The position numbers were made by a program, and so were the translations under genes. A model generated the notes under the pieces. It did not search any database. It worked only from the letters and a program-made list of their open reading frames with translations, and was not told the DNA's origin. This document shows positions 1 through 43,383 of a DNA stretch of 43,383 nucleotides, piece by piece; the first letter of the stretch is position 1; each line of letters opens with the position of its first letter. Source of the stretch: a virus; the IMG/VR virus record IMGVR_UViG_3300049733_000221, positions 1 through 43,383 of that record. One strand, 5' to 3'.

Positions 1-37
1 GATCCGCCGGCGCGGCACCTATCCGTGGAGTGCCTGG
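1..37. repeat. Left copy of the terminal overlap
   Basis: These 37 bases match 43347-43383 at 35 of 37 positions (differences at 23 and 36). The overlap lets one open reading frame run from 43306 across the join to 160. This suggests a circular map or terminal redundancy; the two mismatches are most simply end-of-read errors. Confidence 0.85.
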
Positions 38-160
38 GAGATCGCCACCGAGATCGGTGTTTGTCGCCAGACTGTCTACAAGCACATCGCCCGACTCCGC
101 GACATGGGTCACCGCATCGAGGGTGAGCCGCGCATGGGCTTCATGTCGAGGCTGCTTTGA
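2..160 (+). CDS. Small helix-turn-helix protein, C-terminal part (gene crosses the map join)
   Basis: The frame beginning at base 2 continues the gene that starts at 43306 and ends at TGA 158-160, giving about 67 residues when joined. The middle (EIATEIGVCRQTVYKHIARL) has the pattern of a DNA-binding helix-turn-helix, with TVYKHI as likely recognition helix, followed by a short wing-like tail. It may be a small transcription regulator closing the right-arm operon. The last 20 bases overlap the 3' end of the convergent gene at 141-341. The two mismatches between window ends change one residue each (Pro/Thr and Trp/Leu). Function beyond DNA binding is unknown. Confidence 0.7.
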   Translation: MRRRGTYPWSAWEIATEIGVCRQTVYKHIARLRDMGHRIEGEPRMGFMSRLL

Positions 161-341
161 GGTGTGGTCGACGGTTGCCCTGGCGAAGCTCGGCCTTGCG
201 GCGAGCTATTTCATTGTCGACGGCACGCCGCACGAATACGGCGCGCACCTCGCCGCCATACAGCACCTCGTCGATGCGCTCGCCGGTGCCGTCCGGCATC
301 CTGGCGGCAATTGTCTCGATCATCTCGCGGGGACGGTCCAT
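141..341 (-). CDS. Small hypothetical protein on the opposite strand
   Basis: A 66-residue charged protein on the minus strand. It has a clear AGGAG ribosome site about ten bases before ATG 341. It converges on, and overlaps by 20 bases, the gene ending at 160, and diverges from the gene at 460, so it is an isolated minus gene inside plus-strand territory. The residues form a plausible compact helical domain (DEVLYGGEVRAVFVRRAVDN) with a basic tail. No family recognised. The good ribosome site and balanced composition argue that it is real. Confidence 0.6.
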   Translation of the reverse strand: MDRPREMIETIAARMPDGTGERIDEVLYGGEVRAVFVRRAVDNEIARRKAELRQGNRRPHLKAAST

Positions 342-367
342 TTAACTAATCTCCTGTTGCTGTGTTG

Positions 368-384
368 CACACGATCAACGTGTG
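368..384. promoter_or_regulatory. Perfect inverted repeat in a divergent intergenic region
   Basis: CACACG, five bases, CGTGTG lies between the divergent genes starting at 341 (minus) and 460 (plus). Position and symmetry fit an operator for a dimeric regulator; the HTH protein ending at 160 is a nearby candidate. I see no convincing -35/-10 pair in this 118-base gap. Confidence 0.45.
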
Positions 385-459
385 GTCTATGTGTAACCCG
401 ATAACGTGAGTCGAGGCAATGGCGAGCGTTAGCATTAGTCGAAACCTGGGAGATCGATC

Positions 460-852
460 ATGATCGATACCGACAAAGCGAACGGCACGTCCGTTCTTGT
501 CATGCCCACCACAGCTCTGGGCCTCAAGGCGCAGAAGCCGGTGGACATGATCGCCATCATCGAAATGCTCATCCGCGAGCATTACGACGTGGCACAGCCG
601 TTCCTCGCCGCGATGGGCGGGACCGGTCAGGTCATCACCGGCAATCCGCGCGGTGATGAGTGGTACATGGTCAAGGAATTGATGACCATCGCCACAGCCA
701 ACGGCTTCAGCGGCGTCGCCGCCATGACGCCGGACGACTTCCGCCGCAAGGCGCGCTACGCCATCCGGCGTGTCGCTCCCGACGGCCTCACCGTCGGCAA
801 GCTGATGAAGCAGGGTGCGCATCTGCGCATCACGCAGCAGGCAGCCGAATAG
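460..852 (+). CDS. Hypothetical protein, first gene of the left arm
   Basis: A 130-residue protein with start ATG 460, preceded by AAACCTGGGAG, a one-base-insertion variant of the AACCTGGAG leader shared by many plus-strand genes. It is mixed alpha/beta and slightly basic in the C-terminal half (DDFRRKARYAIRRVAPDGL), with no transmembrane segment or recognised motif. It is followed by a strong hairpin at 859-885 and then by the coiled-coil gene at 908. It could be a regulator or host-takeover protein because it leads the replication arm, but nothing in the sequence proves this. Confidence 0.75.
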   Translation: MIDTDKANGTSVLVMPTTALGLKAQKPVDMIAIIEMLIREHYDVAQPFLAAMGGTGQVITGNPRGDEWYMVKELMTIATANGFSGVAAMTPDDFRRKARYAIRRVAPDGLTVGKLMKQGAHLRITQQAAE

Positions 853-858
853 TGCAGA

Positions 859-885
859 TCGGGCCAGGGTGCTCCCCTGGCCCGA
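859..885. terminator. GC-rich hairpin between two genes
   Basis: A perfect 11-base stem (TCGGGCCAGGG with CCCTGGCCCGA) and a 5-base loop, starting six bases after the stop codon and ending four bases before the next AACCTGGAG leader. No T-run follows, so it is not a classical intrinsic terminator; RNA processing or mRNA stabilisation is equally likely. Confidence 0.6.
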
Positions 886-907
886 CCTGAACCTGGAGGA
901 CCCCACC

Positions 908-1834
908 ATGCTACAGATGCCCACCGTCGCAGAGATGATCGTCGAGCGCGCCAAGATCGCGCAGGAGCATTATGCGAAAGCCATCGCCGGCGCGAAGCTG
1001 AACCGCGCCCAGGCGATCACCGGCATCGTCGCCTACGGCCGCGCGCTGCTCGAGGCCGAAGAGCAGAAGCTCAACAACAATCGCAAGTTCAATCAGTGGG
1101 TCAGCGATAACTGCCTCGACGAAGGCGAGCCGTGGAGCGTCGCTGCAGAGCGCCGCGCGGCGATGAACCTCGCCAAGGCGCTGCGCCACGACCGCTCCTT
1201 CATCGACAAGTTCACCGACTGCCCGCACGACATGCCGACCCACGTCTTCGGCTGGTTCCGCAAGGCCCATGGCGGCGTCAAGGCGCGCAAGCCGGACGAG
1301 GCCAACGCGAAGGCCATCGAAGCCATCAAGACGCTCGAGGCGATGGGCGAGACCGTCACCGAGTCGCGCATCGCCGAGCTGTCAGGCGTCGCCGGCGGCA
1401 CCGCCAACAAGGCGTTCAACATCCTGCGCCGCGAGCGCGCGGCGGCGCGAAAGGCGGCGACCGAGACGCTCGAGAAGCTGACCGACGAGCAGTTGCTCGA
1501 GCGCGCCGACTTCACGCCGAAGGCGCGGCTGTCCATCGACAAGGCCATCGAGATCCACCGGCGGCGGCTCGACAAGGCGTTCGAGGCGACCGTCGACGCG
1601 GAGGTGCGCCGCCGCATCGTCGCCGCCGACGAGGCCATGCGCGCCCATAACAAGACGCTGTCGCTCGAGAACACGCAGCTCCGCCAGCAGCTCAACAGCC
1701 GCGCGCTGTTCACCCAGGCAGAGTTCAAGCTGATCCTTATGGCGCTGCATCCTGATAATTCGGCCTCGAGCGAAAACCGCGCTCGAGCGTTCGATCTTGT
1801 CAGGCAGAAGGAAAAACAGTTGGTCAAGCAATAG
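908..1834 (+). CDS. Predicted coiled-coil protein of unknown function
   Basis: A 308-residue protein. The start ATG 908 is chosen because AACCTGGAG (890-898) lies nine bases upstream, although the frame stays open further left. The N-terminal ~100 residues (AEMIVERAKIAQEHYAKAI, then FNQWVSDNCLDEGEPWS) recall phage DUF3102-like proteins that pair an early helix with DNA binding; this likeness is weak. The centre is a long run of heptad-like, Arg/Lys/Glu-rich helix and the end (FTQAEFKLILMALHPD) is a small compact domain. It precedes the RusA gene, so a DNA-associated role is plausible but unproven. Confidence 0.8.
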   Translation: MLQMPTVAEMIVERAKIAQEHYAKAIAGAKLNRAQAITGIVAYGRALLEAEEQKLNNNRKFNQWVSDNCLDEGEPWSVAAERRAAMNLAKALRHDRSFIDKFTDCPHDMPTHVFGWFRKAHGGVKARKPDEANAKAIEAIKTLEAMGETVTESRIAELSGVAGGTANKAFNILRRERAAARKAATETLEKLTDEQLLERADFTPKARLSIDKAIEIHRRRLDKAFEATVDAEVRRRIVAADEAMRAHNKTLSLENTQLRQQLNSRALFTQAEFKLILMALHPDNSASSENRARAFDLVRQKEKQLVKQ

Positions 1835-1843
1835 GAATCGGTC

Positions 1844-1912
1844 GGCGGCGATCCCCTCTCCGCCGCCCGGTACGGTCGGCACCGGTGCCGCCAAAACACA
1901 TCGGTGCCGACC
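1844..1912. other. Two tandem intercistronic hairpins
   Basis: The gap between the coiled-coil gene and the resolvase holds two stems: GGCGGCG/CGCCGCC (1844-1850 with 1861-1867) and a perfect 11-base stem GGTCGGCACCG/CGGTGCCGACC (1874-1884 with 1902-1912). Neither is followed by a T-run. They may act as RNA processing or attenuation sites. Confidence 0.5.
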
Positions 1913-1951
1913 AACGTGCGTTTCCCCACTGACAAACGGAATGGAATCTGC

Positions 1952-2374
1952 GTGAGAATCTGTGAGATCGTCGTCGCGGGCAAGCCGGGGGCTAAAGGCC
2001 GTGTGCGGTTCGTTCGGGCTACTGGTAGGGCGTTCACGCCCGAACGGACCGTCGCATACGAAGGCCGGGTGGCGGCTGCAGCCCAGGTGGCGATGAACGG
2101 GCGGCCACCGGTGGTGGGACCGGTGGCCGTCCGCCTCGATGTCCGGCTGCCGATACCGATCTCCTGGGCCGCCAAGAAAGCCTTCGCGGCGGAGATGGGC
2201 CGCCTGAGGCCCATCGGCAAGCCGGACATCGACAACTATGTGAAGATCCTCGACGCCTGCAACCTGATCGTTTGGGGTGATGACAGTCAGGTAGTAGAGG
2301 TATCCGCGTTTAAACGATATTCCGTTACGCCGGGCATGACCATCACCGTTGACCTCCTCGAGGAGGTCGAATAG
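1952..2374 (+). CDS. rusA: RusA-family Holliday junction resolvase
   Basis: A 140-residue protein predicted to cut four-way DNA junctions made during phage recombination or before packaging. It shows the family layout: an N-terminal strand with GKPGAKGR, and the metal-binding signature KPDIDNYVK followed by WGDDSQVV, with Asp residues that in RusA hold the catalytic magnesium. The GTG at 1952 puts the protein start where family members start; an in-frame GTG at 1904 would add 16 residues without family likeness. A GTTTAAAC palindrome (2308) and a CCGTTAC site (2322) lie inside its 3' end. The helicase gene follows. Confidence 0.85.
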   Translation: MRICEIVVAGKPGAKGRVRFVRATGRAFTPERTVAYEGRVAAAAQVAMNGRPPVVGPVAVRLDVRLPIPISWAAKKAFAAEMGRLRPIGKPDIDNYVKILDACNLIVWGDDSQVVEVSAFKRYSVTPGMTITVDLLEEVE

Positions 2375-2387
2375 CTTAACCGTTCCT

Positions 2388-3767
2388 ATGGAGCTTTATT
2401 CCGTGTCAGCCTTATTCCCGCATCAGGTCACCACCGTCACCTACCTCACCGATCCGCGCCACCCGCACAAATTGCTGTGGGACGAGCAGCGTGTCGGCAA
2501 AACCGCACCCTCAATCATCGCTTCCGGCGAACGCGGCTTCAACCGCGTCCTGGTCGTCACGCCGGTGGCCGGCGTCGGTGTCTGGAAAAAGAATTGGGCG
2601 GAGTGGGACCGCTGGGGCCGCACACCGACGATCATTCCGTGGTCGCTCCTGTCTCGTGACGGTCCGGTGCTCGCCAAGGCGCTTGCCGGTCGTTACGACC
2701 TCGTGATCTTCGACGAAGGTCACTACGCCAAGAATTTCTCGTCGGCGCGCACGAAACGCGCTTACGGCATATTGCGCGGCCGCATGATCGACCAGACCAA
2801 GGCGCTGGCCGCCAGGGCGCTGCATGTCTGGCACCTGACCGGAACGCCGATGCCGCACGATCCTGGCGATGCTTTCAGCGTTCTCGCCACGCTGTTCCCG
2901 CATGTGCTGCAGCCTGATCCTCGCCAGGGCTTCCCCGACGTGACCACGTTCGAGAAGTTCCAGGCGCGCTACTGTGTCACCGCGCTCCGCCTGATCAACG
3001 GGCGGCAGGTGCGCGTCGTGCTGCGCGGGCAGAACACCGACGAGCTCAGGCGGCGGCTTAAAGGTCTGTATTTGCGCCGCCGTCAGTCAGACGTCGGCAT
3101 CAGGCCGGCGTTCTGGGATCTGCTGCCGGTGGAGCTCTCCGGCCACGACCGCGCCCGCCTCGAGGCGGCGATCCAGCAGGACGCCATCGACAGGGCGCTG
3201 AAGCGAGGACCGCTCAGCCTCGTCGGCATGGCCGAGCTAGAGGCGATGCTGGCCCCCGTTCGGAGGATCACCGGCGCTTTCAAAGCCAAGGCGGTGATCG
3301 ATGACGCCGCCGACTTCCTCACCAACACGCCGAACGAGAAATTGGTTGTCGCCTATTGGCACAAGGAGGTCGGCGATGCGCTCAAGCAGGGGCTGTGGAA
3401 GTTCAACCCGGTGCTGGTCGACGGCTCGGTCACCGGCACCATGCGCACGCTCACCGTGGGCAACTTCCAGAACCAGCCGCACATCCGCATCTTTCTCGCT
3501 CAGATTGCGGCCTGCGGCGAGGCTATCGATCTCTCGGCGGCGAGCGAGATGTGGTTCGCGGAATCGACGTTCACGCCGAGCCAAATGGCCCAGATGGGTG
3601 CTCGCATCACCAATTTGAACCAGAAGCGGCAGTGCCTCGTGCGCGTCGCCGCCCTGTCCGATTCCATCGATGAGATGGTGCAATCGCGGCTGCTCGATCT
3701 GAGCCGCTCAATCGCTCACACACTAGGAGAGAACTACCATGAGAATTTCGCTCGTAATCGACTCTGA
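2388..3767 (+). CDS. SNF2-like superfamily 2 DNA helicase/translocase
   Basis: A 459-residue ATPase likely to move along duplex DNA in replication or recombination. Visible motifs: Walker A in DEQRVGKT (near residue 35), motif II DEGH (near 108), motif III LTGTP (near 150). A C-terminal RecA-like half ends in a degenerate motif VI region (QMGARITNLNQKRQ), where SNF2 proteins usually read QxxGRxxRxGQ. It lacks accessory domains, as is usual for phage members. ATG 2388 is used; an in-frame GTG at 2403 has a better-placed TGGAG. The 3' end overlaps the next gene by 29 bases. Confidence 0.85.
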   Translation: MELYSVSALFPHQVTTVTYLTDPRHPHKLLWDEQRVGKTAPSIIASGERGFNRVLVVTPVAGVGVWKKNWAEWDRWGRTPTIIPWSLLSRDGPVLAKALAGRYDLVIFDEGHYAKNFSSARTKRAYGILRGRMIDQTKALAARALHVWHLTGTPMPHDPGDAFSVLATLFPHVLQPDPRQGFPDVTTFEKFQARYCVTALRLINGRQVRVVLRGQNTDELRRRLKGLYLRRRQSDVGIRPAFWDLLPVELSGHDRARLEAAIQQDAIDRALKRGPLSLVGMAELEAMLAPVRRITGAFKAKAVIDDAADFLTNTPNEKLVVAYWHKEVGDALKQGLWKFNPVLVDGSVTGTMRTLTVGNFQNQPHIRIFLAQIAACGEAIDLSAASEMWFAESTFTPSQMAQMGARITNLNQKRQCLVRVAALSDSIDEMVQSRLLDLSRSIAHTLGENYHENFARNRL

Positions 3768-4335
3768 CAGCCTCGACGCCTTCATCGGCGAGTTGCGTCA
3801 GCTCCAGGCGATCTCGCTCGACGGATCGCCGGCCAAGGTCGTCGCCGCCGTGGCGGCCGCCACGCAGAAGCCGAAGGATCCGCACAAGGAGCCCGAGCCG
3901 GAGCGCAAGGACGAGCCTGAGAAGGAGCCTGCGCGCACCGAGCCTCCGGTCGAGGAACAGCAGCCAGCGGCCGCCCAGGCCCCGGTGGAGGCCAAGAAGC
4001 GCCGGGGGCGACCCAAGAAGGAGGAGCCGACCCAGGCCGCTCCTGCGGCTCCGGCTGCGCCCGTAGAGGAGGTGACCCAGGTCGCGCCGAAGACCAACGG
4101 CAAGCAGGCGATCTTTACCCGCGACGACCTGACGGCGGCGTTCAAGGAATACGTCGTCAAGTTCGGTTATGCGGCCGCCTCGAGCGATGTGTCGAAAATG
4201 CTGCAGCAGGCGTTCGGTGCGGGTGTGCGCAAGTCGAGCGACGTCGGCGACGACCACATCGCCGCCGCCATCGATCTGGTCAAGAAGGCGGTGAACGACA
4301 ACCCCTTCAGCCGGAAGGTCGAGGCCAATGGCTAA
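3739..4335 (+). CDS. AT-hook-containing, low-complexity DNA-associated protein
   Basis: A 198-residue protein with start ATG 3739 and GGAGAG about ten bases upstream. The N-terminal 35 residues form a short compact segment. Residues ~45-115 are a Lys/Glu/Pro/Ala linker containing KKRRGRPKKE, a typical AT-hook for the minor groove of AT-rich DNA. The last ~75 residues (from FTRDDLTAAFKEYV) form a folded helical domain. It sits between helicase and nuclease genes, overlapping the nuclease start by eight bases, so it probably helps load or organise replication or recombination proteins. The specific role is unknown. Confidence 0.8.
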   Translation: MRISLVIDSDSLDAFIGELRQLQAISLDGSPAKVVAAVAAATQKPKDPHKEPEPERKDEPEKEPARTEPPVEEQQPAAAQAPVEAKKRRGRPKKEEPTQAAPAAPAAPVEEVTQVAPKTNGKQAIFTRDDLTAAFKEYVVKFGYAAASSDVSKMLQQAFGAGVRKSSDVGDDHIAAAIDLVKKAVNDNPFSRKVEANG

Positions 4336-5632
4336 GGCGCTCGGCAAGCACAAGGACCGGACTCACGCTCAGTGGTCCGCCTCGAGCACCGAGCGCAATT
4401 GGCTGTGCGCGGGAAACCTCGCGCTCAGCATGGACATCGTGCGGTCGCCGGAGAGCAAGGCGGCAGCCTGGGGCACGGCATGTCACGAGATAGCGGAGCG
4501 GCTGTTGAATGGGGCACCTGTTGAGATTGGTGACAAGTTCGAAACCGAGAAATTCGTCTTCTACGCCGATCTCGAGATGCTGGACACGGCCAACGCCTAC
4601 GTGGGCTACATCCGGCACCGTCAAACGATGGGCTACTCCCTCTACGCCGTCGAGCAGCAATTCGATCTCGCCAAGCTCGGCGAGCTCGGCATGGAGTGCG
4701 GCGGCACGGTGGACACCATGCTCTACAACGCCGATACGGAAGACCTCGAGGTGGTCGACCTGAAGACGGGCAAGGGGCACATCGTCGAGGCCACCGGCAA
4801 CCCCCAGGCCAGGACCTATGCCGTCGGCGCGTTGCTGCAGATGGACATGGACCCGACGCCGGTGTCGACGGTAACGACCACCATCGTCCAGCCTCGAGCG
4901 CAGCACCGCGACGGCACCATCCGCTCGGAGACAATCGGCGTCATCGAGCTGCTTGACTGGACCATCGAGCTCGCCACCCGCATCCGCACCACCGCGACTG
5001 CGCTCAAGGTCTACAGCGACGCTCGAGACAGCGGCGTCAAGATGGAAGCCTGGGCGAGCACCTACCTCAACCCGGGCGAGATCCAGTGCACCTTCTGCCC
5101 TGCTGCCGGATCGTGCCCCGCGCTGCGACGCGAGGCGCTCACCATCGCCGGTGCCTGGGAGGACGATTCCGGCGTCCATTACAAGAGCAATCAGTTCCGC
5201 GAGAATTCGGTCGAGGACGTCGAGCGCGACCTTGATCGGTTCGAGGAGCTGGAAGCCTGGATCCGCGAACGCAAGGCGCTGGCGCACGAGATGGCGCGCC
5301 AGGGCTTCAAATTCGACCACTGGCAATTGGTCGAGAAGATCGGGCACCGCAAGTTCACCGTCGGTGCCGAAGAGATCGCCGGCCTGCTGCCGATCCCGCC
5401 GGAGCACAGCCAGCTCTACGACTACAAACTGAAATCCCCTGCCGGGTTCGAGCGGTCGCTCGGCAAGGCCGTCGTCGCCGAGTTTCTCGGCGACGTCATC
5501 GAAAGGCCGGTCATCGGGACCGACCTGATCCGCTCATCGCAGACGACCCGCGAGCCGGTGCTATCCGTCGTGGACCGTTACTTTGTTGAACCTGTTGAGC
5601 CAATGGAGACATATGATGGCACAGGCAAATAG
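4328..5632 (+). CDS. PD-(D/E)XK nuclease, DUF2800 type (Cas4/RecB-like)
   Basis: A 434-residue predicted exonuclease. Core motifs in order: CHEIAERLL (near residue 52), GGTVD (near 126), VVDLKTGKG (near 143, Asp and Lys of the PD-(D/E)XK core) and QARTYA (near 160). A cysteine cluster CTFCPAAGSC (near 253) is of the kind that holds an iron-sulphur cluster in Cas4/AddB-like nucleases. DUF2800 genes are commonly paired with DUF2815 ssDNA-binding genes, exactly as here. Together they probably form a single-strand annealing recombination or end-processing module. A CCGTTAC site lies in its last codons at 5575. Confidence 0.85.
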   Translation: MAKALGKHKDRTHAQWSASSTERNWLCAGNLALSMDIVRSPESKAAAWGTACHEIAERLLNGAPVEIGDKFETEKFVFYADLEMLDTANAYVGYIRHRQTMGYSLYAVEQQFDLAKLGELGMECGGTVDTMLYNADTEDLEVVDLKTGKGHIVEATGNPQARTYAVGALLQMDMDPTPVSTVTTTIVQPRAQHRDGTIRSETIGVIELLDWTIELATRIRTTATALKVYSDARDSGVKMEAWASTYLNPGEIQCTFCPAAGSCPALRREALTIAGAWEDDSGVHYKSNQFRENSVEDVERDLDRFEELEAWIRERKALAHEMARQGFKFDHWQLVEKIGHRKFTVGAEEIAGLLPIPPEHSQLYDYKLKSPAGFERSLGKAVVAEFLGDVIERPVIGTDLIRSSQTTREPVLSVVDRYFVEPVEPMETYDGTGK

Positions 5633-6218
5633 CGGCGACTTCAAGTCGCCTGAGTGCAGGCTGTCCTTCTCGGAGGGCCTGTGGGCACCGACCAGCCAGG
5701 GCGGCGAGGGCGAGCCGAAATACGGCTGCACGCTCATCTTCGACAAGAAGCACGCCGCCGAGCTGATGAAGCAGGTGGTGAAGGTCGTCCACATGAAGTG
5801 GGGCGACAAGGGCGTCGAGCGGCTGAAGGCCGGCCAGATCAAGAACCCGATCTTCAAGGGCGACAGCCCGCAGGCGCACAGCAAGCAGACCGGCGAGCTG
5901 TGGGCCGGCTTCGGGCCCGACGTCGTCTTCATCAGGACCAAGAACAACGCCGATGCGCCGCCGCGCGTGTTGTTTCGTTCGAAGCTGGTCGATGCCACCA
6001 AGGACGAGGTCTATTCGGGCTGCTACGGCTTCGCGGTGCTCAACGCCTATTCGTGGGAGCACCCCACCGGCGGCCTGGGCGTCACCTTCAACATCAGGAT
6101 GTTCCAGAAACTGCGCGACGGCGAGTCGCTCGGCGGCCGGACGCCTGTGGACGTCGACAAGTGGTACGTCGAGACCGGTGACGGCGACGGCGGCGAAGCG
6201 GTCGACATCTTCGGCTGA
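5616..6218 (+). CDS. Single-stranded DNA-binding protein, DUF2815 type (gp2.5-like)
   Basis: A 200-residue protein likely to coat ssDNA in replication and recombination. It matches the DUF2815 pattern: an N-terminal strand GDFKSPECRLSF, a central OB-fold-like stretch, and an acidic tail (TGDGDGGEAVDIFG) like the C-terminal tail through which phage SSBs contact polymerase and helicase. Two adjacent ATGs (5613, 5616) are possible; 5616 gives seven bases from GGAG. It follows the nuclease with a 17-base overlap and precedes a hairpin at 6226-6247. Confidence 0.85.
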   Translation: MAQANSGDFKSPECRLSFSEGLWAPTSQGGEGEPKYGCTLIFDKKHAAELMKQVVKVVHMKWGDKGVERLKAGQIKNPIFKGDSPQAHSKQTGELWAGFGPDVVFIRTKNNADAPPRVLFRSKLVDATKDEVYSGCYGFAVLNAYSWEHPTGGLGVTFNIRMFQKLRDGESLGGRTPVDVDKWYVETGDGDGGEAVDIFG

Positions 6219-6225
6219 CGAAAAA

Positions 6226-6247
6226 GGGGCCGGCGCGAGCCGGCCCC
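6226..6247 (-). terminator. Perfect 9-base hairpin with T-run on the minus strand
   Basis: GGGGCCGGC and GCCGGCCCC close a GCGA loop just after the SSB gene. Five A bases precede it on the plus strand, so a minus-strand transcript would carry hairpin plus TTTTT, an intrinsic terminator. On the plus strand it is only a stable stem. It could stop antisense read-through from the late block. Confidence 0.65.
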
Positions 6248-6284
6248 AAAGTCACATGATCCAATGGACAACCTGGAGACTAGC

Positions 6285-6845
6285 ATGACCAAGAGGGCAT
6301 TCCAGAAATTTGAGCGGGCGGAGGACGATTTCTACCCGACGCCGAGAGAGGCGGTCGACGCATTGTTCCCCTACCTTCTGCGCGACCACTTTCTGCGCGA
6401 CCGCGCCAATCCCTTTGCCGAGCCTTGCTACGGCGACGGCTCCCTGGTCGAGCACTTGGAGACGCGCGGCCTTCAATGCGTCGCCAGGGGCGACATCAAC
6501 AGCGTCGAGGAGCAGCGCGACGCCCGCTACTGGACGAAGGACGACTACAACGGCGCAAAGGTGGTCATCACCAACCCGCCGTGGCGGCACGACATCATGG
6601 TGTCGATCATGGAGCGCCAGTCCGATCATCTGCCGTCCTGGTTCCTGATCTACAGCGACTGGCTGTTCACCCATCAGTCCGCCCTGGCGATGAAGGAACG
6701 CTGCACCGACGTCGTGCCGGTCGGACGGCTGAAATGGATCAAGGGGTCGAAGTCGGTCGGCTTCGACAATTGCTGCTGGGTGCGGATGTGGAAGGACAAG
6801 CCGTTCGGCCACAGCCCCGCCAAGTTCTGGCCGATGCGGCCATGA
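6285..6845 (+). CDS. DNA N6-adenine methyltransferase-like protein
   Basis: A 186-residue protein with start ATG 6285, six bases after AACCTGGAG (6270-6278). It shows a degenerate SAM-binding motif (FAEPCYGDGSL, near residue 46) and the catalytic TNPPW (near 96), the NPPW/NPPY type of amino-methyltransferases acting on adenine or cytosine. It is short and has no target-recognition domain, like other stand-alone phage enzymes. It may modify phage DNA to evade host restriction. No cognate endonuclease gene is nearby. The substrate base is inferred from the motif only. Confidence 0.8.
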   Translation: MTKRAFQKFERAEDDFYPTPREAVDALFPYLLRDHFLRDRANPFAEPCYGDGSLVEHLETRGLQCVARGDINSVEEQRDARYWTKDDYNGAKVVITNPPWRHDIMVSIMERQSDHLPSWFLIYSDWLFTHQSALAMKERCTDVVPVGRLKWIKGSKSVGFDNCCWVRMWKDKPFGHSPAKFWPMRP

Positions 6846-7105
6846 CCCACGATGACGACGATCCTGGTGAACGCGAACGTGTTTTTGCCAGGATTGCGCC
6901 GCTGGTCATGGCCTTCGCCATCGAACACGATTGGCGCGCCTATCATGCGGAAGACTTGCGGGTCTACGTGCTCGAGCGCGACCCCGGCATCGCGCCCGAC
7001 AGCCCCGGCCGCATCATGCGAGAATTACGGCTGCGCGGAAAGCTCGACTACGTCGTGCTCAACCGGCGGCAGTCGCTGTATTTCCTAACAGGGGTGACAC
7101 GGTGA
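6842..7105 (+). CDS. Small hypothetical protein upstream of DNA polymerase
   Basis: An 87-residue protein starting at ATG 6842, overlapping the methyltransferase stop by four bases. The N-terminus is acidic (MTHDDDDPGERE). The C-terminal half (SPGRIMRELRLRGKLDYVVL followed by NRRQSLYFL) looks like a small winged-helix fold: helix, then two strands. Its stop overlaps the polymerase GTG start (GTGA), implying translational coupling. It may be a DNA-binding accessory of the replisome; no named family recognised. Confidence 0.75.
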   Translation: MTHDDDDPGERERVFARIAPLVMAFAIEHDWRAYHAEDLRVYVLERDPGIAPDSPGRIMRELRLRGKLDYVVLNRRQSLYFLTGVTR

Positions 7106-9210
7106 TCCTGTCGATTGACCTCGAGACGCGCAGCCCGGTCGACCTCAAGAAAAGCGGCGCATACCGTTATTTCGAACACCCGATGACCGAGATCCTGTGC
7201 GCGGCCTGGGCCATCGACGACGGCCATGTGCACGGCTGGGTGCCTGGGCAGTCATGCCCACCGCAGGTCTACGATGCACTCACCAACAAGCACTGCGAGA
7301 TCGCCGGCTGGAACGTCAATTTCGAGCGCCAGGGCTTCAATTGGATCCTGGGGCCGGTGCACGGCTGGCCGACGCCGCACCTCGACCAATTCCGCGACAC
7401 CGCCGCCCAGGCAGCCGCGCAGGCGCTTCCGAGAGCGCTCGAGAACGTCGCCAACGTGATGCGGCTGCCTGAGCGGAAGGACACCGACGGCGCGCGACTG
7501 ATGATGCAGATGGCGCGGCCCCGCAAGGCCAGGAAGGGCGAGAACCGGACGGAGGTGCACTGGAACGACGGCGACCTCGAGCGGCTGCTCGAATATTGCA
7601 AGACGGACGTAGAGGTCGAGCGCGCGGTGCGCCGTCGACTCAAGCCGCTGTCCGATGCCGAGATGGCGCTGTGGAAGTTCGATCAACTGATCAATGATCG
7701 CGGCATCACCATCGACAGCGATCTGGTCGATGACATGATCGCCATAGTCGATGAGGAATCCGTTCGTTTAAACGCGGTGCTGAAGAGACTGACCAACGGC
7801 GCAGTCGAGAAGGCAACGCAGACAGAGCGCCTGAAGGCGTGGCTCACATTGTTCGGCGTCCAAGCGCCATCATTGGCTAAGACCGTTATCGACGGTGTTT
7901 TCGCTCAGGACATGCCGCCCGAATGCCGTGCGGCGCTGGAAGCATGGCAGGAAGCCTCCAGGGCGTCCGTGCGCAAGCTCCAGGCAGCGTTGAACTGCGT
8001 CGGCGGTGATGGGCGAGCTCGCGGCCTGCTGCTCTTCCACGGTGCCTCTACGGGGCGCTGGTCGGGTCAGCTCCTGCAGCCGCACAATTTCACTCGAGGA
8101 TCAGGGCTGGTGCAGAACCAGGACATCGGCATTGACTGCATCAAGACGCGCGATCCAAGGGTGCTCGACTGGGGCTGGGGTCACCCACTGACGGTGGTGT
8201 CGGACTGTCTTCGCGGCATCATGGTCGCCGGCGAGGGCCGCGAGCTGATCAGCGGCGACTACACCAACATCGAATCCAGGATCACCGCCTGGATGGCGCA
8301 CGACGAGGCCAAGCTCGAAAAATTCCGCCGCCAGGATGACGGCACCGGCGAGGAGGTTTACCGGCTCACCGCCGCCTCGATCTACCACAAGCCGGTCGAG
8401 GACGTGACCAAGGCCGAGCGGCAGACCGGCAAGACCGCCGAGCTGGCGCTCGGATTTGGCGGTGGCGTCGACGCCCTGGCGGCCATGGCGATGAACTATC
8501 ACATCGACATGGCGGAGGCATTCCCTGCCCTCCACGACGCCGCCGACAAGAAGGAGCGCGAGCTCGTCGACAAGGCGTATCGCGACTGCATCGCCAAGGG
8601 CAACAACCTGCGACAGCTCTCGGAGGACGCCTGGAAGGCTTGCCGCTATACGGTGCGCGCCTGGAGGCGGGCGCACCCGGCGACGGTGCAGACCTGGGAC
8701 GATTTCCACAGCGCCGCTTGGCACGCTTTCGATGAGCCAGGGACGGTGCACACCGCCGGTCGCGTCTCGTTTAAACGAGATACCGGCTTCATCTGGATGA
8801 CGCTGCCGAGCGGCCGCGCGCTCGCCTACCCGACGCCTGGTGTGGAATCGCGGGTCGTGCCCTGGTCCGATAAACGGAAACCCGAGCACGAGCAGGAGCA
8901 CAAGGACATGTTGACCGTGCTCGCCTTCGAAGGGAAACACCGCCGCCGCGACGCCTTCTATCCCGGTTTGTTCTTCCAGCATTCCGTACAGGCAACCGCC
9001 CGCGACCTCCTCGCCGTCGGCATGCAGAACGTCGAGACTGCCGGCTACCCGGTGGTGATGACGGTGCACGACGAGGTGATCTCTGAGGTGCGCCAGGGCG
9101 AGGGCAATCTCACCCACTTCATGCAGGCGCTCACCATGAAGCCGCTGTGGGCGGCCGGCCTGCCGCTCCTGGCCGACGGCTGGCGGGGCTTCCGCTACAG
9201 GAAGGACTAA
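7102..9210 (+). CDS. polA: Family A DNA polymerase with 3'-5' exonuclease domain
   Basis: A 702-residue replicative polymerase. The exonuclease half shows SIDLET (Asp6, Glu8), GWNVNFE (near 70, Glu where Asp is commoner) and YCKTD (Tyr165, Asp169). The polymerase half shows GASTGRWSGQLLQPHNF (near 315), motif A SGDYTNIESR (near 385), motif B RQTGKTAELALGFGGG (near 442) and motif C VHDE (near 655). No 5'-nuclease domain is present, as in T7-type enzymes. The start GTG 7102 overlaps the previous stop and has AGGGG upstream. Two GTTTAAAC palindromes (7767, 8770) lie inside the gene. Its stop overlaps the convergent minus gene at 9207. Confidence 0.95.
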   Translation: MILSIDLETRSPVDLKKSGAYRYFEHPMTEILCAAWAIDDGHVHGWVPGQSCPPQVYDALTNKHCEIAGWNVNFERQGFNWILGPVHGWPTPHLDQFRDTAAQAAAQALPRALENVANVMRLPERKDTDGARLMMQMARPRKARKGENRTEVHWNDGDLERLLEYCKTDVEVERAVRRRLKPLSDAEMALWKFDQLINDRGITIDSDLVDDMIAIVDEESVRLNAVLKRLTNGAVEKATQTERLKAWLTLFGVQAPSLAKTVIDGVFAQDMPPECRAALEAWQEASRASVRKLQAALNCVGGDGRARGLLLFHGASTGRWSGQLLQPHNFTRGSGLVQNQDIGIDCIKTRDPRVLDWGWGHPLTVVSDCLRGIMVAGEGRELISGDYTNIESRITAWMAHDEAKLEKFRRQDDGTGEEVYRLTAASIYHKPVEDVTKAERQTGKTAELALGFGGGVDALAAMAMNYHIDMAEAFPALHDAADKKERELVDKAYRDCIAKGNNLRQLSEDAWKACRYTVRAWRRAHPATVQTWDDFHSAAWHAFDEPGTVHTAGRVSFKRDTGFIWMTLPSGRALAYPTPGVESRVVPWSDKRKPEHEQEHKDMLTVLAFEGKHRRRDAFYPGLFFQHSVQATARDLLAVGMQNVETAGYPVVMTVHDEVISEVRQGEGNLTHFMQALTMKPLWAAGLPLLADGWRGFRYRKD

Positions 9211-9422
9211 CCCAGCTTCGGAAGATCGATGCCGGCTCCAACCCCGAGCAGGTTGAGCAGCATCAGGATGACCACCAGGGCGGCGATGACGACCACAACC
9301 AGCTTGACGATCCTGCCGATGGGGTCCGGCAGCGGGATGGCGTCGACCACGTAGTAGACCAGCCAGATCAATATCCCCAGGACGAGGAGGTATATGATCA
9401 GCGTCACGAGCGCGCTTATCAT
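9207..9422 (-). CDS. Small two-helix membrane protein, possible holin
   Basis: A 71-residue, very hydrophobic protein with two predicted transmembrane helices (about 3-25 and 40-62) joined by a short DAIPLPDP loop. It resembles small bacterial inner-membrane proteins of the Thivi_2564 type. It is the last gene of the late block, next to a small lipoprotein and another membrane protein, so a role in lysis (holin or antiholin) is plausible. ATG 9422 has AGGAG upstream and overlaps the preceding stop by four bases. Its end overlaps the polymerase stop from the other side. Confidence 0.7.
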   Translation of the reverse strand: MISALVTLIIYLLVLGILIWLVYYVVDAIPLPDPIGRIVKLVVVVIAALVVILMLLNLLGVGAGIDLPKLG

Positions 9423-9601
9423 CGGAATTCTCCTATCGCAGGCACACAGGGTTGCAGCTCGACCACCCGAACCGTTTCTCGCCGCAGGATGATCTCACGC
9501 TGCTGAAGGCACAGGCGCACCGTCGGTTCCGGCGGGACGCGATCACGGCCCCAACTGATGTTGCAGGCGGCGAGCAGCAGGCAGAGCGGCAGCGCCTTCA
9601 C
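9419..9601 (-). CDS. Small lipoprotein, candidate outer-membrane spanin (Rz1-like)
   Basis: A 60-residue protein starting at GTG 9601, immediately after the TAG of the upstream gene. The N-terminus (MKALPLCLLLAAC) is a signal peptide with lipobox LAAC, giving a mature lipoprotein anchored at Cys13. Small lipoproteins in a late phage cassette are typically o-spanins, which fuse inner and outer membranes in the final lysis step. The partner inner-membrane spanin would be one of the two genes just upstream. Further support would be periplasmic pairing, which cannot be seen from sequence alone. Confidence 0.7.
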   Translation of the reverse strand: MKALPLCLLLAACNISWGRDRVPPEPTVRLCLQQREIILRRETVRVVELQPCVPAIGEFR

Positions 9602-9979
9602 CTAGCGGTTCCTTCCCTTCCCCTTGCCCTTGCCTGGGTTGTCTGGGTCGTGTCTCCCAGGATCGTTGCCGTGGCCCTTGTTCGCATCTCCCGTTGGGGG
9701 TTCCGGCGTCGAACCTCCTCCATTGTCGGGAGGGGTGGTCGTGCCGCCACCGGGCGGTTGGCCTCCTCCTCCAGGTGTCGAACCGCCGCCATCACCGTCT
9801 GGATCGTCTCCACCGGGATCGTCAGGCGGAAGTGGATTGTCGTCGTCACGCCGGACCGGCGGCCTCTGTTCACGCTGATGCTCCCGCGAATAGGTGGCGC
9901 ACTCGATGAGGAAGAACCGTTCCAGCCAACTGTCGCAGTCCTGCGGACCGGCCATGAGGATGATCAGGATGAGCCACAT
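9602..9979 (-). CDS. Pro/Gly/Asp-rich protein in the lysis region
   Basis: A 125-residue protein beginning directly after the TGA of the upstream gene and ending directly before the lipoprotein GTG. Residues 1-12 are hydrophobic (MWLILIILMAG). After ~40 residues it becomes an extended Pro/Gly/Asp tail with GGGSTP-type repeats and a basic GKGKGKGRNR end. It may be an inner-membrane or secreted spacer protein, possibly the i-spanin partner. An overlapping alternative frame (9598-9873) is also open; this frame is preferred because both its ends abut neighbouring genes. Confidence 0.5.
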   Translation of the reverse strand: MWLILIILMAGPQDCDSWLERFFLIECATYSREHQREQRPPVRRDDDNPLPPDDPGGDDPDGDGGGSTPGGGGQPPGGGTTTPPDNGGGSTPEPPTGDANKGHGNDPGRHDPDNPGKGKGKGRNR

Positions 9980-10195
9980 TCACTGCGGAGCCTCCCCGTC
10001 CTTGGCGAGGCATCCGTTGAGCAACGTCATCGCGGTCTGGAACCGCGCGTTGCTCCGCTCCGCCTCGCGCTGGCTGGCAACATAGACGAGAACGGCGAAG
10101 AGGGCCGCCAACAAAATCGCGGCGAGGCACGAGGGGTTGGTCTTCAAGCCCTCGACGGCTGCGGTGACGGCCTTGCCGGCTTCAGGCAGCGTCAT
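9980..10195 (-). CDS. Single-pass membrane protein, holin or inner-membrane spanin candidate
   Basis: A 71-residue protein: a 22-residue amphipathic N-terminus, one transmembrane helix (about 24-42, LAAILLAALFAVLVYVAS), then a charged helical tail (QREAERSNARFQ). This layout fits a single-helix (class III) holin or an i-spanin whose tail lies in the periplasm. It starts 14 bases inside the upstream gene and is followed at once by the Pro/Gly-rich gene. Context supports a lysis role; which one is undecided. Confidence 0.65.
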   Translation of the reverse strand: MTLPEAGKAVTAAVEGLKTNPSCLAAILLAALFAVLVYVASQREAERSNARFQTAMTLLNGCLAKDGEAPQ

Positions 10196-10400
10196 CCGCA
10201 GGCTCCGTCTCCGGCGGCGCGGTGCCGGCGATCTGCTTGGTGCCGGCCTTGACCTCTTCCATGTAGGCCGGCCACGGCGGCACGTCGGAGTTCACGCTGC
10301 CGATCCACCAGACGCTGTCGTCGTCGCCGATGGCCTTGATCGTGTAGGTGCCCATCGTCTCGTCGTGGACCCACTCTGCGCTGACGTATTCTGCTGGCAT
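10182..10400 (-). CDS. Small hypothetical protein between fibre and lysis genes
   Basis: A 72-residue acidic protein with ATG 10400 just after the stop of the fibre gene and GAGGA upstream. It contains a compact Trp-rich beta segment (DDSVWWIGSVNSDVPPWPAY) and a flexible acidic tail (ETEPADDAA). It could be a fibre chaperone, because small acidic genes after fibres often assist folding, but no family is recognised. A longer upstream start would run into the fibre gene. Confidence 0.65.
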   Translation of the reverse strand: MPAEYVSAEWVHDETMGTYTIKAIGDDDSVWWIGSVNSDVPPWPAYMEEVKAGTKQIAGTAPPETEPADDAA

Positions 10401-10401
10401 C

Positions 10402-11574
10402 TCACATCCTCGCGTTGGCGACCCAATGATAGGAGTACGGAGCCCCGACGACAGCGGCCCATTGCAAGCGCGCGGCCCCGGTGCCGCCGACAAAGCTGGT
10501 GATGCCGACATCGGTCCCGGCGCTTTCGTTGTGGATCATGCCGGATGCACCAGTGTTGCGACTGTAGGATGTCATGGAAGCCGCGACCCGCTTCGTTGTC
10601 TTGAAATTGGCGGTGACAAAATCGGACGCTGCCGTGGAGCAACGCTGGATGGAGAACATGCCGTTGCTTGCCACCGCTCCCGGCGCGATGTTCCAGTCGT
10701 AGCTCTTCTCGTAGTACCGCTGGCAGACAACCAGTTCGTCGGCCCAGGGCAGTTCCTTGTAGGCCGGCGCGACGCCCGTGTTGCCGGGATCGGCGTAGAG
10801 CGCGACATCGGCGATGTGCATCGAGTTATTGGCGACAGCCGCGTTGTTGGTGATGCCGGGACCGGCGAGGTAGTTGCCGGCATTCCAGCCAACGGCGGGA
10901 GCCTTGAAAGTCGAGCCGATTGAATGGGCGAAAGCGAGCGTCAGGGCTCCGGTGTTGGAAGCGAAGTTCCATGTCCCAGCAGTCGGCACCGGGATCGGCA
11001 CGACGACATCGGTCCAGCCGCCCGAGCCAAAAGCAGGCAGCGCGAAGTCGAAGACGAAGCTGGCGGTGCCGCCCCAGTCCCTGAGCGCGAGCGAGTAGGT
11101 GCCGGCTTGCGTGGCGCGGGCCTTGAAGCGCAGCACCGCCGGAACGGCGACCGTCTTGCCCCACTTCAGGGGATAGATGCGCCAGCCCTCGATGTATGTG
11201 ATGAGATTGGAGTAGGCACCGGCAGCGACGCTGGCGTTGGCGCTGTTGTTGCGGGTGTAGGCGAAATAGCGCCCGCTGTCGCCGTTGGCCGCGTTGTCGA
11301 AGAACGTCGCACCACCGATGGTGCCGGTCATGCCGCTGTTGTTGAGCATCCACTGGTCGGCGAGATAGTAGGCACTGCCGGTCACCTCAGTACGCTGCGG
11401 GTTCTCCTGAGAGATCAGCATCGAGCCGTTGACCAGCAGATTGTCATCGACGGCGATCGTCACCCTGCCGGTCGCATCCGGCACCCACGCGTAGCCGTTC
11501 CAGACATAGGCAGGCCCGCCGGTCGGCTTGAACACTTGCCCGGTGGACGGCGAGGAGGGGAAGTCGAACGCCAT
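10402..11574 (-). CDS. Tail fibre/receptor-binding protein, paralogue B
   Basis: A 390-residue protein, clearly homologous to its upstream neighbour: both start MAFDFPS, share a YVWNG/YVWDG N-terminal module, a central jelly-roll-like beta region (VPAVLRFKA / KPAVLRFNA), a CQRYY motif near residue 290, and end in ANARM. It is likely a distal fibre or receptor-binding tip for attachment to the host surface. It begins right after the stop of the paralogue. The two copies differ widely in the variable centre and C-terminal region, as expected for host-range determinants. Confidence 0.8.
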   Translation of the reverse strand: MAFDFPSSPSTGQVFKPTGGPAYVWNGYAWVPDATGRVTIAVDDNLLVNGSMLISQENPQRTEVTGSAYYLADQWMLNNSGMTGTIGGATFFDNAANGDSGRYFAYTRNNSANASVAAGAYSNLITYIEGWRIYPLKWGKTVAVPAVLRFKARATQAGTYSLALRDWGGTASFVFDFALPAFGSGGWTDVVVPIPVPTAGTWNFASNTGALTLAFAHSIGSTFKAPAVGWNAGNYLAGPGITNNAAVANNSMHIADVALYADPGNTGVAPAYKELPWADELVVCQRYYEKSYDWNIAPGAVASNGMFSIQRCSTAASDFVTANFKTTKRVAASMTSYSRNTGASGMIHNESAGTDVGITSFVGGTGAARLQWAAVVGAPYSYHWVANARM

Positions 11575-12681
11575 CTACATCCTCGCGTTGGCTGTGTAGT
11601 AGCCGGCTGCGTAGCAGGAGCCAGCGCCGACGGACGCGGCGTTCATGCGGAAGCTCTTCACGGCGGGAGTGCCATTGACGACCGCGCCGCTGGCATTGCC
11701 GTAGTTGAGGCCGCTCAGTGTAATCGAGGGTGAGGCGCGCATTTCGACCGGGTAATACAGCATCCCGTAGAAGCTGCGCGCGGTGGCGTCGAAGCCGATG
11801 GCGCTGAACACCCAGCCGTTACCCTCGCTGACGTTCTTGTGGTAGTAGCGCTGGCAGCGCGCCAGTTCGTCGGAGTAGTTCGGCGCTTCGTAGGGCGGCG
11901 CGAGCCCGGTGCCGTCAGGATCGACGTAGAGCCCCACGTTGGTGACGTAGAAGTCGTTGTTGGTGACGCCGATGCCGTTGCTGATGCTGGACGTGGCAAG
12001 CACGTTGCCTGCCGTCCACACGCCGGGAGCCGTCTGGTAAGACGTGCCGCAGGCGTAGGTGAAGACTACGGCTCCGCGCTGAGCGGTGTCTGCCGTCCAC
12101 GTCCCGGTGGTGCAGGGTGGGATCGCGAAGCTGAACTCGGCCCATGTCGCCGCCGCCAGCGTGAAGTTGAAAACGATACCAGCGGCGATGGAATTGTCGC
12201 GGACGGCAACACAATAGGTGCCCGCCGCGCTTGCGTAAGCATTGAACCGCAGCACGGCAGGCTTCGCGGCAACGGAGCCCCAGCGAAGATCGGCAAGCTG
12301 GAGCCCTTCCAGCGCGTGGTAGATAGAGGCGTAGTCGCTCGCAGCGATGGACGCATCAGCCGCAGTTACGAAGAAACGGCCAAGCGAACGCGCATAGCCA
12401 CCGCTGCTGGGGACGCGCTCGTAGCGCATGGTGCCGCCATTGGAGAAGGACGATTTCCATCCGTCGCAGAAATAGGTGTTGTGGGCCGTCACGATGCCTG
12501 CCGCTTCCTGATCGACATCGAAGCTCGGATTGAGGATCAGGTTCTTGGGGAGCGCCGTCCTCGGCACGGTGTTGGAGCCCGCCGCGACCTTCCACGCGAC
12601 GCCGTCCCAGACGTAGCTCGGCCCGCCCGCCGGGGCGTAGATGGTGCCGACTGTCGGGGCGCTGGGGAAGTCGAAAGCCAT
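11575..12681 (-). CDS. Tail fibre/receptor-binding protein, paralogue A
   Basis: A 368-residue protein, the tandem paralogue of the next gene. The N-terminal MAFDFPSAPTVGTIY and YVWDGVAWK form a short module probably used to dock on the large fibre. The body carries LNPSFDVDQE, a beta-rich carbohydrate-binding-like fold (PAVLRFNAYASAAGTY) and CQRYYHK. The C-terminus YAGYYTANARM matches YHWVANARM in the copy. The start codon shares its A with the stop of the upstream fibre gene. Role: attachment, by position and beta-rich composition. Confidence 0.8.
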   Translation of the reverse strand: MAFDFPSAPTVGTIYAPAGGPSYVWDGVAWKVAAGSNTVPRTALPKNLILNPSFDVDQEAAGIVTAHNTYFCDGWKSSFSNGGTMRYERVPSSGGYARSLGRFFVTAADASIAASDYASIYHALEGLQLADLRWGSVAAKPAVLRFNAYASAAGTYCVAVRDNSIAAGIVFNFTLAAATWAEFSFAIPPCTTGTWTADTAQRGAVVFTYACGTSYQTAPGVWTAGNVLATSSISNGIGVTNNDFYVTNVGLYVDPDGTGLAPPYEAPNYSDELARCQRYYHKNVSEGNGWVFSAIGFDATARSFYGMLYYPVEMRASPSITLSGLNYGNASGAVVNGTPAVKSFRMNAASVGAGSCYAAGYYTANARM

Positions 12682-14483
12682 CAGTTGCTCGCGATGTATA
12701 TGAATGAACCGATCAGGCGCGACGTGTTGGTGAAGTGGGTATCGTTCATCGTGCTAATCGACGCCGCGCTGTTCTGCGTGACAAGCGATATGGTCGAGGA
12801 GTTGATGCCGGAATACAGGCCGATGCTGCCGCCGCAGTTTGCCATCCCGCTCCAGTAGGGCAAGGAACAGCCGGCGTACTGGTAGGCGTTGTTGAACGGC
12901 ATGTTGGCGATGGTCGCTGCGCCGGTAGACGTGCCTTTCGCAGTGAGCGGAATATCAAACTGCAAGATCACCAGACGGCCGATTTTGACGTACTGGCCGA
13001 AGCGCGTTCCATAAGTCAGACCGACGTTGTTGCCGCCAAAAAAGATGACCGGCGTCCACGTCCCTTCCTCGTAGTCGTCCAGCGTGTTGACATCCGACGA
13101 CGGAACCTGCGTGGCGGGGAATACGAGGCCGGCGTTGACGCCGAGCGCTCCGGTCATCGTGCCGCCTGATATCGGCACGTAGTCGCCGGTCAGGGTGACG
13201 TTCGGCGCGATCCATTGCTGGGACGTGCCGTCGTCCACGTAGACGTAGAAGTTCCCGGTGTCGCTCTCGTACCAGATGTCGCCATGCACCGGGTTGGACG
13301 GCGGCGTGTCTGAGATCAGGGCCTTCTGGCCGGAGCCTCCGTTGATCTGCACCCACTGGCTGGACGTGCCGTCCGCGTACCAGATGAACAGGTTGCCGCT
13401 GTCGCTCTCCCACCACATCTGGCCGGGGTCGGGGCCGACCGGCGGCGTATCCGACATGATCGTCCCAGGAGGCACGTCCACCGGTGCCCAGGCGGCGTTC
13501 TGGCGGACGTATTGCTGGCCGTCGACGGGCGCTTCAGGGAAGGTGTTCGTCAGGTTGTAGGTGACGCCGTTGACGCGCGCGAACAGCCCGGTGGACGTGC
13601 CCCACATGTCACCGTCGGTCGGCGTCGTCGGCGCGACGCCAGCCGGCAACCTGATCGACGCCTGACCGGCAGCCGGCGTCGCCATCACCGGCGGCACGGT
13701 GAAGGTCTTCGCGCCGGTGAACTGCTGCGAGCCGTTCAGGTTCGCCGCGTTGTAGGTCGCGCCGTTCTGCCGCCAGGACAGGTTGGTCGTGGTCGTCCAG
13801 ATGTCGCCGTTCACCGGCGACGCCGGCGCTGCGCCGTGCGGGATGTTGAAACCGGCGGCACCGCCGGCGGATGCGGCGGTGTTCAACTTGCCGGTCATGG
13901 TGTCGCCGGCCTTGGCGACCTTGTCGGCGAGCGCCGTGTTGTTGGCGGCGATCAGCGTGTCCTGGTTGTCGTCGCGGGTGTCCTGGGTGGCGAGGTTGTT
14001 GGTGATCTGGCTCTGCAGGCCGGCGTCGGCCGACGCGCGGGTGCTGGCCTCGGTGGCGAGTGCCGCCGCTGTTGCGAAATAGGTCGAGTCCTGGCCGTCG
14101 AGATAGTCGGCGTCGAGGGCAGAGCCCGCCCCGTCCACCGGAAGAAGCTTGGCCAGGATCTGCGCGCCGGTGTCGGGGCTACCGGCGATGTCGGTGCCGG
14201 TGTCTACCCACACGCCGCCCTCGAGACGCCAGATGTGGTCGTTGGCGTTGTCGAGATACATGTCGCCGTCGGCCTGCCCAGGGAAGGAGACGGGCGCGCC
14301 GGTGCCGGTGTACCAGAGCGATCCTCGAGGCCCTGGGATGAGCTCGGTCGGGTTGAAGGCGGTGATCTCGACCAGACCGACGTCTGGGATCGGCGCGCCG
14401 ACCGGAACGATTGGTTGCTTCACCAGGGCGACGACCGACGCCGCCATCTTCTTTCCGCTCTCGATGATGACGACGTTGGTCAT
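12681..14483 (-). CDS. Large modular tail fibre protein
   Basis: A 600-residue protein. The N-terminal ~110 residues are likely tail-anchored. Residues ~110-210 have a coiled-coil feel (ALATEASTRASADAGLQSQI). Then come repeated modules of the pattern P-x-x-P-x-x-GD-x-W ending in a short beta hairpin: PASPVNGDIW, PTTPTDGDMW, PVGPDPGQMWW and PSNPVHGDIW. The C-terminal ~140 residues (EEGTWTPVIFFGG, YVKIGRLVILQFDI) match a trimeric fibre-tip fold widespread in phage fibres. The same modules head the two smaller fibres downstream. Confidence 0.85.
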   Translation of the reverse strand: MTNVVIIESGKKMAASVVALVKQPIVPVGAPIPDVGLVEITAFNPTELIPGPRGSLWYTGTGAPVSFPGQADGDMYLDNANDHIWRLEGGVWVDTGTDIAGSPDTGAQILAKLLPVDGAGSALDADYLDGQDSTYFATAAALATEASTRASADAGLQSQITNNLATQDTRDDNQDTLIAANNTALADKVAKAGDTMTGKLNTAASAGGAAGFNIPHGAAPASPVNGDIWTTTTNLSWRQNGATYNAANLNGSQQFTGAKTFTVPPVMATPAAGQASIRLPAGVAPTTPTDGDMWGTSTGLFARVNGVTYNLTNTFPEAPVDGQQYVRQNAAWAPVDVPPGTIMSDTPPVGPDPGQMWWESDSGNLFIWYADGTSSQWVQINGGSGQKALISDTPPSNPVHGDIWYESDTGNFYVYVDDGTSQQWIAPNVTLTGDYVPISGGTMTGALGVNAGLVFPATQVPSSDVNTLDDYEEGTWTPVIFFGGNNVGLTYGTRFGQYVKIGRLVILQFDIPLTAKGTSTGAATIANMPFNNAYQYAGCSLPYWSGMANCGGSIGLYSGINSSTISLVTQNSAASISTMNDTHFTNTSRLIGSFIYIASN

Positions 14484-15178
14484 CAGATTTCATCCACCAC
14501 CGTGACTGAGCCTTCGGCCAAGGTCGTCATGCCGGTCTCAACCCGGGTCAACCGGAGCCGCCACCAAGCGGCGTTGGGCAGCGGGTCGACCACCGCCTGG
14601 GGCAGCGTCAAGACGACGCTCGACGGCGCGGTGCCTTCGGTGACGACGAAGTCGGCGAGCACCGTTGGATCCGTCTGGCTCTTTTCGATGGAGGCGCTGA
14701 CCACCGACCCCGTCATGTCGAGCGGGATGGTCTTCTCGGTGTCCTGCCAGAGCTGGATGTAGAGCACGTAGTCGCCGCCGCGCTCGATGACGATGTCGAT
14801 CTGGTCGATGACGTCGGTCGGCACCGCGTCGAGGCCGGCGGCCGGGTACGGGATGATGACGCCGGAGGCGAACAGAGCCGGTCCGCCGGAGAGCGTGCCG
14901 ACGAGGCGGATGACGTAGCCGTTTGGATCGGTGAGCGTGTTGGCGGGGATCACCGCTCGCGCTTTGCCGTTTAAACGGTCGGTGCTCGGTGCCGGGAACA
15001 TCTGGATGTTGCCACCGGTGGTGCGCGGCTCGATCTTGATCTGCGCGGCGAGGTCTATCTGGTAGGGCGCGTCGTCCTGGTCCTTGAACAGGAAGTCAAT
15101 GATCGTCGGCAGGCCGATGGCCGCGCGCAGCGACAGAGGTGCCGGCTCGATCTCGTTGATGACGACGGTGCGCTTCAT
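14483..15178 (-). CDS. Virion protein with two beta-sandwich-like halves (fibre adaptor?)
   Basis: A 231-residue protein, beta-rich, with two similar-looking Ig-like halves: residues ~20-125 and ~130-231 (WQDTEKTIPLDMTGSVVSAS then WWRLRLTRVETGMTTLAEG). The second half resembles the N-terminal domain of BppU-type baseplate adaptors, which link fibres to the tail. It lies between the collar fibre and the large fibre with 4- and 1-base overlaps. It is probably structural; the adaptor assignment is inference. Confidence 0.65.
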   Translation of the reverse strand: MKRTVVINEIEPAPLSLRAAIGLPTIIDFLFKDQDDAPYQIDLAAQIKIEPRTTGGNIQMFPAPSTDRLNGKARAVIPANTLTDPNGYVIRLVGTLSGGPALFASGVIIPYPAAGLDAVPTDVIDQIDIVIERGGDYVLYIQLWQDTEKTIPLDMTGSVVSASIEKSQTDPTVLADFVVTEGTAPSSVVLTLPQAVVDPLPNAAWWRLRLTRVETGMTTLAEGSVTVVDEI

Positions 15179-16059
15179 GACTTGATGATCCAGAGCAAGG
15201 CGACGTTGTGGGGCCGGGTTTCGGCACCGCCGACCGGCTGAACGGTGACGGCGTGAGTGTGCGCGGCGGAGCGGCCTCCGGTGTTGCCGGAGACGCTGTG
15301 CGTGTGCGCGCCGTCGCTGGTCGTGGTCTTGGTCTGGTTGCCGGCGTCGGCGCGGTAGCCCGTCACCGCGAGACCGCCTGTCCCTGACATGACACTTGAG
15401 GCGTAGATCGTGAAATCGTGGTTATGAGAGCCTGCCGACGCTGCGGTGCCGGAGATGGCGTGGGTGTGGTCGGCGCTCTCGGTGCCGGTCGTGGCGGTGT
15501 GGGTGTGGCTCTCCAGATCGTCGGTCTGCACCGAGCCAAAGACGCGCGCCGGATCGAGCGTGGCGTTGTCGTTCCAGCCCCTGGGGAAACGTCCGCGCAT
15601 GTCGGGCAAGGCGAAGGTGGTCGAGCCATCGCCGGCACCAAAGGTTGTCCCGATGACAGCGAAAAGACTGGAGAAGGTGGCGCGGCTGACGAGCTGGCCG
15701 TTGCAGTAGAGCCAGCCGGCCGGCACCGATCCGCTCTTGGCATAAGGCATCATCATGCCGGGTGGCAGCAACAAGGAGGTCTTCGCCGCCTCGATGGCGT
15801 TGTCGACATATTGCTTGGTCGCCGCGTCGGTCGACGCCGTCGGCGCGCCCAGATTGACCAGCTTGTGGCCGGCCATCGGCAGGTCGGCGGTGGGCTGCGT
15901 CTTGCCTGTCTTGGTGATGCAATCCGACAGGCCGGAGGCGAAGTCGTTGTCGTTGGTGTCGTGGAGATCGGCGCGGATGGGTGTGTTTGCAGTAGCATCA
16001 CCCTTCCAGGAGTCGGCTCCACGGATTCTGGTGAAAGTGCCGGATGCGTCAAAGGGCAT
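15175..16059 (-). CDS. Tail collar-domain fibre protein with HxH metal-binding motifs
   Basis: A 294-residue protein starting at ATG 16059. Residues ~100-170 hold a phage tail collar domain (GWLYCNGQLVSRATFSSLF, DGSTTFALPDMRGRFPRG). Downstream are five HxH motifs (SHTHT, DHTHA, SHNHD, AHTHS, AHTHA). In T4 gp37-like fibre tips such motifs line the trimer axis and coordinate iron. KLVNLGAPTASTDAATKQYV is typical of fibre shafts. It is likely a short tail fibre or collar component. The frame stays open upstream, but the chosen start abuts the previous stop. Confidence 0.85.
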   Translation of the reverse strand: MPFDASGTFTRIRGADSWKGDATANTPIRADLHDTNDNDFASGLSDCITKTGKTQPTADLPMAGHKLVNLGAPTASTDAATKQYVDNAIEAAKTSLLLPPGMMMPYAKSGSVPAGWLYCNGQLVSRATFSSLFAVIGTTFGAGDGSTTFALPDMRGRFPRGWNDNATLDPARVFGSVQTDDLESHTHTATTGTESADHTHAISGTAASAGSHNHDFTIYASSVMSGTGGLAVTGYRADAGNQTKTTTSDGAHTHSVSGNTGGRSAAHTHAVTVQPVGGAETRPHNVALLWIIKS

Positions 16060-16060
16060 A

Positions 16061-16870
16061 TCAAGGGCTCCTTCCGTAGCCGGCCAGCATCTTGGAGAAA
16101 TAGTCGCGCAGCGCAGCGGCGGCTTCGGGTTCAGGCTGGATCGGGAGGGCACCCGGCTGCGGCTGGTATTTGAAGGCCGGTGCCGCCACCCTGGCGGCGC
16201 GGGCCGTGCCGGAGGCCACCGGCGGCAAGCCGAGCGTATGCAGGGCAATGTCGACCGGGACGGTGTTCTGCAGCGGCTGCTTGGCGGCGAAATGAACGGC
16301 CGATCCGATCTTGCTCAGCTTCGGGTCGGACGGTGCCGTCGGCGGACCGTGCACCGGTGCTTCCGGCATCAGCCTGTTCCAGCCCTTGCCGATCCACTCG
16401 CCGGCCTTCGCCGCGCCGGAGCCGAGCAAGGCTCCCTTGCCGGCTTCCCAGGCGATGTCGCTGGCTTCGCTGGGGCTGGGGATCCAATCGTCCTGGTGGC
16501 CATAGGCGGAGGCAGCGCCCTCGAGCGCGCCGAACAATCCGCCGGCGGCGGTGCTGCCGACGCGGTAGGGCGTCGAGGCGACGGCAGAGGCAACTTCGAC
16601 CGGGGCTTCGACCCAATCGCTCAGGCGCTCACGGGAGCGGGCTGTGTGGGCCTGTGCTTCTGGGCCGAGCAGCTTGTCGAGATAACCCCTGCTGATGGTG
16701 TCGCCGGCGACCCGCATGGCGTCGTCGACCGGGGTCAGCCAGCCGACCTCGCCTTCCGGCGTGTCCGACGGCATGGCGTCGAGCATCGCCGCCAACCGCG
16801 TGGCGTGCTCCTTGTTGCCGGCGGTGTGCGCTGCCCGAATGGCAGCGAGGATCTCGTCGCGGGTTGCCAT
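16061..16870 (-). CDS. Internal virion/ejection protein (candidate)
   Basis: A 269-residue protein with ATG 16870 just after the upstream stop. The N-terminus (DEILAAIRAAHTAGNKEHAT then RLAAMLDAM) is the short helical repeat seen at the start of many podovirus internal virion proteins. The middle (GSTAAGGLFGALEGAASAYG) is Ala/Gly-rich and weakly hydrophobic, as in membrane-penetrating ejection proteins, and the end is helical. It groups with the coiled-coil and lysozyme genes upstream, which fit the set ejected ahead of DNA. Confidence 0.65.
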   Translation of the reverse strand: MATRDEILAAIRAAHTAGNKEHATRLAAMLDAMPSDTPEGEVGWLTPVDDAMRVAGDTISRGYLDKLLGPEAQAHTARSRERLSDWVEAPVEVASAVASTPYRVGSTAAGGLFGALEGAASAYGHQDDWIPSPSEASDIAWEAGKGALLGSGAAKAGEWIGKGWNRLMPEAPVHGPPTAPSDPKLSKIGSAVHFAAKQPLQNTVPVDIALHTLGLPPVASGTARAARVAAPAFKYQPQPGALPIQPEPEAAAALRDYFSKMLAGYGRSP

Positions 16871-16871
16871 C

Positions 16872-18248
16872 TTACTTCGGCTTCGGCCTGTACATTTCGA
16901 GAAGCTGCTCGTCGGTGAGCTCGGGTTGCGCCGGAGCGTTGGCACCGGCACCTGAATTGGTGTCCGGCGGAGCAGCGGCACCGCCGGCATCAAACTCGTT
17001 CATCAGCGACAGGAAGTCGGCCTTGGCCTCGTCGAGCGACGGCCCGACATAGCCGCTGATCATGCCATTCTTGTTCCAGTATTCCGCCTTGGCCTCGCGC
17101 TGGTTGGCGATCTGCTGCAGCTTGGCGGCCAGCAGGCCGACGCGGCGCTGGTTCTCTTCCGGCGTGGCGCTCGGGTCGAAGGCACGCTCGAGCACCTGCG
17201 CACCTTCCACCGCAGCGAACTGCGTACCGAGCACCGCCTTCAGCGATTCCTGGGCCACCGAGCGAACAGTGTCGCGCGTGTTCACCGCCTCCTGGTTGCC
17301 GGTCAGCCGGTTGAGCCAATCCGGCAGCGCGCCGGTGATGACGCCGCTGGTCGCGCCGATGCCGGTGTAATCGGCGAGCGCGCCCTGCGGCTTGCCGAGC
17401 GTGGTCGCCGCCCTCTGCAATTGCTGCAAATTGGAGATCGACTGCGCGCGGCCGGTCGACGTCCATTCGCCGTGCTCGGTGGCATAGTCCTGTTCCAACT
17501 TCGTTTGACCGGGGGTCATGCCTTCCTTCGCCGCCTTGGCCTTGAGATTGGCCATGCCGGAGTCGAAATCGGCCTGGGTGATGGTGCCGCGTTTCAGACC
17601 TTCCCTGAGCTCCGCCTCGGGACTTCCCAAGGCGGCGGTCAGGCCGGCCTGCTCCTGCGCCTGGGTGGCGTTGAGCTTGTCCTGCTCGAGCTTGCGCTGG
17701 TTCTCGACGGTCTTGGCGGCCTCCTGCTCTCGAGCGAGCTCTTCCGCCGTCTTGTCCTGCTGCTCGAACGTGCGGCCCTGCGATTCCTGCTCGACCCTGG
17801 CGCGCTCCGCTGCGGCGGCCTTCTCGGCCTCGACGCGCGCGGTCGCCGCCTCGACGTCCCAATCGTGGCCCTGCTTCAGCTCGCCCGCTCGAGCGGCCGC
17901 AGCGCGAGCCTCCTTCTCCTGCGCCCAGGTGTTCTCCTGGTAGCGCAGCGCGATATCGGGATCGATGCCCATGGCCTCACCCATCTCGTCAGCGGACAAT
18001 CCACCGGCAAGCAATTCGGCGAAACGCTGCCTGCCGGCCTGTTCCTGGGCGGCGGCGCGGCCCTCGCGGATCCCGGCAGACAGTGTCTGTGCCATCTGGC
18101 CGAAAGCCTGGGCGGGGTGCTCGATGCGACGCGGTGCCTGCGTCTGCGCCATGAGGTCCTGCAGCTCGCGCTGGCGAAGCTGCAAAGCCTTCAAGGTCGA
18201 GCCCCTGGTGGAGTCGCGGTAGGCGGAGTGGAAATCGACGTCTGGCAT
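16872..18248 (-). CDS. Coiled-coil DNA-ejection (internal virion) protein
   Basis: A 458-residue protein, almost wholly helical. Residues ~100-200 are a long Ala/Glu/Gln/Lys coiled coil. Residues ~300-370 (RDTVRSVAQESLKAVLGTQF then AAVEGAQVLERAFDP) are a conserved segment I associate with podovirus ejection/internal core proteins, and the tail is Pro/Ala-rich. It probably forms part of the tube that carries DNA through the cell envelope. It is flanked by the tail lysozyme gene and another candidate ejection protein. Confidence 0.75.
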   Translation of the reverse strand: MPDVDFHSAYRDSTRGSTLKALQLRQRELQDLMAQTQAPRRIEHPAQAFGQMAQTLSAGIREGRAAAQEQAGRQRFAELLAGGLSADEMGEAMGIDPDIALRYQENTWAQEKEARAAAARAGELKQGHDWDVEAATARVEAEKAAAAERARVEQESQGRTFEQQDKTAEELAREQEAAKTVENQRKLEQDKLNATQAQEQAGLTAALGSPEAELREGLKRGTITQADFDSGMANLKAKAAKEGMTPGQTKLEQDYATEHGEWTSTGRAQSISNLQQLQRAATTLGKPQGALADYTGIGATSGVITGALPDWLNRLTGNQEAVNTRDTVRSVAQESLKAVLGTQFAAVEGAQVLERAFDPSATPEENQRRVGLLAAKLQQIANQREAKAEYWNKNGMISGYVGPSLDEAKADFLSLMNEFDAGGAAAPPDTNSGAGANAPAQPELTDEQLLEMYRPKPK

Positions 18249-18249
18249 G

Positions 18250-18981
18250 TCACTTCATCCAATAGCTCTGCATCAGAGCGGCGAACTGGTTGCGGGCATT
18301 TTCATCGGCTTGGCTGGGGGCGACGAACGACATCGGCGCGGCTTCCATCGGCGTGATCAGCGACGGGGAAATTTGCGTCTGCGACCCGTCCGACTGCATG
18401 GCACCGGCAAATCCCCCCAATCCCCCACTGAGCGCCTTGGCCCAATCGGTCTTCGGCTTCGCCTGCGGCTGCGTCTTGTTGGCGGTGGGCGAGACGTAGC
18501 CGCCGGTGCCGACAGTCGGATTGCCGGGGTGCTTCGCCGTGATGCCGTAGGGACTGGTCGCCTTGACGGCGTCGGCACCGCCGTATTTGGCCGTGCGCTG
18601 GGCGGCGTAGTCCGAGCGTGGGCGTTCCCACTTGTTGACGAAGGCGACCGCCGCGTCGTTGGCGTTCTGCGCCGCCATGACCTGCTTCCAGGCGGCGGCT
18701 TCGGGGCCGGCGTTTTCCTGCATGAAGAAGTCGAGCTGTGCCTCGAGGTCGTTCACCGGCACGCCGCGCGAACGCGCGAAATCCTCGAGCGCGATGCGCC
18801 TGGGGCCAGTCCATTGCGCCAGCCCGTAGCCGCCGCGACCGGCGGTGGGGTTGATCTCCTGGATGCCGGTGTCGAGGCCGCTCTCATCCTGGAAATTCAT
18901 CACCACGCCTTGCGCGACGTGCAGAGGGACGCCCCTGGCGACCAGGGCGTCGACCACTGCTCCTGGCGCGACGCGGCCCAT
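18250..18981 (-). CDS. Virion-associated lysozyme (phage tail lysozyme domain)
   Basis: A 243-residue protein. Residues ~25-115 match the phage tail lysozyme (Phage_lysozyme2) domain: NFQDESGLDT with the likely catalytic Glu, EINPTAGRGGYGLAQWTGPR, and EAQLDFFMQE. The C-terminal half is a flexible Pro/Lys/Gly linker and short helix that probably anchors it with other ejection proteins. It would cut peptidoglycan during DNA entry. I find no other muralytic enzyme in the window, so it could also serve in lysis; that is speculation. Confidence 0.85.
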   Translation of the reverse strand: MGRVAPGAVVDALVARGVPLHVAQGVVMNFQDESGLDTGIQEINPTAGRGGYGLAQWTGPRRIALEDFARSRGVPVNDLEAQLDFFMQENAGPEAAAWKQVMAAQNANDAAVAFVNKWERPRSDYAAQRTAKYGGADAVKATSPYGITAKHPGNPTVGTGGYVSPTANKTQPQAKPKTDWAKALSGGLGGFAGAMQSDGSQTQISPSLITPMEAAPMSFVAPSQADENARNQFAALMQSYWMK

Positions 18982-19611
18982 CTAGCGGCTGCCTCCCTGA
19001 CGGTTGCCACTGCGCTTCTGGTTGAACATGTCGACCATGCGCTGGTTCATGGCCGACAGCATCTGCCGCGTCTCTGGGCTGGCTCCCTGACCGCCCAAGG
19101 CCAGCATCTGGCGCTGCTGGTCGGCGAAGGCTCTCGACGGACCTGCGAAGCCGCCATAGGAGCCGCCACCCATGCTGCCGCCGCGCATGAGGATGTCCCA
19201 AGCCTGCTGCTGGACCTTCGGGTCGATGCCGCCAGGAGGCTTCGGCGGCGTCGTCGCGGCCGGGGTGGGCGTCACCGGCTTCTTCGGTGCCGGCGCTGCA
19301 GCCGGAGCGGCAGCGACTGGAGCACCCGCCATGTTCGGCTGGTTCGGCATGTAGCTCGGACCCATGATCGGATCGTTGCTGGTCGGCGGCAACGCCGCCC
19401 CAGGGGCGACCGTATTGGCCGGCGGCGTGCCGGCATTCACCGTCGCGCCAGGGTTCGCCCGCATCTGCGTCATGAAGTCTCTAAATCGCTGCATCATGGC
19501 GGGATCGCTCTGTCCAGGTGTCGGCATCGTCATGCCGTTCGCCGGCTTGGTCGCGCCCCCGGTCGGCGTTTGTCCTGGCTGCCAGCCGCCCTCTCCGCTG
19601 CCCTTAGCCAT
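18982..19611 (-). CDS. Pro/Ala/Met-rich virion-region protein of unknown function
   Basis: A 209-residue low-complexity protein rich in Pro, Ala, Gly and Met, with three short helical islands (PAMMQRFRDFMTQMRANP, DPKVQQQAWDILMRG, SPETRQMLSAMNQRMVDMFN) in extended linkers. It starts eight bases inside the upstream gene and ends where the lysozyme begins. It may be an accessory ejection or scaffold-like protein packaged in the head. No family recognised; coding potential is supported by tight spacing and frame continuity. Confidence 0.7.
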   Translation of the reverse strand: MAKGSGEGGWQPGQTPTGGATKPANGMTMPTPGQSDPAMMQRFRDFMTQMRANPGATVNAGTPPANTVAPGAALPPTSNDPIMGPSYMPNQPNMAGAPVAAAPAAAPAPKKPVTPTPAATTPPKPPGGIDPKVQQQAWDILMRGGSMGGGSYGGFAGPSRAFADQQRQMLALGGQGASPETRQMLSAMNQRMVDMFNQKRSGNRQGGSR

Positions 19612-20773
19612 GTGCGTGCCTCTCGTTCAGGAGTTCGTATTTGACGCGGTCGTAGCCGTCGGAGAGGCGGTAGACGGCGTCGGGGTGAAGTTGTCTGGCC
19701 TCGTCCGCCATCACGCCGACGCGGCCGGTGCCCCACAGGTCCTTCGGGATGACGTGATGCTGGCGATAACGGAACGAGTAGAGCGGCACCCCGGCCAGCT
19801 TCTCGCCAGTGGCGCGGATATTGTATTTCAGCCGCCGGTCGGAGAAGGGGATCGCGCCGATCAGCGCCGAGCCGATCTGGCCGACACCACCCCACAACGC
19901 ATTCGACTGCGCCTGCTTGCGCTCGTTTTCGGCCTGCATCATCTGGGCGATCTGCGGGGCCTGCATGGTCTGCCCCTGGAACGGGGTGAACTGGGCGTTC
20001 TGCGGCGTACCCAGGCCCATCAGGCCCATCGTCTCCTTCAGGGATTGGTCGTGCAGAGCGGTGTCGGATTGCTGCTGCGCCATGCGCAGGTTGTTGAGCT
20101 GCGCCGCCCAGTCGGCACCCATCTGGTATTTCTGCTGGGTGGCTTGGTTGTAAGCGCCCTGCGCGGCGCGCGATTCCGCGCCGCTCGCGAGGTAAGCCTC
20201 GCGCGAGGCATTGGCCAGCGCGTCGTCCTGGGCGCGCTGCATGGTGCCGTAGCCCTGGCTGCCAGGATTGAGGCCCATCGCCGCCATCTTCGCCTGCTGG
20301 GCGGCGTTGGCCGGATCGGCATCACGCATGTACCGCTCCATCATCGCCTTCTCGACGGCGGCGCGGTCGGTGGGATCTTCGTCGCGGCGCACCGGATCTG
20401 GTGCGGCAGCCGCCTGCCACGCCTGCCACGTCGACGGATCGAGCTCCTGGCCCAGGCTCCTCGAGAGGCGGTCGAGCTGCGCGACGGAGAGGTCAGCAAC
20501 GCCAGTTCTGGCCTGCAGGTTCTTCTCGTAGACTGCCTGCTCACCGGGCGAGTATTTGACGGTCGAGGTGTAGCGTGGGGAGTAAGAGGTGATTTGCCCG
20601 TTCGCGCCGTAGATCGGCTGCCAGCCGGATTGCTCCCAGGTCTGCGTGCCTTGCGGCGTCACCTGATTGGCGTTCTGGAAGCCGACATTCTGCTGCGCGG
20701 TGTTGTAGTTCGCACCGGCCTGCGCGGTGGCTTGCTCCTGCGCGCTAGTTTGGTCGCCGCCCTTGATACCCAT
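19604..20773 (-). CDS. Virion protein with C-terminal S74-type (endosialidase chaperone-like) domain
   Basis: A 389-residue protein. The first ~300 residues are Gln/Ala/Asn-rich and helical (AQEQATAQAGANYNTAQQNV, QATQQKYQMGADWAAQL). The C-terminus carries SDRRLKYNI, GVPLYSFRYR, VGVMADEARQL and a short helix, the layout of peptidase S74 intramolecular chaperone domains, in which the Ser of SDxRLK is the self-cleavage residue. Such domains usually trimerise tailspikes; some podoviruses carry one on a DNA-injection-like protein, as here. A 29-base overlap joins it to the GNAT-like gene. Confidence 0.75.
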   Translation of the reverse strand: MGIKGGDQTSAQEQATAQAGANYNTAQQNVGFQNANQVTPQGTQTWEQSGWQPIYGANGQITSYSPRYTSTVKYSPGEQAVYEKNLQARTGVADLSVAQLDRLSRSLGQELDPSTWQAWQAAAAPDPVRRDEDPTDRAAVEKAMMERYMRDADPANAAQQAKMAAMGLNPGSQGYGTMQRAQDDALANASREAYLASGAESRAAQGAYNQATQQKYQMGADWAAQLNNLRMAQQQSDTALHDQSLKETMGLMGLGTPQNAQFTPFQGQTMQAPQIAQMMQAENERKQAQSNALWGGVGQIGSALIGAIPFSDRRLKYNIRATGEKLAGVPLYSFRYRQHHVIPKDLWGTGRVGVMADEARQLHPDAVYRLSDGYDRVKYELLNERHAHG

Positions 20774-21236
20774 CGGGCATCTCCATGAAACGAGTGATGG
20801 TGCCGCCGCTGTAGCCAGGGAGGAACTTGCAGTCCTCCTTCAGCATCCCGAAGATCAGCGCGTCCCTGACGCCGTTGATGCCGAGCCGGCAGTAGCCCTC
20901 GTAGACAAAGCCGAGACGCGGCACGATTTTCTGGGCGGCGCGGTTGTCGACGTCGATCTCGGCGGTGATCCGCCGCGCCTGGGTGAACAGCGCCTTGAAC
21001 ACCGCGCGCAGGAAACGCCGGCTCATGAAACGCGGGTCGTCGATGGCCGCGTTGAAGGAGCATTCGAACCGCGTCCTGAACTCACAGGCGAGCACCGCTT
21101 TGATGTCGCCGTAGTGGCTGCGGACGGTGGCGCAGAACCAGCGCGGCGGCTCGAACGTGTTGCTGAAAAAGACGCCTGTCCTGTCCGTCAGGAAGGCGGC
21201 GGCGTCGGGCTTGAGCGGGGCGAAGGAGATGTTCAT
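20745..21236 (-). CDS. GNAT-like acetyltransferase-fold protein
   Basis: A 163-residue protein with ATG 21236 overlapping the tail-hub stop by four bases. The C-terminal half has the GNAT signature: a strand, then DNRAAQKIVPRLGFVYEG (acetyl-CoA-binding helix and strand in RimJ-like enzymes) and a closing strand YCRLGINGVRDALIFGML. Similar genes occur among podovirus tail genes, where the substrate is unknown. It might acetylate a virion or host protein, or act only as an assembly factor. Confidence 0.75.
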   Translation of the reverse strand: MNISFAPLKPDAAAFLTDRTGVFFSNTFEPPRWFCATVRSHYGDIKAVLACEFRTRFECSFNAAIDDPRFMSRRFLRAVFKALFTQARRITAEIDVDNRAAQKIVPRLGFVYEGYCRLGINGVRDALIFGMLKEDCKFLPGYSGGTITRFMEMPDGYQGRRPN

Positions 21237-23086
21237 GGGCCGAACTTCCCCGTCTCGAAAAGCACGTCCCAGCCGGTGATGGCGAAGGCGCAATTGTAGA
21301 TCGACGCCGACACGCGCACCGAGCCGCTGATGCCGCTCGAGGGAACGCCATTCCACACCTTCATCGCCTTCTCGCCCGGTGACCACATCGCCGTGTTCCA
21401 GTGGGCGACGTCCCACAGCGACGAGCCGACGAGCTCGGTGATGTCGGGGATGTTGATGCCGGGGCTGTAGTCGTAGTCGACCTTGAGATCGATGGACGGG
21501 CGCGGCTGGCCGTTCGAGATCATGTAGGTCTGGATCGCCAGGAAGTGCTTCCTGGCCGGCGTGCCGAACTGGCTCCAGTAGGACTGCACGACGACGTTGA
21601 TCGGGTTGCCGTCGTCGTTGAGGTGCATCGGATGCATCTCGTAGACATTGCCCTTGTCGTCGCCGAAATAGACGAAGGGGTCGATCCAGCCGTAGCAGCG
21701 CGAGGGGATGTCCTGCCAATCCGACCACACCGCCTTCGGCATGTGGCGGATCATCTGCTTGTAGCGGTTGGTCGCGCCCTGGGGGATGTTGCAGATCAGC
21801 CTTCCAGTGGAGGGGTTCAGGAACAGCGCCCAACCCTTGCTCGAGCGGAAATTGACGGCATCGGAAAGGAACACAGAGACGACCGAGCGGTCGAAATTGC
21901 CCAGGAATTCGGTCTCCGCCTTGATCAGTTGCGACAGCGGCATGACGCCTGTGGAAATCATGACGTACAGGTCGCCGCCGTAGTTGATCACCGAGTGTTT
22001 GCTCATCGGCGCATCGAAGCGAAAGACGCCGGAAAGCCCGAAGTCGGAATCGGGGTCGGTGCCGCCGTAGATCGCGCACTCGCCGTTCGAGGTGAAGATC
22101 ACCAACTGGTCGGTGACATTCTCGCCGCCGTCCATCGTCCAGGTATACATCGCGCGGATAGAGCCTCCGCGTTTAAACAAGGCGTTGAGCGGCAACACCT
22201 TGACGGTGCCGCTCTTCTGGCGGAGCGGCAGGTAATAGACGGCGAGGTTCTTCTCGTCGGCGAACCACAGCCGGTTCATGTGGGCGAGCACGATGTGGAA
22301 CTTGTCCGGGTCGACCCAGGTCTCGGTCGACGGCGCGTTGACCATCTCCTTGTAGATCGGGGCCAGTCCTGGCGGATCAGCGGTGACGCCTGACGTTTGC
22401 GGGCCGGAACCGGCGGAGGTGTTGACGCCGACCAGGATGAAGGAATTGGCCGGCGTTTCGACCTGCTGCAGGACACGCGAGCCGTTGGCGGCGGTCATGC
22501 CCGTCCCGGTCGCGCCGGCGATGGTGACGGTCATGCCGTTCTGCAGCTTGTTGACGTCGGCGGCCGCAACGGTGATCACCGCCGGATTGGCATTGCTGAG
22601 ATTGGTCACGTTGACGGCGGGCTGGTCGGCACCGGCGGCCATCGCACCGTTCCAGCTCCAGACGCCGTCGAGGCCGTTGACCATGACGGTGTAGTCCTGC
22701 TGGCTGAGATTGCTGAAGGCGGTCCAATGCCAATCGTTGGAGGTGAAGCCAGACTTGACGAGGTTGCCGTTCTGCGCGTCCCAGAGCTCGTTGTTCGAGG
22801 CGGCGAGCAATGCGTTGATGTCGCTGTAGAAGGGCAGCAGGCACCACACCGGAGCGGTGCCGCGCGTCGCCCTCTTCTTGAAGCCGGCGCGCACCTTGAT
22901 GCGGTCGTCCTCGACCGTGAAGTTGGTGAGGATGGTCGCCGTCGGCTCGTCCTTGTTGCCCTCGTTGAACTGCGTCGCCAGCGACAGGCCGAACAGCGGC
23001 GGCGCGACGTGCGCCAGCTCCCCGTGTTTCTTCTTGAAGAACTTGGGAACCGCCCTGTCGGTATAGTGGGTGGCCATCGACCTCAT
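21233..23086 (-). CDS. Tail hub/nozzle protein (tail tubular B / P22 gp10-like)
   Basis: A 617-residue beta-rich protein with propeller-like repeats (LWDAQNGNLVKSGF, VWSWNG, LVIFTSNGECAIYGG, LYVMISTGVMPLSQ, PFVYFGDDKGNVYEM). The length, beta content and position after the connector and before ejection proteins fit the tail hub of podoviruses, which closes the DNA channel and binds fibres. Residues ~175-225 look like an inserted small domain. ATG 23086 overlaps the connector stop and has AGGAGG 13 bases upstream; ATG 23077 is an alternative. A GTTTAAAC palindrome lies at 22171. Confidence 0.7.
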   Translation of the reverse strand: MRSMATHYTDRAVPKFFKKKHGELAHVAPPLFGLSLATQFNEGNKDEPTATILTNFTVEDDRIKVRAGFKKRATRGTAPVWCLLPFYSDINALLAASNNELWDAQNGNLVKSGFTSNDWHWTAFSNLSQQDYTVMVNGLDGVWSWNGAMAAGADQPAVNVTNLSNANPAVITVAAADVNKLQNGMTVTIAGATGTGMTAANGSRVLQQVETPANSFILVGVNTSAGSGPQTSGVTADPPGLAPIYKEMVNAPSTETWVDPDKFHIVLAHMNRLWFADEKNLAVYYLPLRQKSGTVKVLPLNALFKRGGSIRAMYTWTMDGGENVTDQLVIFTSNGECAIYGGTDPDSDFGLSGVFRFDAPMSKHSVINYGGDLYVMISTGVMPLSQLIKAETEFLGNFDRSVVSVFLSDAVNFRSSKGWALFLNPSTGRLICNIPQGATNRYKQMIRHMPKAVWSDWQDIPSRCYGWIDPFVYFGDDKGNVYEMHPMHLNDDGNPINVVVQSYWSQFGTPARKHFLAIQTYMISNGQPRPSIDLKVDYDYSPGINIPDITELVGSSLWDVAHWNTAMWSPGEKAMKVWNGVPSSGISGSVRVSASIYNCAFAITGWDVLFETGKFGP

Positions 23087-23502
23087 ATCGCGCGGTCCAC
23101 CTCCTGATCGAGATCGAGCACCTTGGCATTGACGCGGCCCGCCAGCTTGTTCATGCGCACGACGAACTCGCGGAGCTGCTCGCCGAACTCCAGGCCCTTG
23201 GCTTGCAGGAAGCGGTATTTGACGCCGTTGATGGCGAGCCGCGCGTCGAACAGAATCCGGTCGGTATCCTCGGTCGGATAGATCTTCGGATCGCCGCTGG
23301 CGTCATGCACCCAGACATGATCGCCGAGCGTGATCCGGTAGGGCTCCTCGAGAAGGACCTCGTCGGCCACCGCGCTGAGCAGGAAACCCATCTGGACGAC
23401 GTCCTGATCCGGTGACCCAAATACTTGGGATACACCGACCTGGGTGGTTCCGATCTCCAACGCGGCTTGGCTGACGACGTCCTTCACGGTAGCGAGCCTC
23501 AT
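23083..23502 (-). CDS. Head-tail connector/adaptor protein (gp4 / tail tubular A-like)
   Basis: A 139-residue protein, mainly helical, with an N-terminal helix (VVSQAALEIGTTQVGVSQVF) and a conserved-looking core (DARLAINGVKYRFLQAKGLEF) similar to adaptors that dock beneath the portal in P22- and T7-like phages. It is coupled to the hub gene by a 4-base overlap. Role: ring between portal and tail hub. Assignment rests on order, size and this core motif. Confidence 0.65.
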   Translation of the reverse strand: MRLATVKDVVSQAALEIGTTQVGVSQVFGSPDQDVVQMGFLLSAVADEVLLEEPYRITLGDHVWVHDASGDPKIYPTEDTDRILFDARLAINGVKYRFLQAKGLEFGEQLREFVVRMNKLAGRVNAKVLDLDQEVDRAI

Positions 23503-23503
23503 C

Positions 23504-24040
23504 TCATGCGACCTTCAGCTTGAGTGTCTCGACCAGTGCCTGAGCGGCGGAGAGCGACGATTTCAGCTCCTTGTTCTGGCTGATCATCTCGTCGCGCTCG
23601 GCGTTGGACTCGGCGAGAAGCTTCTCGAAACTCCCGAAGTTCTTCTGCATGTCCAACATGCGTTCTGCTCGCAGTGCGAGGTCCGCCAACTGACCCGGCA
23701 GCTCGCGATTGTTGGCCAGTTTCGCGAGCTGCTCGACGGTCACGATGTTTCGCACCGCGAGCATCTGGAGCTCCGCTGCCGAGACAGCGGGCCAGTAGAC
23801 CAGCGGATAACCGTCATCCCCTACGTTCCGTCTGGCCTTGCGGACCGCCTGGAAAGCCTCGTACTCGGCCGGGTGGTCCGCGAAATCTTCCTTGGTTGCC
23901 GCTCTCTGAAGACTGAGCAGCGGCGGCCGCTCGATGTGGATGATCACAGCCTCGTTATAGATCGGCATTCCGTCGGGGCTGGATTCGGCTGACAGTGCCC
24001 AACCTTCAGAAAAGGTTATCAGCGCGGGGTGGTCGCTCAT
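23504..24040 (-). CDS. Hypothetical virion-region protein with C-terminal coiled coil
   Basis: A 178-residue protein starting at ATG 24040, preceded by AACATGGAG, one base off the AACCTGGAG leader. The first ~110 residues form a mixed domain (LVYWPAVSAAELQML); residues ~110-178 are heptad-like (ERMLDMQKNFGSFEKLLAES). It is the first gene after the major capsid and its hairpin, before the connector. It could be a head-completion or tail-assembly chaperone; no family recognised. Confidence 0.7.
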   Translation of the reverse strand: MSDHPALITFSEGWALSAESSPDGMPIYNEAVIIHIERPPLLSLQRAATKEDFADHPAEYEAFQAVRKARRNVGDDGYPLVYWPAVSAAELQMLAVRNIVTVEQLAKLANNRELPGQLADLALRAERMLDMQKNFGSFEKLLAESNAERDEMISQNKELKSSLSAAQALVETLKLKVA

Positions 24041-24069
24041 TGGTCGTTCTCCATGTTCCCTGTTGTTGC

Positions 24070-24109
24070 GGCGGGACGGTGGGCCAGGGAACGGACACAC
24101 CGCCCCGCC
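24070..24109 (-). terminator. Hairpin directly after the major capsid gene
   Basis: In minus-strand RNA, GGCGGGGCGGUG pairs with CACCGUCCCGCC (12 base pairs including one G-U) around a 16-base loop. It begins 25 bases after the capsid stop codon. No U-run follows, so partial termination or 3'-end protection of capsid mRNA is likelier than full termination. Capsid genes often carry such a signal to lift their expression above that of tail genes. Confidence 0.65.
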
Positions 24110-24134
24110 TACTGACCGGCGTCAGGCGCGCGGA

Positions 24135-25100
24135 TCAGCTACCGGACAGGACCAGCCGGCCCTGCATCGAGCGGTTCGACAGCGTCAGCGCCCCCATGAA
24201 GCCGATGTGCTTGGTGACGGCGTCCATGTCAGGCGACTGATCCGGCAGGTCGAGGGCTTCGAAGTTGTATCCGCTGTAGATTTCCAGCTTCAAATACTTC
24301 GTATTGAGGAAATAAGCCCCACCAGTCGGCGTCGAAATACCAGTAGCGGCACCATCGAATACAATGGCTGCTTGCTTGTATTTCAGGGTTTCGAAGCCCA
24401 GGCTGCCGAGCCTGGAATCGGCATAACGCTGGTTTTCCTGGAGGCCGGACTCGTAGGTCGAATAGACCTCGCCGTCGGCGACGATCAGGTCAGGATGCTC
24501 GGTGCCACGCACCAACTTCATCCACAGCGCGTTCATGCCGGTCTTCAGCGCGGGGTATTGCAGGCCGGTGGCGCGCACCACGCCCTGGAACTGGTTTTTC
24601 CAGAACGTCCAGGTACCGCTGATGATGCCGCCGACGGTGCCGGTTCCGTCGTCGGTGACGAACGCCTTCAGGCCAGGGAAGCTCTTGGCGAGCGACCCGT
24701 CCGAGTAGATGCACTTCGTGATGTTATTGCTCATCGTGGCTTCGGCATTGTCGAGCTTACCCTCGAGCAGATTGAGGATGCGCTCCTTGCCACGGTTCTT
24801 GGCGAGATCGGGTCCGCTCAGCGTGACTGAGGCGACCGAGTTGGCCGGCGAATAGTCGGCCTCCGAGATCGTCTCCTTCACCGCTCGGGAGAGCAGCTCG
24901 GTGCCGCTGTACCAAGCGAACGTCTCCTCGGCGTAGGTGAGCGGCGTCGAGATCTGCTTGCCGCCGTCGACGACGCGGATGCGGTTGCCCTGGCGAAGCT
25001 GGGCGGTAACCGCATTCGAGTTGGAGACGTTGTCTGCGAATTCCTTGTGGTAGTTGTTGATCGTCGTGGCGATCAGTTGATTTACGGTAGGTTCAGCCAT
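24135..25100 (-). CDS. Major capsid protein
   Basis: A 321-residue protein forming the head shell, probably with the HK97 fold. The N-terminus is helical (VNQLIATTINNYHKEFADNV), then an E-loop-like region (GGKQISTPLTYAEETFAWYS), a central domain (LIVADGEVYSTYESGLQENQ) and a terminal segment (GFMGALTLSNRSMQG) typical of this class. It lies right after a scaffold-like gene and has a strong GGAGG five bases before ATG 25100. A hairpin follows the gene. Assignment rests on order, length and the C-terminal motif. Confidence 0.88.
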   Translation of the reverse strand: MAEPTVNQLIATTINNYHKEFADNVSNSNAVTAQLRQGNRIRVVDGGKQISTPLTYAEETFAWYSGTELLSRAVKETISEADYSPANSVASVTLSGPDLAKNRGKERILNLLEGKLDNAEATMSNNITKCIYSDGSLAKSFPGLKAFVTDDGTGTVGGIISGTWTFWKNQFQGVVRATGLQYPALKTGMNALWMKLVRGTEHPDLIVADGEVYSTYESGLQENQRYADSRLGSLGFETLKYKQAAIVFDGAATGISTPTGGAYFLNTKYLKLEIYSGYNFEALDLPDQSPDMDAVTKHIGFMGALTLSNRSMQGRLVLSGS

Positions 25101-25118
25101 ATCGGCCTCCGAACGGGA

Positions 25119-26279
25119 TTACCCGTTGAAGCCGATCTCCTCCGCCGCCTCTTCCATGACTTGTCGCAGACCTCGCTTGCCCTCAGGCGGCGCAGGTCGT
25201 GACACAGGTGCCGTGTTGCCACGGACATTGCTGCGCACGGCTGCCTGGGCTCGGGCGACGTTCTGGGCTTGCGCCACGGACGCCTGAGCCTGTTGCTGCA
25301 TCGGACCCAGGAGGGGCTCGATGGCCGCTTGATAGCATTGCTCGATGCTCCAGGTCGGATTGGCCTTGTAGTGCTCCATGGCAATCGGGAGCACCGCGTC
25401 GAAATACGGATGAGCGGGAGTTCCGTCCGCATTCTTGGCGTTGGCAAAAGCATCGATCTGGGCGCGCGATGCGCCCACGCGAGCGGTCTCTTCGGCGGCA
25501 CGAGATTGCTGAAGAGCACTCTCCTGCGCCGACAGTCGCTGGTTGAGTTGGCCGAGATGATCGGCAAAACGTTTGACCGCCGGATTGGCCAGCTCCTCCT
25601 TGGTGAAGAGCTGGGTCTCTGGCGACCGCGAATTCAGGTGGCCGAATACCGCTGCTGGATCAAGCGCCATGCGATCCGCCATCTCAAACAACAGCTCAAT
25701 CCTGGCCCTCGGGTCCTGATTGATCGAACGCTTGTAGAACGCGCCCCACTGGTGGATGGCGTCGATGGCGTTCATGTTGAGACGGTTCAACGAGCTCGAG
25801 ATGTCGAAGTCGTTGAACACTGGCGCAATCGCTTGGAGCATTTGGTTGCTCATCGCGGTGGCCTGCACGCGCTTCTGATAATCGCTCTCCATCTCGGAGT
25901 GCCGCTTGAGCAGGAACTGCTTCCCCTCCTGCGGCAGCTTCTCGAAATTGGCGCGATCCTCTGCGCTCCAGTTTGCCGGTGCCTGCGCTGCTTCACCCGG
26001 CGGTGGTGTCACCGGGGCTGGGTGCGGCTGTTCTGGCTCCTGGGTGGTCTCGGAGGGGCTGGGTGGCTCTGGAGCCGCTGCTACACCCTCCTGAGATTTC
26101 GGTATCCAGCGGCCGCGCTCGTCGCGCGGCTGGCCGCTGGGTTCAGATTCATCCTGGGTCGACTCCTCGGTCGACTCCTCGCTGGCCTGCTCGACGACCT
26201 CGTCCCAGGCCGCTTCGGCGACTTCGCGTAAACCCTTCGGCTGCGTGTCCGCGCCGTTAGGTGTTCCCTGATCTGACAT
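25119..26279 (-). CDS. Capsid scaffolding protein
   Basis: A 386-residue acidic, helix-rich protein. The N-terminal ~110 residues are disordered and rich in Glu, Ser, Pro and Gln. The centre has long helices (FLLKRHSEMESDYQKRVQAT, QLNQRLSAQESALQQSRAAE). The short C-terminus is basic then helical (KRGLRQVMEEAAEEIGFNG), as in scaffolds whose end binds the capsid floor. It lies immediately before the major capsid gene. It should be lost or expelled on head maturation. Confidence 0.85.
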   Translation of the reverse strand: MSDQGTPNGADTQPKGLREVAEAAWDEVVEQASEESTEESTQDESEPSGQPRDERGRWIPKSQEGVAAAPEPPSPSETTQEPEQPHPAPVTPPPGEAAQAPANWSAEDRANFEKLPQEGKQFLLKRHSEMESDYQKRVQATAMSNQMLQAIAPVFNDFDISSSLNRLNMNAIDAIHQWGAFYKRSINQDPRARIELLFEMADRMALDPAAVFGHLNSRSPETQLFTKEELANPAVKRFADHLGQLNQRLSAQESALQQSRAAEETARVGASRAQIDAFANAKNADGTPAHPYFDAVLPIAMEHYKANPTWSIEQCYQAAIEPLLGPMQQQAQASVAQAQNVARAQAAVRSNVRGNTAPVSRPAPPEGKRGLRQVMEEAAEEIGFNG

Positions 26280-26517
26280 TGCGCTCGACTGTCCTCTTGC
26301 GTTTCTCGAAAGCCGCCGCCGGGATGTCGCGCGGGTCGACCGCGTCGGCTGCCTTCATGTCCCTGTCACGCTCGCGCCAGGACGAGATCGACTTGCCCGT
26401 CACCGGCGATTCCATCGCTTCGAAGCGCGACACCATCGGTGCCGCCAATGCCGGTTTCGCAACGCTGCGAAACCGCTTCTCGACGATCTGGCCGTCGCGA
26501 TAAACCCAGACCGTCAT
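26257..26517 (-). CDS. Small conserved-looking head-region protein
   Basis: An 86-residue basic protein opening with MTVWVYRDGQIVEK, a pattern I associate with small podovirus proteins encoded beside the scaffold that carry a hairpin followed by GKSISSWRERDRD. It has no membrane segment. Its ATG overlaps the upstream stop (ATGA) and its end overlaps the scaffold start by 23 bases, so translation is probably coupled. Function unknown; possibly a minor head component. Confidence 0.7.
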   Translation of the reverse strand: MTVWVYRDGQIVEKRFRSVAKPALAAPMVSRFEAMESPVTGKSISSWRERDRDMKAADAVDPRDIPAAAFEKRKRTVERNVRSGNT

Positions 26518-26750
26518 TCCGTCGCCGCCTTCCTGGCGAACATCTCGGCGATCTCCAGATGGGTCGCCGCGATGCTCATGCGCCGCGACGACCAGACATG
26601 CTCCTGGTGTTCTGTCGGAGGAGCCGACCCTTCAGCCGCATGAAGCGTCAGCCTGAGCTCGGAGAACGCCTCGTCGATGTGGTCGAGGTGGATCTTCTGC
26701 CGCGCTTCACGCTCCTGCTGCGGGGTCAGCTTCGTCTCCGACAGCTTCAT
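26514..26750 (-). CDS. Acb2/Tad1-hairpin-like protein (possible anti-CBASS/Thoeris nucleotide sponge)
   Basis: A 78-residue all-helical protein. The C-terminal helix, RRMSIAATHLEIAEMFARKA, fits the pattern R-x-x-S-(I/L)-A-x-T-x-L-E-x-A-x-M-(F/W)-A-x-(K/A) that I recall from Acb2/Tad1 hairpin-domain proteins (DUF7681), which bind and sequester cyclic nucleotides made by host CBASS or Thoeris defence. An earlier helix (HIDEAFSELRLTLHAAEG) matches the first hairpin arm. It has an extra ~8 residues in the turn. Many such genes sit in head-gene clusters, as this one does. ATG 26750 is used; GTG 26753 is possible. The family call is by eye and unverified. Confidence 0.5.
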   Translation of the reverse strand: MKLSETKLTPQQEREARQKIHLDHIDEAFSELRLTLHAAEGSAPPTEHQEHVWSSRRMSIAATHLEIAEMFARKAATE

Positions 26751-27421
26751 CACGTCACCGTGAACACCTTGTCGACGTTCGACAGGAGATCATGATCCTC
26801 GACCGCCACCGACACGGTGCCGGCGGAAGCCTTCCAGATCGCCACCTCCATCTGCGTCGCGCTGATGTACTTGCCGCTGACATCAGGCGTTGCCGATCCG
26901 CCGGTCCGCACCGTCGACCACGGCGTGAAGCCGGTGCCGGTGATGACGACGCGCATCGGCAACGCCGCCGCAGCGCCGGTTGTCGGTGAGATCGAGGTCA
27001 CCACCGGCGCGACGGGAGCCGAACCTTTGCCCTGGTAGGGGTCGGCAGGCTCGATCCAGCCTCGAGGACGAGCGACGTCGACGGCAAGTGTCGTCGACAT
27101 CGCCGTCGCCTTCGCAGCCTGGGTACGGGGTGTGTAGTCGGCTTCAGCTGCGCCGCCGTCCGACCGCGCTAGGGCCACTGTGGCTTTAGCGGTATCGGTG
27201 TCGTCTCCGGGAACACCGAGCGCCCAATCTCCTGCTGTCCCATAGCGCGGCTTGGCGGCGTTGGCATTGGCCAGGGCCTGCGTCGGGTTGGCAATCGCCG
27301 GCGGGAACTTGTGCCAGTTCTTCGGCGTGATCTCGGCCAGCGCATTGGTCGTCGGCGCGTCGATGCCGGTCTGGCCGTCGCCGGTGGTGTCGCTCGTGCG
27401 ATTGAGGTCTTGGAGTGCCAT
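26750..27421 (-). CDS. Head-region protein with C-terminal IPT/TIG Ig-like domain
   Basis: A 223-residue protein. Residues ~1-135 are Ala/Thr-rich and loosely folded. Residues ~140-223 form an Ig-like IPT/TIG domain (VTSISPTTG, MRVVITGTGFTPWSTVRTGG, then VDKVFTVT). Ig-like domains on head proteins often decorate the capsid and bind surface sugars. The start codon shares a base with the upstream stop. It may be a decoration protein; this is inferred from domain and place. Confidence 0.7.
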   Translation of the reverse strand: MALQDLNRTSDTTGDGQTGIDAPTTNALAEITPKNWHKFPPAIANPTQALANANAAKPRYGTAGDWALGVPGDDTDTAKATVALARSDGGAAEADYTPRTQAAKATAMSTTLAVDVARPRGWIEPADPYQGKGSAPVAPVVTSISPTTGAAAALPMRVVITGTGFTPWSTVRTGGSATPDVSGKYISATQMEVAIWKASAGTVSVAVEDHDLLSNVDKVFTVT

Positions 27422-27681
27422 CACTCAGCCTTTCTGTATCCATGCCCCTCTTCGAAGATGTCGGCTGGGTCTCTGGGTGAGCCATGCGGATACGGTGCCC
27501 TGGCGGAATCGATGTCGGCCGAAAGATCCTCGAGCGGCTTGCCGGCGACCTCCTTGCGCATATCCGCTGGCGCGATATGCCCACCAGCCTTCAACTTCGA
27601 CTCGACCTTTTCCTCTGCTTTCGCAGCGGATTTTGCCTTGGGCTCGTCGTCTTCGTAGTCCTTGGTTGAAGCCTTCGCCAT
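27421..27681 (-). CDS. Small charged head-region protein
   Basis: An 86-residue protein with a Lys/Glu/Ala-rich N-terminal half (DYEDDEPKAKSAAKAEEKVE) and a Pro/Asp/Gly-rich end. It looks largely disordered or a single helix. It lies nine bases after the portal stop with a GGAGAT ribosome site. Possible minor scaffold or portal accessory; no family recognised. Confidence 0.65.
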   Translation of the reverse strand: MAKASTKDYEDDEPKAKSAAKAEEKVESKLKAGGHIAPADMRKEVAGKPLEDLSADIDSARAPYPHGSPRDPADIFEEGHGYRKAE

Positions 27682-27690
27682 GGCGATCTC

Positions 27691-29994
27691 CTATTGCATG
27701 GGTGGCGGTGGTCCGTTCATCGTTCCTGGCCTGGGTCCTGCGCCAGCCGGACCGCCGGGTTCCTTGGGCGGTCCGGCTTTCGGGCCGCCACCTGGAGGGC
27801 CGGGAGGAGGGCCGCCCGTCGGTGGTCCGCCCAACATTGGAGGCGGTGCCATCGCGAGGGACGCCTCCAAGGTCTCCTTGAAATCGTCGAGCAGCTCCAT
27901 GACGCCGCGCGACTGACGGATCGGGTGCAGGAACATCCTAAGCAGCTCGATGGCGAGCTGTACGATCTGCGGCGGCGGCAAGATGCCGGTCATCATCATT
28001 TGCTGGGTGCCCATCATCACCGCCTGGATCGACTGCATGACCTGGGCCATCGACTGCTGCTCGGTCTGCTCGTCGACCTGCACCGTCGAGTCGGTTTCGA
28101 TGTCGATGGAGCAGACGCGGCTGAAATCATCGCGCAAGATGAGCTGCACCGCCGGCGTCACTTCTTCACCCGTCATCTTGGTCAGCGTGGCGGCGTCGAA
28201 ATTCTTGGCGATGATCTCGCCCTGGAGCGCCATGATGTCGCGAGCGAAGTTGGCCGCTGCCGTCTTGAGGTCTTGCAGGCGCACGACGCCCATCGACCCC
28301 TTGATGCGTTGAGCCGTCGCCGTTTCGCTCGCTTTGGTGGCACCGCGCATGATGTCGCTGATGCCCATGATCTCGTAGATCGCCTGCTTCTGCGCTTCGC
28401 GCGCCTGCATGAGCTTGTCGAGCGCCTGCATCCACAGGTCAATCGGCAGCATCCAGATGTGGTTGGCCAGCCCGCCGTTGATCATGTCGACGCCGTCGAC
28501 CGGGATCATCTTGTTATCGTCGGCCTTCAGGAGATCGGCGATCTCGCTCGAGGCGCTGTTGTACGCGCCGCGCACCTTGATCTGCTTGGTCAGGTTGGAG
28601 ATGCGAACCGACGTGGACTCCAGGTCTTCTGCGAGCCGCGCATAGAGGTCGTAGAACGGCTTCGGAATCCGCGTGTCGGACGTCGCTATCGACAGCATCG
28701 GCACCGGGATCGGGAAGAAGCCGGAGAGCTGCAAGCTGTCGGGATCCTTGCGCAAGGGCAGGCCGCCAGAGTCGCGCACGAACCAGATGATGCGCGGGTT
28801 GGCCGGGTCGGTCTTGTCCCAGATCTCCCACACCATGCATTTGCGGATGACGTCGCCGAGCTGATCGGCGCTCTTGACGTATCCGCCGCCAGACGGGGGT
28901 GATTTGGCGGCGGATTCCTCAGTCCATTTCAACAGAGAATCGAGTTTGCCTGCTCCAACAAGCTTGTCGAACTCCGGTGTTCCGGCGAATTCGGCCTGCA
29001 ACTCTGGACCGGTGAAAAGGTGGCGGAAAGCGATCCACTTGCAGTCAACGTGCTGGCGGACCGGATCGCAGAGGAAGTCCTCCCAGTAGACATATTCGGT
29101 GTTGGTGGTCTCCCACACCTTGACGGTCTGGCTCGGCACGGTGCCGTCCGGTAGCGGACCACCGGGCATCGGCTTGTCGACGAGTTTCGGGTTCCAGCGG
29201 ACGCGGCAAAGACCCCTGCCAGGGAGAAGCACGTCCTTGATCGCCGTCTTCACCGCCTCGTGGCTGGCCTCGTCCTGGACGACGATCTCGAGCGCCTTCT
29301 CCATCACCGCCGCAGCGGTGTCGATGTCCTCAGGCTTCGGGCCGGGAGGCTGCTGCACCATGAAGGTCGGCACCGGCGGCAATCCCGGTGGCGGCGGCTG
29401 CGGCATTCCCGGCTCGACGGGAGGCGGCCCGCCACCCGGCGAACCTGGAGGGACACCGGGCGGCGGCGCTTCAGGCGGTCCAGGTGGCAACGATTCCGCT
29501 TGGGGCGGGATGCCAGGACCGCCAGGAGAAGGAGGGCCAGGGGGCGGTGGAGTAAGGCCGCCTCCTGGTCCCGGTGGCGGTGGCGGAAGCCCTCCGAGCC
29601 CAGGTGGAGTAGGCGGCGAGGGCATCACCGGCACCAATTTGCGAGACTGAATGAAACGGCTGCGGACTACGGGCGTAGGTGGCTGGGTGTAGACCGCAGG
29701 CAGCATGACCTCAGTGTTCGCAAACAGGATATTAAAGTGCGCACCGCCGGCATTCTTGCTCGAGCGGGGATTATTCGCCCCTGGTCCCTCGTTTCGGTAG
29801 ATCTGGACTATGTCGCGGCCGCGTCGCCGCCAAGCCTGCTCGGCGCGCTCGGCATCAGCGAGGCAGCGCTCCCAATAACCGCGATCAACGTCTCTATCGA
29901 AACCGTCATCGCTCGGTACGGCATCAGGCCGCCCGATCTCTGCTGACGCAACTGGTGCGTTCAGCGGTTGTGTGATCGCTGGGTCTTGAGCCAC
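27691..29994 (-). CDS. Portal protein with a large Pro/Gly-rich insertion
   Basis: A 767-residue portal, the dodecameric gate for DNA packaging. Portal-like segments: WRRRGRDIVQIYRNEG and FNILFANTEVMLPAVY (residues ~55-102), VMEKALEIVVQDEASHEAVK (~230) with DVLLPGRGLCRVRW, then helical stem and crown regions (QALDKLMQAREAQKQAIYEI). Residues ~122-222 are almost only Pro and Gly with PPG and GPP runs, inserted where related portals continue directly into the next helix. The last ~50 residues are again Pro/Gly-rich. GTG 29994 is the start, with GGAG about ten bases upstream. Confidence 0.85.
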   Translation of the reverse strand: MAQDPAITQPLNAPVASAEIGRPDAVPSDDGFDRDVDRGYWERCLADAERAEQAWRRRGRDIVQIYRNEGPGANNPRSSKNAGGAHFNILFANTEVMLPAVYTQPPTPVVRSRFIQSRKLVPVMPSPPTPPGLGGLPPPPPGPGGGLTPPPPGPPSPGGPGIPPQAESLPPGPPEAPPPGVPPGSPGGGPPPVEPGMPQPPPPGLPPVPTFMVQQPPGPKPEDIDTAAAVMEKALEIVVQDEASHEAVKTAIKDVLLPGRGLCRVRWNPKLVDKPMPGGPLPDGTVPSQTVKVWETTNTEYVYWEDFLCDPVRQHVDCKWIAFRHLFTGPELQAEFAGTPEFDKLVGAGKLDSLLKWTEESAAKSPPSGGGYVKSADQLGDVIRKCMVWEIWDKTDPANPRIIWFVRDSGGLPLRKDPDSLQLSGFFPIPVPMLSIATSDTRIPKPFYDLYARLAEDLESTSVRISNLTKQIKVRGAYNSASSEIADLLKADDNKMIPVDGVDMINGGLANHIWMLPIDLWMQALDKLMQAREAQKQAIYEIMGISDIMRGATKASETATAQRIKGSMGVVRLQDLKTAAANFARDIMALQGEIIAKNFDAATLTKMTGEEVTPAVQLILRDDFSRVCSIDIETDSTVQVDEQTEQQSMAQVMQSIQAVMMGTQQMMMTGILPPPQIVQLAIELLRMFLHPIRQSRGVMELLDDFKETLEASLAMAPPPMLGGPPTGGPPPGPPGGGPKAGPPKEPGGPAGAGPRPGTMNGPPPPMQ

Positions 29995-30030
29995 CCTCGT
30001 AGGCTCTCCGCATCTGGTCGCGGTTTAACA

Positions 30031-30047
30031 CCCGATGGTTAATCGGG
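30031..30047. other. Short hairpin between terminase and portal genes
   Basis: CCCGAT, five bases, ATCGGG in the 78-base gap between the large terminase stop and the portal start. It is too short to call a terminator, and a T-run is absent. The rest of the gap holds the portal ribosome site. Confidence 0.35.
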
Positions 30048-30072
30048 CAACCTGTTCGCTGGGCCAAGGACG

Positions 30073-31479
30073 TCAGTCCTTCAGCTTGAACACGTTTTTG
30101 ATCAGGTATGGATTCCTATTCTCGATCCGTTCCTTGCGCGTGTAGAACGGCCTGGAGAGGCACGAGTAACGCAATTCGTCCACCGCGTGATCTTCGGCTT
30201 CGGTATCGAGGTCTTCGGGATTGTAGGAATCGTGCTGCATCATCGGCAACGTGCGGATCAGGTGCTTGCCGGTCGAGAAGATGAACAGCATGGCGTTGCC
30301 GTCGGCGTCGCCGACAAGCCGGTTCCTGACCTGATCCCAGCCGCCCATCTTCTTGTCCACCGAGCGCCGCGTGTTGTCGGCGCGCCGGAAGGCGGCACCG
30401 CCGCGCTGCAAGGTCTCAGCCACCGACGGGCCGGAGATCACCGCGAAAGCGCTGGGGTCGAGTACGCCATAGGCAATCTTGTCACGCCGACCATCATGCG
30501 TTTCGCGGGAGACTATGCCAGCCGCGACCTTCTCAGCCGGCAGCTGGAGGCCGACATTCGGCTTGAGCGAGCCGTACCATTCGGCGTAGCGCACGATAGC
30601 GCCTCGAGGCATGGTCACGCCGTTGTGGATCTTGGTGTCCTGGACATGTGCATACCAACCAATCGAGAACGGCTTGGCGCTGCCCCAGTCCATGGCGCGC
30701 CACTTGATCCAGTGCTCTGGAATCTGGAAAGGCTCGACCACATGCCGAAGTGGGTTGAACTCAGGGAAAAAGGCCCCCTCGATGACCGTCCAGTCGCCGA
30801 GCAGCCAAGCGCGGACCAGTTCCGGCGAGCCCACAGCCTTCAGGCGGTTGAGGTAGTTAGGGTCGTTCGCCAGCAAGGCGGGATTGTCCGCTACCTTTGC
30901 TGGAATGTATGTGCGCACAAGCTGCGATTCGTCATCGACGGTGAGCACGTATTCGCCAGGATCGATGATCCACTCCTTGACCCAGCCATGACCGCTACCC
31001 CCTGGATTGCACGTACACCGCATCTGCGGCTTGATGCCAGCTGACGAACGGAGAGTAGCAAGTAATTTAAAAACAGGATCAGGCAATGGAAATTGCGTCA
31101 ACTCCTCAACGTACACTCTCGTAAGTGACCATCCCTGATATGCTTCAGCATCTCTGTCATTTTCAAGGTAAGCGCAGTTAAGTCTAGCTCCGTTATGGAA
31201 CCTAAACATATTGCCTTTTTCTGAATATTTAGCTGCGTTGCCGTACATTCTAATAGCTGTAGCAATAGTGTCTTTCAAATCCTCTCTTGTACGTCTAACA
31301 ATCAACCCTATCGCATTTTCGCCATGATCTTCTGCATGTATCCAGAACTCTCCTAGACTAGCATAGGTTTTACCACCACCTCTCGCGCCTCCATACACTA
31401 CAATATCGGCAGGACACTTAATAAAAGCTGTTTGAGGCCCTGGTTGAGGAACAAAACCTAAGCGAACAGTTATATTCAT
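30073..31479 (-). CDS. terL: Terminase large subunit
   Basis: A 468-residue packaging motor. ATPase half: Walker A GGARGGGKT (residues ~30-38), Walker B VYVEE (near 125) and a CNPGG coupling region. Nuclease half: AMDWGSAKPF, VLDPSAF and DHAVDELRY supply the metal-binding acids. ATG 31479 overlaps the HNH stop (ATGA); a GTG at 31491 is possible. Bases ~31040-31479, coding the first ~147 residues, are much AT-richer and use A/T-ending codons unlike the rest of the gene. This points to replacement of the ATPase core by recombination. Confidence 0.95.
   Translation of the reverse strand: MNITVRLGFVPQPGPQTAFIKCPADIVVYGGARGGGKTYASLGEFWIHAEDHGENAIGLIVRRTREDLKDTIATAIRMYGNAAKYSEKGNMFRFHNGARLNCAYLENDRDAEAYQGWSLTRVYVEELTQFPLPDPVFKLLATLRSSAGIKPQMRCTCNPGGSGHGWVKEWIIDPGEYVLTVDDESQLVRTYIPAKVADNPALLANDPNYLNRLKAVGSPELVRAWLLGDWTVIEGAFFPEFNPLRHVVEPFQIPEHWIKWRAMDWGSAKPFSIGWYAHVQDTKIHNGVTMPRGAIVRYAEWYGSLKPNVGLQLPAEKVAAGIVSRETHDGRRDKIAYGVLDPSAFAVISGPSVAETLQRGGAAFRRADNTRRSVDKKMGGWDQVRNRLVGDADGNAMLFIFSTGKHLIRTLPMMQHDSYNPEDLDTEAEDHAVDELRYSCLSRPFYTRKERIENRNPYLIKNVFKLKD
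31040..31479. other. Low-G+C patch inside the terminase gene
   Basis: About 440 bases with G+C near 40% by eye, against 60% or more on both sides. The patch begins at the terminase start codon and ends near the CNPGG codons. The reading frame is intact. The sharp edges and codon shift suggest a transferred segment adjacent to the HNH endonuclease gene. Confidence 0.8.
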
Positions 31480-31928
31480 ACCGTCTGCCACCGCTCGCCG
31501 CGTTTGATTTTGCTGACAGCCTCCCTACCGACGCCGTAACGCTCGGCGATTTCGCGGTGGCTTCCGGTAGCACCGCGAATCTCGATCACCTGTTCAGCCG
31601 TCAGCTTCGCCATCGGGTTCCGCTCGCCGAACTGGTAGGTGCCGTGCGCGATCTTATCCTGCTCGTTCTCGCTTGGTGTCGCCCACCGCAAATGCCGCCA
31701 GTTCACGCAGAGCTTGTTCTCCCGATGCGAATGCGCGGCATGGTGCCTGGGGCTCGGCGCGGGGCCGTGAAAATGCTCGCAGACGCGGCGGGTCACCAGC
31801 TTCCACCGACCCGCCGAATACATGTGCGGGTAACCCTTCTGCGTCGTCGAAAAGGGCCACAACAAGCACTCGTCGCTGTCGTGCGCGAGCACGACGTCAT
31901 TGAAAAATATCTGATTGGTCGGTTTCAT
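31476..31928 (-). CDS. HNH homing endonuclease with C-terminal helix-turn-helix
   Basis: A 150-residue free-standing endonuclease. The HNH core runs VCEHFHGPAPSP, HHAAHSHRENKLCVNWRHL and RWATPSENEQDK, with the ENKLCVN-HL segment typical of phage homing HNH enzymes. The C-terminal part (AKLTAEQVIEIRGATG, IAERYGVGREAVSKIKRG) is a helix-turn-helix that would set target choice. It lies directly upstream of the large terminase with a 4-base overlap. HNH enzymes beside terminases can either assist packaging cleavage or act as selfish elements; the nearby transferred patch favours the second. Confidence 0.9.
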   Translation of the reverse strand: MKPTNQIFFNDVVLAHDSDECLLWPFSTTQKGYPHMYSAGRWKLVTRRVCEHFHGPAPSPRHHAAHSHRENKLCVNWRHLRWATPSENEQDKIAHGTYQFGERNPMAKLTAEQVIEIRGATGSHREIAERYGVGREAVSKIKRGERWQTV

Positions 31929-32293
31929 TCGAGCGTGTGCATCCGTGCCTTGGCGGCCGCGACGACCTCGCCGCCGAAGAGGTGCTGGCGCTGCAGCTCC
32001 TTCATCAGGCGGCGGCGCTGTGGCCTGGGAAGCGACAGGTAATCACGCCACGTCTTGCGGCAGTCAAAGATGCGGCAATTGTACGGCGCGCGACCGTGGA
32101 TCGAGCAGCCCTTGTCCTCGATCAGGTAGATGCAGTGCCCGTTCTCCTTGCGTTTAAGCGCGAGACCACCGATGCCGGTCGAGCGGTGGATCGTCCACAC
32201 CGTGTCGTAGTCCTTGGGGTTGTCTTCATCCCGCAGGAAGATGACATCGTTCTTGCAGCAGGCGGTGCAGCCGTTGCAGGGAACCTCGCTCAT
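31925..32293 (-). CDS. YkgJ-like CxxCxxCC zinc/iron-binding cysteine-cluster protein
   Basis: A 122-residue protein opening with CNGCTACC, the CxxCxxCC signature of YkgJ-family proteins thought to bind zinc or iron-sulphur. Further cysteines follow at CSIHG, YNCRIFDC. The C-terminal third is basic and helical (PRPQRRRLMKELQRQH). The start ATG 32293 overlaps the upstream stop. The family has no settled biochemical role; such genes do turn up among phage packaging genes. It may bind nucleic acid or a metal; the actual function is unknown. Confidence 0.8.
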   Translation of the reverse strand: MSEVPCNGCTACCKNDVIFLRDEDNPKDYDTVWTIHRSTGIGGLALKRKENGHCIYLIEDKGCSIHGRAPYNCRIFDCRKTWRDYLSLPRPQRRRLMKELQRQHLFGGEVVAAAKARMHTLE

Positions 32294-32499
32294 TTCAGCG
32301 GCGGCGTGTCCGGCACGTCCAGCGACTTGCTGACCAGCCATGATTGCCGGCCATCCACCGACCGCTTGAAGACGGCATAGCCGACAGGTTCCCCCAACGT
32401 CATCGGATCGCCGTCAGGGTAGCATGGATGGAGATTGTCGAAGGCCCAGAATTCTCCTGGGCCGTTCTTCCACAACCACAGTTTATCGCCGTCCTTCAT
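32290..32499 (-). CDS. Small hypothetical protein between terminase genes
   Basis: A 69-residue protein with aromatic-rich beta segments (KLWLWKNGPGEFWAFDN, VGYAVFKRSVDGRQSWLVSK). ATG 32499 overlaps the small-terminase stop by four bases, and its own stop overlaps the cysteine-cluster gene. It is probably co-translated with both. No family recognised; the compact SH3-like look of the sequence is only an impression. Confidence 0.7.
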   Translation of the reverse strand: MKDGDKLWLWKNGPGEFWAFDNLHPCYPDGDPMTLGEPVGYAVFKRSVDGRQSWLVSKSLDVPDTPPLK

Positions 32500-32981
32500 T
32501 GGATCGCCTTTGGCGCGAACTGACGCTGCCACTCCTCCGGCGACAGCGTGATCTCCTTCGTGGGTTCCCGGGCCGGCTTGGAGATGATGTGCATCTCGAT
32601 CTCGGTCTTGTCGGCGAGATGGCCCATCATCTTGGCGATGCCCATGACAGCGCTCACCGCCGCAGCGTACTGGCCCTCGTCAACCGCAGAAAAAGCAATG
32701 TGTTCGAGTCGAGCACAGAGGTTCTCAATCGAATAATCGAGGCGCTCGACCTGTCGCTTCCTGAGCTCGTCCAGGTAGCGCACCAGCCGCGCGCGGCCGA
32801 GCACCTCGTCCTGCCGCACTCCGCTGGCATAGCCGGCCTTCCGAAACGCTGCAGCCTTCGACAGGCCGCCAGCCAGCCCCTGCACCAGGACACGCTCCTT
32901 GTCGGTGAGCGCCTCCTTCCGCTGCCCGGTGCGCGCCGCTCGAGCGGCGGCCAGATTATGCGAACCGAACGTCTTCTTCAC
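32496..32981 (-). CDS. terS: Terminase small subunit
   Basis: A 161-residue protein. The N-terminal part has the small-terminase DNA-binding pattern: LTDKERVLVQGLAGGLSKAA, AFRKAGYASG, then VRYLDELRKRQ. The central part is helical and probably oligomerises (AVSAVMGIAKMMGHLADKTE); the C-terminus should contact the large subunit. It starts at GTG 32981, overlapping the previous stop. It would pick the packaging site on phage DNA. Confidence 0.8.
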   Translation of the reverse strand: MKKTFGSHNLAAARAARTGQRKEALTDKERVLVQGLAGGLSKAAAFRKAGYASGVRQDEVLGRARLVRYLDELRKRQVERLDYSIENLCARLEHIAFSAVDEGQYAAAVSAVMGIAKMMGHLADKTEIEMHIISKPAREPTKEITLSPEEWQRQFAPKAIQ

Positions 32982-33586
32982 CAGCGGCGCGCCCTCGACG
33001 GATCAAAGAAGATCGCCCCTGGATTGAAGCCGAAGGGAGCACTGCCACCGGCATATTTGTCCATGCCCTTCAGCATGTTGGCCACCGGATCCTGCTGCAG
33101 TGCCGGCGGCGTCGACGCCAGCACCGACGCTTGGCTCAGCGCCGGGTTCATCGGCACCGGGTTGCCCCGCAGGCGGGCGTCGGCGAGCTCGTTCGGCGGT
33201 GTGTAGAGATTGCCGAGCCCCGGCTTGAACGCGCCCAGGCCGAGATTCGGCGGCGCGCCGCCCCCCGGCTCGAATACCGGACCCACCGGCCCCGGCATGG
33301 TGCGGCCCTGGCCGGGGCCGACCGGGCTGTTGGCTGCATAAGGGTTCGGCGACGGCGCGAGATCGGGCGACGTCATGTCGCGGCGCGGCGTCGATGCCGT
33401 CTTTACCGGCGATATCTTGTAGGGCGACGTCGATTTCTTCTTGCCGCCGCTCGAGGCGGCCTTCTTGCCGCCGCCCTTGGTGGTCTTTCCGTGGATGGCC
33501 GACGTTCGGTTGCCCTGCGCGTTGCGCTTCCAACTGGACCCCTGCGGGCCGCTTGTGGTGTAGGTACTGCCTTCAGCCATCATCAT
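32978..33586 (-). CDS. Low-complexity basic protein, unknown function
   Basis: A 202-residue protein starting at the first of three consecutive ATGs (33586, 33583, 33580). The N-terminal third is Gly/Ser/Lys-rich with basic clusters (GKTTKGGGKKAASSGGKKK), resembling nucleic-acid-binding tails. The rest is Pro/Gly/Asn-rich and extended. The genes on either side overlap it by four bases. It could coat or condense DNA, or be a virion protein; there is no family evidence. Confidence 0.65.
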   Translation of the reverse strand: MMMAEGSTYTTSGPQGSSWKRNAQGNRTSAIHGKTTKGGGKKAASSGGKKKSTSPYKISPVKTASTPRRDMTSPDLAPSPNPYAANSPVGPGQGRTMPGPVGPVFEPGGGAPPNLGLGAFKPGLGNLYTPPNELADARLRGNPVPMNPALSQASVLASTPPALQQDPVANMLKGMDKYAGGSAPFGFNPGAIFFDPSRARRW

Positions 33587-33792
33587 GTCCCTTCCAGCAC
33601 CGTCAGAACCTGGAGTGCCATCATAAACCGTTTTTCGGCCTTGCGCGCGGCTTGCCAGTAGTTGTTGGGCGGCGTCATCTTCTTGGCGCTGCACTCCTGG
33701 ACCAGCCGCTGCACCGCGTTGCGCTCCGCCAGCCACTCCTGGCGCAGCGTTTCCACGTATAGCGCCTCCTGGGTGAGGCTAAACTTCTCCAC
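33583..33792 (-). CDS. Small helical hypothetical protein
   Basis: A 69-residue protein starting at GTG 33792, 14 bases inside the upstream gene. It is entirely helical (LYVETLRQEWLAERNAVQRL, RKAEKRFMMALQVLTVLE), with a two-helix hairpin look. It is part of the string of overlapping small genes before the terminase. Function unknown. Confidence 0.65.
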   Translation of the reverse strand: MEKFSLTQEALYVETLRQEWLAERNAVQRLVQECSAKKMTPPNNYWQAARKAEKRFMMALQVLTVLEGT

Positions 33793-34126
33793 CCTCCGCC
33801 TCCACCGTCAGGCCCCTGGTGATCTTGATGCCGGAGAGCTCGTTGCGCAGCGCAAAGGCGAACAGCGGCCACGCCTGCCGGATGGCGTCCTCCCTCGAGA
33901 ACTTCTGCCCGAGCTCGGCGTTGAAATTCTCGGGATCCGCCGGCGCGGTCTTCCCCAAGACGACGAAGCCGTTCTTGAACATGATCTCGCAGATGGTCAT
34001 GTGGTCCAGCAGCGCGCCCCGCGTGTAATTCTCGTTCATGATCTGGCTCTCGATGTAGGCGAGGCTGATCCTCCAGGGCGTCTTCTGCACCGCGCGAGAG
34101 GCTTCGTCAGTCTGTTCCAGGCTCAT
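33779..34126 (-). CDS. Gp49/Sf6 gp66-family phage protein
   Basis: A 115-residue protein matching the pattern of N4 gp49 / Sf6 gp66 family proteins: IMNENYTRGALLDHMTICEI, then FKNGFVVLGKTAPADPENF and GQKFSREDAIRQAWPLFAF. The family is widespread in phages but has no firmly established role. Here it lies in the small-gene cluster at the head of the late block. The family assignment is by motif recall. Confidence 0.75.
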   Translation of the reverse strand: MSLEQTDEASRAVQKTPWRISLAYIESQIMNENYTRGALLDHMTICEIMFKNGFVVLGKTAPADPENFNAELGQKFSREDAIRQAWPLFAFALRNELSGIKITRGLTVEAEGGEV

Positions 34127-34403
34127 CCCAGGTTCTCCGATGTTGGATGTTCTCGTTCACCGTCACGATGTCCTGGCCGGCATCGCTCCGCAGCGGCGCG
34201 CGCGGCGCGAACGGCCGCGTGCGCTCTTGCCCGCTCCAGCCGGTTCCCCTCGCGTTCTCGTCGGTCGGGTACGGCGGCATGGGGTAGCAGTCGGCCGGCT
34301 TCGTCAGCCACGCCCACAGCCGCTCGCTCGCGCCGAAAGGGAATGGCGGCATGTCCTCGGGCTGTCGCCCTATCCAGCCGAGAAACCTCAGAAGCCGGCG
34401 CAT
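34107..34403 (-). CDS. Small Pro/Trp-rich hypothetical protein
   Basis: A 98-residue protein with ATG 34403 sharing a base with the upstream stop, overlapping the following gene start by 20 bases. Residues 1-45 are compact and Trp-rich (LLRFLGWIGRQ, RLWAWLTKP); the rest is Pro/Arg/Thr-rich and extended. No signal or membrane segment. Function unknown. Chosen over another open frame of the same region because its ends couple to the neighbours. Confidence 0.6.
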   Translation of the reverse strand: MRRLLRFLGWIGRQPEDMPPFPFGASERLWAWLTKPADCYPMPPYPTDENARGTGWSGQERTRPFAPRAPLRSDAGQDIVTVNENIQHRRTWDEPGTD

Positions 34404-34612
34404 CAGTCCTTGGTGTCGTGCTGCGTCGGCGCGTCGACCACGCGGTCCGGCACGTCGTGCTGCAGCGCGGTCGACTCGCCGTAGCCGTGCTCGACGTTGG
34501 TCATCCTGACCGCCTCGTCCCTCGACGTGTTCATGCGCCTCAGGTTTTCCTGAAGCGTCAAATGGTACTGGTCCTTGCTGCACGGCATCTCAATGCTCCC
34601 TTCCATCGTCAT
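34403..34612 (-). CDS. Small hypothetical protein
   Basis: A 69-residue hydrophilic protein; ATG 34612 overlaps the upstream stop by four bases. It has a helical middle (YHLTLQENLRRMNTSRDEAV) and an acidic/His-containing tail. It is one of the chain of overlapping small genes that begin the late block. No family recognised. Confidence 0.6.
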   Translation of the reverse strand: MTMEGSIEMPCSKDQYHLTLQENLRRMNTSRDEAVRMTNVEHGYGESTALQHDVPDRVVDAPTQHDTKD

Positions 34613-34761
34613 CCAAAAATCCACAACGCGATCACCAGCGCCGCCGCCAGCCACACCGCGCCGGCGATGACCATCCCGACGGCCAGCCCGCGCGCCTCGC
34701 GCATCGGATCGGCAGTGAACTCGTTAGGATCGCGCTCGAAATGGTAGGACAACACGTTCAT
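34609..34761 (-). CDS. Tiny single-pass membrane protein
   Basis: A 50-residue protein with ATG 34761 and GGAGG seven bases upstream. A charged N-terminus (YHFERDPNEFTADPMREAR) leads into one C-terminal transmembrane helix (LAVGMVIAGAVWLAAALVIA). It is probably a tail-anchored inner-membrane protein. Position at the start of late transcription, before packaging genes, hints at early-late host interference such as superinfection exclusion, but this is a guess. Confidence 0.6.
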   Translation of the reverse strand: MNVLSYHFERDPNEFTADPMREARGLAVGMVIAGAVWLAAALVIALWIFG

Positions 34762-34847
34762 CTCGACCTCCGGCTCTGCACCATGACGATCACCACCGCC
34801 AGCGCCAGGGCGGCCACCGCCGGCCATCCGTGGCCGATCTCAGGCAT
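34758..34847 (-). CDS. Very small membrane peptide
   Basis: A 29-residue reading frame (MPEIGHGW, then AVAALALAVVIVMV and QSRRSR): one transmembrane helix with a basic end, in the positive-inside pattern. Its TGA overlaps the ATG of the next gene, and its start lies inside the end of the gene before, so it fits the overlap style of the block. The ribosome site is weak. Coding status is uncertain. Confidence 0.4.
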   Translation of the reverse strand: MPEIGHGWPAVAALALAVVIVMVQSRRSR

Positions 34848-35007
34848 GTCGCGGCAGCCGGTACGCACCGCCCGTCTTCACCGGCTTCGGCCGCTTCGGC
34901 TTGGTCCCCGGCGCGGTCGAGCGTGGAACCTGCTGCTCGTGGTCGCCCTTCATCGGGGCGTTCTGGTCCGAACCCTTGGCGCAGTAGAACGGTGAACCCT
35001 TCTTCAT
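34840..35007 (-). CDS. Small basic protein
   Basis: A 55-residue Lys/Pro-rich basic protein ([20 protein letters not shown], then [19 protein letters not shown]). ATG 35007 overlaps the upstream stop by four bases and has AGGGGAAG upstream. High positive charge suggests nucleic-acid or membrane-lipid contact. Function unknown. Confidence 0.5.
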
Positions 35008-35177
35008 CGCTTCGACTTCCCCTTGTGCACCGGCAACTTGAACGGCCCGCTCGAGCGCCGCTTGGCCTTGTCGGCGGCGACGAACTCAGCGCCCACCGAT
35101 TGTGGTATGCCGAGCGTGCTCCTCCCGGCCTTCGCGGCCTGCATGGCCCGTCGTTGAGCCTCCGATACGGAAGGCAT
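35004..35177 (-). CDS. Small basic protein, first gene of the late block (DUF3008-like)
   Basis: A 57-residue basic protein opening with [20 protein letters not shown] and containing [14 protein letters not shown]. This resembles the small MP(A/S)xSxxQRRxM family found in many phages near head or packaging genes (DUF3008-like), whose role is not settled. It is the promoter-proximal gene of the minus-strand block and diverges from the plus-strand gene at 35247. Confidence 0.65.
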
Positions 35178-35246
35178 TGGTCGACACCCCTGGTATCCAC
35201 GGTCGATCCGTTACTATATGCTCATCACATCCCTGGAGGGAAGACC
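35178..35246. promoter_or_regulatory. Divergent intergenic region between late (minus) and right-arm (plus) operons
   Basis: This 69-base gap must hold the start signals for both directions. A CCGTTAC site (35208-35214) lies in its centre, overlapping AT-rich TACTATATG. On the minus strand TATAGT could be a -10 box, but I see no good -35. CCTGGAGG at its right end is the ribosome site for 35247. The arrangement fits a switch between early and late expression controlled by a CCGTTAC-binding protein. Confidence 0.5.
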
Positions 35247-35498
35247 ATGAAACCAAACACCTTGATGGACGTCACCGAGCTCGCCTGGGACGACATCCGA
35301 ACCCACGGCGAGGGCACCGAGTTCGGCGTGGTGGTGATCGTGCTGCACAACACCGGCACCGAGATGCAGACCCAGGTCGGCGCGAACGTCGAGCCCGCCA
35401 TCGTCAAGCTTGCCGTCGCGGAACTGGCCCGCGACTGGGATCGCACCGGCGGCGACTTCCACGTCTTCCCGCCGAAAAAGCTGAGGAAAGCCGTATGA
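35247..35498 (+). CDS. Small hypothetical protein upstream of the XRE regulator
   Basis: An 83-residue acidic protein with ATG 35247 and CCTGGAGGG ten bases upstream. Two beta strands (FGVVVIVLHNTG, MQTQVGANV) and a helix (PAIVKLAVAELARDWDRTG). It overlaps the regulator start by four bases. It may be a partner or antagonist of that regulator. No family recognised. Confidence 0.7.
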   Translation: MKPNTLMDVTELAWDDIRTHGEGTEFGVVVIVLHNTGTEMQTQVGANVEPAIVKLAVAELARDWDRTGGDFHVFPPKKLRKAV

Positions 35499-35725
35499 CC
35501 CCTCGAGAGTTCAAGCTAATCCGCCACTCCCTCTTGCTGACCCAGCAAGAACTTGCAGACTTGCTCGGCTATCGCCAGAAGGTCAGGATCTCGGAGTACG
35601 AGCGCTCGACCAACCCCGTCCCAATCCCCGACCATATCGCCATGGCGATGTACGAGCTCGAGCGCACCGCCGGCAGGAGCACCGGCAAGATGGTGCGTGA
35701 CTGGTCACCCCGTCGCGCAGCTTAG
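35495..35725 (+). CDS. XRE/Cro-C1-type transcription regulator
   Basis: A 76-residue DNA-binding protein. The helix-turn-helix is clear: HSLLLTQQELADLLGYRQ with the recognition helix around KVRISEYERSTNPVP and a third helix HIAMAMYELERT. It has no extra domain, so it probably works as a dimer on short inverted repeats. It lies next to the 715-base non-coding region rich in inverted repeats, making it the best candidate to bind CCGTTAC or the iteron sites. In a phage without an integrase it is more likely an early/late switch than a lysogeny repressor. Confidence 0.85.
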   Translation: MTPREFKLIRHSLLLTQQELADLLGYRQKVRISEYERSTNPVPIPDHIAMAMYELERTAGRSTGKMVRDWSPRRAA

Positions 35726-35832
35726 TGAACCTAACTTCGTTGTTTGGTTCACTGCGTGGGTGGGTGGAGTCCCTGATCGATCCTTGAAGTAACGGTTTCG
35801 CTGGGACCCTATCCCCGCGCAAGGGTGGTAGC

Positions 35833-35855
35833 GGCCCCGAAAAAATTTCGGGGCC
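35833..35855. terminator. Perfect hairpin after the XRE gene
   Basis: GGCCCCGAAA, AAA, TTTCGGGGCC: a perfect 10-base stem with a 3-base loop, 108 bases after the regulator stop. T bases lie inside the stem rather than after it. It may terminate the short regulator transcript. Confidence 0.5.
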
Positions 35856-35920
35856 GGCCCGCCGACGATCCCCCGGGCCGCCTACCCTCCACCTCGACAG
35901 TATAAGCGCGCACATCGCAA

Positions 35921-35961
35921 GTAACGGTTTGGTATAGATTTTTTCTATACCAAACCGTTAC
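35921..35961. repeat. 17-base perfect inverted repeat containing two CCGTTAC sites
   Basis: GTAACGGTTTGGTATAG and its exact complement flank a 7-base AT loop (ATTTTTT). The ends are GTAACGG and CCGTTAC, the motif repeated elsewhere in the right arm. This is the strongest inverted repeat in the window, and it could act as an operator, a cruciform at an origin, or a terminator. Confidence 0.8.
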
Positions 35962-36020
35962 AGTATAGATGGGCTCGAGAGGGTGCTGGAGCGCCACACC
36001 CCAAGGTTGCACAGATAGGT

Positions 36021-36043
36021 CTCCTGACAGTGCTTGTCAGGAG
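36021..36043. other. 9-base-stem hairpin
   Basis: CTCCTGACA and TGTCAGGAG close a 5-base loop (GTGCT) inside the control region. No T-run follows, so its role is unclear. Confidence 0.5.
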
Positions 36044-36117
36044 CTCGACTTGACACGGCGGAATTTCCGATTCCACCGCCGGGAATAATAGGAGGGTGCG
36101 CGGCGAGTCGCGCCTCC

Positions 36118-36317
36118 GAGAGCACAACGTGCATAGTATATGCACCCGAATGTTGTGCTCTCGTGCCATGGTTTGTGCTCAGCACATAAAAGTTTGTGCT
36201 CTCGACATTGAATGAAATCAAACACTTAAGAGAGCACAAAGCCGAGAGCACATGAGAGCACAAGCGAGAGCACAAGCGAGAGCACAAGGCCGTTTTTCGA
36301 GCAATGTTTGTGCTCTC
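36118..36317. repeat. Iteron-like array of GAGAGCACAA 10-mers
   Basis: Eight exact copies of GAGAGCACAA or its complement: plus at 36118, 36230, 36254, 36266, 36278; minus at 36153, 36194, 36308. Near-copies lie at 36173 (minus, eight matching bases) and 36244 (plus, nine of ten). The copies at 36254, 36266 and 36278 are exactly 12 bases apart. A separate palindrome GTGCATA-GTA-TATGCAC lies at 36129-36145. The array resembles replication-origin iterons or a multi-operator; repeat units are far too short and close for CRISPR. Confidence 0.8.
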
Positions 36318-36398
36318 CTAAGTCATTGATTTCATTGAATCCCGACAGCACACTTTTTCACGCTTAAACACGTTTTTCGCTTGCAATCTCCAGCAAAA

Positions 36399-36419
36399 CC
36401 GTTACAAGGAATGTAACGG
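36399..36419. promoter_or_regulatory. Inverted pair of CCGTTAC sites
   Basis: CCGTTAC (36399-36405), seven bases, GTAACGG (36413-36419), ending four bases before an AACCTGGAG leader (36424-36432). It is placed to control transcription or translation of the glycosylase-like gene at 36441. Confidence 0.65.
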
Positions 36420-36440
36420 ATTAAACCTGGAGAGCAAATC

Positions 36441-37031
36441 ATGTATGACCGCGATATGCCGTTAATGCGCACACACGCATTGCGCGATCCAAACGGGCTT
36501 GTCGACATCGTCGCCTTTGTCCTGTGCACCATCCAGCAGCCGCTCCAAAGTGTCGCCAATCAAATGCGCGACATTCGCGAGAACGGCGAGAATTCCAAAT
36601 ACCTCTTTGGATCGAAGCGCGGTGGTTACGCCTACGCGGTGGCACACAAGGAAGTCATTTTCGCCGCAGTGAGTGAAGCGGTGCGTGTCAACGACGTCGT
36701 CGGCGCGGTGGATGTGCTGTCGAATATTCCCGGCCTGGGGATAGTGAAAGCTAGCTTCATCGCCCAGATAGTCGGCCTGGAGGTCGCCTGTTTGGACACG
36801 CACAATCTTAGGCGGCTTGGCTTGGCGGAAAGCGCTTTCAAGCTGGCGAAAAGCGTCAAGCCTGAGACAAAGCGCAAGAAAATCGCCGATTATGTTGCAC
36901 TTTGCAGCGCAACCGGCGGTGCGCGTCATTGGTGGAATTCCTGGTGCGACTTTGTCGCCGGCAATAGGGCAAACAAATCGCTCGTGAGCGGTGACGCCGT
37001 GAGCGCCTACCATGTGGCTTGCCTCTCTTGA
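36441..37031 (+). CDS. HhH-GPD (DNA glycosylase-like) protein
   Basis: A 196-residue protein with a helix-hairpin-helix IPGLGIVKASFIAQIVG (residues ~96-112) followed by LDTHN with Asp119. In Nth/MutY-type glycosylases the hairpin LPGVG.. is followed by VDTH, and this Asp is catalytic. The lysine that marks bifunctional enzymes is not at its usual place (Val instead), so a monofunctional base-excision type or a non-catalytic DNA binder is possible. No iron-sulphur Cys cluster is seen. It might remove modified bases from host DNA or protect phage DNA. The leader is AACCTGGAG at 36424. Confidence 0.7.
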   Translation: MYDRDMPLMRTHALRDPNGLVDIVAFVLCTIQQPLQSVANQMRDIRENGENSKYLFGSKRGGYAYAVAHKEVIFAAVSEAVRVNDVVGAVDVLSNIPGLGIVKASFIAQIVGLEVACLDTHNLRRLGLAESAFKLAKSVKPETKRKKIADYVALCSATGGARHWWNSWCDFVAGNRANKSLVSGDAVSAYHVACLS

Positions 37032-37054
37032 GGCAAGCCGCTATAATCCGTTAC
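37016..37054 (+). promoter_or_regulatory. Hairpin, sigma-70-like promoter and CCGTTAC site
   Basis: A 10-base-stem hairpin (GGCTTGCCTC/GAGGCAAGCC, 37016-37039) spans the stop of the glycosylase-like gene. Overlapping it is TTGCCT (37019), a 17-base spacer and a perfect TATAAT (37042-37047), directly followed by CCGTTAC (37048-37054), which would cover the transcription start. This is the clearest host-type promoter in the window and fits repression by a CCGTTAC-binding protein. Confidence 0.65.
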
Positions 37055-37074
37055 TGAAACCTGGAGAAAATCAC

Positions 37075-37266
37075 ATGGCCAAAATTCTATGGCGCGTTTA
37101 TTACCCTCTGATCACCCGCGACACGTTCGCTGATTTCGATACGCACGCCGAAGCGGTCAAGTTCGCCGGTGAAATGCGCAACCGCAATTCGCCTTACCTG
37201 AGTATCCACGCATGGCGGAGGGTTTCGATTGTCGAGATTCTCGACCAGGAACCGGAGGGTGTTTGA
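37075..37266 (+). CDS. Small hypothetical early protein
   Basis: A 63-residue protein starting eight bases after AACCTGGAG (37058-37066). Sequence: MAKILWRVYYPLITRDTFAD, a helix (THAEAVKFAGEMRNRN) and a closing strand. It is a compact alpha/beta fold and is coupled to the next gene (TGATG). Function unknown; it stands behind the best promoter in the region, so it is probably expressed early. Confidence 0.7.
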   Translation: MAKILWRVYYPLITRDTFADFDTHAEAVKFAGEMRNRNSPYLSIHAWRRVSIVEILDQEPEGV

Positions 37267-37463
37267 TGCGGTGGATTGTGGTTATTCGCTACCTCGACGG
37301 TGTCGAAGGCACCGTCGAGGTTTTCGCACCGAATAAGAGCGAAGCCGCTTATCGAGGGTGCGTGAAGGCCGAAGTCAGCTTCGGCGGTGTCGAAAAGGTA
37401 GTGAAGGTCTATTCGACCGAGGCGCATCGGAAGGCGCGTCGCCGCATGGTGGCGCACCTGTGA
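37266..37463 (+). CDS. Small hypothetical early protein
   Basis: A 65-residue basic protein, beta-rich at first (MRWIVVIRYLDGVEGTVEVF) with a helix and a positively charged end (HRKARRRMVAHL). The start shares a base with the previous stop, with GGAGGG upstream. A hairpin (37472-37496) follows. No family recognised. Confidence 0.7.
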   Translation: MRWIVVIRYLDGVEGTVEVFAPNKSEAAYRGCVKAEVSFGGVEKVVKVYSTEAHRKARRRMVAHL

Positions 37464-37471
37464 TCGAGTTT

Positions 37472-37496
37472 AATGGGGCCGCGCGGCGGCCCCATT
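37472..37496. terminator. 11-base-stem hairpin after a two-gene unit
   Basis: AATGGGGCCGC and GCGGCCCCATT with a GCG loop, nine bases after the stop codon. Stable and well placed to end the 37075-37463 unit, but without a T-run. The next AACCTGGAG leader follows at 37514. Confidence 0.6.
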
Positions 37497-37530
37497 GGGA
37501 ACGATCACGTTCAAACCTGGAGTGAAGGCA

Positions 37531-37899
37531 ATGAAAACGATTGAGTTTAACGTCCCGACTTTCGCGGACAATGATCATCCGCCGGTGCTCGAGAAGCGCA
37601 CCGGGCACAAGATATGGCTCGAGCTCGGCACCGGCAGCAAGCGCAAACGTGCGTTTGTGCTGCAGCGCGACCACAACAACCGACCCTCGATCCTGAGCGA
37701 CTTCGCATCGGGATTCCGTGTCACCGACCTGGGGCCGCTGATGTTGCGCTCGTTCGTCGCTCATCCCGCGATGCACCGTGAAATGCCGCGCGATTGGCGG
37801 TGGCAGGCGCAGCTATGGCTCGATGCCACGATTGAGCGCCAGGGGCTGAAGACAGTCGAGATGAAGCTGAATTCGGTGCCGGTGATCAATCATGGCTAA
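37531..37899 (+). CDS. Hypothetical early protein
   Basis: A 122-residue protein starting eight bases after AACCTGGAG (37514-37522). It has a beta-rich N-terminal half (KIWLELGTGSKRKRAFVLQR) and a helical C-terminal half with Trp and Arg (MPRDWRWQAQLWLDATIERQ). It overlaps the next gene by eight bases. No known domain; a nucleic-acid-binding role is possible from its basic surface residues. Confidence 0.7.
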   Translation: MKTIEFNVPTFADNDHPPVLEKRTGHKIWLELGTGSKRKRAFVLQRDHNNRPSILSDFASGFRVTDLGPLMLRSFVAHPAMHREMPRDWRWQAQLWLDATIERQGLKTVEMKLNSVPVINHG

Positions 37900-38176
37900 G
37901 GTTCGCGAACAGATTGTCGACGCGGCGCTCGTGCACGGTGTGCGCGCCGCCGTGTCGGCACCCAGTCTGGCGGCCAGGGTGGTGCGCACCTGGGTCTATG
38001 TGTGGCTCGCGCCGGTGGTGCCGTTCCTGGCGATGGGGCTCTACAACATTGCCTATCGGCCTGAGATCGAGCAGCCTTTGGCTGCCGCTATCGTCATCCC
38101 GTTTTTCTGGTTTTTCCCGTCGATGGCGGTGGCGGCGGTGGGCATGATTATTTTCGCAGCGTTCCGTTACAAGTGA
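37892..38176 (+). CDS. Two-helix membrane protein
   Basis: A 94-residue protein with a helical, slightly basic N-terminus and two predicted transmembrane helices (about VYVWLAPVVPFLAMGLYNIA and FFWFFPSMAVAAVGMIIFAA). It is probably inserted in the host inner membrane early in infection. Its stop codon lies inside the CCGTTAC inverted repeat at 38164-38191. Candidate superinfection-exclusion or membrane-remodelling protein; unproven. Confidence 0.7.
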   Translation: MAKVREQIVDAALVHGVRAAVSAPSLAARVVRTWVYVWLAPVVPFLAMGLYNIAYRPEIEQPLAAAIVIPFFWFFPSMAVAAVGMIIFAAFRYK

Positions 38177-38208
38177 GTTGACTTGTAACGGTTCCTCGTT
38201 TAAACGAG
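38164..38208. promoter_or_regulatory. CCGTTAC inverted repeat joined to a GTTTAAAC palindrome
   Basis: CCGTTACAAGT (38164-38174) and ACTTGTAACGG (38181-38191) form an 11-base stem. Six bases further lies GTTTAAAC (38198-38205), inside the 14-base palindrome CTCGTTTAAACGAG (38195-38208). A TTGACT at 38178 could be a -35 box with a weak -10. The element sits just before the AACCTGGAG leader (38216) of the metalloprotease gene. Confidence 0.7.
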
Positions 38209-38232
38209 ACGGACAAACCTGGAGATTGTCCC

Positions 38233-38892
38233 ATGACACATGAAGAATTCGTCGGCGCGATAGCCGACATCGCCGCCAGCAAGTTGAGCTCGACCGATGC
38301 CGCCATCGTCCGCGACGTCAAGCTCTGCTATGGCGCTGGTCCCGACGGCACGCGCGGAGTGACCTATTACAACCGCTGGAAAAACGGCGGCACCGAAGCG
38401 GTGCCGTTCGTCGCCATCAATGCCCTGCACCAGGAATCCAACGTGCAACTGGCTGGCACGACCCTGCATGAGCTCGGTCACGTCCTGGCCGGCTGGAAGG
38501 CCGGCCATGGTGCTGATTGGCACACCGCTTGCGACAAGCTGGGGCTGCGCTGCGTGCGCGCCGCCGGCACCGCCTATACCTGGGCGCATTTTGCGCCGGA
38601 CATCCGCGAAGCCATCATCCGCCTGCCCACGCCGAAGGACGGCACGCCGCTCGACCTGTCGAAGCTGATGCCGGGGAATGCGCTGCTGACCGGCCAGCGC
38701 CCTGGCCTGCTCAAGCTGAAGCCGTGCAGTGCCGGTGTCGGCACGCGCGGCGGCAAGTCGCAAGGCAAGGGCTCAGGCTCGCGCCTGCGGCTCTTTGAGT
38801 GTGACTGTGTGCCGCCGGTCAAGGTGCGCGTCGCCCGCGACAACTTCGAAGCCGCCTGCCTGTGCTGCGACGGGCTATTCCACCTCAAATGA
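38233..38892 (+). CDS. SprT-like zinc metalloprotease
   Basis: A 219-residue protein. The active site is HELGH (His79, Glu80, His83), followed at the right distance by GHGADWHTACDKLGL with a third metal His. The C-terminal region has a Cys-rich zinc-ribbon-like pattern (FECDC and CLCCDG). This layout, HExxH then zinc ribbon, is that of SprT/Spartan proteins, which in cells degrade proteins crosslinked to DNA. Leader AACCTGGAG at 38216-38224. The phage may use it to clear host DNA-bound proteins or a covalent defence complex; the substrate is unknown. Confidence 0.8.
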   Translation: MTHEEFVGAIADIAASKLSSTDAAIVRDVKLCYGAGPDGTRGVTYYNRWKNGGTEAVPFVAINALHQESNVQLAGTTLHELGHVLAGWKAGHGADWHTACDKLGLRCVRAAGTAYTWAHFAPDIREAIIRLPTPKDGTPLDLSKLMPGNALLTGQRPGLLKLKPCSAGVGTRGGKSQGKGSGSRLRLFECDCVPPVKVRVARDNFEAACLCCDGLFHLK

Positions 38893-39071
38893 GGGACACG
38901 ATTTGGCGCTGCCGGGATGGGCGTCTCATCCCGGTGCGCCGGATGGAGGATAGGCATTTGCACAATTGCATCCGCATGATCCTCCGCAACAAGGGCTGGC
39001 GGCGACAGTATCTCGACCGCCTGCTGCTGCTGGAAGTCACCATCCGCAACCTGGAGAGAAACCCGAAATGA
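38889..39071 (+). CDS. Small phage protein with basic helical tail
   Basis: A 60-residue protein overlapping the metalloprotease stop (ATGA). The opening WRCRDGRLIPVRRMEDRHLH followed by NCIRMILRN matches a small phage family of unknown role that pairs a short hairpin with a D-x-HL-xN-x-I helix. The AACCTGGAG of the next gene is encoded near its end as codons for Asn-Leu-Glu. Confidence 0.7.
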   Translation: MRDTIWRCRDGRLIPVRRMEDRHLHNCIRMILRNKGWRRQYLDRLLLLEVTIRNLERNPK

Positions 39072-39328
39072 CCTTCGATCAAGCCCTTGAGCTGGTGGAC
39101 ACCATCGCTCACATCGCCCGCCTGGAGATCGAATCCAGCGCGCTCGATGCCGACCACTGGGAGCGGCGCGAGGACATCGCCCATACCCTGCATGAGCGGC
39201 GCTATCGCGCCGCCGCCATCCTGGCGACGCCGAAGCTGGCGGCCAGGGATGACGCCCGCAAGGCCGCCGCCCTGGCACCGCTCGCCGGTCTGCCTGATGC
39301 CGACTTCCCGATGAAGAGGGGTTTCTGA
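39068..39328 (+). CDS. Small helical hypothetical protein
   Basis: An 86-residue all-helical protein (TFDQALELVDTIAHIARLEI, DIAHTLHERRYRAAAILATP, an Ala/Lys helix). AACCTGGAG is at 39048-39056, 11 bases before the ATG, which overlaps the previous stop. No family recognised. Confidence 0.7.
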   Translation: MTFDQALELVDTIAHIARLEIESSALDADHWERREDIAHTLHERRYRAAAILATPKLAARDDARKAAALAPLAGLPDADFPMKRGF

Positions 39329-39525
39329 TGGCGACCTTCTTTCGCTACGTGCGCGTCTGGAACCAGAACAAGGGCCGCTATGTGCAAGTGCGCGTCGACC
39401 TGTGGATCGACATCGACAAGCTGGCCAAGCGGATCGGCACCAACGCCTACAACAACAAGTCTGGCAAGGCGCGCTTCGCCGCCGGTGCCATCCTGGCTGA
39501 GGCCAAGCTGGTGGACGCGCTGTGA
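39328..39525 (+). CDS. Small basic hypothetical protein
   Basis: A 65-residue basic protein with strand-strand-helix look (FFRYVRVWNQNKGRYVQVRV, then IDKLAKRIGTNAYNN). The start shares a base with the previous stop. It may bind nucleic acid. Unknown family. Confidence 0.65.
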   Translation: MATFFRYVRVWNQNKGRYVQVRVDLWIDIDKLAKRIGTNAYNNKSGKARFAAGAILAEAKLVDAL

Positions 39526-39641
39526 GGCTCACCGACCTGCTCGTGTTGGCGGTCATCGCCTTGATGATCGCCAACCTCGTCACCGGCGCAGCGGACAACC
39601 ACTGCGCATCGATCCACGTACCGCATCTGGAGTTCCCATGA
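39522..39641 (+). CDS. Tiny membrane or secreted peptide
   Basis: A 39-residue frame starting at GTG 39522, overlapping the previous stop (GTGA) and itself overlapping the next start. One hydrophobic helix (LLVLAVIALMIANLV) is followed by a short polar tail with a single Cys. It could be a signal-anchored inner-membrane peptide. Too short for family assignment; the four-base overlaps at both ends support it. Confidence 0.5.
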   Translation: MRLTDLLVLAVIALMIANLVTGAADNHCASIHVPHLEFP

Positions 39642-39832
39642 GACCGGTCGTCGACGTCAAGAATTTCCGCGTCTCGAGACAGATGCAGGACCGCAACGTC
39701 ATGCGCCAGTCGCTGCGTGGTGAGGGTGAAGGCAACGGCGTCAGCCTCGAGTCGCTGATCAAGAAGCGCATCACCTTGCCGAAGTGCCTGCACACCGGCA
39801 GCAAGGAATTCAACCTGGAGAAATACGAATGA
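39638..39832 (+). CDS. Small basic hypothetical protein
   Basis: A 64-residue basic protein (VVDVKNFRVSRQMQDRNVMR and SLIKKRITLPKCL). Its start is preceded by CTGGAG six bases upstream, a short form of the shared leader. The leader of the next gene (39812-39820) is encoded in its last codons as Asn-Leu-Glu. No family recognised. Confidence 0.65.
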   Translation: MRPVVDVKNFRVSRQMQDRNVMRQSLRGEGEGNGVSLESLIKKRITLPKCLHTGSKEFNLEKYE

Positions 39833-40044
39833 CCAAGGACGAAGCCAACGCACTGCTCGATGAGATGCTCTATTGCGCCATCCAGATCGCCAAGCGCCAG
39901 GGCAGCCTCTTCACCATCAAGATCAACACCCGCTCGGTGTCGCTGCACTACTACCCAAACAGCGGCACCAAGAACTGGTTCTATCGCGGGCGCGGCGTTT
40001 CCAACAAAGGCGACATCGTGCGCTGGCTGGGGGGCTGGGAATGA
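39829..40044 (+). CDS. Small hypothetical protein
   Basis: A 71-residue protein with an N-terminal helix (DEANALLDEMLYCAIQIAKR) and a basic beta-hairpin (FTIKINTRSVSLHYYPNSG, NWFYRGRGVSNKG). AACCTGGAG lies eight bases before the ATG, which overlaps the previous stop. The fold recalls small DNA-binding proteins; unproven. Confidence 0.7.
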   Translation: MTKDEANALLDEMLYCAIQIAKRQGSLFTIKINTRSVSLHYYPNSGTKNWFYRGRGVSNKGDIVRWLGGWE

Positions 40045-40199
40045 TCGACATCGAACAGGACCTCGAGGCGCTGGTGCTGCTGGAGCTCTTCCTCGACACC
40101 GAGCGCGACGAGCGCGAGCAATTCCTCCTGGCGCTCGAGGAAGACCAGCGCCGCAAGCTGCTGTTGCTGCTGGCGGTGGAGATGGGCAAGTGGCCGTGA
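40041..40199 (+). CDS. Small acidic helical protein
   Basis: A 52-residue Leu/Glu-rich acidic protein, all helical (IEQDLEALVLLELFLDTERD, FLLALEEDQRRKLLLLL). Acidic amphipathic character resembles small DNA mimics or protein-interaction helices, but length and composition give no proof. Overlaps its neighbours by four bases on each side. Confidence 0.65.
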   Translation: MIDIEQDLEALVLLELFLDTERDEREQFLLALEEDQRRKLLLLLAVEMGKWP

Positions 40200-40258
40200 A
40201 GCGAGCCGAAGCGGTCAATCTCGCTTGGCGACGCGCTCGACAATATTGGAAGGAAAAC

Positions 40259-40465
40259 ATGAAGGTGCATCACACGATCACGCTCGAGCGCCTGATGCAG
40301 GCTTGCGAGCGCCACCGCATGACGCTGGACGATCCCGGCCTGTGCGTGGAATGCGGCAACGAGCAGACCGGCGTCGAGCCGGACGCCAGGAAATACGAAT
40401 GCGAAGCCTGCGGCGAGCCGGCGGTTTATGGTGCCGAAGAATTGCTGTTGCGCGTCCTGCCGTGA
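40259..40465 (+). CDS. Zinc-ribbon protein
   Basis: A 68-residue protein with two CxxC pairs (CVECGNEQ and CEACGEPA) separated by 16 residues, a treble-clef or zinc-ribbon layout. The N-terminal helix (LERLMQACERHRMTLD) is of the kind found in small phage zinc fingers. ATG 40259 has GGAAGG upstream; an in-frame GTG at 40196, overlapping the previous stop, would add 21 basic residues. An intrinsic terminator follows at once. Probable nucleic-acid or protein binding. Confidence 0.75.
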   Translation: MKVHHTITLERLMQACERHRMTLDDPGLCVECGNEQTGVEPDARKYECEACGEPAVYGAEELLLRVLP

Positions 40466-40478
40466 ACCGGCAAAATAA

Positions 40479-40511
40479 ATGGCCGGCGGTTGCCACATCG
40501 CCGGCCATTTT
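40479..40511 (+). terminator. Intrinsic terminator closing the small-gene operon
   Basis: ATGGCCGGCG and CGCCGGCCAT form a perfect 10-base stem around a 10-base loop; TTTTCATT starts within the end of the stem and continues past it, and AAAATAA precedes it. It lies 13 bases after the zinc-ribbon stop and before the primase gene. This is the best plus-strand intrinsic terminator in the window. Confidence 0.8.
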
Positions 40512-40576
40512 CATTCAACTGCTCACCCGCCAAGGTTCACAGTCAAGAACCGCAGCCTCGCAAAAGGACAGCAGTC

Positions 40577-42742
40577 ATGCCAGAAAATAACGCGAATCCA
40601 GTTAATTACAAGACCCTCTATCCCGACACCCTGGCACCAGACGCCGACAAAGCGACGCGGTTCCTCTGCGATTTCGCCGACGGCGGCCCGATAACGGTCG
40701 TGATGATCCCGGCCGAAGGACCCGGTGGTCGCGGCCAGACCTTCGACACCGGCGACCCCAAATCCGTTGATGCGATGCGCAGCTACATCCGCGCGCACGA
40801 GAAGCAACAGTTCCAGGTGTTCTGGCTGCCGAACCGCGCCGGGTATGAACATTCGGACGTTCCTGCCAGGGACGACATCATCGAGTTTCGCGGCGTCGTG
40901 CTCGACTTCGATCCAGACAAGACCGTTCCGCTCGAGGACGAGCGCCTGCGCCTGCGCGAGATGATCGACAACATGATCGGCACCGATTTGTGCGTGCCGA
41001 CGTCGGTGATCGACAGCGGCAACGGCGTGCAGGTCGTCTTCAAGTTCGTGAAGCCGACGCTGATGCCGCTCGAGGACATCGAGAAGGGCATCACGCAGTA
41101 CGAATCGATGGTGAAGGCCCTGGCGCGCTCTTTTGGAGCGGATAAGAAGACCTGCCGCGTCAACAATCTGTTCCGCGTGCCCTACACCTACAACTGGCCC
41201 AACGCCGCCAAGAAAAACGCCGGCCGCGTGCGCTCCGTGTCGGGGCTGTGGCATCACGGCGGGCCGTCGACCTCGATCACCAATCTCAGGCGGCTGTGCG
41301 TGATCAGGCCGGAAGATCTGGCGAAGCCATCCAACGACACCATCACCGACCTGGACGGCGTCACCGAGCCGGAACTCGTCGCGGTGCTCGGCAAGCCCGA
41401 CCATTTGCCGGAGCATCTTCAAACCCTGGTGCGCACCACGCCGGCGCTCGAGAAGGCGGTGAAGCGGCCGGTGACCAACCCGACCCCAGGCGACACCAGC
41501 AAGGACGACCATATTCTCTGTCGCGCTCTCGTCCGCTTCAACGTCCCGCCTGGGGATATCGCACTGCTGCTGTGCGCCTACGGCGTCAAGGTCAAAAGGA
41601 CCTTCCAGGAAAAGCGGCTGTTCTCCTACGTCGCCGGCACCGTCGCCGATGCGCTGCAGCGCGAAGCCATCGACCAGGGCTTTGAATCGCCGGCCGACGC
41701 GGCGGCGGCGCAGAAGGCGCATGTCGATTCGATCCGCGCGATGTCGGTGACGGAGTCGGTGACCGGTCTCTTCGACGACACCGAGATCGGCGTTATCGAG
41801 GGACTGTTCCCCTCCCAGGGCATGTTTGTCGTCTACGGCGCATCGGGCAGCGGCAAGACATTCACCGTGCTCGATCTCTGCTATCGCGTGTCGCTCGGCC
41901 TCGAGTGGGACGGCCGCCGCGTCGCGCAAGGTGCTGTCATCTATGTCGCCGCCGAATCGCCGCGTTCGGTGCGCCGTCGACTCAAGGCCCTGCTCGATCT
42001 GCACGGCAACAGCGACGACTTCTATCTGGTGCCGGCGGTGGTCAACATGTTCGACGGCAAGGCTGACATCGTGAAGTTGAAGGCGGTGATCGACGGGATC
42101 GACAAACCTATCAAAATGATCGTCTTCGACACCCTGGCCAGGGTCATGGCACCCGGCAACGAGAACACCGCCCAGGACATGTCCACCCTGGTCAAGAACG
42201 GCGACGACCTGCGCGACCGCTATCACACGCTCGTCGGCTGGGTGCACCACAGTGGCAAGGACATCACCGCCGGTGCTCGCGGCTCGAGCGCGCTGCGTGC
42301 GGCAACCGATGTCGAGATCGAGATCGCCGATTCCAAGAAGTTCGCCGTCACCAAGGTGCGCGACGGTGACCAATTCGACCGTGAATTCTCGTTGAAGAAG
42401 GTCGACATCGGCACGCTGGCGGACGGGACCGTGATCGACACCGCTGTGGTCGAATGGAAGGGCGGCACCGCGCATCGCTCCGGCAATCAGCGAGAGCGCA
42501 ATGCTCGCGAGAAGCTGGTGCTGGCGCTCGAGTACCTGGGCAAGCCATCGACTGTTAAGGATATCGCCGATGCTGGTAAGCTGGTGATCGAAGGCTTCCC
42601 GCGCAGCCTGTCTCACGCCAACATCCGCACAACAATTAGACGCGCCATTGATCGTGTGGAAGATTTTGCGCAATTTCCCAGTGAAAATCCGCGAGAAAAT
42701 CTCTATGGCCTATTGCGGTGGACGGATAATTCCGTTACATAG
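40577..42742 (+). CDS. Primase-polymerase (AEP-like) fused to RepA-type helicase
   Basis: A 721-residue replication protein. N-terminal half: GVVLDFDPD (Asp110, Asp112, Asp114), SGNGVQVVF (near 153) and RVNNLFRVPYTYNWPN (near 196), the motif series of archaeo-eukaryotic-type PrimPol domains. C-terminal half: Walker A GASGSGKT (near 420), Walker B MIVFDTLARVMAPG (near 515), HHSGKD and ARGSSALRAATD, the RepA/RecA-like hexameric helicase pattern; a winged-helix-like tail follows. It would prime and unwind DNA for the family A polymerase. ATG 40577 has AAGGA, not the AACCTGGAG leader. A CCGTTAC site covers its last codons (42732). Confidence 0.85.
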   Translation: MPENNANPVNYKTLYPDTLAPDADKATRFLCDFADGGPITVVMIPAEGPGGRGQTFDTGDPKSVDAMRSYIRAHEKQQFQVFWLPNRAGYEHSDVPARDDIIEFRGVVLDFDPDKTVPLEDERLRLREMIDNMIGTDLCVPTSVIDSGNGVQVVFKFVKPTLMPLEDIEKGITQYESMVKALARSFGADKKTCRVNNLFRVPYTYNWPNAAKKNAGRVRSVSGLWHHGGPSTSITNLRRLCVIRPEDLAKPSNDTITDLDGVTEPELVAVLGKPDHLPEHLQTLVRTTPALEKAVKRPVTNPTPGDTSKDDHILCRALVRFNVPPGDIALLLCAYGVKVKRTFQEKRLFSYVAGTVADALQREAIDQGFESPADAAAAQKAHVDSIRAMSVTESVTGLFDDTEIGVIEGLFPSQGMFVVYGASGSGKTFTVLDLCYRVSLGLEWDGRRVAQGAVIYVAAESPRSVRRRLKALLDLHGNSDDFYLVPAVVNMFDGKADIVKLKAVIDGIDKPIKMIVFDTLARVMAPGNENTAQDMSTLVKNGDDLRDRYHTLVGWVHHSGKDITAGARGSSALRAATDVEIEIADSKKFAVTKVRDGDQFDREFSLKKVDIGTLADGTVIDTAVVEWKGGTAHRSGNQRERNAREKLVLALEYLGKPSTVKDIADAGKLVIEGFPRSLSHANIRTTIRRAIDRVEDFAQFPSENPRENLYGLLRWTDNSVT

Positions 42743-42749
42743 AATCGCA

Positions 42750-42778
42750 ACGGCGGCCGGGGTGAACCGAGCCGCCGT
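42750..42778. terminator. Hairpin after the primase-helicase gene
   Basis: ACGGCGGC and GCCGCCGT form an 8-base stem, extended by an inner CGG/CCG, eight bases after the stop codon. No T-run. It precedes the AACCTGGAG leader at 42794, repeating the hairpin-leader arrangement. Confidence 0.55.
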
Positions 42779-42811
42779 CACTTGACACCGCGCAACCTGG
42801 AGAGCAACGCG

Positions 42812-43120
42812 ATGCCCAAACCAAAGATCACACGAAACCGTCACCCTGTCGATAGGCTGGCTGATCTGCGCGAGCAGATTAAGTTAATGCAGGCCGAAGC
42901 CGACGAGCTGCGGTCCGACATCATGCGCACCGGCGACTATGTCGGTGCCGACTACATGGCCGTGCCGAAGACCACCGTGCGCCGGCTGCTCGACCGCCCG
43001 ACGCTCGAGCTCACCTTCGGCAAGGCGGCCGTCGACAAGTGCTGCAAGGACTCGGAGGCCACGACGCTCAACCTGTTCAAGAAGGTCGACGTCCGCAAGC
43101 CGGGGCTGCTCGATGACTAA
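42812..43120 (+). CDS. Small coiled-coil phage protein
   Basis: A 102-residue protein starting nine bases after AACCTGGAG. The N-terminus is basic (MPKPKITRNRHPVD), then a coiled coil (LADLREQIKLMQAEADELRS), then a short domain with KTTVRRLLDRPTLEL. It resembles small phage proteins with an IKxxxAEADELR coil of unknown role. It overlaps the next start by eight bases. Confidence 0.75.
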   Translation: MPKPKITRNRHPVDRLADLREQIKLMQAEADELRSDIMRTGDYVGADYMAVPKTTVRRLLDRPTLELTFGKAAVDKCCKDSEATTLNLFKKVDVRKPGLLDD

Positions 43121-43313
43121 GTTCGCTACCTTCAAGGGTCTTCTCATCAACGTGGCGCACATTGTCAGCGTCGAGAACGGCAACACCACACAGGGCGGCC
43201 AGTACGTAAACACCCGTGTTTACGTGGTCGGTCGTGCTGAACCGATCATGGTGCAAGACACGCCTGCCGATGTCGTGCTCGAAATCACCAGGGCGGCGCG
43301 CAGAAATGACTGA
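43113..43313 (+). CDS. Small hypothetical protein
   Basis: A 66-residue beta-rich protein (FKGLLINVAHIVSVENGN, VNTRVYVVGRAEPIMVQDTP) ending in a helix. The pattern of an N-terminal strand followed by NVAHIVSVE is common in small uncharacterised phage and bacterial proteins with an SH3-like or LytTR-like strand order. Overlaps the HTH gene start by eight bases. Confidence 0.7.
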   Translation: MTKFATFKGLLINVAHIVSVENGNTTQGGQYVNTRVYVVGRAEPIMVQDTPADVVLEITRAARRND

Positions 43314-43383
43314 GGTCGAGATGATGACGTGGCGGTTCGCGGAAGCGATCCGCCGGCGCGGCACCTATACGTGGAGTGCCTTG
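43306..43383 (+). CDS. Small helix-turn-helix protein, N-terminal part (continues at base 2)
   Basis: ATG 43306 starts MTEVEMMTWRFAEAIRRRGT and runs off the window. Joined to 2-160 it gives a whole ~67-residue protein with a helix-turn-helix. Incomplete only because the map was cut here. The start overlaps the previous stop region, consistent with the operon style. Confidence 0.75.
   Translation, partial: MTEVEMMTWRFAEAIRRRGTYTWSAL
43347..43383. repeat. Right copy of the terminal overlap
   Basis: Matches bases 1-37 at 35 of 37 positions. See the left copy. A true terminal repeat of a linear phage would normally be longer and exact, so an assembly overlap of a circular map is likelier. Confidence 0.85.

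Follow-up and report, generated by a model that had tools for sequence, protein, structure and literature searches.

Two adjacent minus-strand genes of the virus record IMGVR_UViG_3300049733_000221 begin alike, share core motifs, end alike, and differ widely elsewhere. Are they the products of a recent duplication, or do they have another history? The window, that is, the whole 43,383-bp stretch of DNA analysed here, has a podovirus-like gene set, which comprises a DNA polymerase, a terminase, a major head protein, and a portal (related to Mx8-type phages). The pair occupies exactly 10402-12681 and is part of a larger tail cassette at 9.9-16 kb, with tail collar, LtfC-like, and fibre genes directly upstream. 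The genes of this locus are as follows.

15175..16059, minus strand: P0005, tail collar fibre protein (PF07484, 1.7e-23)
14483..15178, minus strand: P0004, LtfC-like protein (PF23926, 4.1e-10)
12681..14483, minus strand: P0003, tail-fibre gene upstream of gene A, 600 aa, with a DDYEEGTWTP C-terminal domain and weakly anchor-like internal repeats
11575..12681, minus strand: gene A (P0002), 368 aa, transcribed first; anchor, CBM4-like jelly roll, and tip
10402..11574, minus strand: gene B (P0001), 390 aa, the downstream copy; anchor and body as in gene A, other tip
10182..10400, minus strand: 72-aa ORF (MPAEYVSAEWVHDE...), beginning one base past gene B

The stop codon of P0003 and the ATG of gene A overlap by 1 nt, and the stop of gene A abuts the start of gene B. 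Small ORFs that begin like the 72-aa ORF (MEYVSAEW, MAYVSCKY, MPYVSARY) come after the arrays of many relatives. Also past the array, on the minus strand at 9602-10195 of the window, lie an ORF with a likely membrane segment (9980-10195) and a proline/glycine-rich ORF (9602-9979), which are possible lysis genes.

Block structure of the two proteins

When aligned by BLASTP, P0001 and P0002 are 37% identical over 405 aligned columns (E=4e-54), far above chance, and the strings MAFDFPS, PAVLRF, CQRYY, and ANARM are found in both proteins at matching places. The sequence-only reading, which had described two neighbouring genes with a common start, core, and end, is confirmed in this respect. The similarity is distributed unevenly over three blocks.

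12583..12681, minus strand: gene A anchor, aa 1-33 (MAFDFPSAPTVGTIYAPAGGPSYVWDGVAWKVA), a predicted beta hairpin; the block is also found on unrelated proteins
11857..12549, minus strand: gene A jelly-roll body, aa 45-275 (CBM4-2, 4bj0, TM 0.76 by target)
11578..11856, minus strand: gene A tip, 93 aa from CQRYY to the C-terminus, with relatives in uncultured phages only
11476..11574, minus strand: gene B anchor, aa 1-33, from sequence and predicted structure
10726..11442, minus strand: gene B jelly-roll body, aa 45-283 (CBM4-2, 1k42, TM 0.67 by target)
10405..10725, minus strand: gene B tip, 107 aa from CQRYY to the C-terminus; the tip type is also found in L106 and Stenotrophomonas phages

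Identity is 63% between the anchors (aa 1-30) and about 36% between the bodies (aa 45 to CQRYY); past CQRYY, nothing but the last residues of the tips is detectably similar (E about 2). At the DNA level, the first and last codons are near-identical (17/18 and 16/18, respectively). A search for 20-nt repeats returns short matches only, indicating that no long DNA repeat is left by a recent copy event.

The FDFP-type anchor is also carried by 35 ORFs that lack the body, including one for a 785-aa protein of L004 that resembles a pectin-lyase fibre, and cyanophage fibre proteins carry it at low identity. Therefore, the anchor is a separable module. In L008 (5794-12095) and L005 (5947-12409), series of FDFP-anchored ORFs have no CBM-like body, which suggests that tail proteins of more than one kind use the mount. 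A search with the anchor profile finds no solved homologue. We considered a trimerisation motif like the T4 fibritin foldon and set it aside, as a search with the anchor profile returns no foldon at E<10. Residues 315-334 of the neighbouring P0003 resemble the T4 fibritin foldon at E 0.36-0.84, which is not significant. P0003 also has five weak anchor-like stretches (1.9-8.7 bits; the 95th percentile and the maximum of 300 shuffles are 1.7 and 8.9 bits, respectively). Residues 315-334 and the anchor-like repeats are possible trimerisation units.

Fibre family, arrays, and predicted fold

Both proteins match, in body and tip, the CQRYY-type tail-fibre C-terminal family (PHROG 4492/27782). In particular, P0002 matches phrog_4492 (tail fiber protein) at 5.5e-30, and P0001 matches phrog_27782 (annotated as function unknown) at 1e-11. 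The two proteins match fibre proteins of Synechococcus, Prochlorococcus, Methylophilales, Pelagibacter, and Acidovorax phages, mostly at 25-35% identity, and P0001 also matches Stenotrophomonas phage proteins. The cyanophage, Methylophilales, Acidovorax, and Ralstonia members of the family (PHROG 4492/27782/28838) have the same layout of jelly roll and CQRYY at 25-35% identity, and in the viral structure library the family, annotated as 'tail fiber', 'carbohydrate binding domain containing', or 'CenC-like', has the same fold. However, in those phages the block is often the C-terminal part of one long fibre, whereas the window has two short genes, each on a 33-aa mount. The phage spike GP13 (PDB 9t9r, three chains listed), a protein of 235 aa, matches the start of the body in sequence (E 7.7e-07) and, weakly, the E-L-x-x-C-x-R hinge, but it does not match the FDFP anchor.

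An A1-based scan of IMG/VR retrieves many relatives. The final A-R/E-L/M is present in 138 of 168 core ORFs of the relatives, so this ending and the PAVLRF-like and CQRYY-like strings are marks of the family. At least two consecutive ORFs with anchor and/or body are found on 43 of 85 distinct contigs and on 38 of the 48 that bear the anchor, with arrays of 1 to 5 genes; the contigs were retrieved with the fibre family, its anchor, or P0003 as query, and these counts describe relatives of the pair, not phages at large. The arrays of L093, L097, L103, L110, and L133 resemble that of the window in having 2-5 tandem genes with an FDFP-type anchor, a CQRYY body, and ARM or ARL ends, but they differ in tips and copy number, and some members have extra repeats or lack the body. 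In a profile of 61 relatives, the tip is the most variable block (entropy 2.83 bits, compared with 1.94 bits for the body and 1.21 bits for the last five residues). L103/L105, L104, L110, L117, and L122 have three-gene arrays, some genes of which cluster in the tree by position across contigs; these are older arrays kept in order, unlike that of the window. Prophage relatives in bacterial genomes amount to two weak loci and yield no host assignment.

Confident AlphaFold2 models of P0001 and P0002 (pLDDT 82.9 and 90.3, respectively) place a small hairpin at the N-terminus, then a jelly roll and, at CQRYY, a helix; the tip beyond is beta-rich and, in P0001, modelled poorly. Sugar-binding proteins lead the solved-structure matches of both models, CBM4, CBM11, CBM16, and CBM61 being prominent among them and CBM4 at or near the top (TM 0.67-0.76 by target), as expected for a CBM4/CenC-like jelly roll. 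The best viral structure matches are phage tail fibres, some annotated as 'Carbohydrate-binding, CenC-like'. The shared jelly-roll fold comes with only about 10-15% sequence identity to CBM families 4, 11, 16, and 61; neither protein reaches a Pfam CBM model, or any Pfam family at E up to 0.1, so it is by fold alone that they may work like a CBM. On that basis, P0001 and P0002 are probably CBM-like, sugar-binding tail proteins. The BLASTP, PHROG, and structural matches agree with the earlier description of homologous tandem genes of tail-fibre type. As such proteins with different tips, they make it plausible that the virion has two binding specificities. Mixed A/B trimers, which had been proposed as an alternative, seem less likely, because the tips have no detectable similarity and the bodies are only 36% identical.

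Age and origin of the pair

The pair had been read as a recent-to-intermediate duplication. At identical body residues, however, the two genes use the same codon with a frequency of 0.474, compared with 0.49 expected from codon usage, which means that the body is saturated at synonymous sites and that a dN/dS profile of the pair is uninformative. Each copy also matches proteins of many other phages better than it matches its neighbour: among 125 relatives, P0002 ranks only 16th as a match for P0001, and P0001 only 38th for P0002, with ranks that vary with the comparison (about 15-16 for P0002 and about 36-38 for P0001). The same is seen across all arrays, where the array mate is the best match for only 14 of 77 members. 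Together with the dissimilar tips, these comparisons speak against the proposed age; judged from the sequences, the duplication is not recent.

The branching order is less clear-cut. A careful maximum-likelihood tree places P0001 with L106 (100/92) and P0002 with L096 (99/92), as expected if relatives reveal two independent origins of the genes. However, a quicker tree of 126 rows groups P0001, P0002, and L096, and the AU test does not reject P0001 and P0002 as a sister pair (p=0.24). Separate nearest relatives and an independent origin of the two genes are favoured but not proven; exchange between phages in the origin of the pair is likely.

The duplication that the sequence-only reading had proposed, in the form of a lineage-specific tandem event followed by fast divergence of the tips, would account for the 37% full-length identity, the near-identity of the first and last codons, the grouping of both copies with L096 in the quick tree, and the AU result. 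We consider it unlikely, since each copy is better matched in other phages, the careful tree splits the copies with strong support for other partners, the synonymous sites of the body are saturated, and similar end codons are found throughout the family.

The shared end and the array

The shared end of each gene lies next to the start of the following one.

11575..11586, minus strand: GCG-AGG-ATG-TAG, the C-terminal ARM codons of gene A; GAGGA is 5 nt before the ATG of gene B
10402..10413, minus strand: GCG-AGG-ATG-TGA, the end of gene B; GAGGA is 6 nt before the ATG (10400) of the 72-aa ORF

Codon choice at this position is far from that in the rest of the genes. Among genes with a close downstream start, 67 of 70 use AGG for the terminal Arg (AGG makes up 9.7% of Arg codons elsewhere in them), and the preceding Ala is GCG in 78 of 84 (31% elsewhere in the same genes). 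When the next gene is defined more loosely than in these codon counts, a start follows within 12 nt in 118 of 124 genes; of these 118, 101 carry a Shine-Dalgarno 4-mer in the 17 nt ahead of that start, compared with 8% of random 17-nt stretches of the same genes and 12% after a synonymous re-draw of the tail codons. Family ends alternate between A-R-M/L and A-E-L, written almost exclusively as GCG-AGG and GCG-GAG, respectively; the two carry opposite charges and both retain the Shine-Dalgarno core, consistent with a constraint on the RNA. Nevertheless, L096 and L128 (AGA) and L173 (GAA) keep the end residues with codons that lack the motif, indicating that the peptide or common descent counts too. 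Body-less array genes often have Shine-Dalgarno-like ends of a different peptide. The spacing between motif and start carries no weight as evidence: the 37 cases tabulated with a spacing of 2 stem largely from an overlapping GTG taken as the start, and judging from the printed sequences, an ATG at -1 would give about 5. Genes without a nearby downstream gene were considered as a means to separate RNA from peptide constraint and set aside, as they number only 6 of 124, and inspection by eye shows a close start for L098 and L165 as well. The codon statistics suggest that an embedded ribosome-binding site, together with family-wide conservation, accounts for the shared ANARM end better than recent duplication does, and this putative site is arguably the most useful point of the pair.

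Taken together, we propose, with a probability of roughly two in three, that genes A and B are neighbours in a modular adhesin array, which belongs to the tail operon of a podovirus-like phage and in which every unit combines a mount, a sugar-binding body, a swappable tip, and an embedded ribosome-binding site. The mount (about 33 aa, a predicted beta hairpin) would attach the protein to the tail and/or start trimerisation. It would be followed by the CBM4/CenC-like jelly-roll body of the predicted structure, the CQRYY hinge helix, and a fast-changing C-terminal tip, which probably contacts the receptor. The copies would be old and the array reshuffled between phages by recombination, a history that is favoured rather than proven. 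The last codons (GCG-AGG-ATG or GCG-GAG-CTN) would hold the ribosome-binding site of the next gene, a role to which the motif statistics point, so that adding, losing, or swapping a unit would leave its neighbour's translation unharmed. The phage would probably carry both adhesins at once and thereby two sugar-binding specificities. More tentatively, at somewhat short of even odds, the units may form a self-contained cassette system, with the same mount throughout, end codons that also serve the next unit as its ribosome-binding site, and a charge swap between A-R-M/L and A-E-L that is set by the RNA.

Two other arrangements bear on how many working fibres the pair encodes. Only one gene might encode the working adhesin, the other being a decaying or rarely expressed spare with a tip that serves as a recombination reservoir; array size ranges from 1 to 5 among relatives, so single units seem dispensable, but both ORFs of the pair are intact, keep the anchor and the invariant residues of the body, and have a putative ribosome-binding site where they meet, and we regard a spare copy as improbable. 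Alternatively, the products of A, B, and P0003 might assemble into one mixed trimer or branched complex instead of two separate fibres, given the weak anchor-like repeats of P0003 (best 8.7 bits, close to the shuffle maximum of 8.9) and the branched tailspike complexes known in Ackermannviridae (PMC11414711). This, too, has little probability, as the anchors are short and have no obvious second docking domain, and the tips have no detectable similarity.

The modular adhesin array is the reading that we retain. Phages with several receptor-binding proteins are already known, so the A/B pair is an ordinary case of such an array, from a fibre family that is itself known. In the tailspike clusters of Ackermannviridae, several receptor-binding proteins per phage have conserved N-terminal and variable C-terminal parts, and exchange occurs by recombination (PMC8432352, PMC11414711). 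The array of the window resembles them in having multiple proteins with constant N-terminal and variable C-terminal parts, but those tailspikes are joined by XD/TD docking domains, none of which is identified in the window array. What is useful in the present case is the anatomy: a constant body and mount, a changing tip, and an end that seems to be set by the needs of translating the gene that follows. This anatomy explains why, in the CQRYY fibre family, similar genes with common ends should not be taken for recent duplicates. If the cassette system is true, phages would add, drop, and exchange receptor-binding genes in series, all of which would still be translated, and the anatomy of the array offers a simple test of how adhesin arrays grow and shrink.
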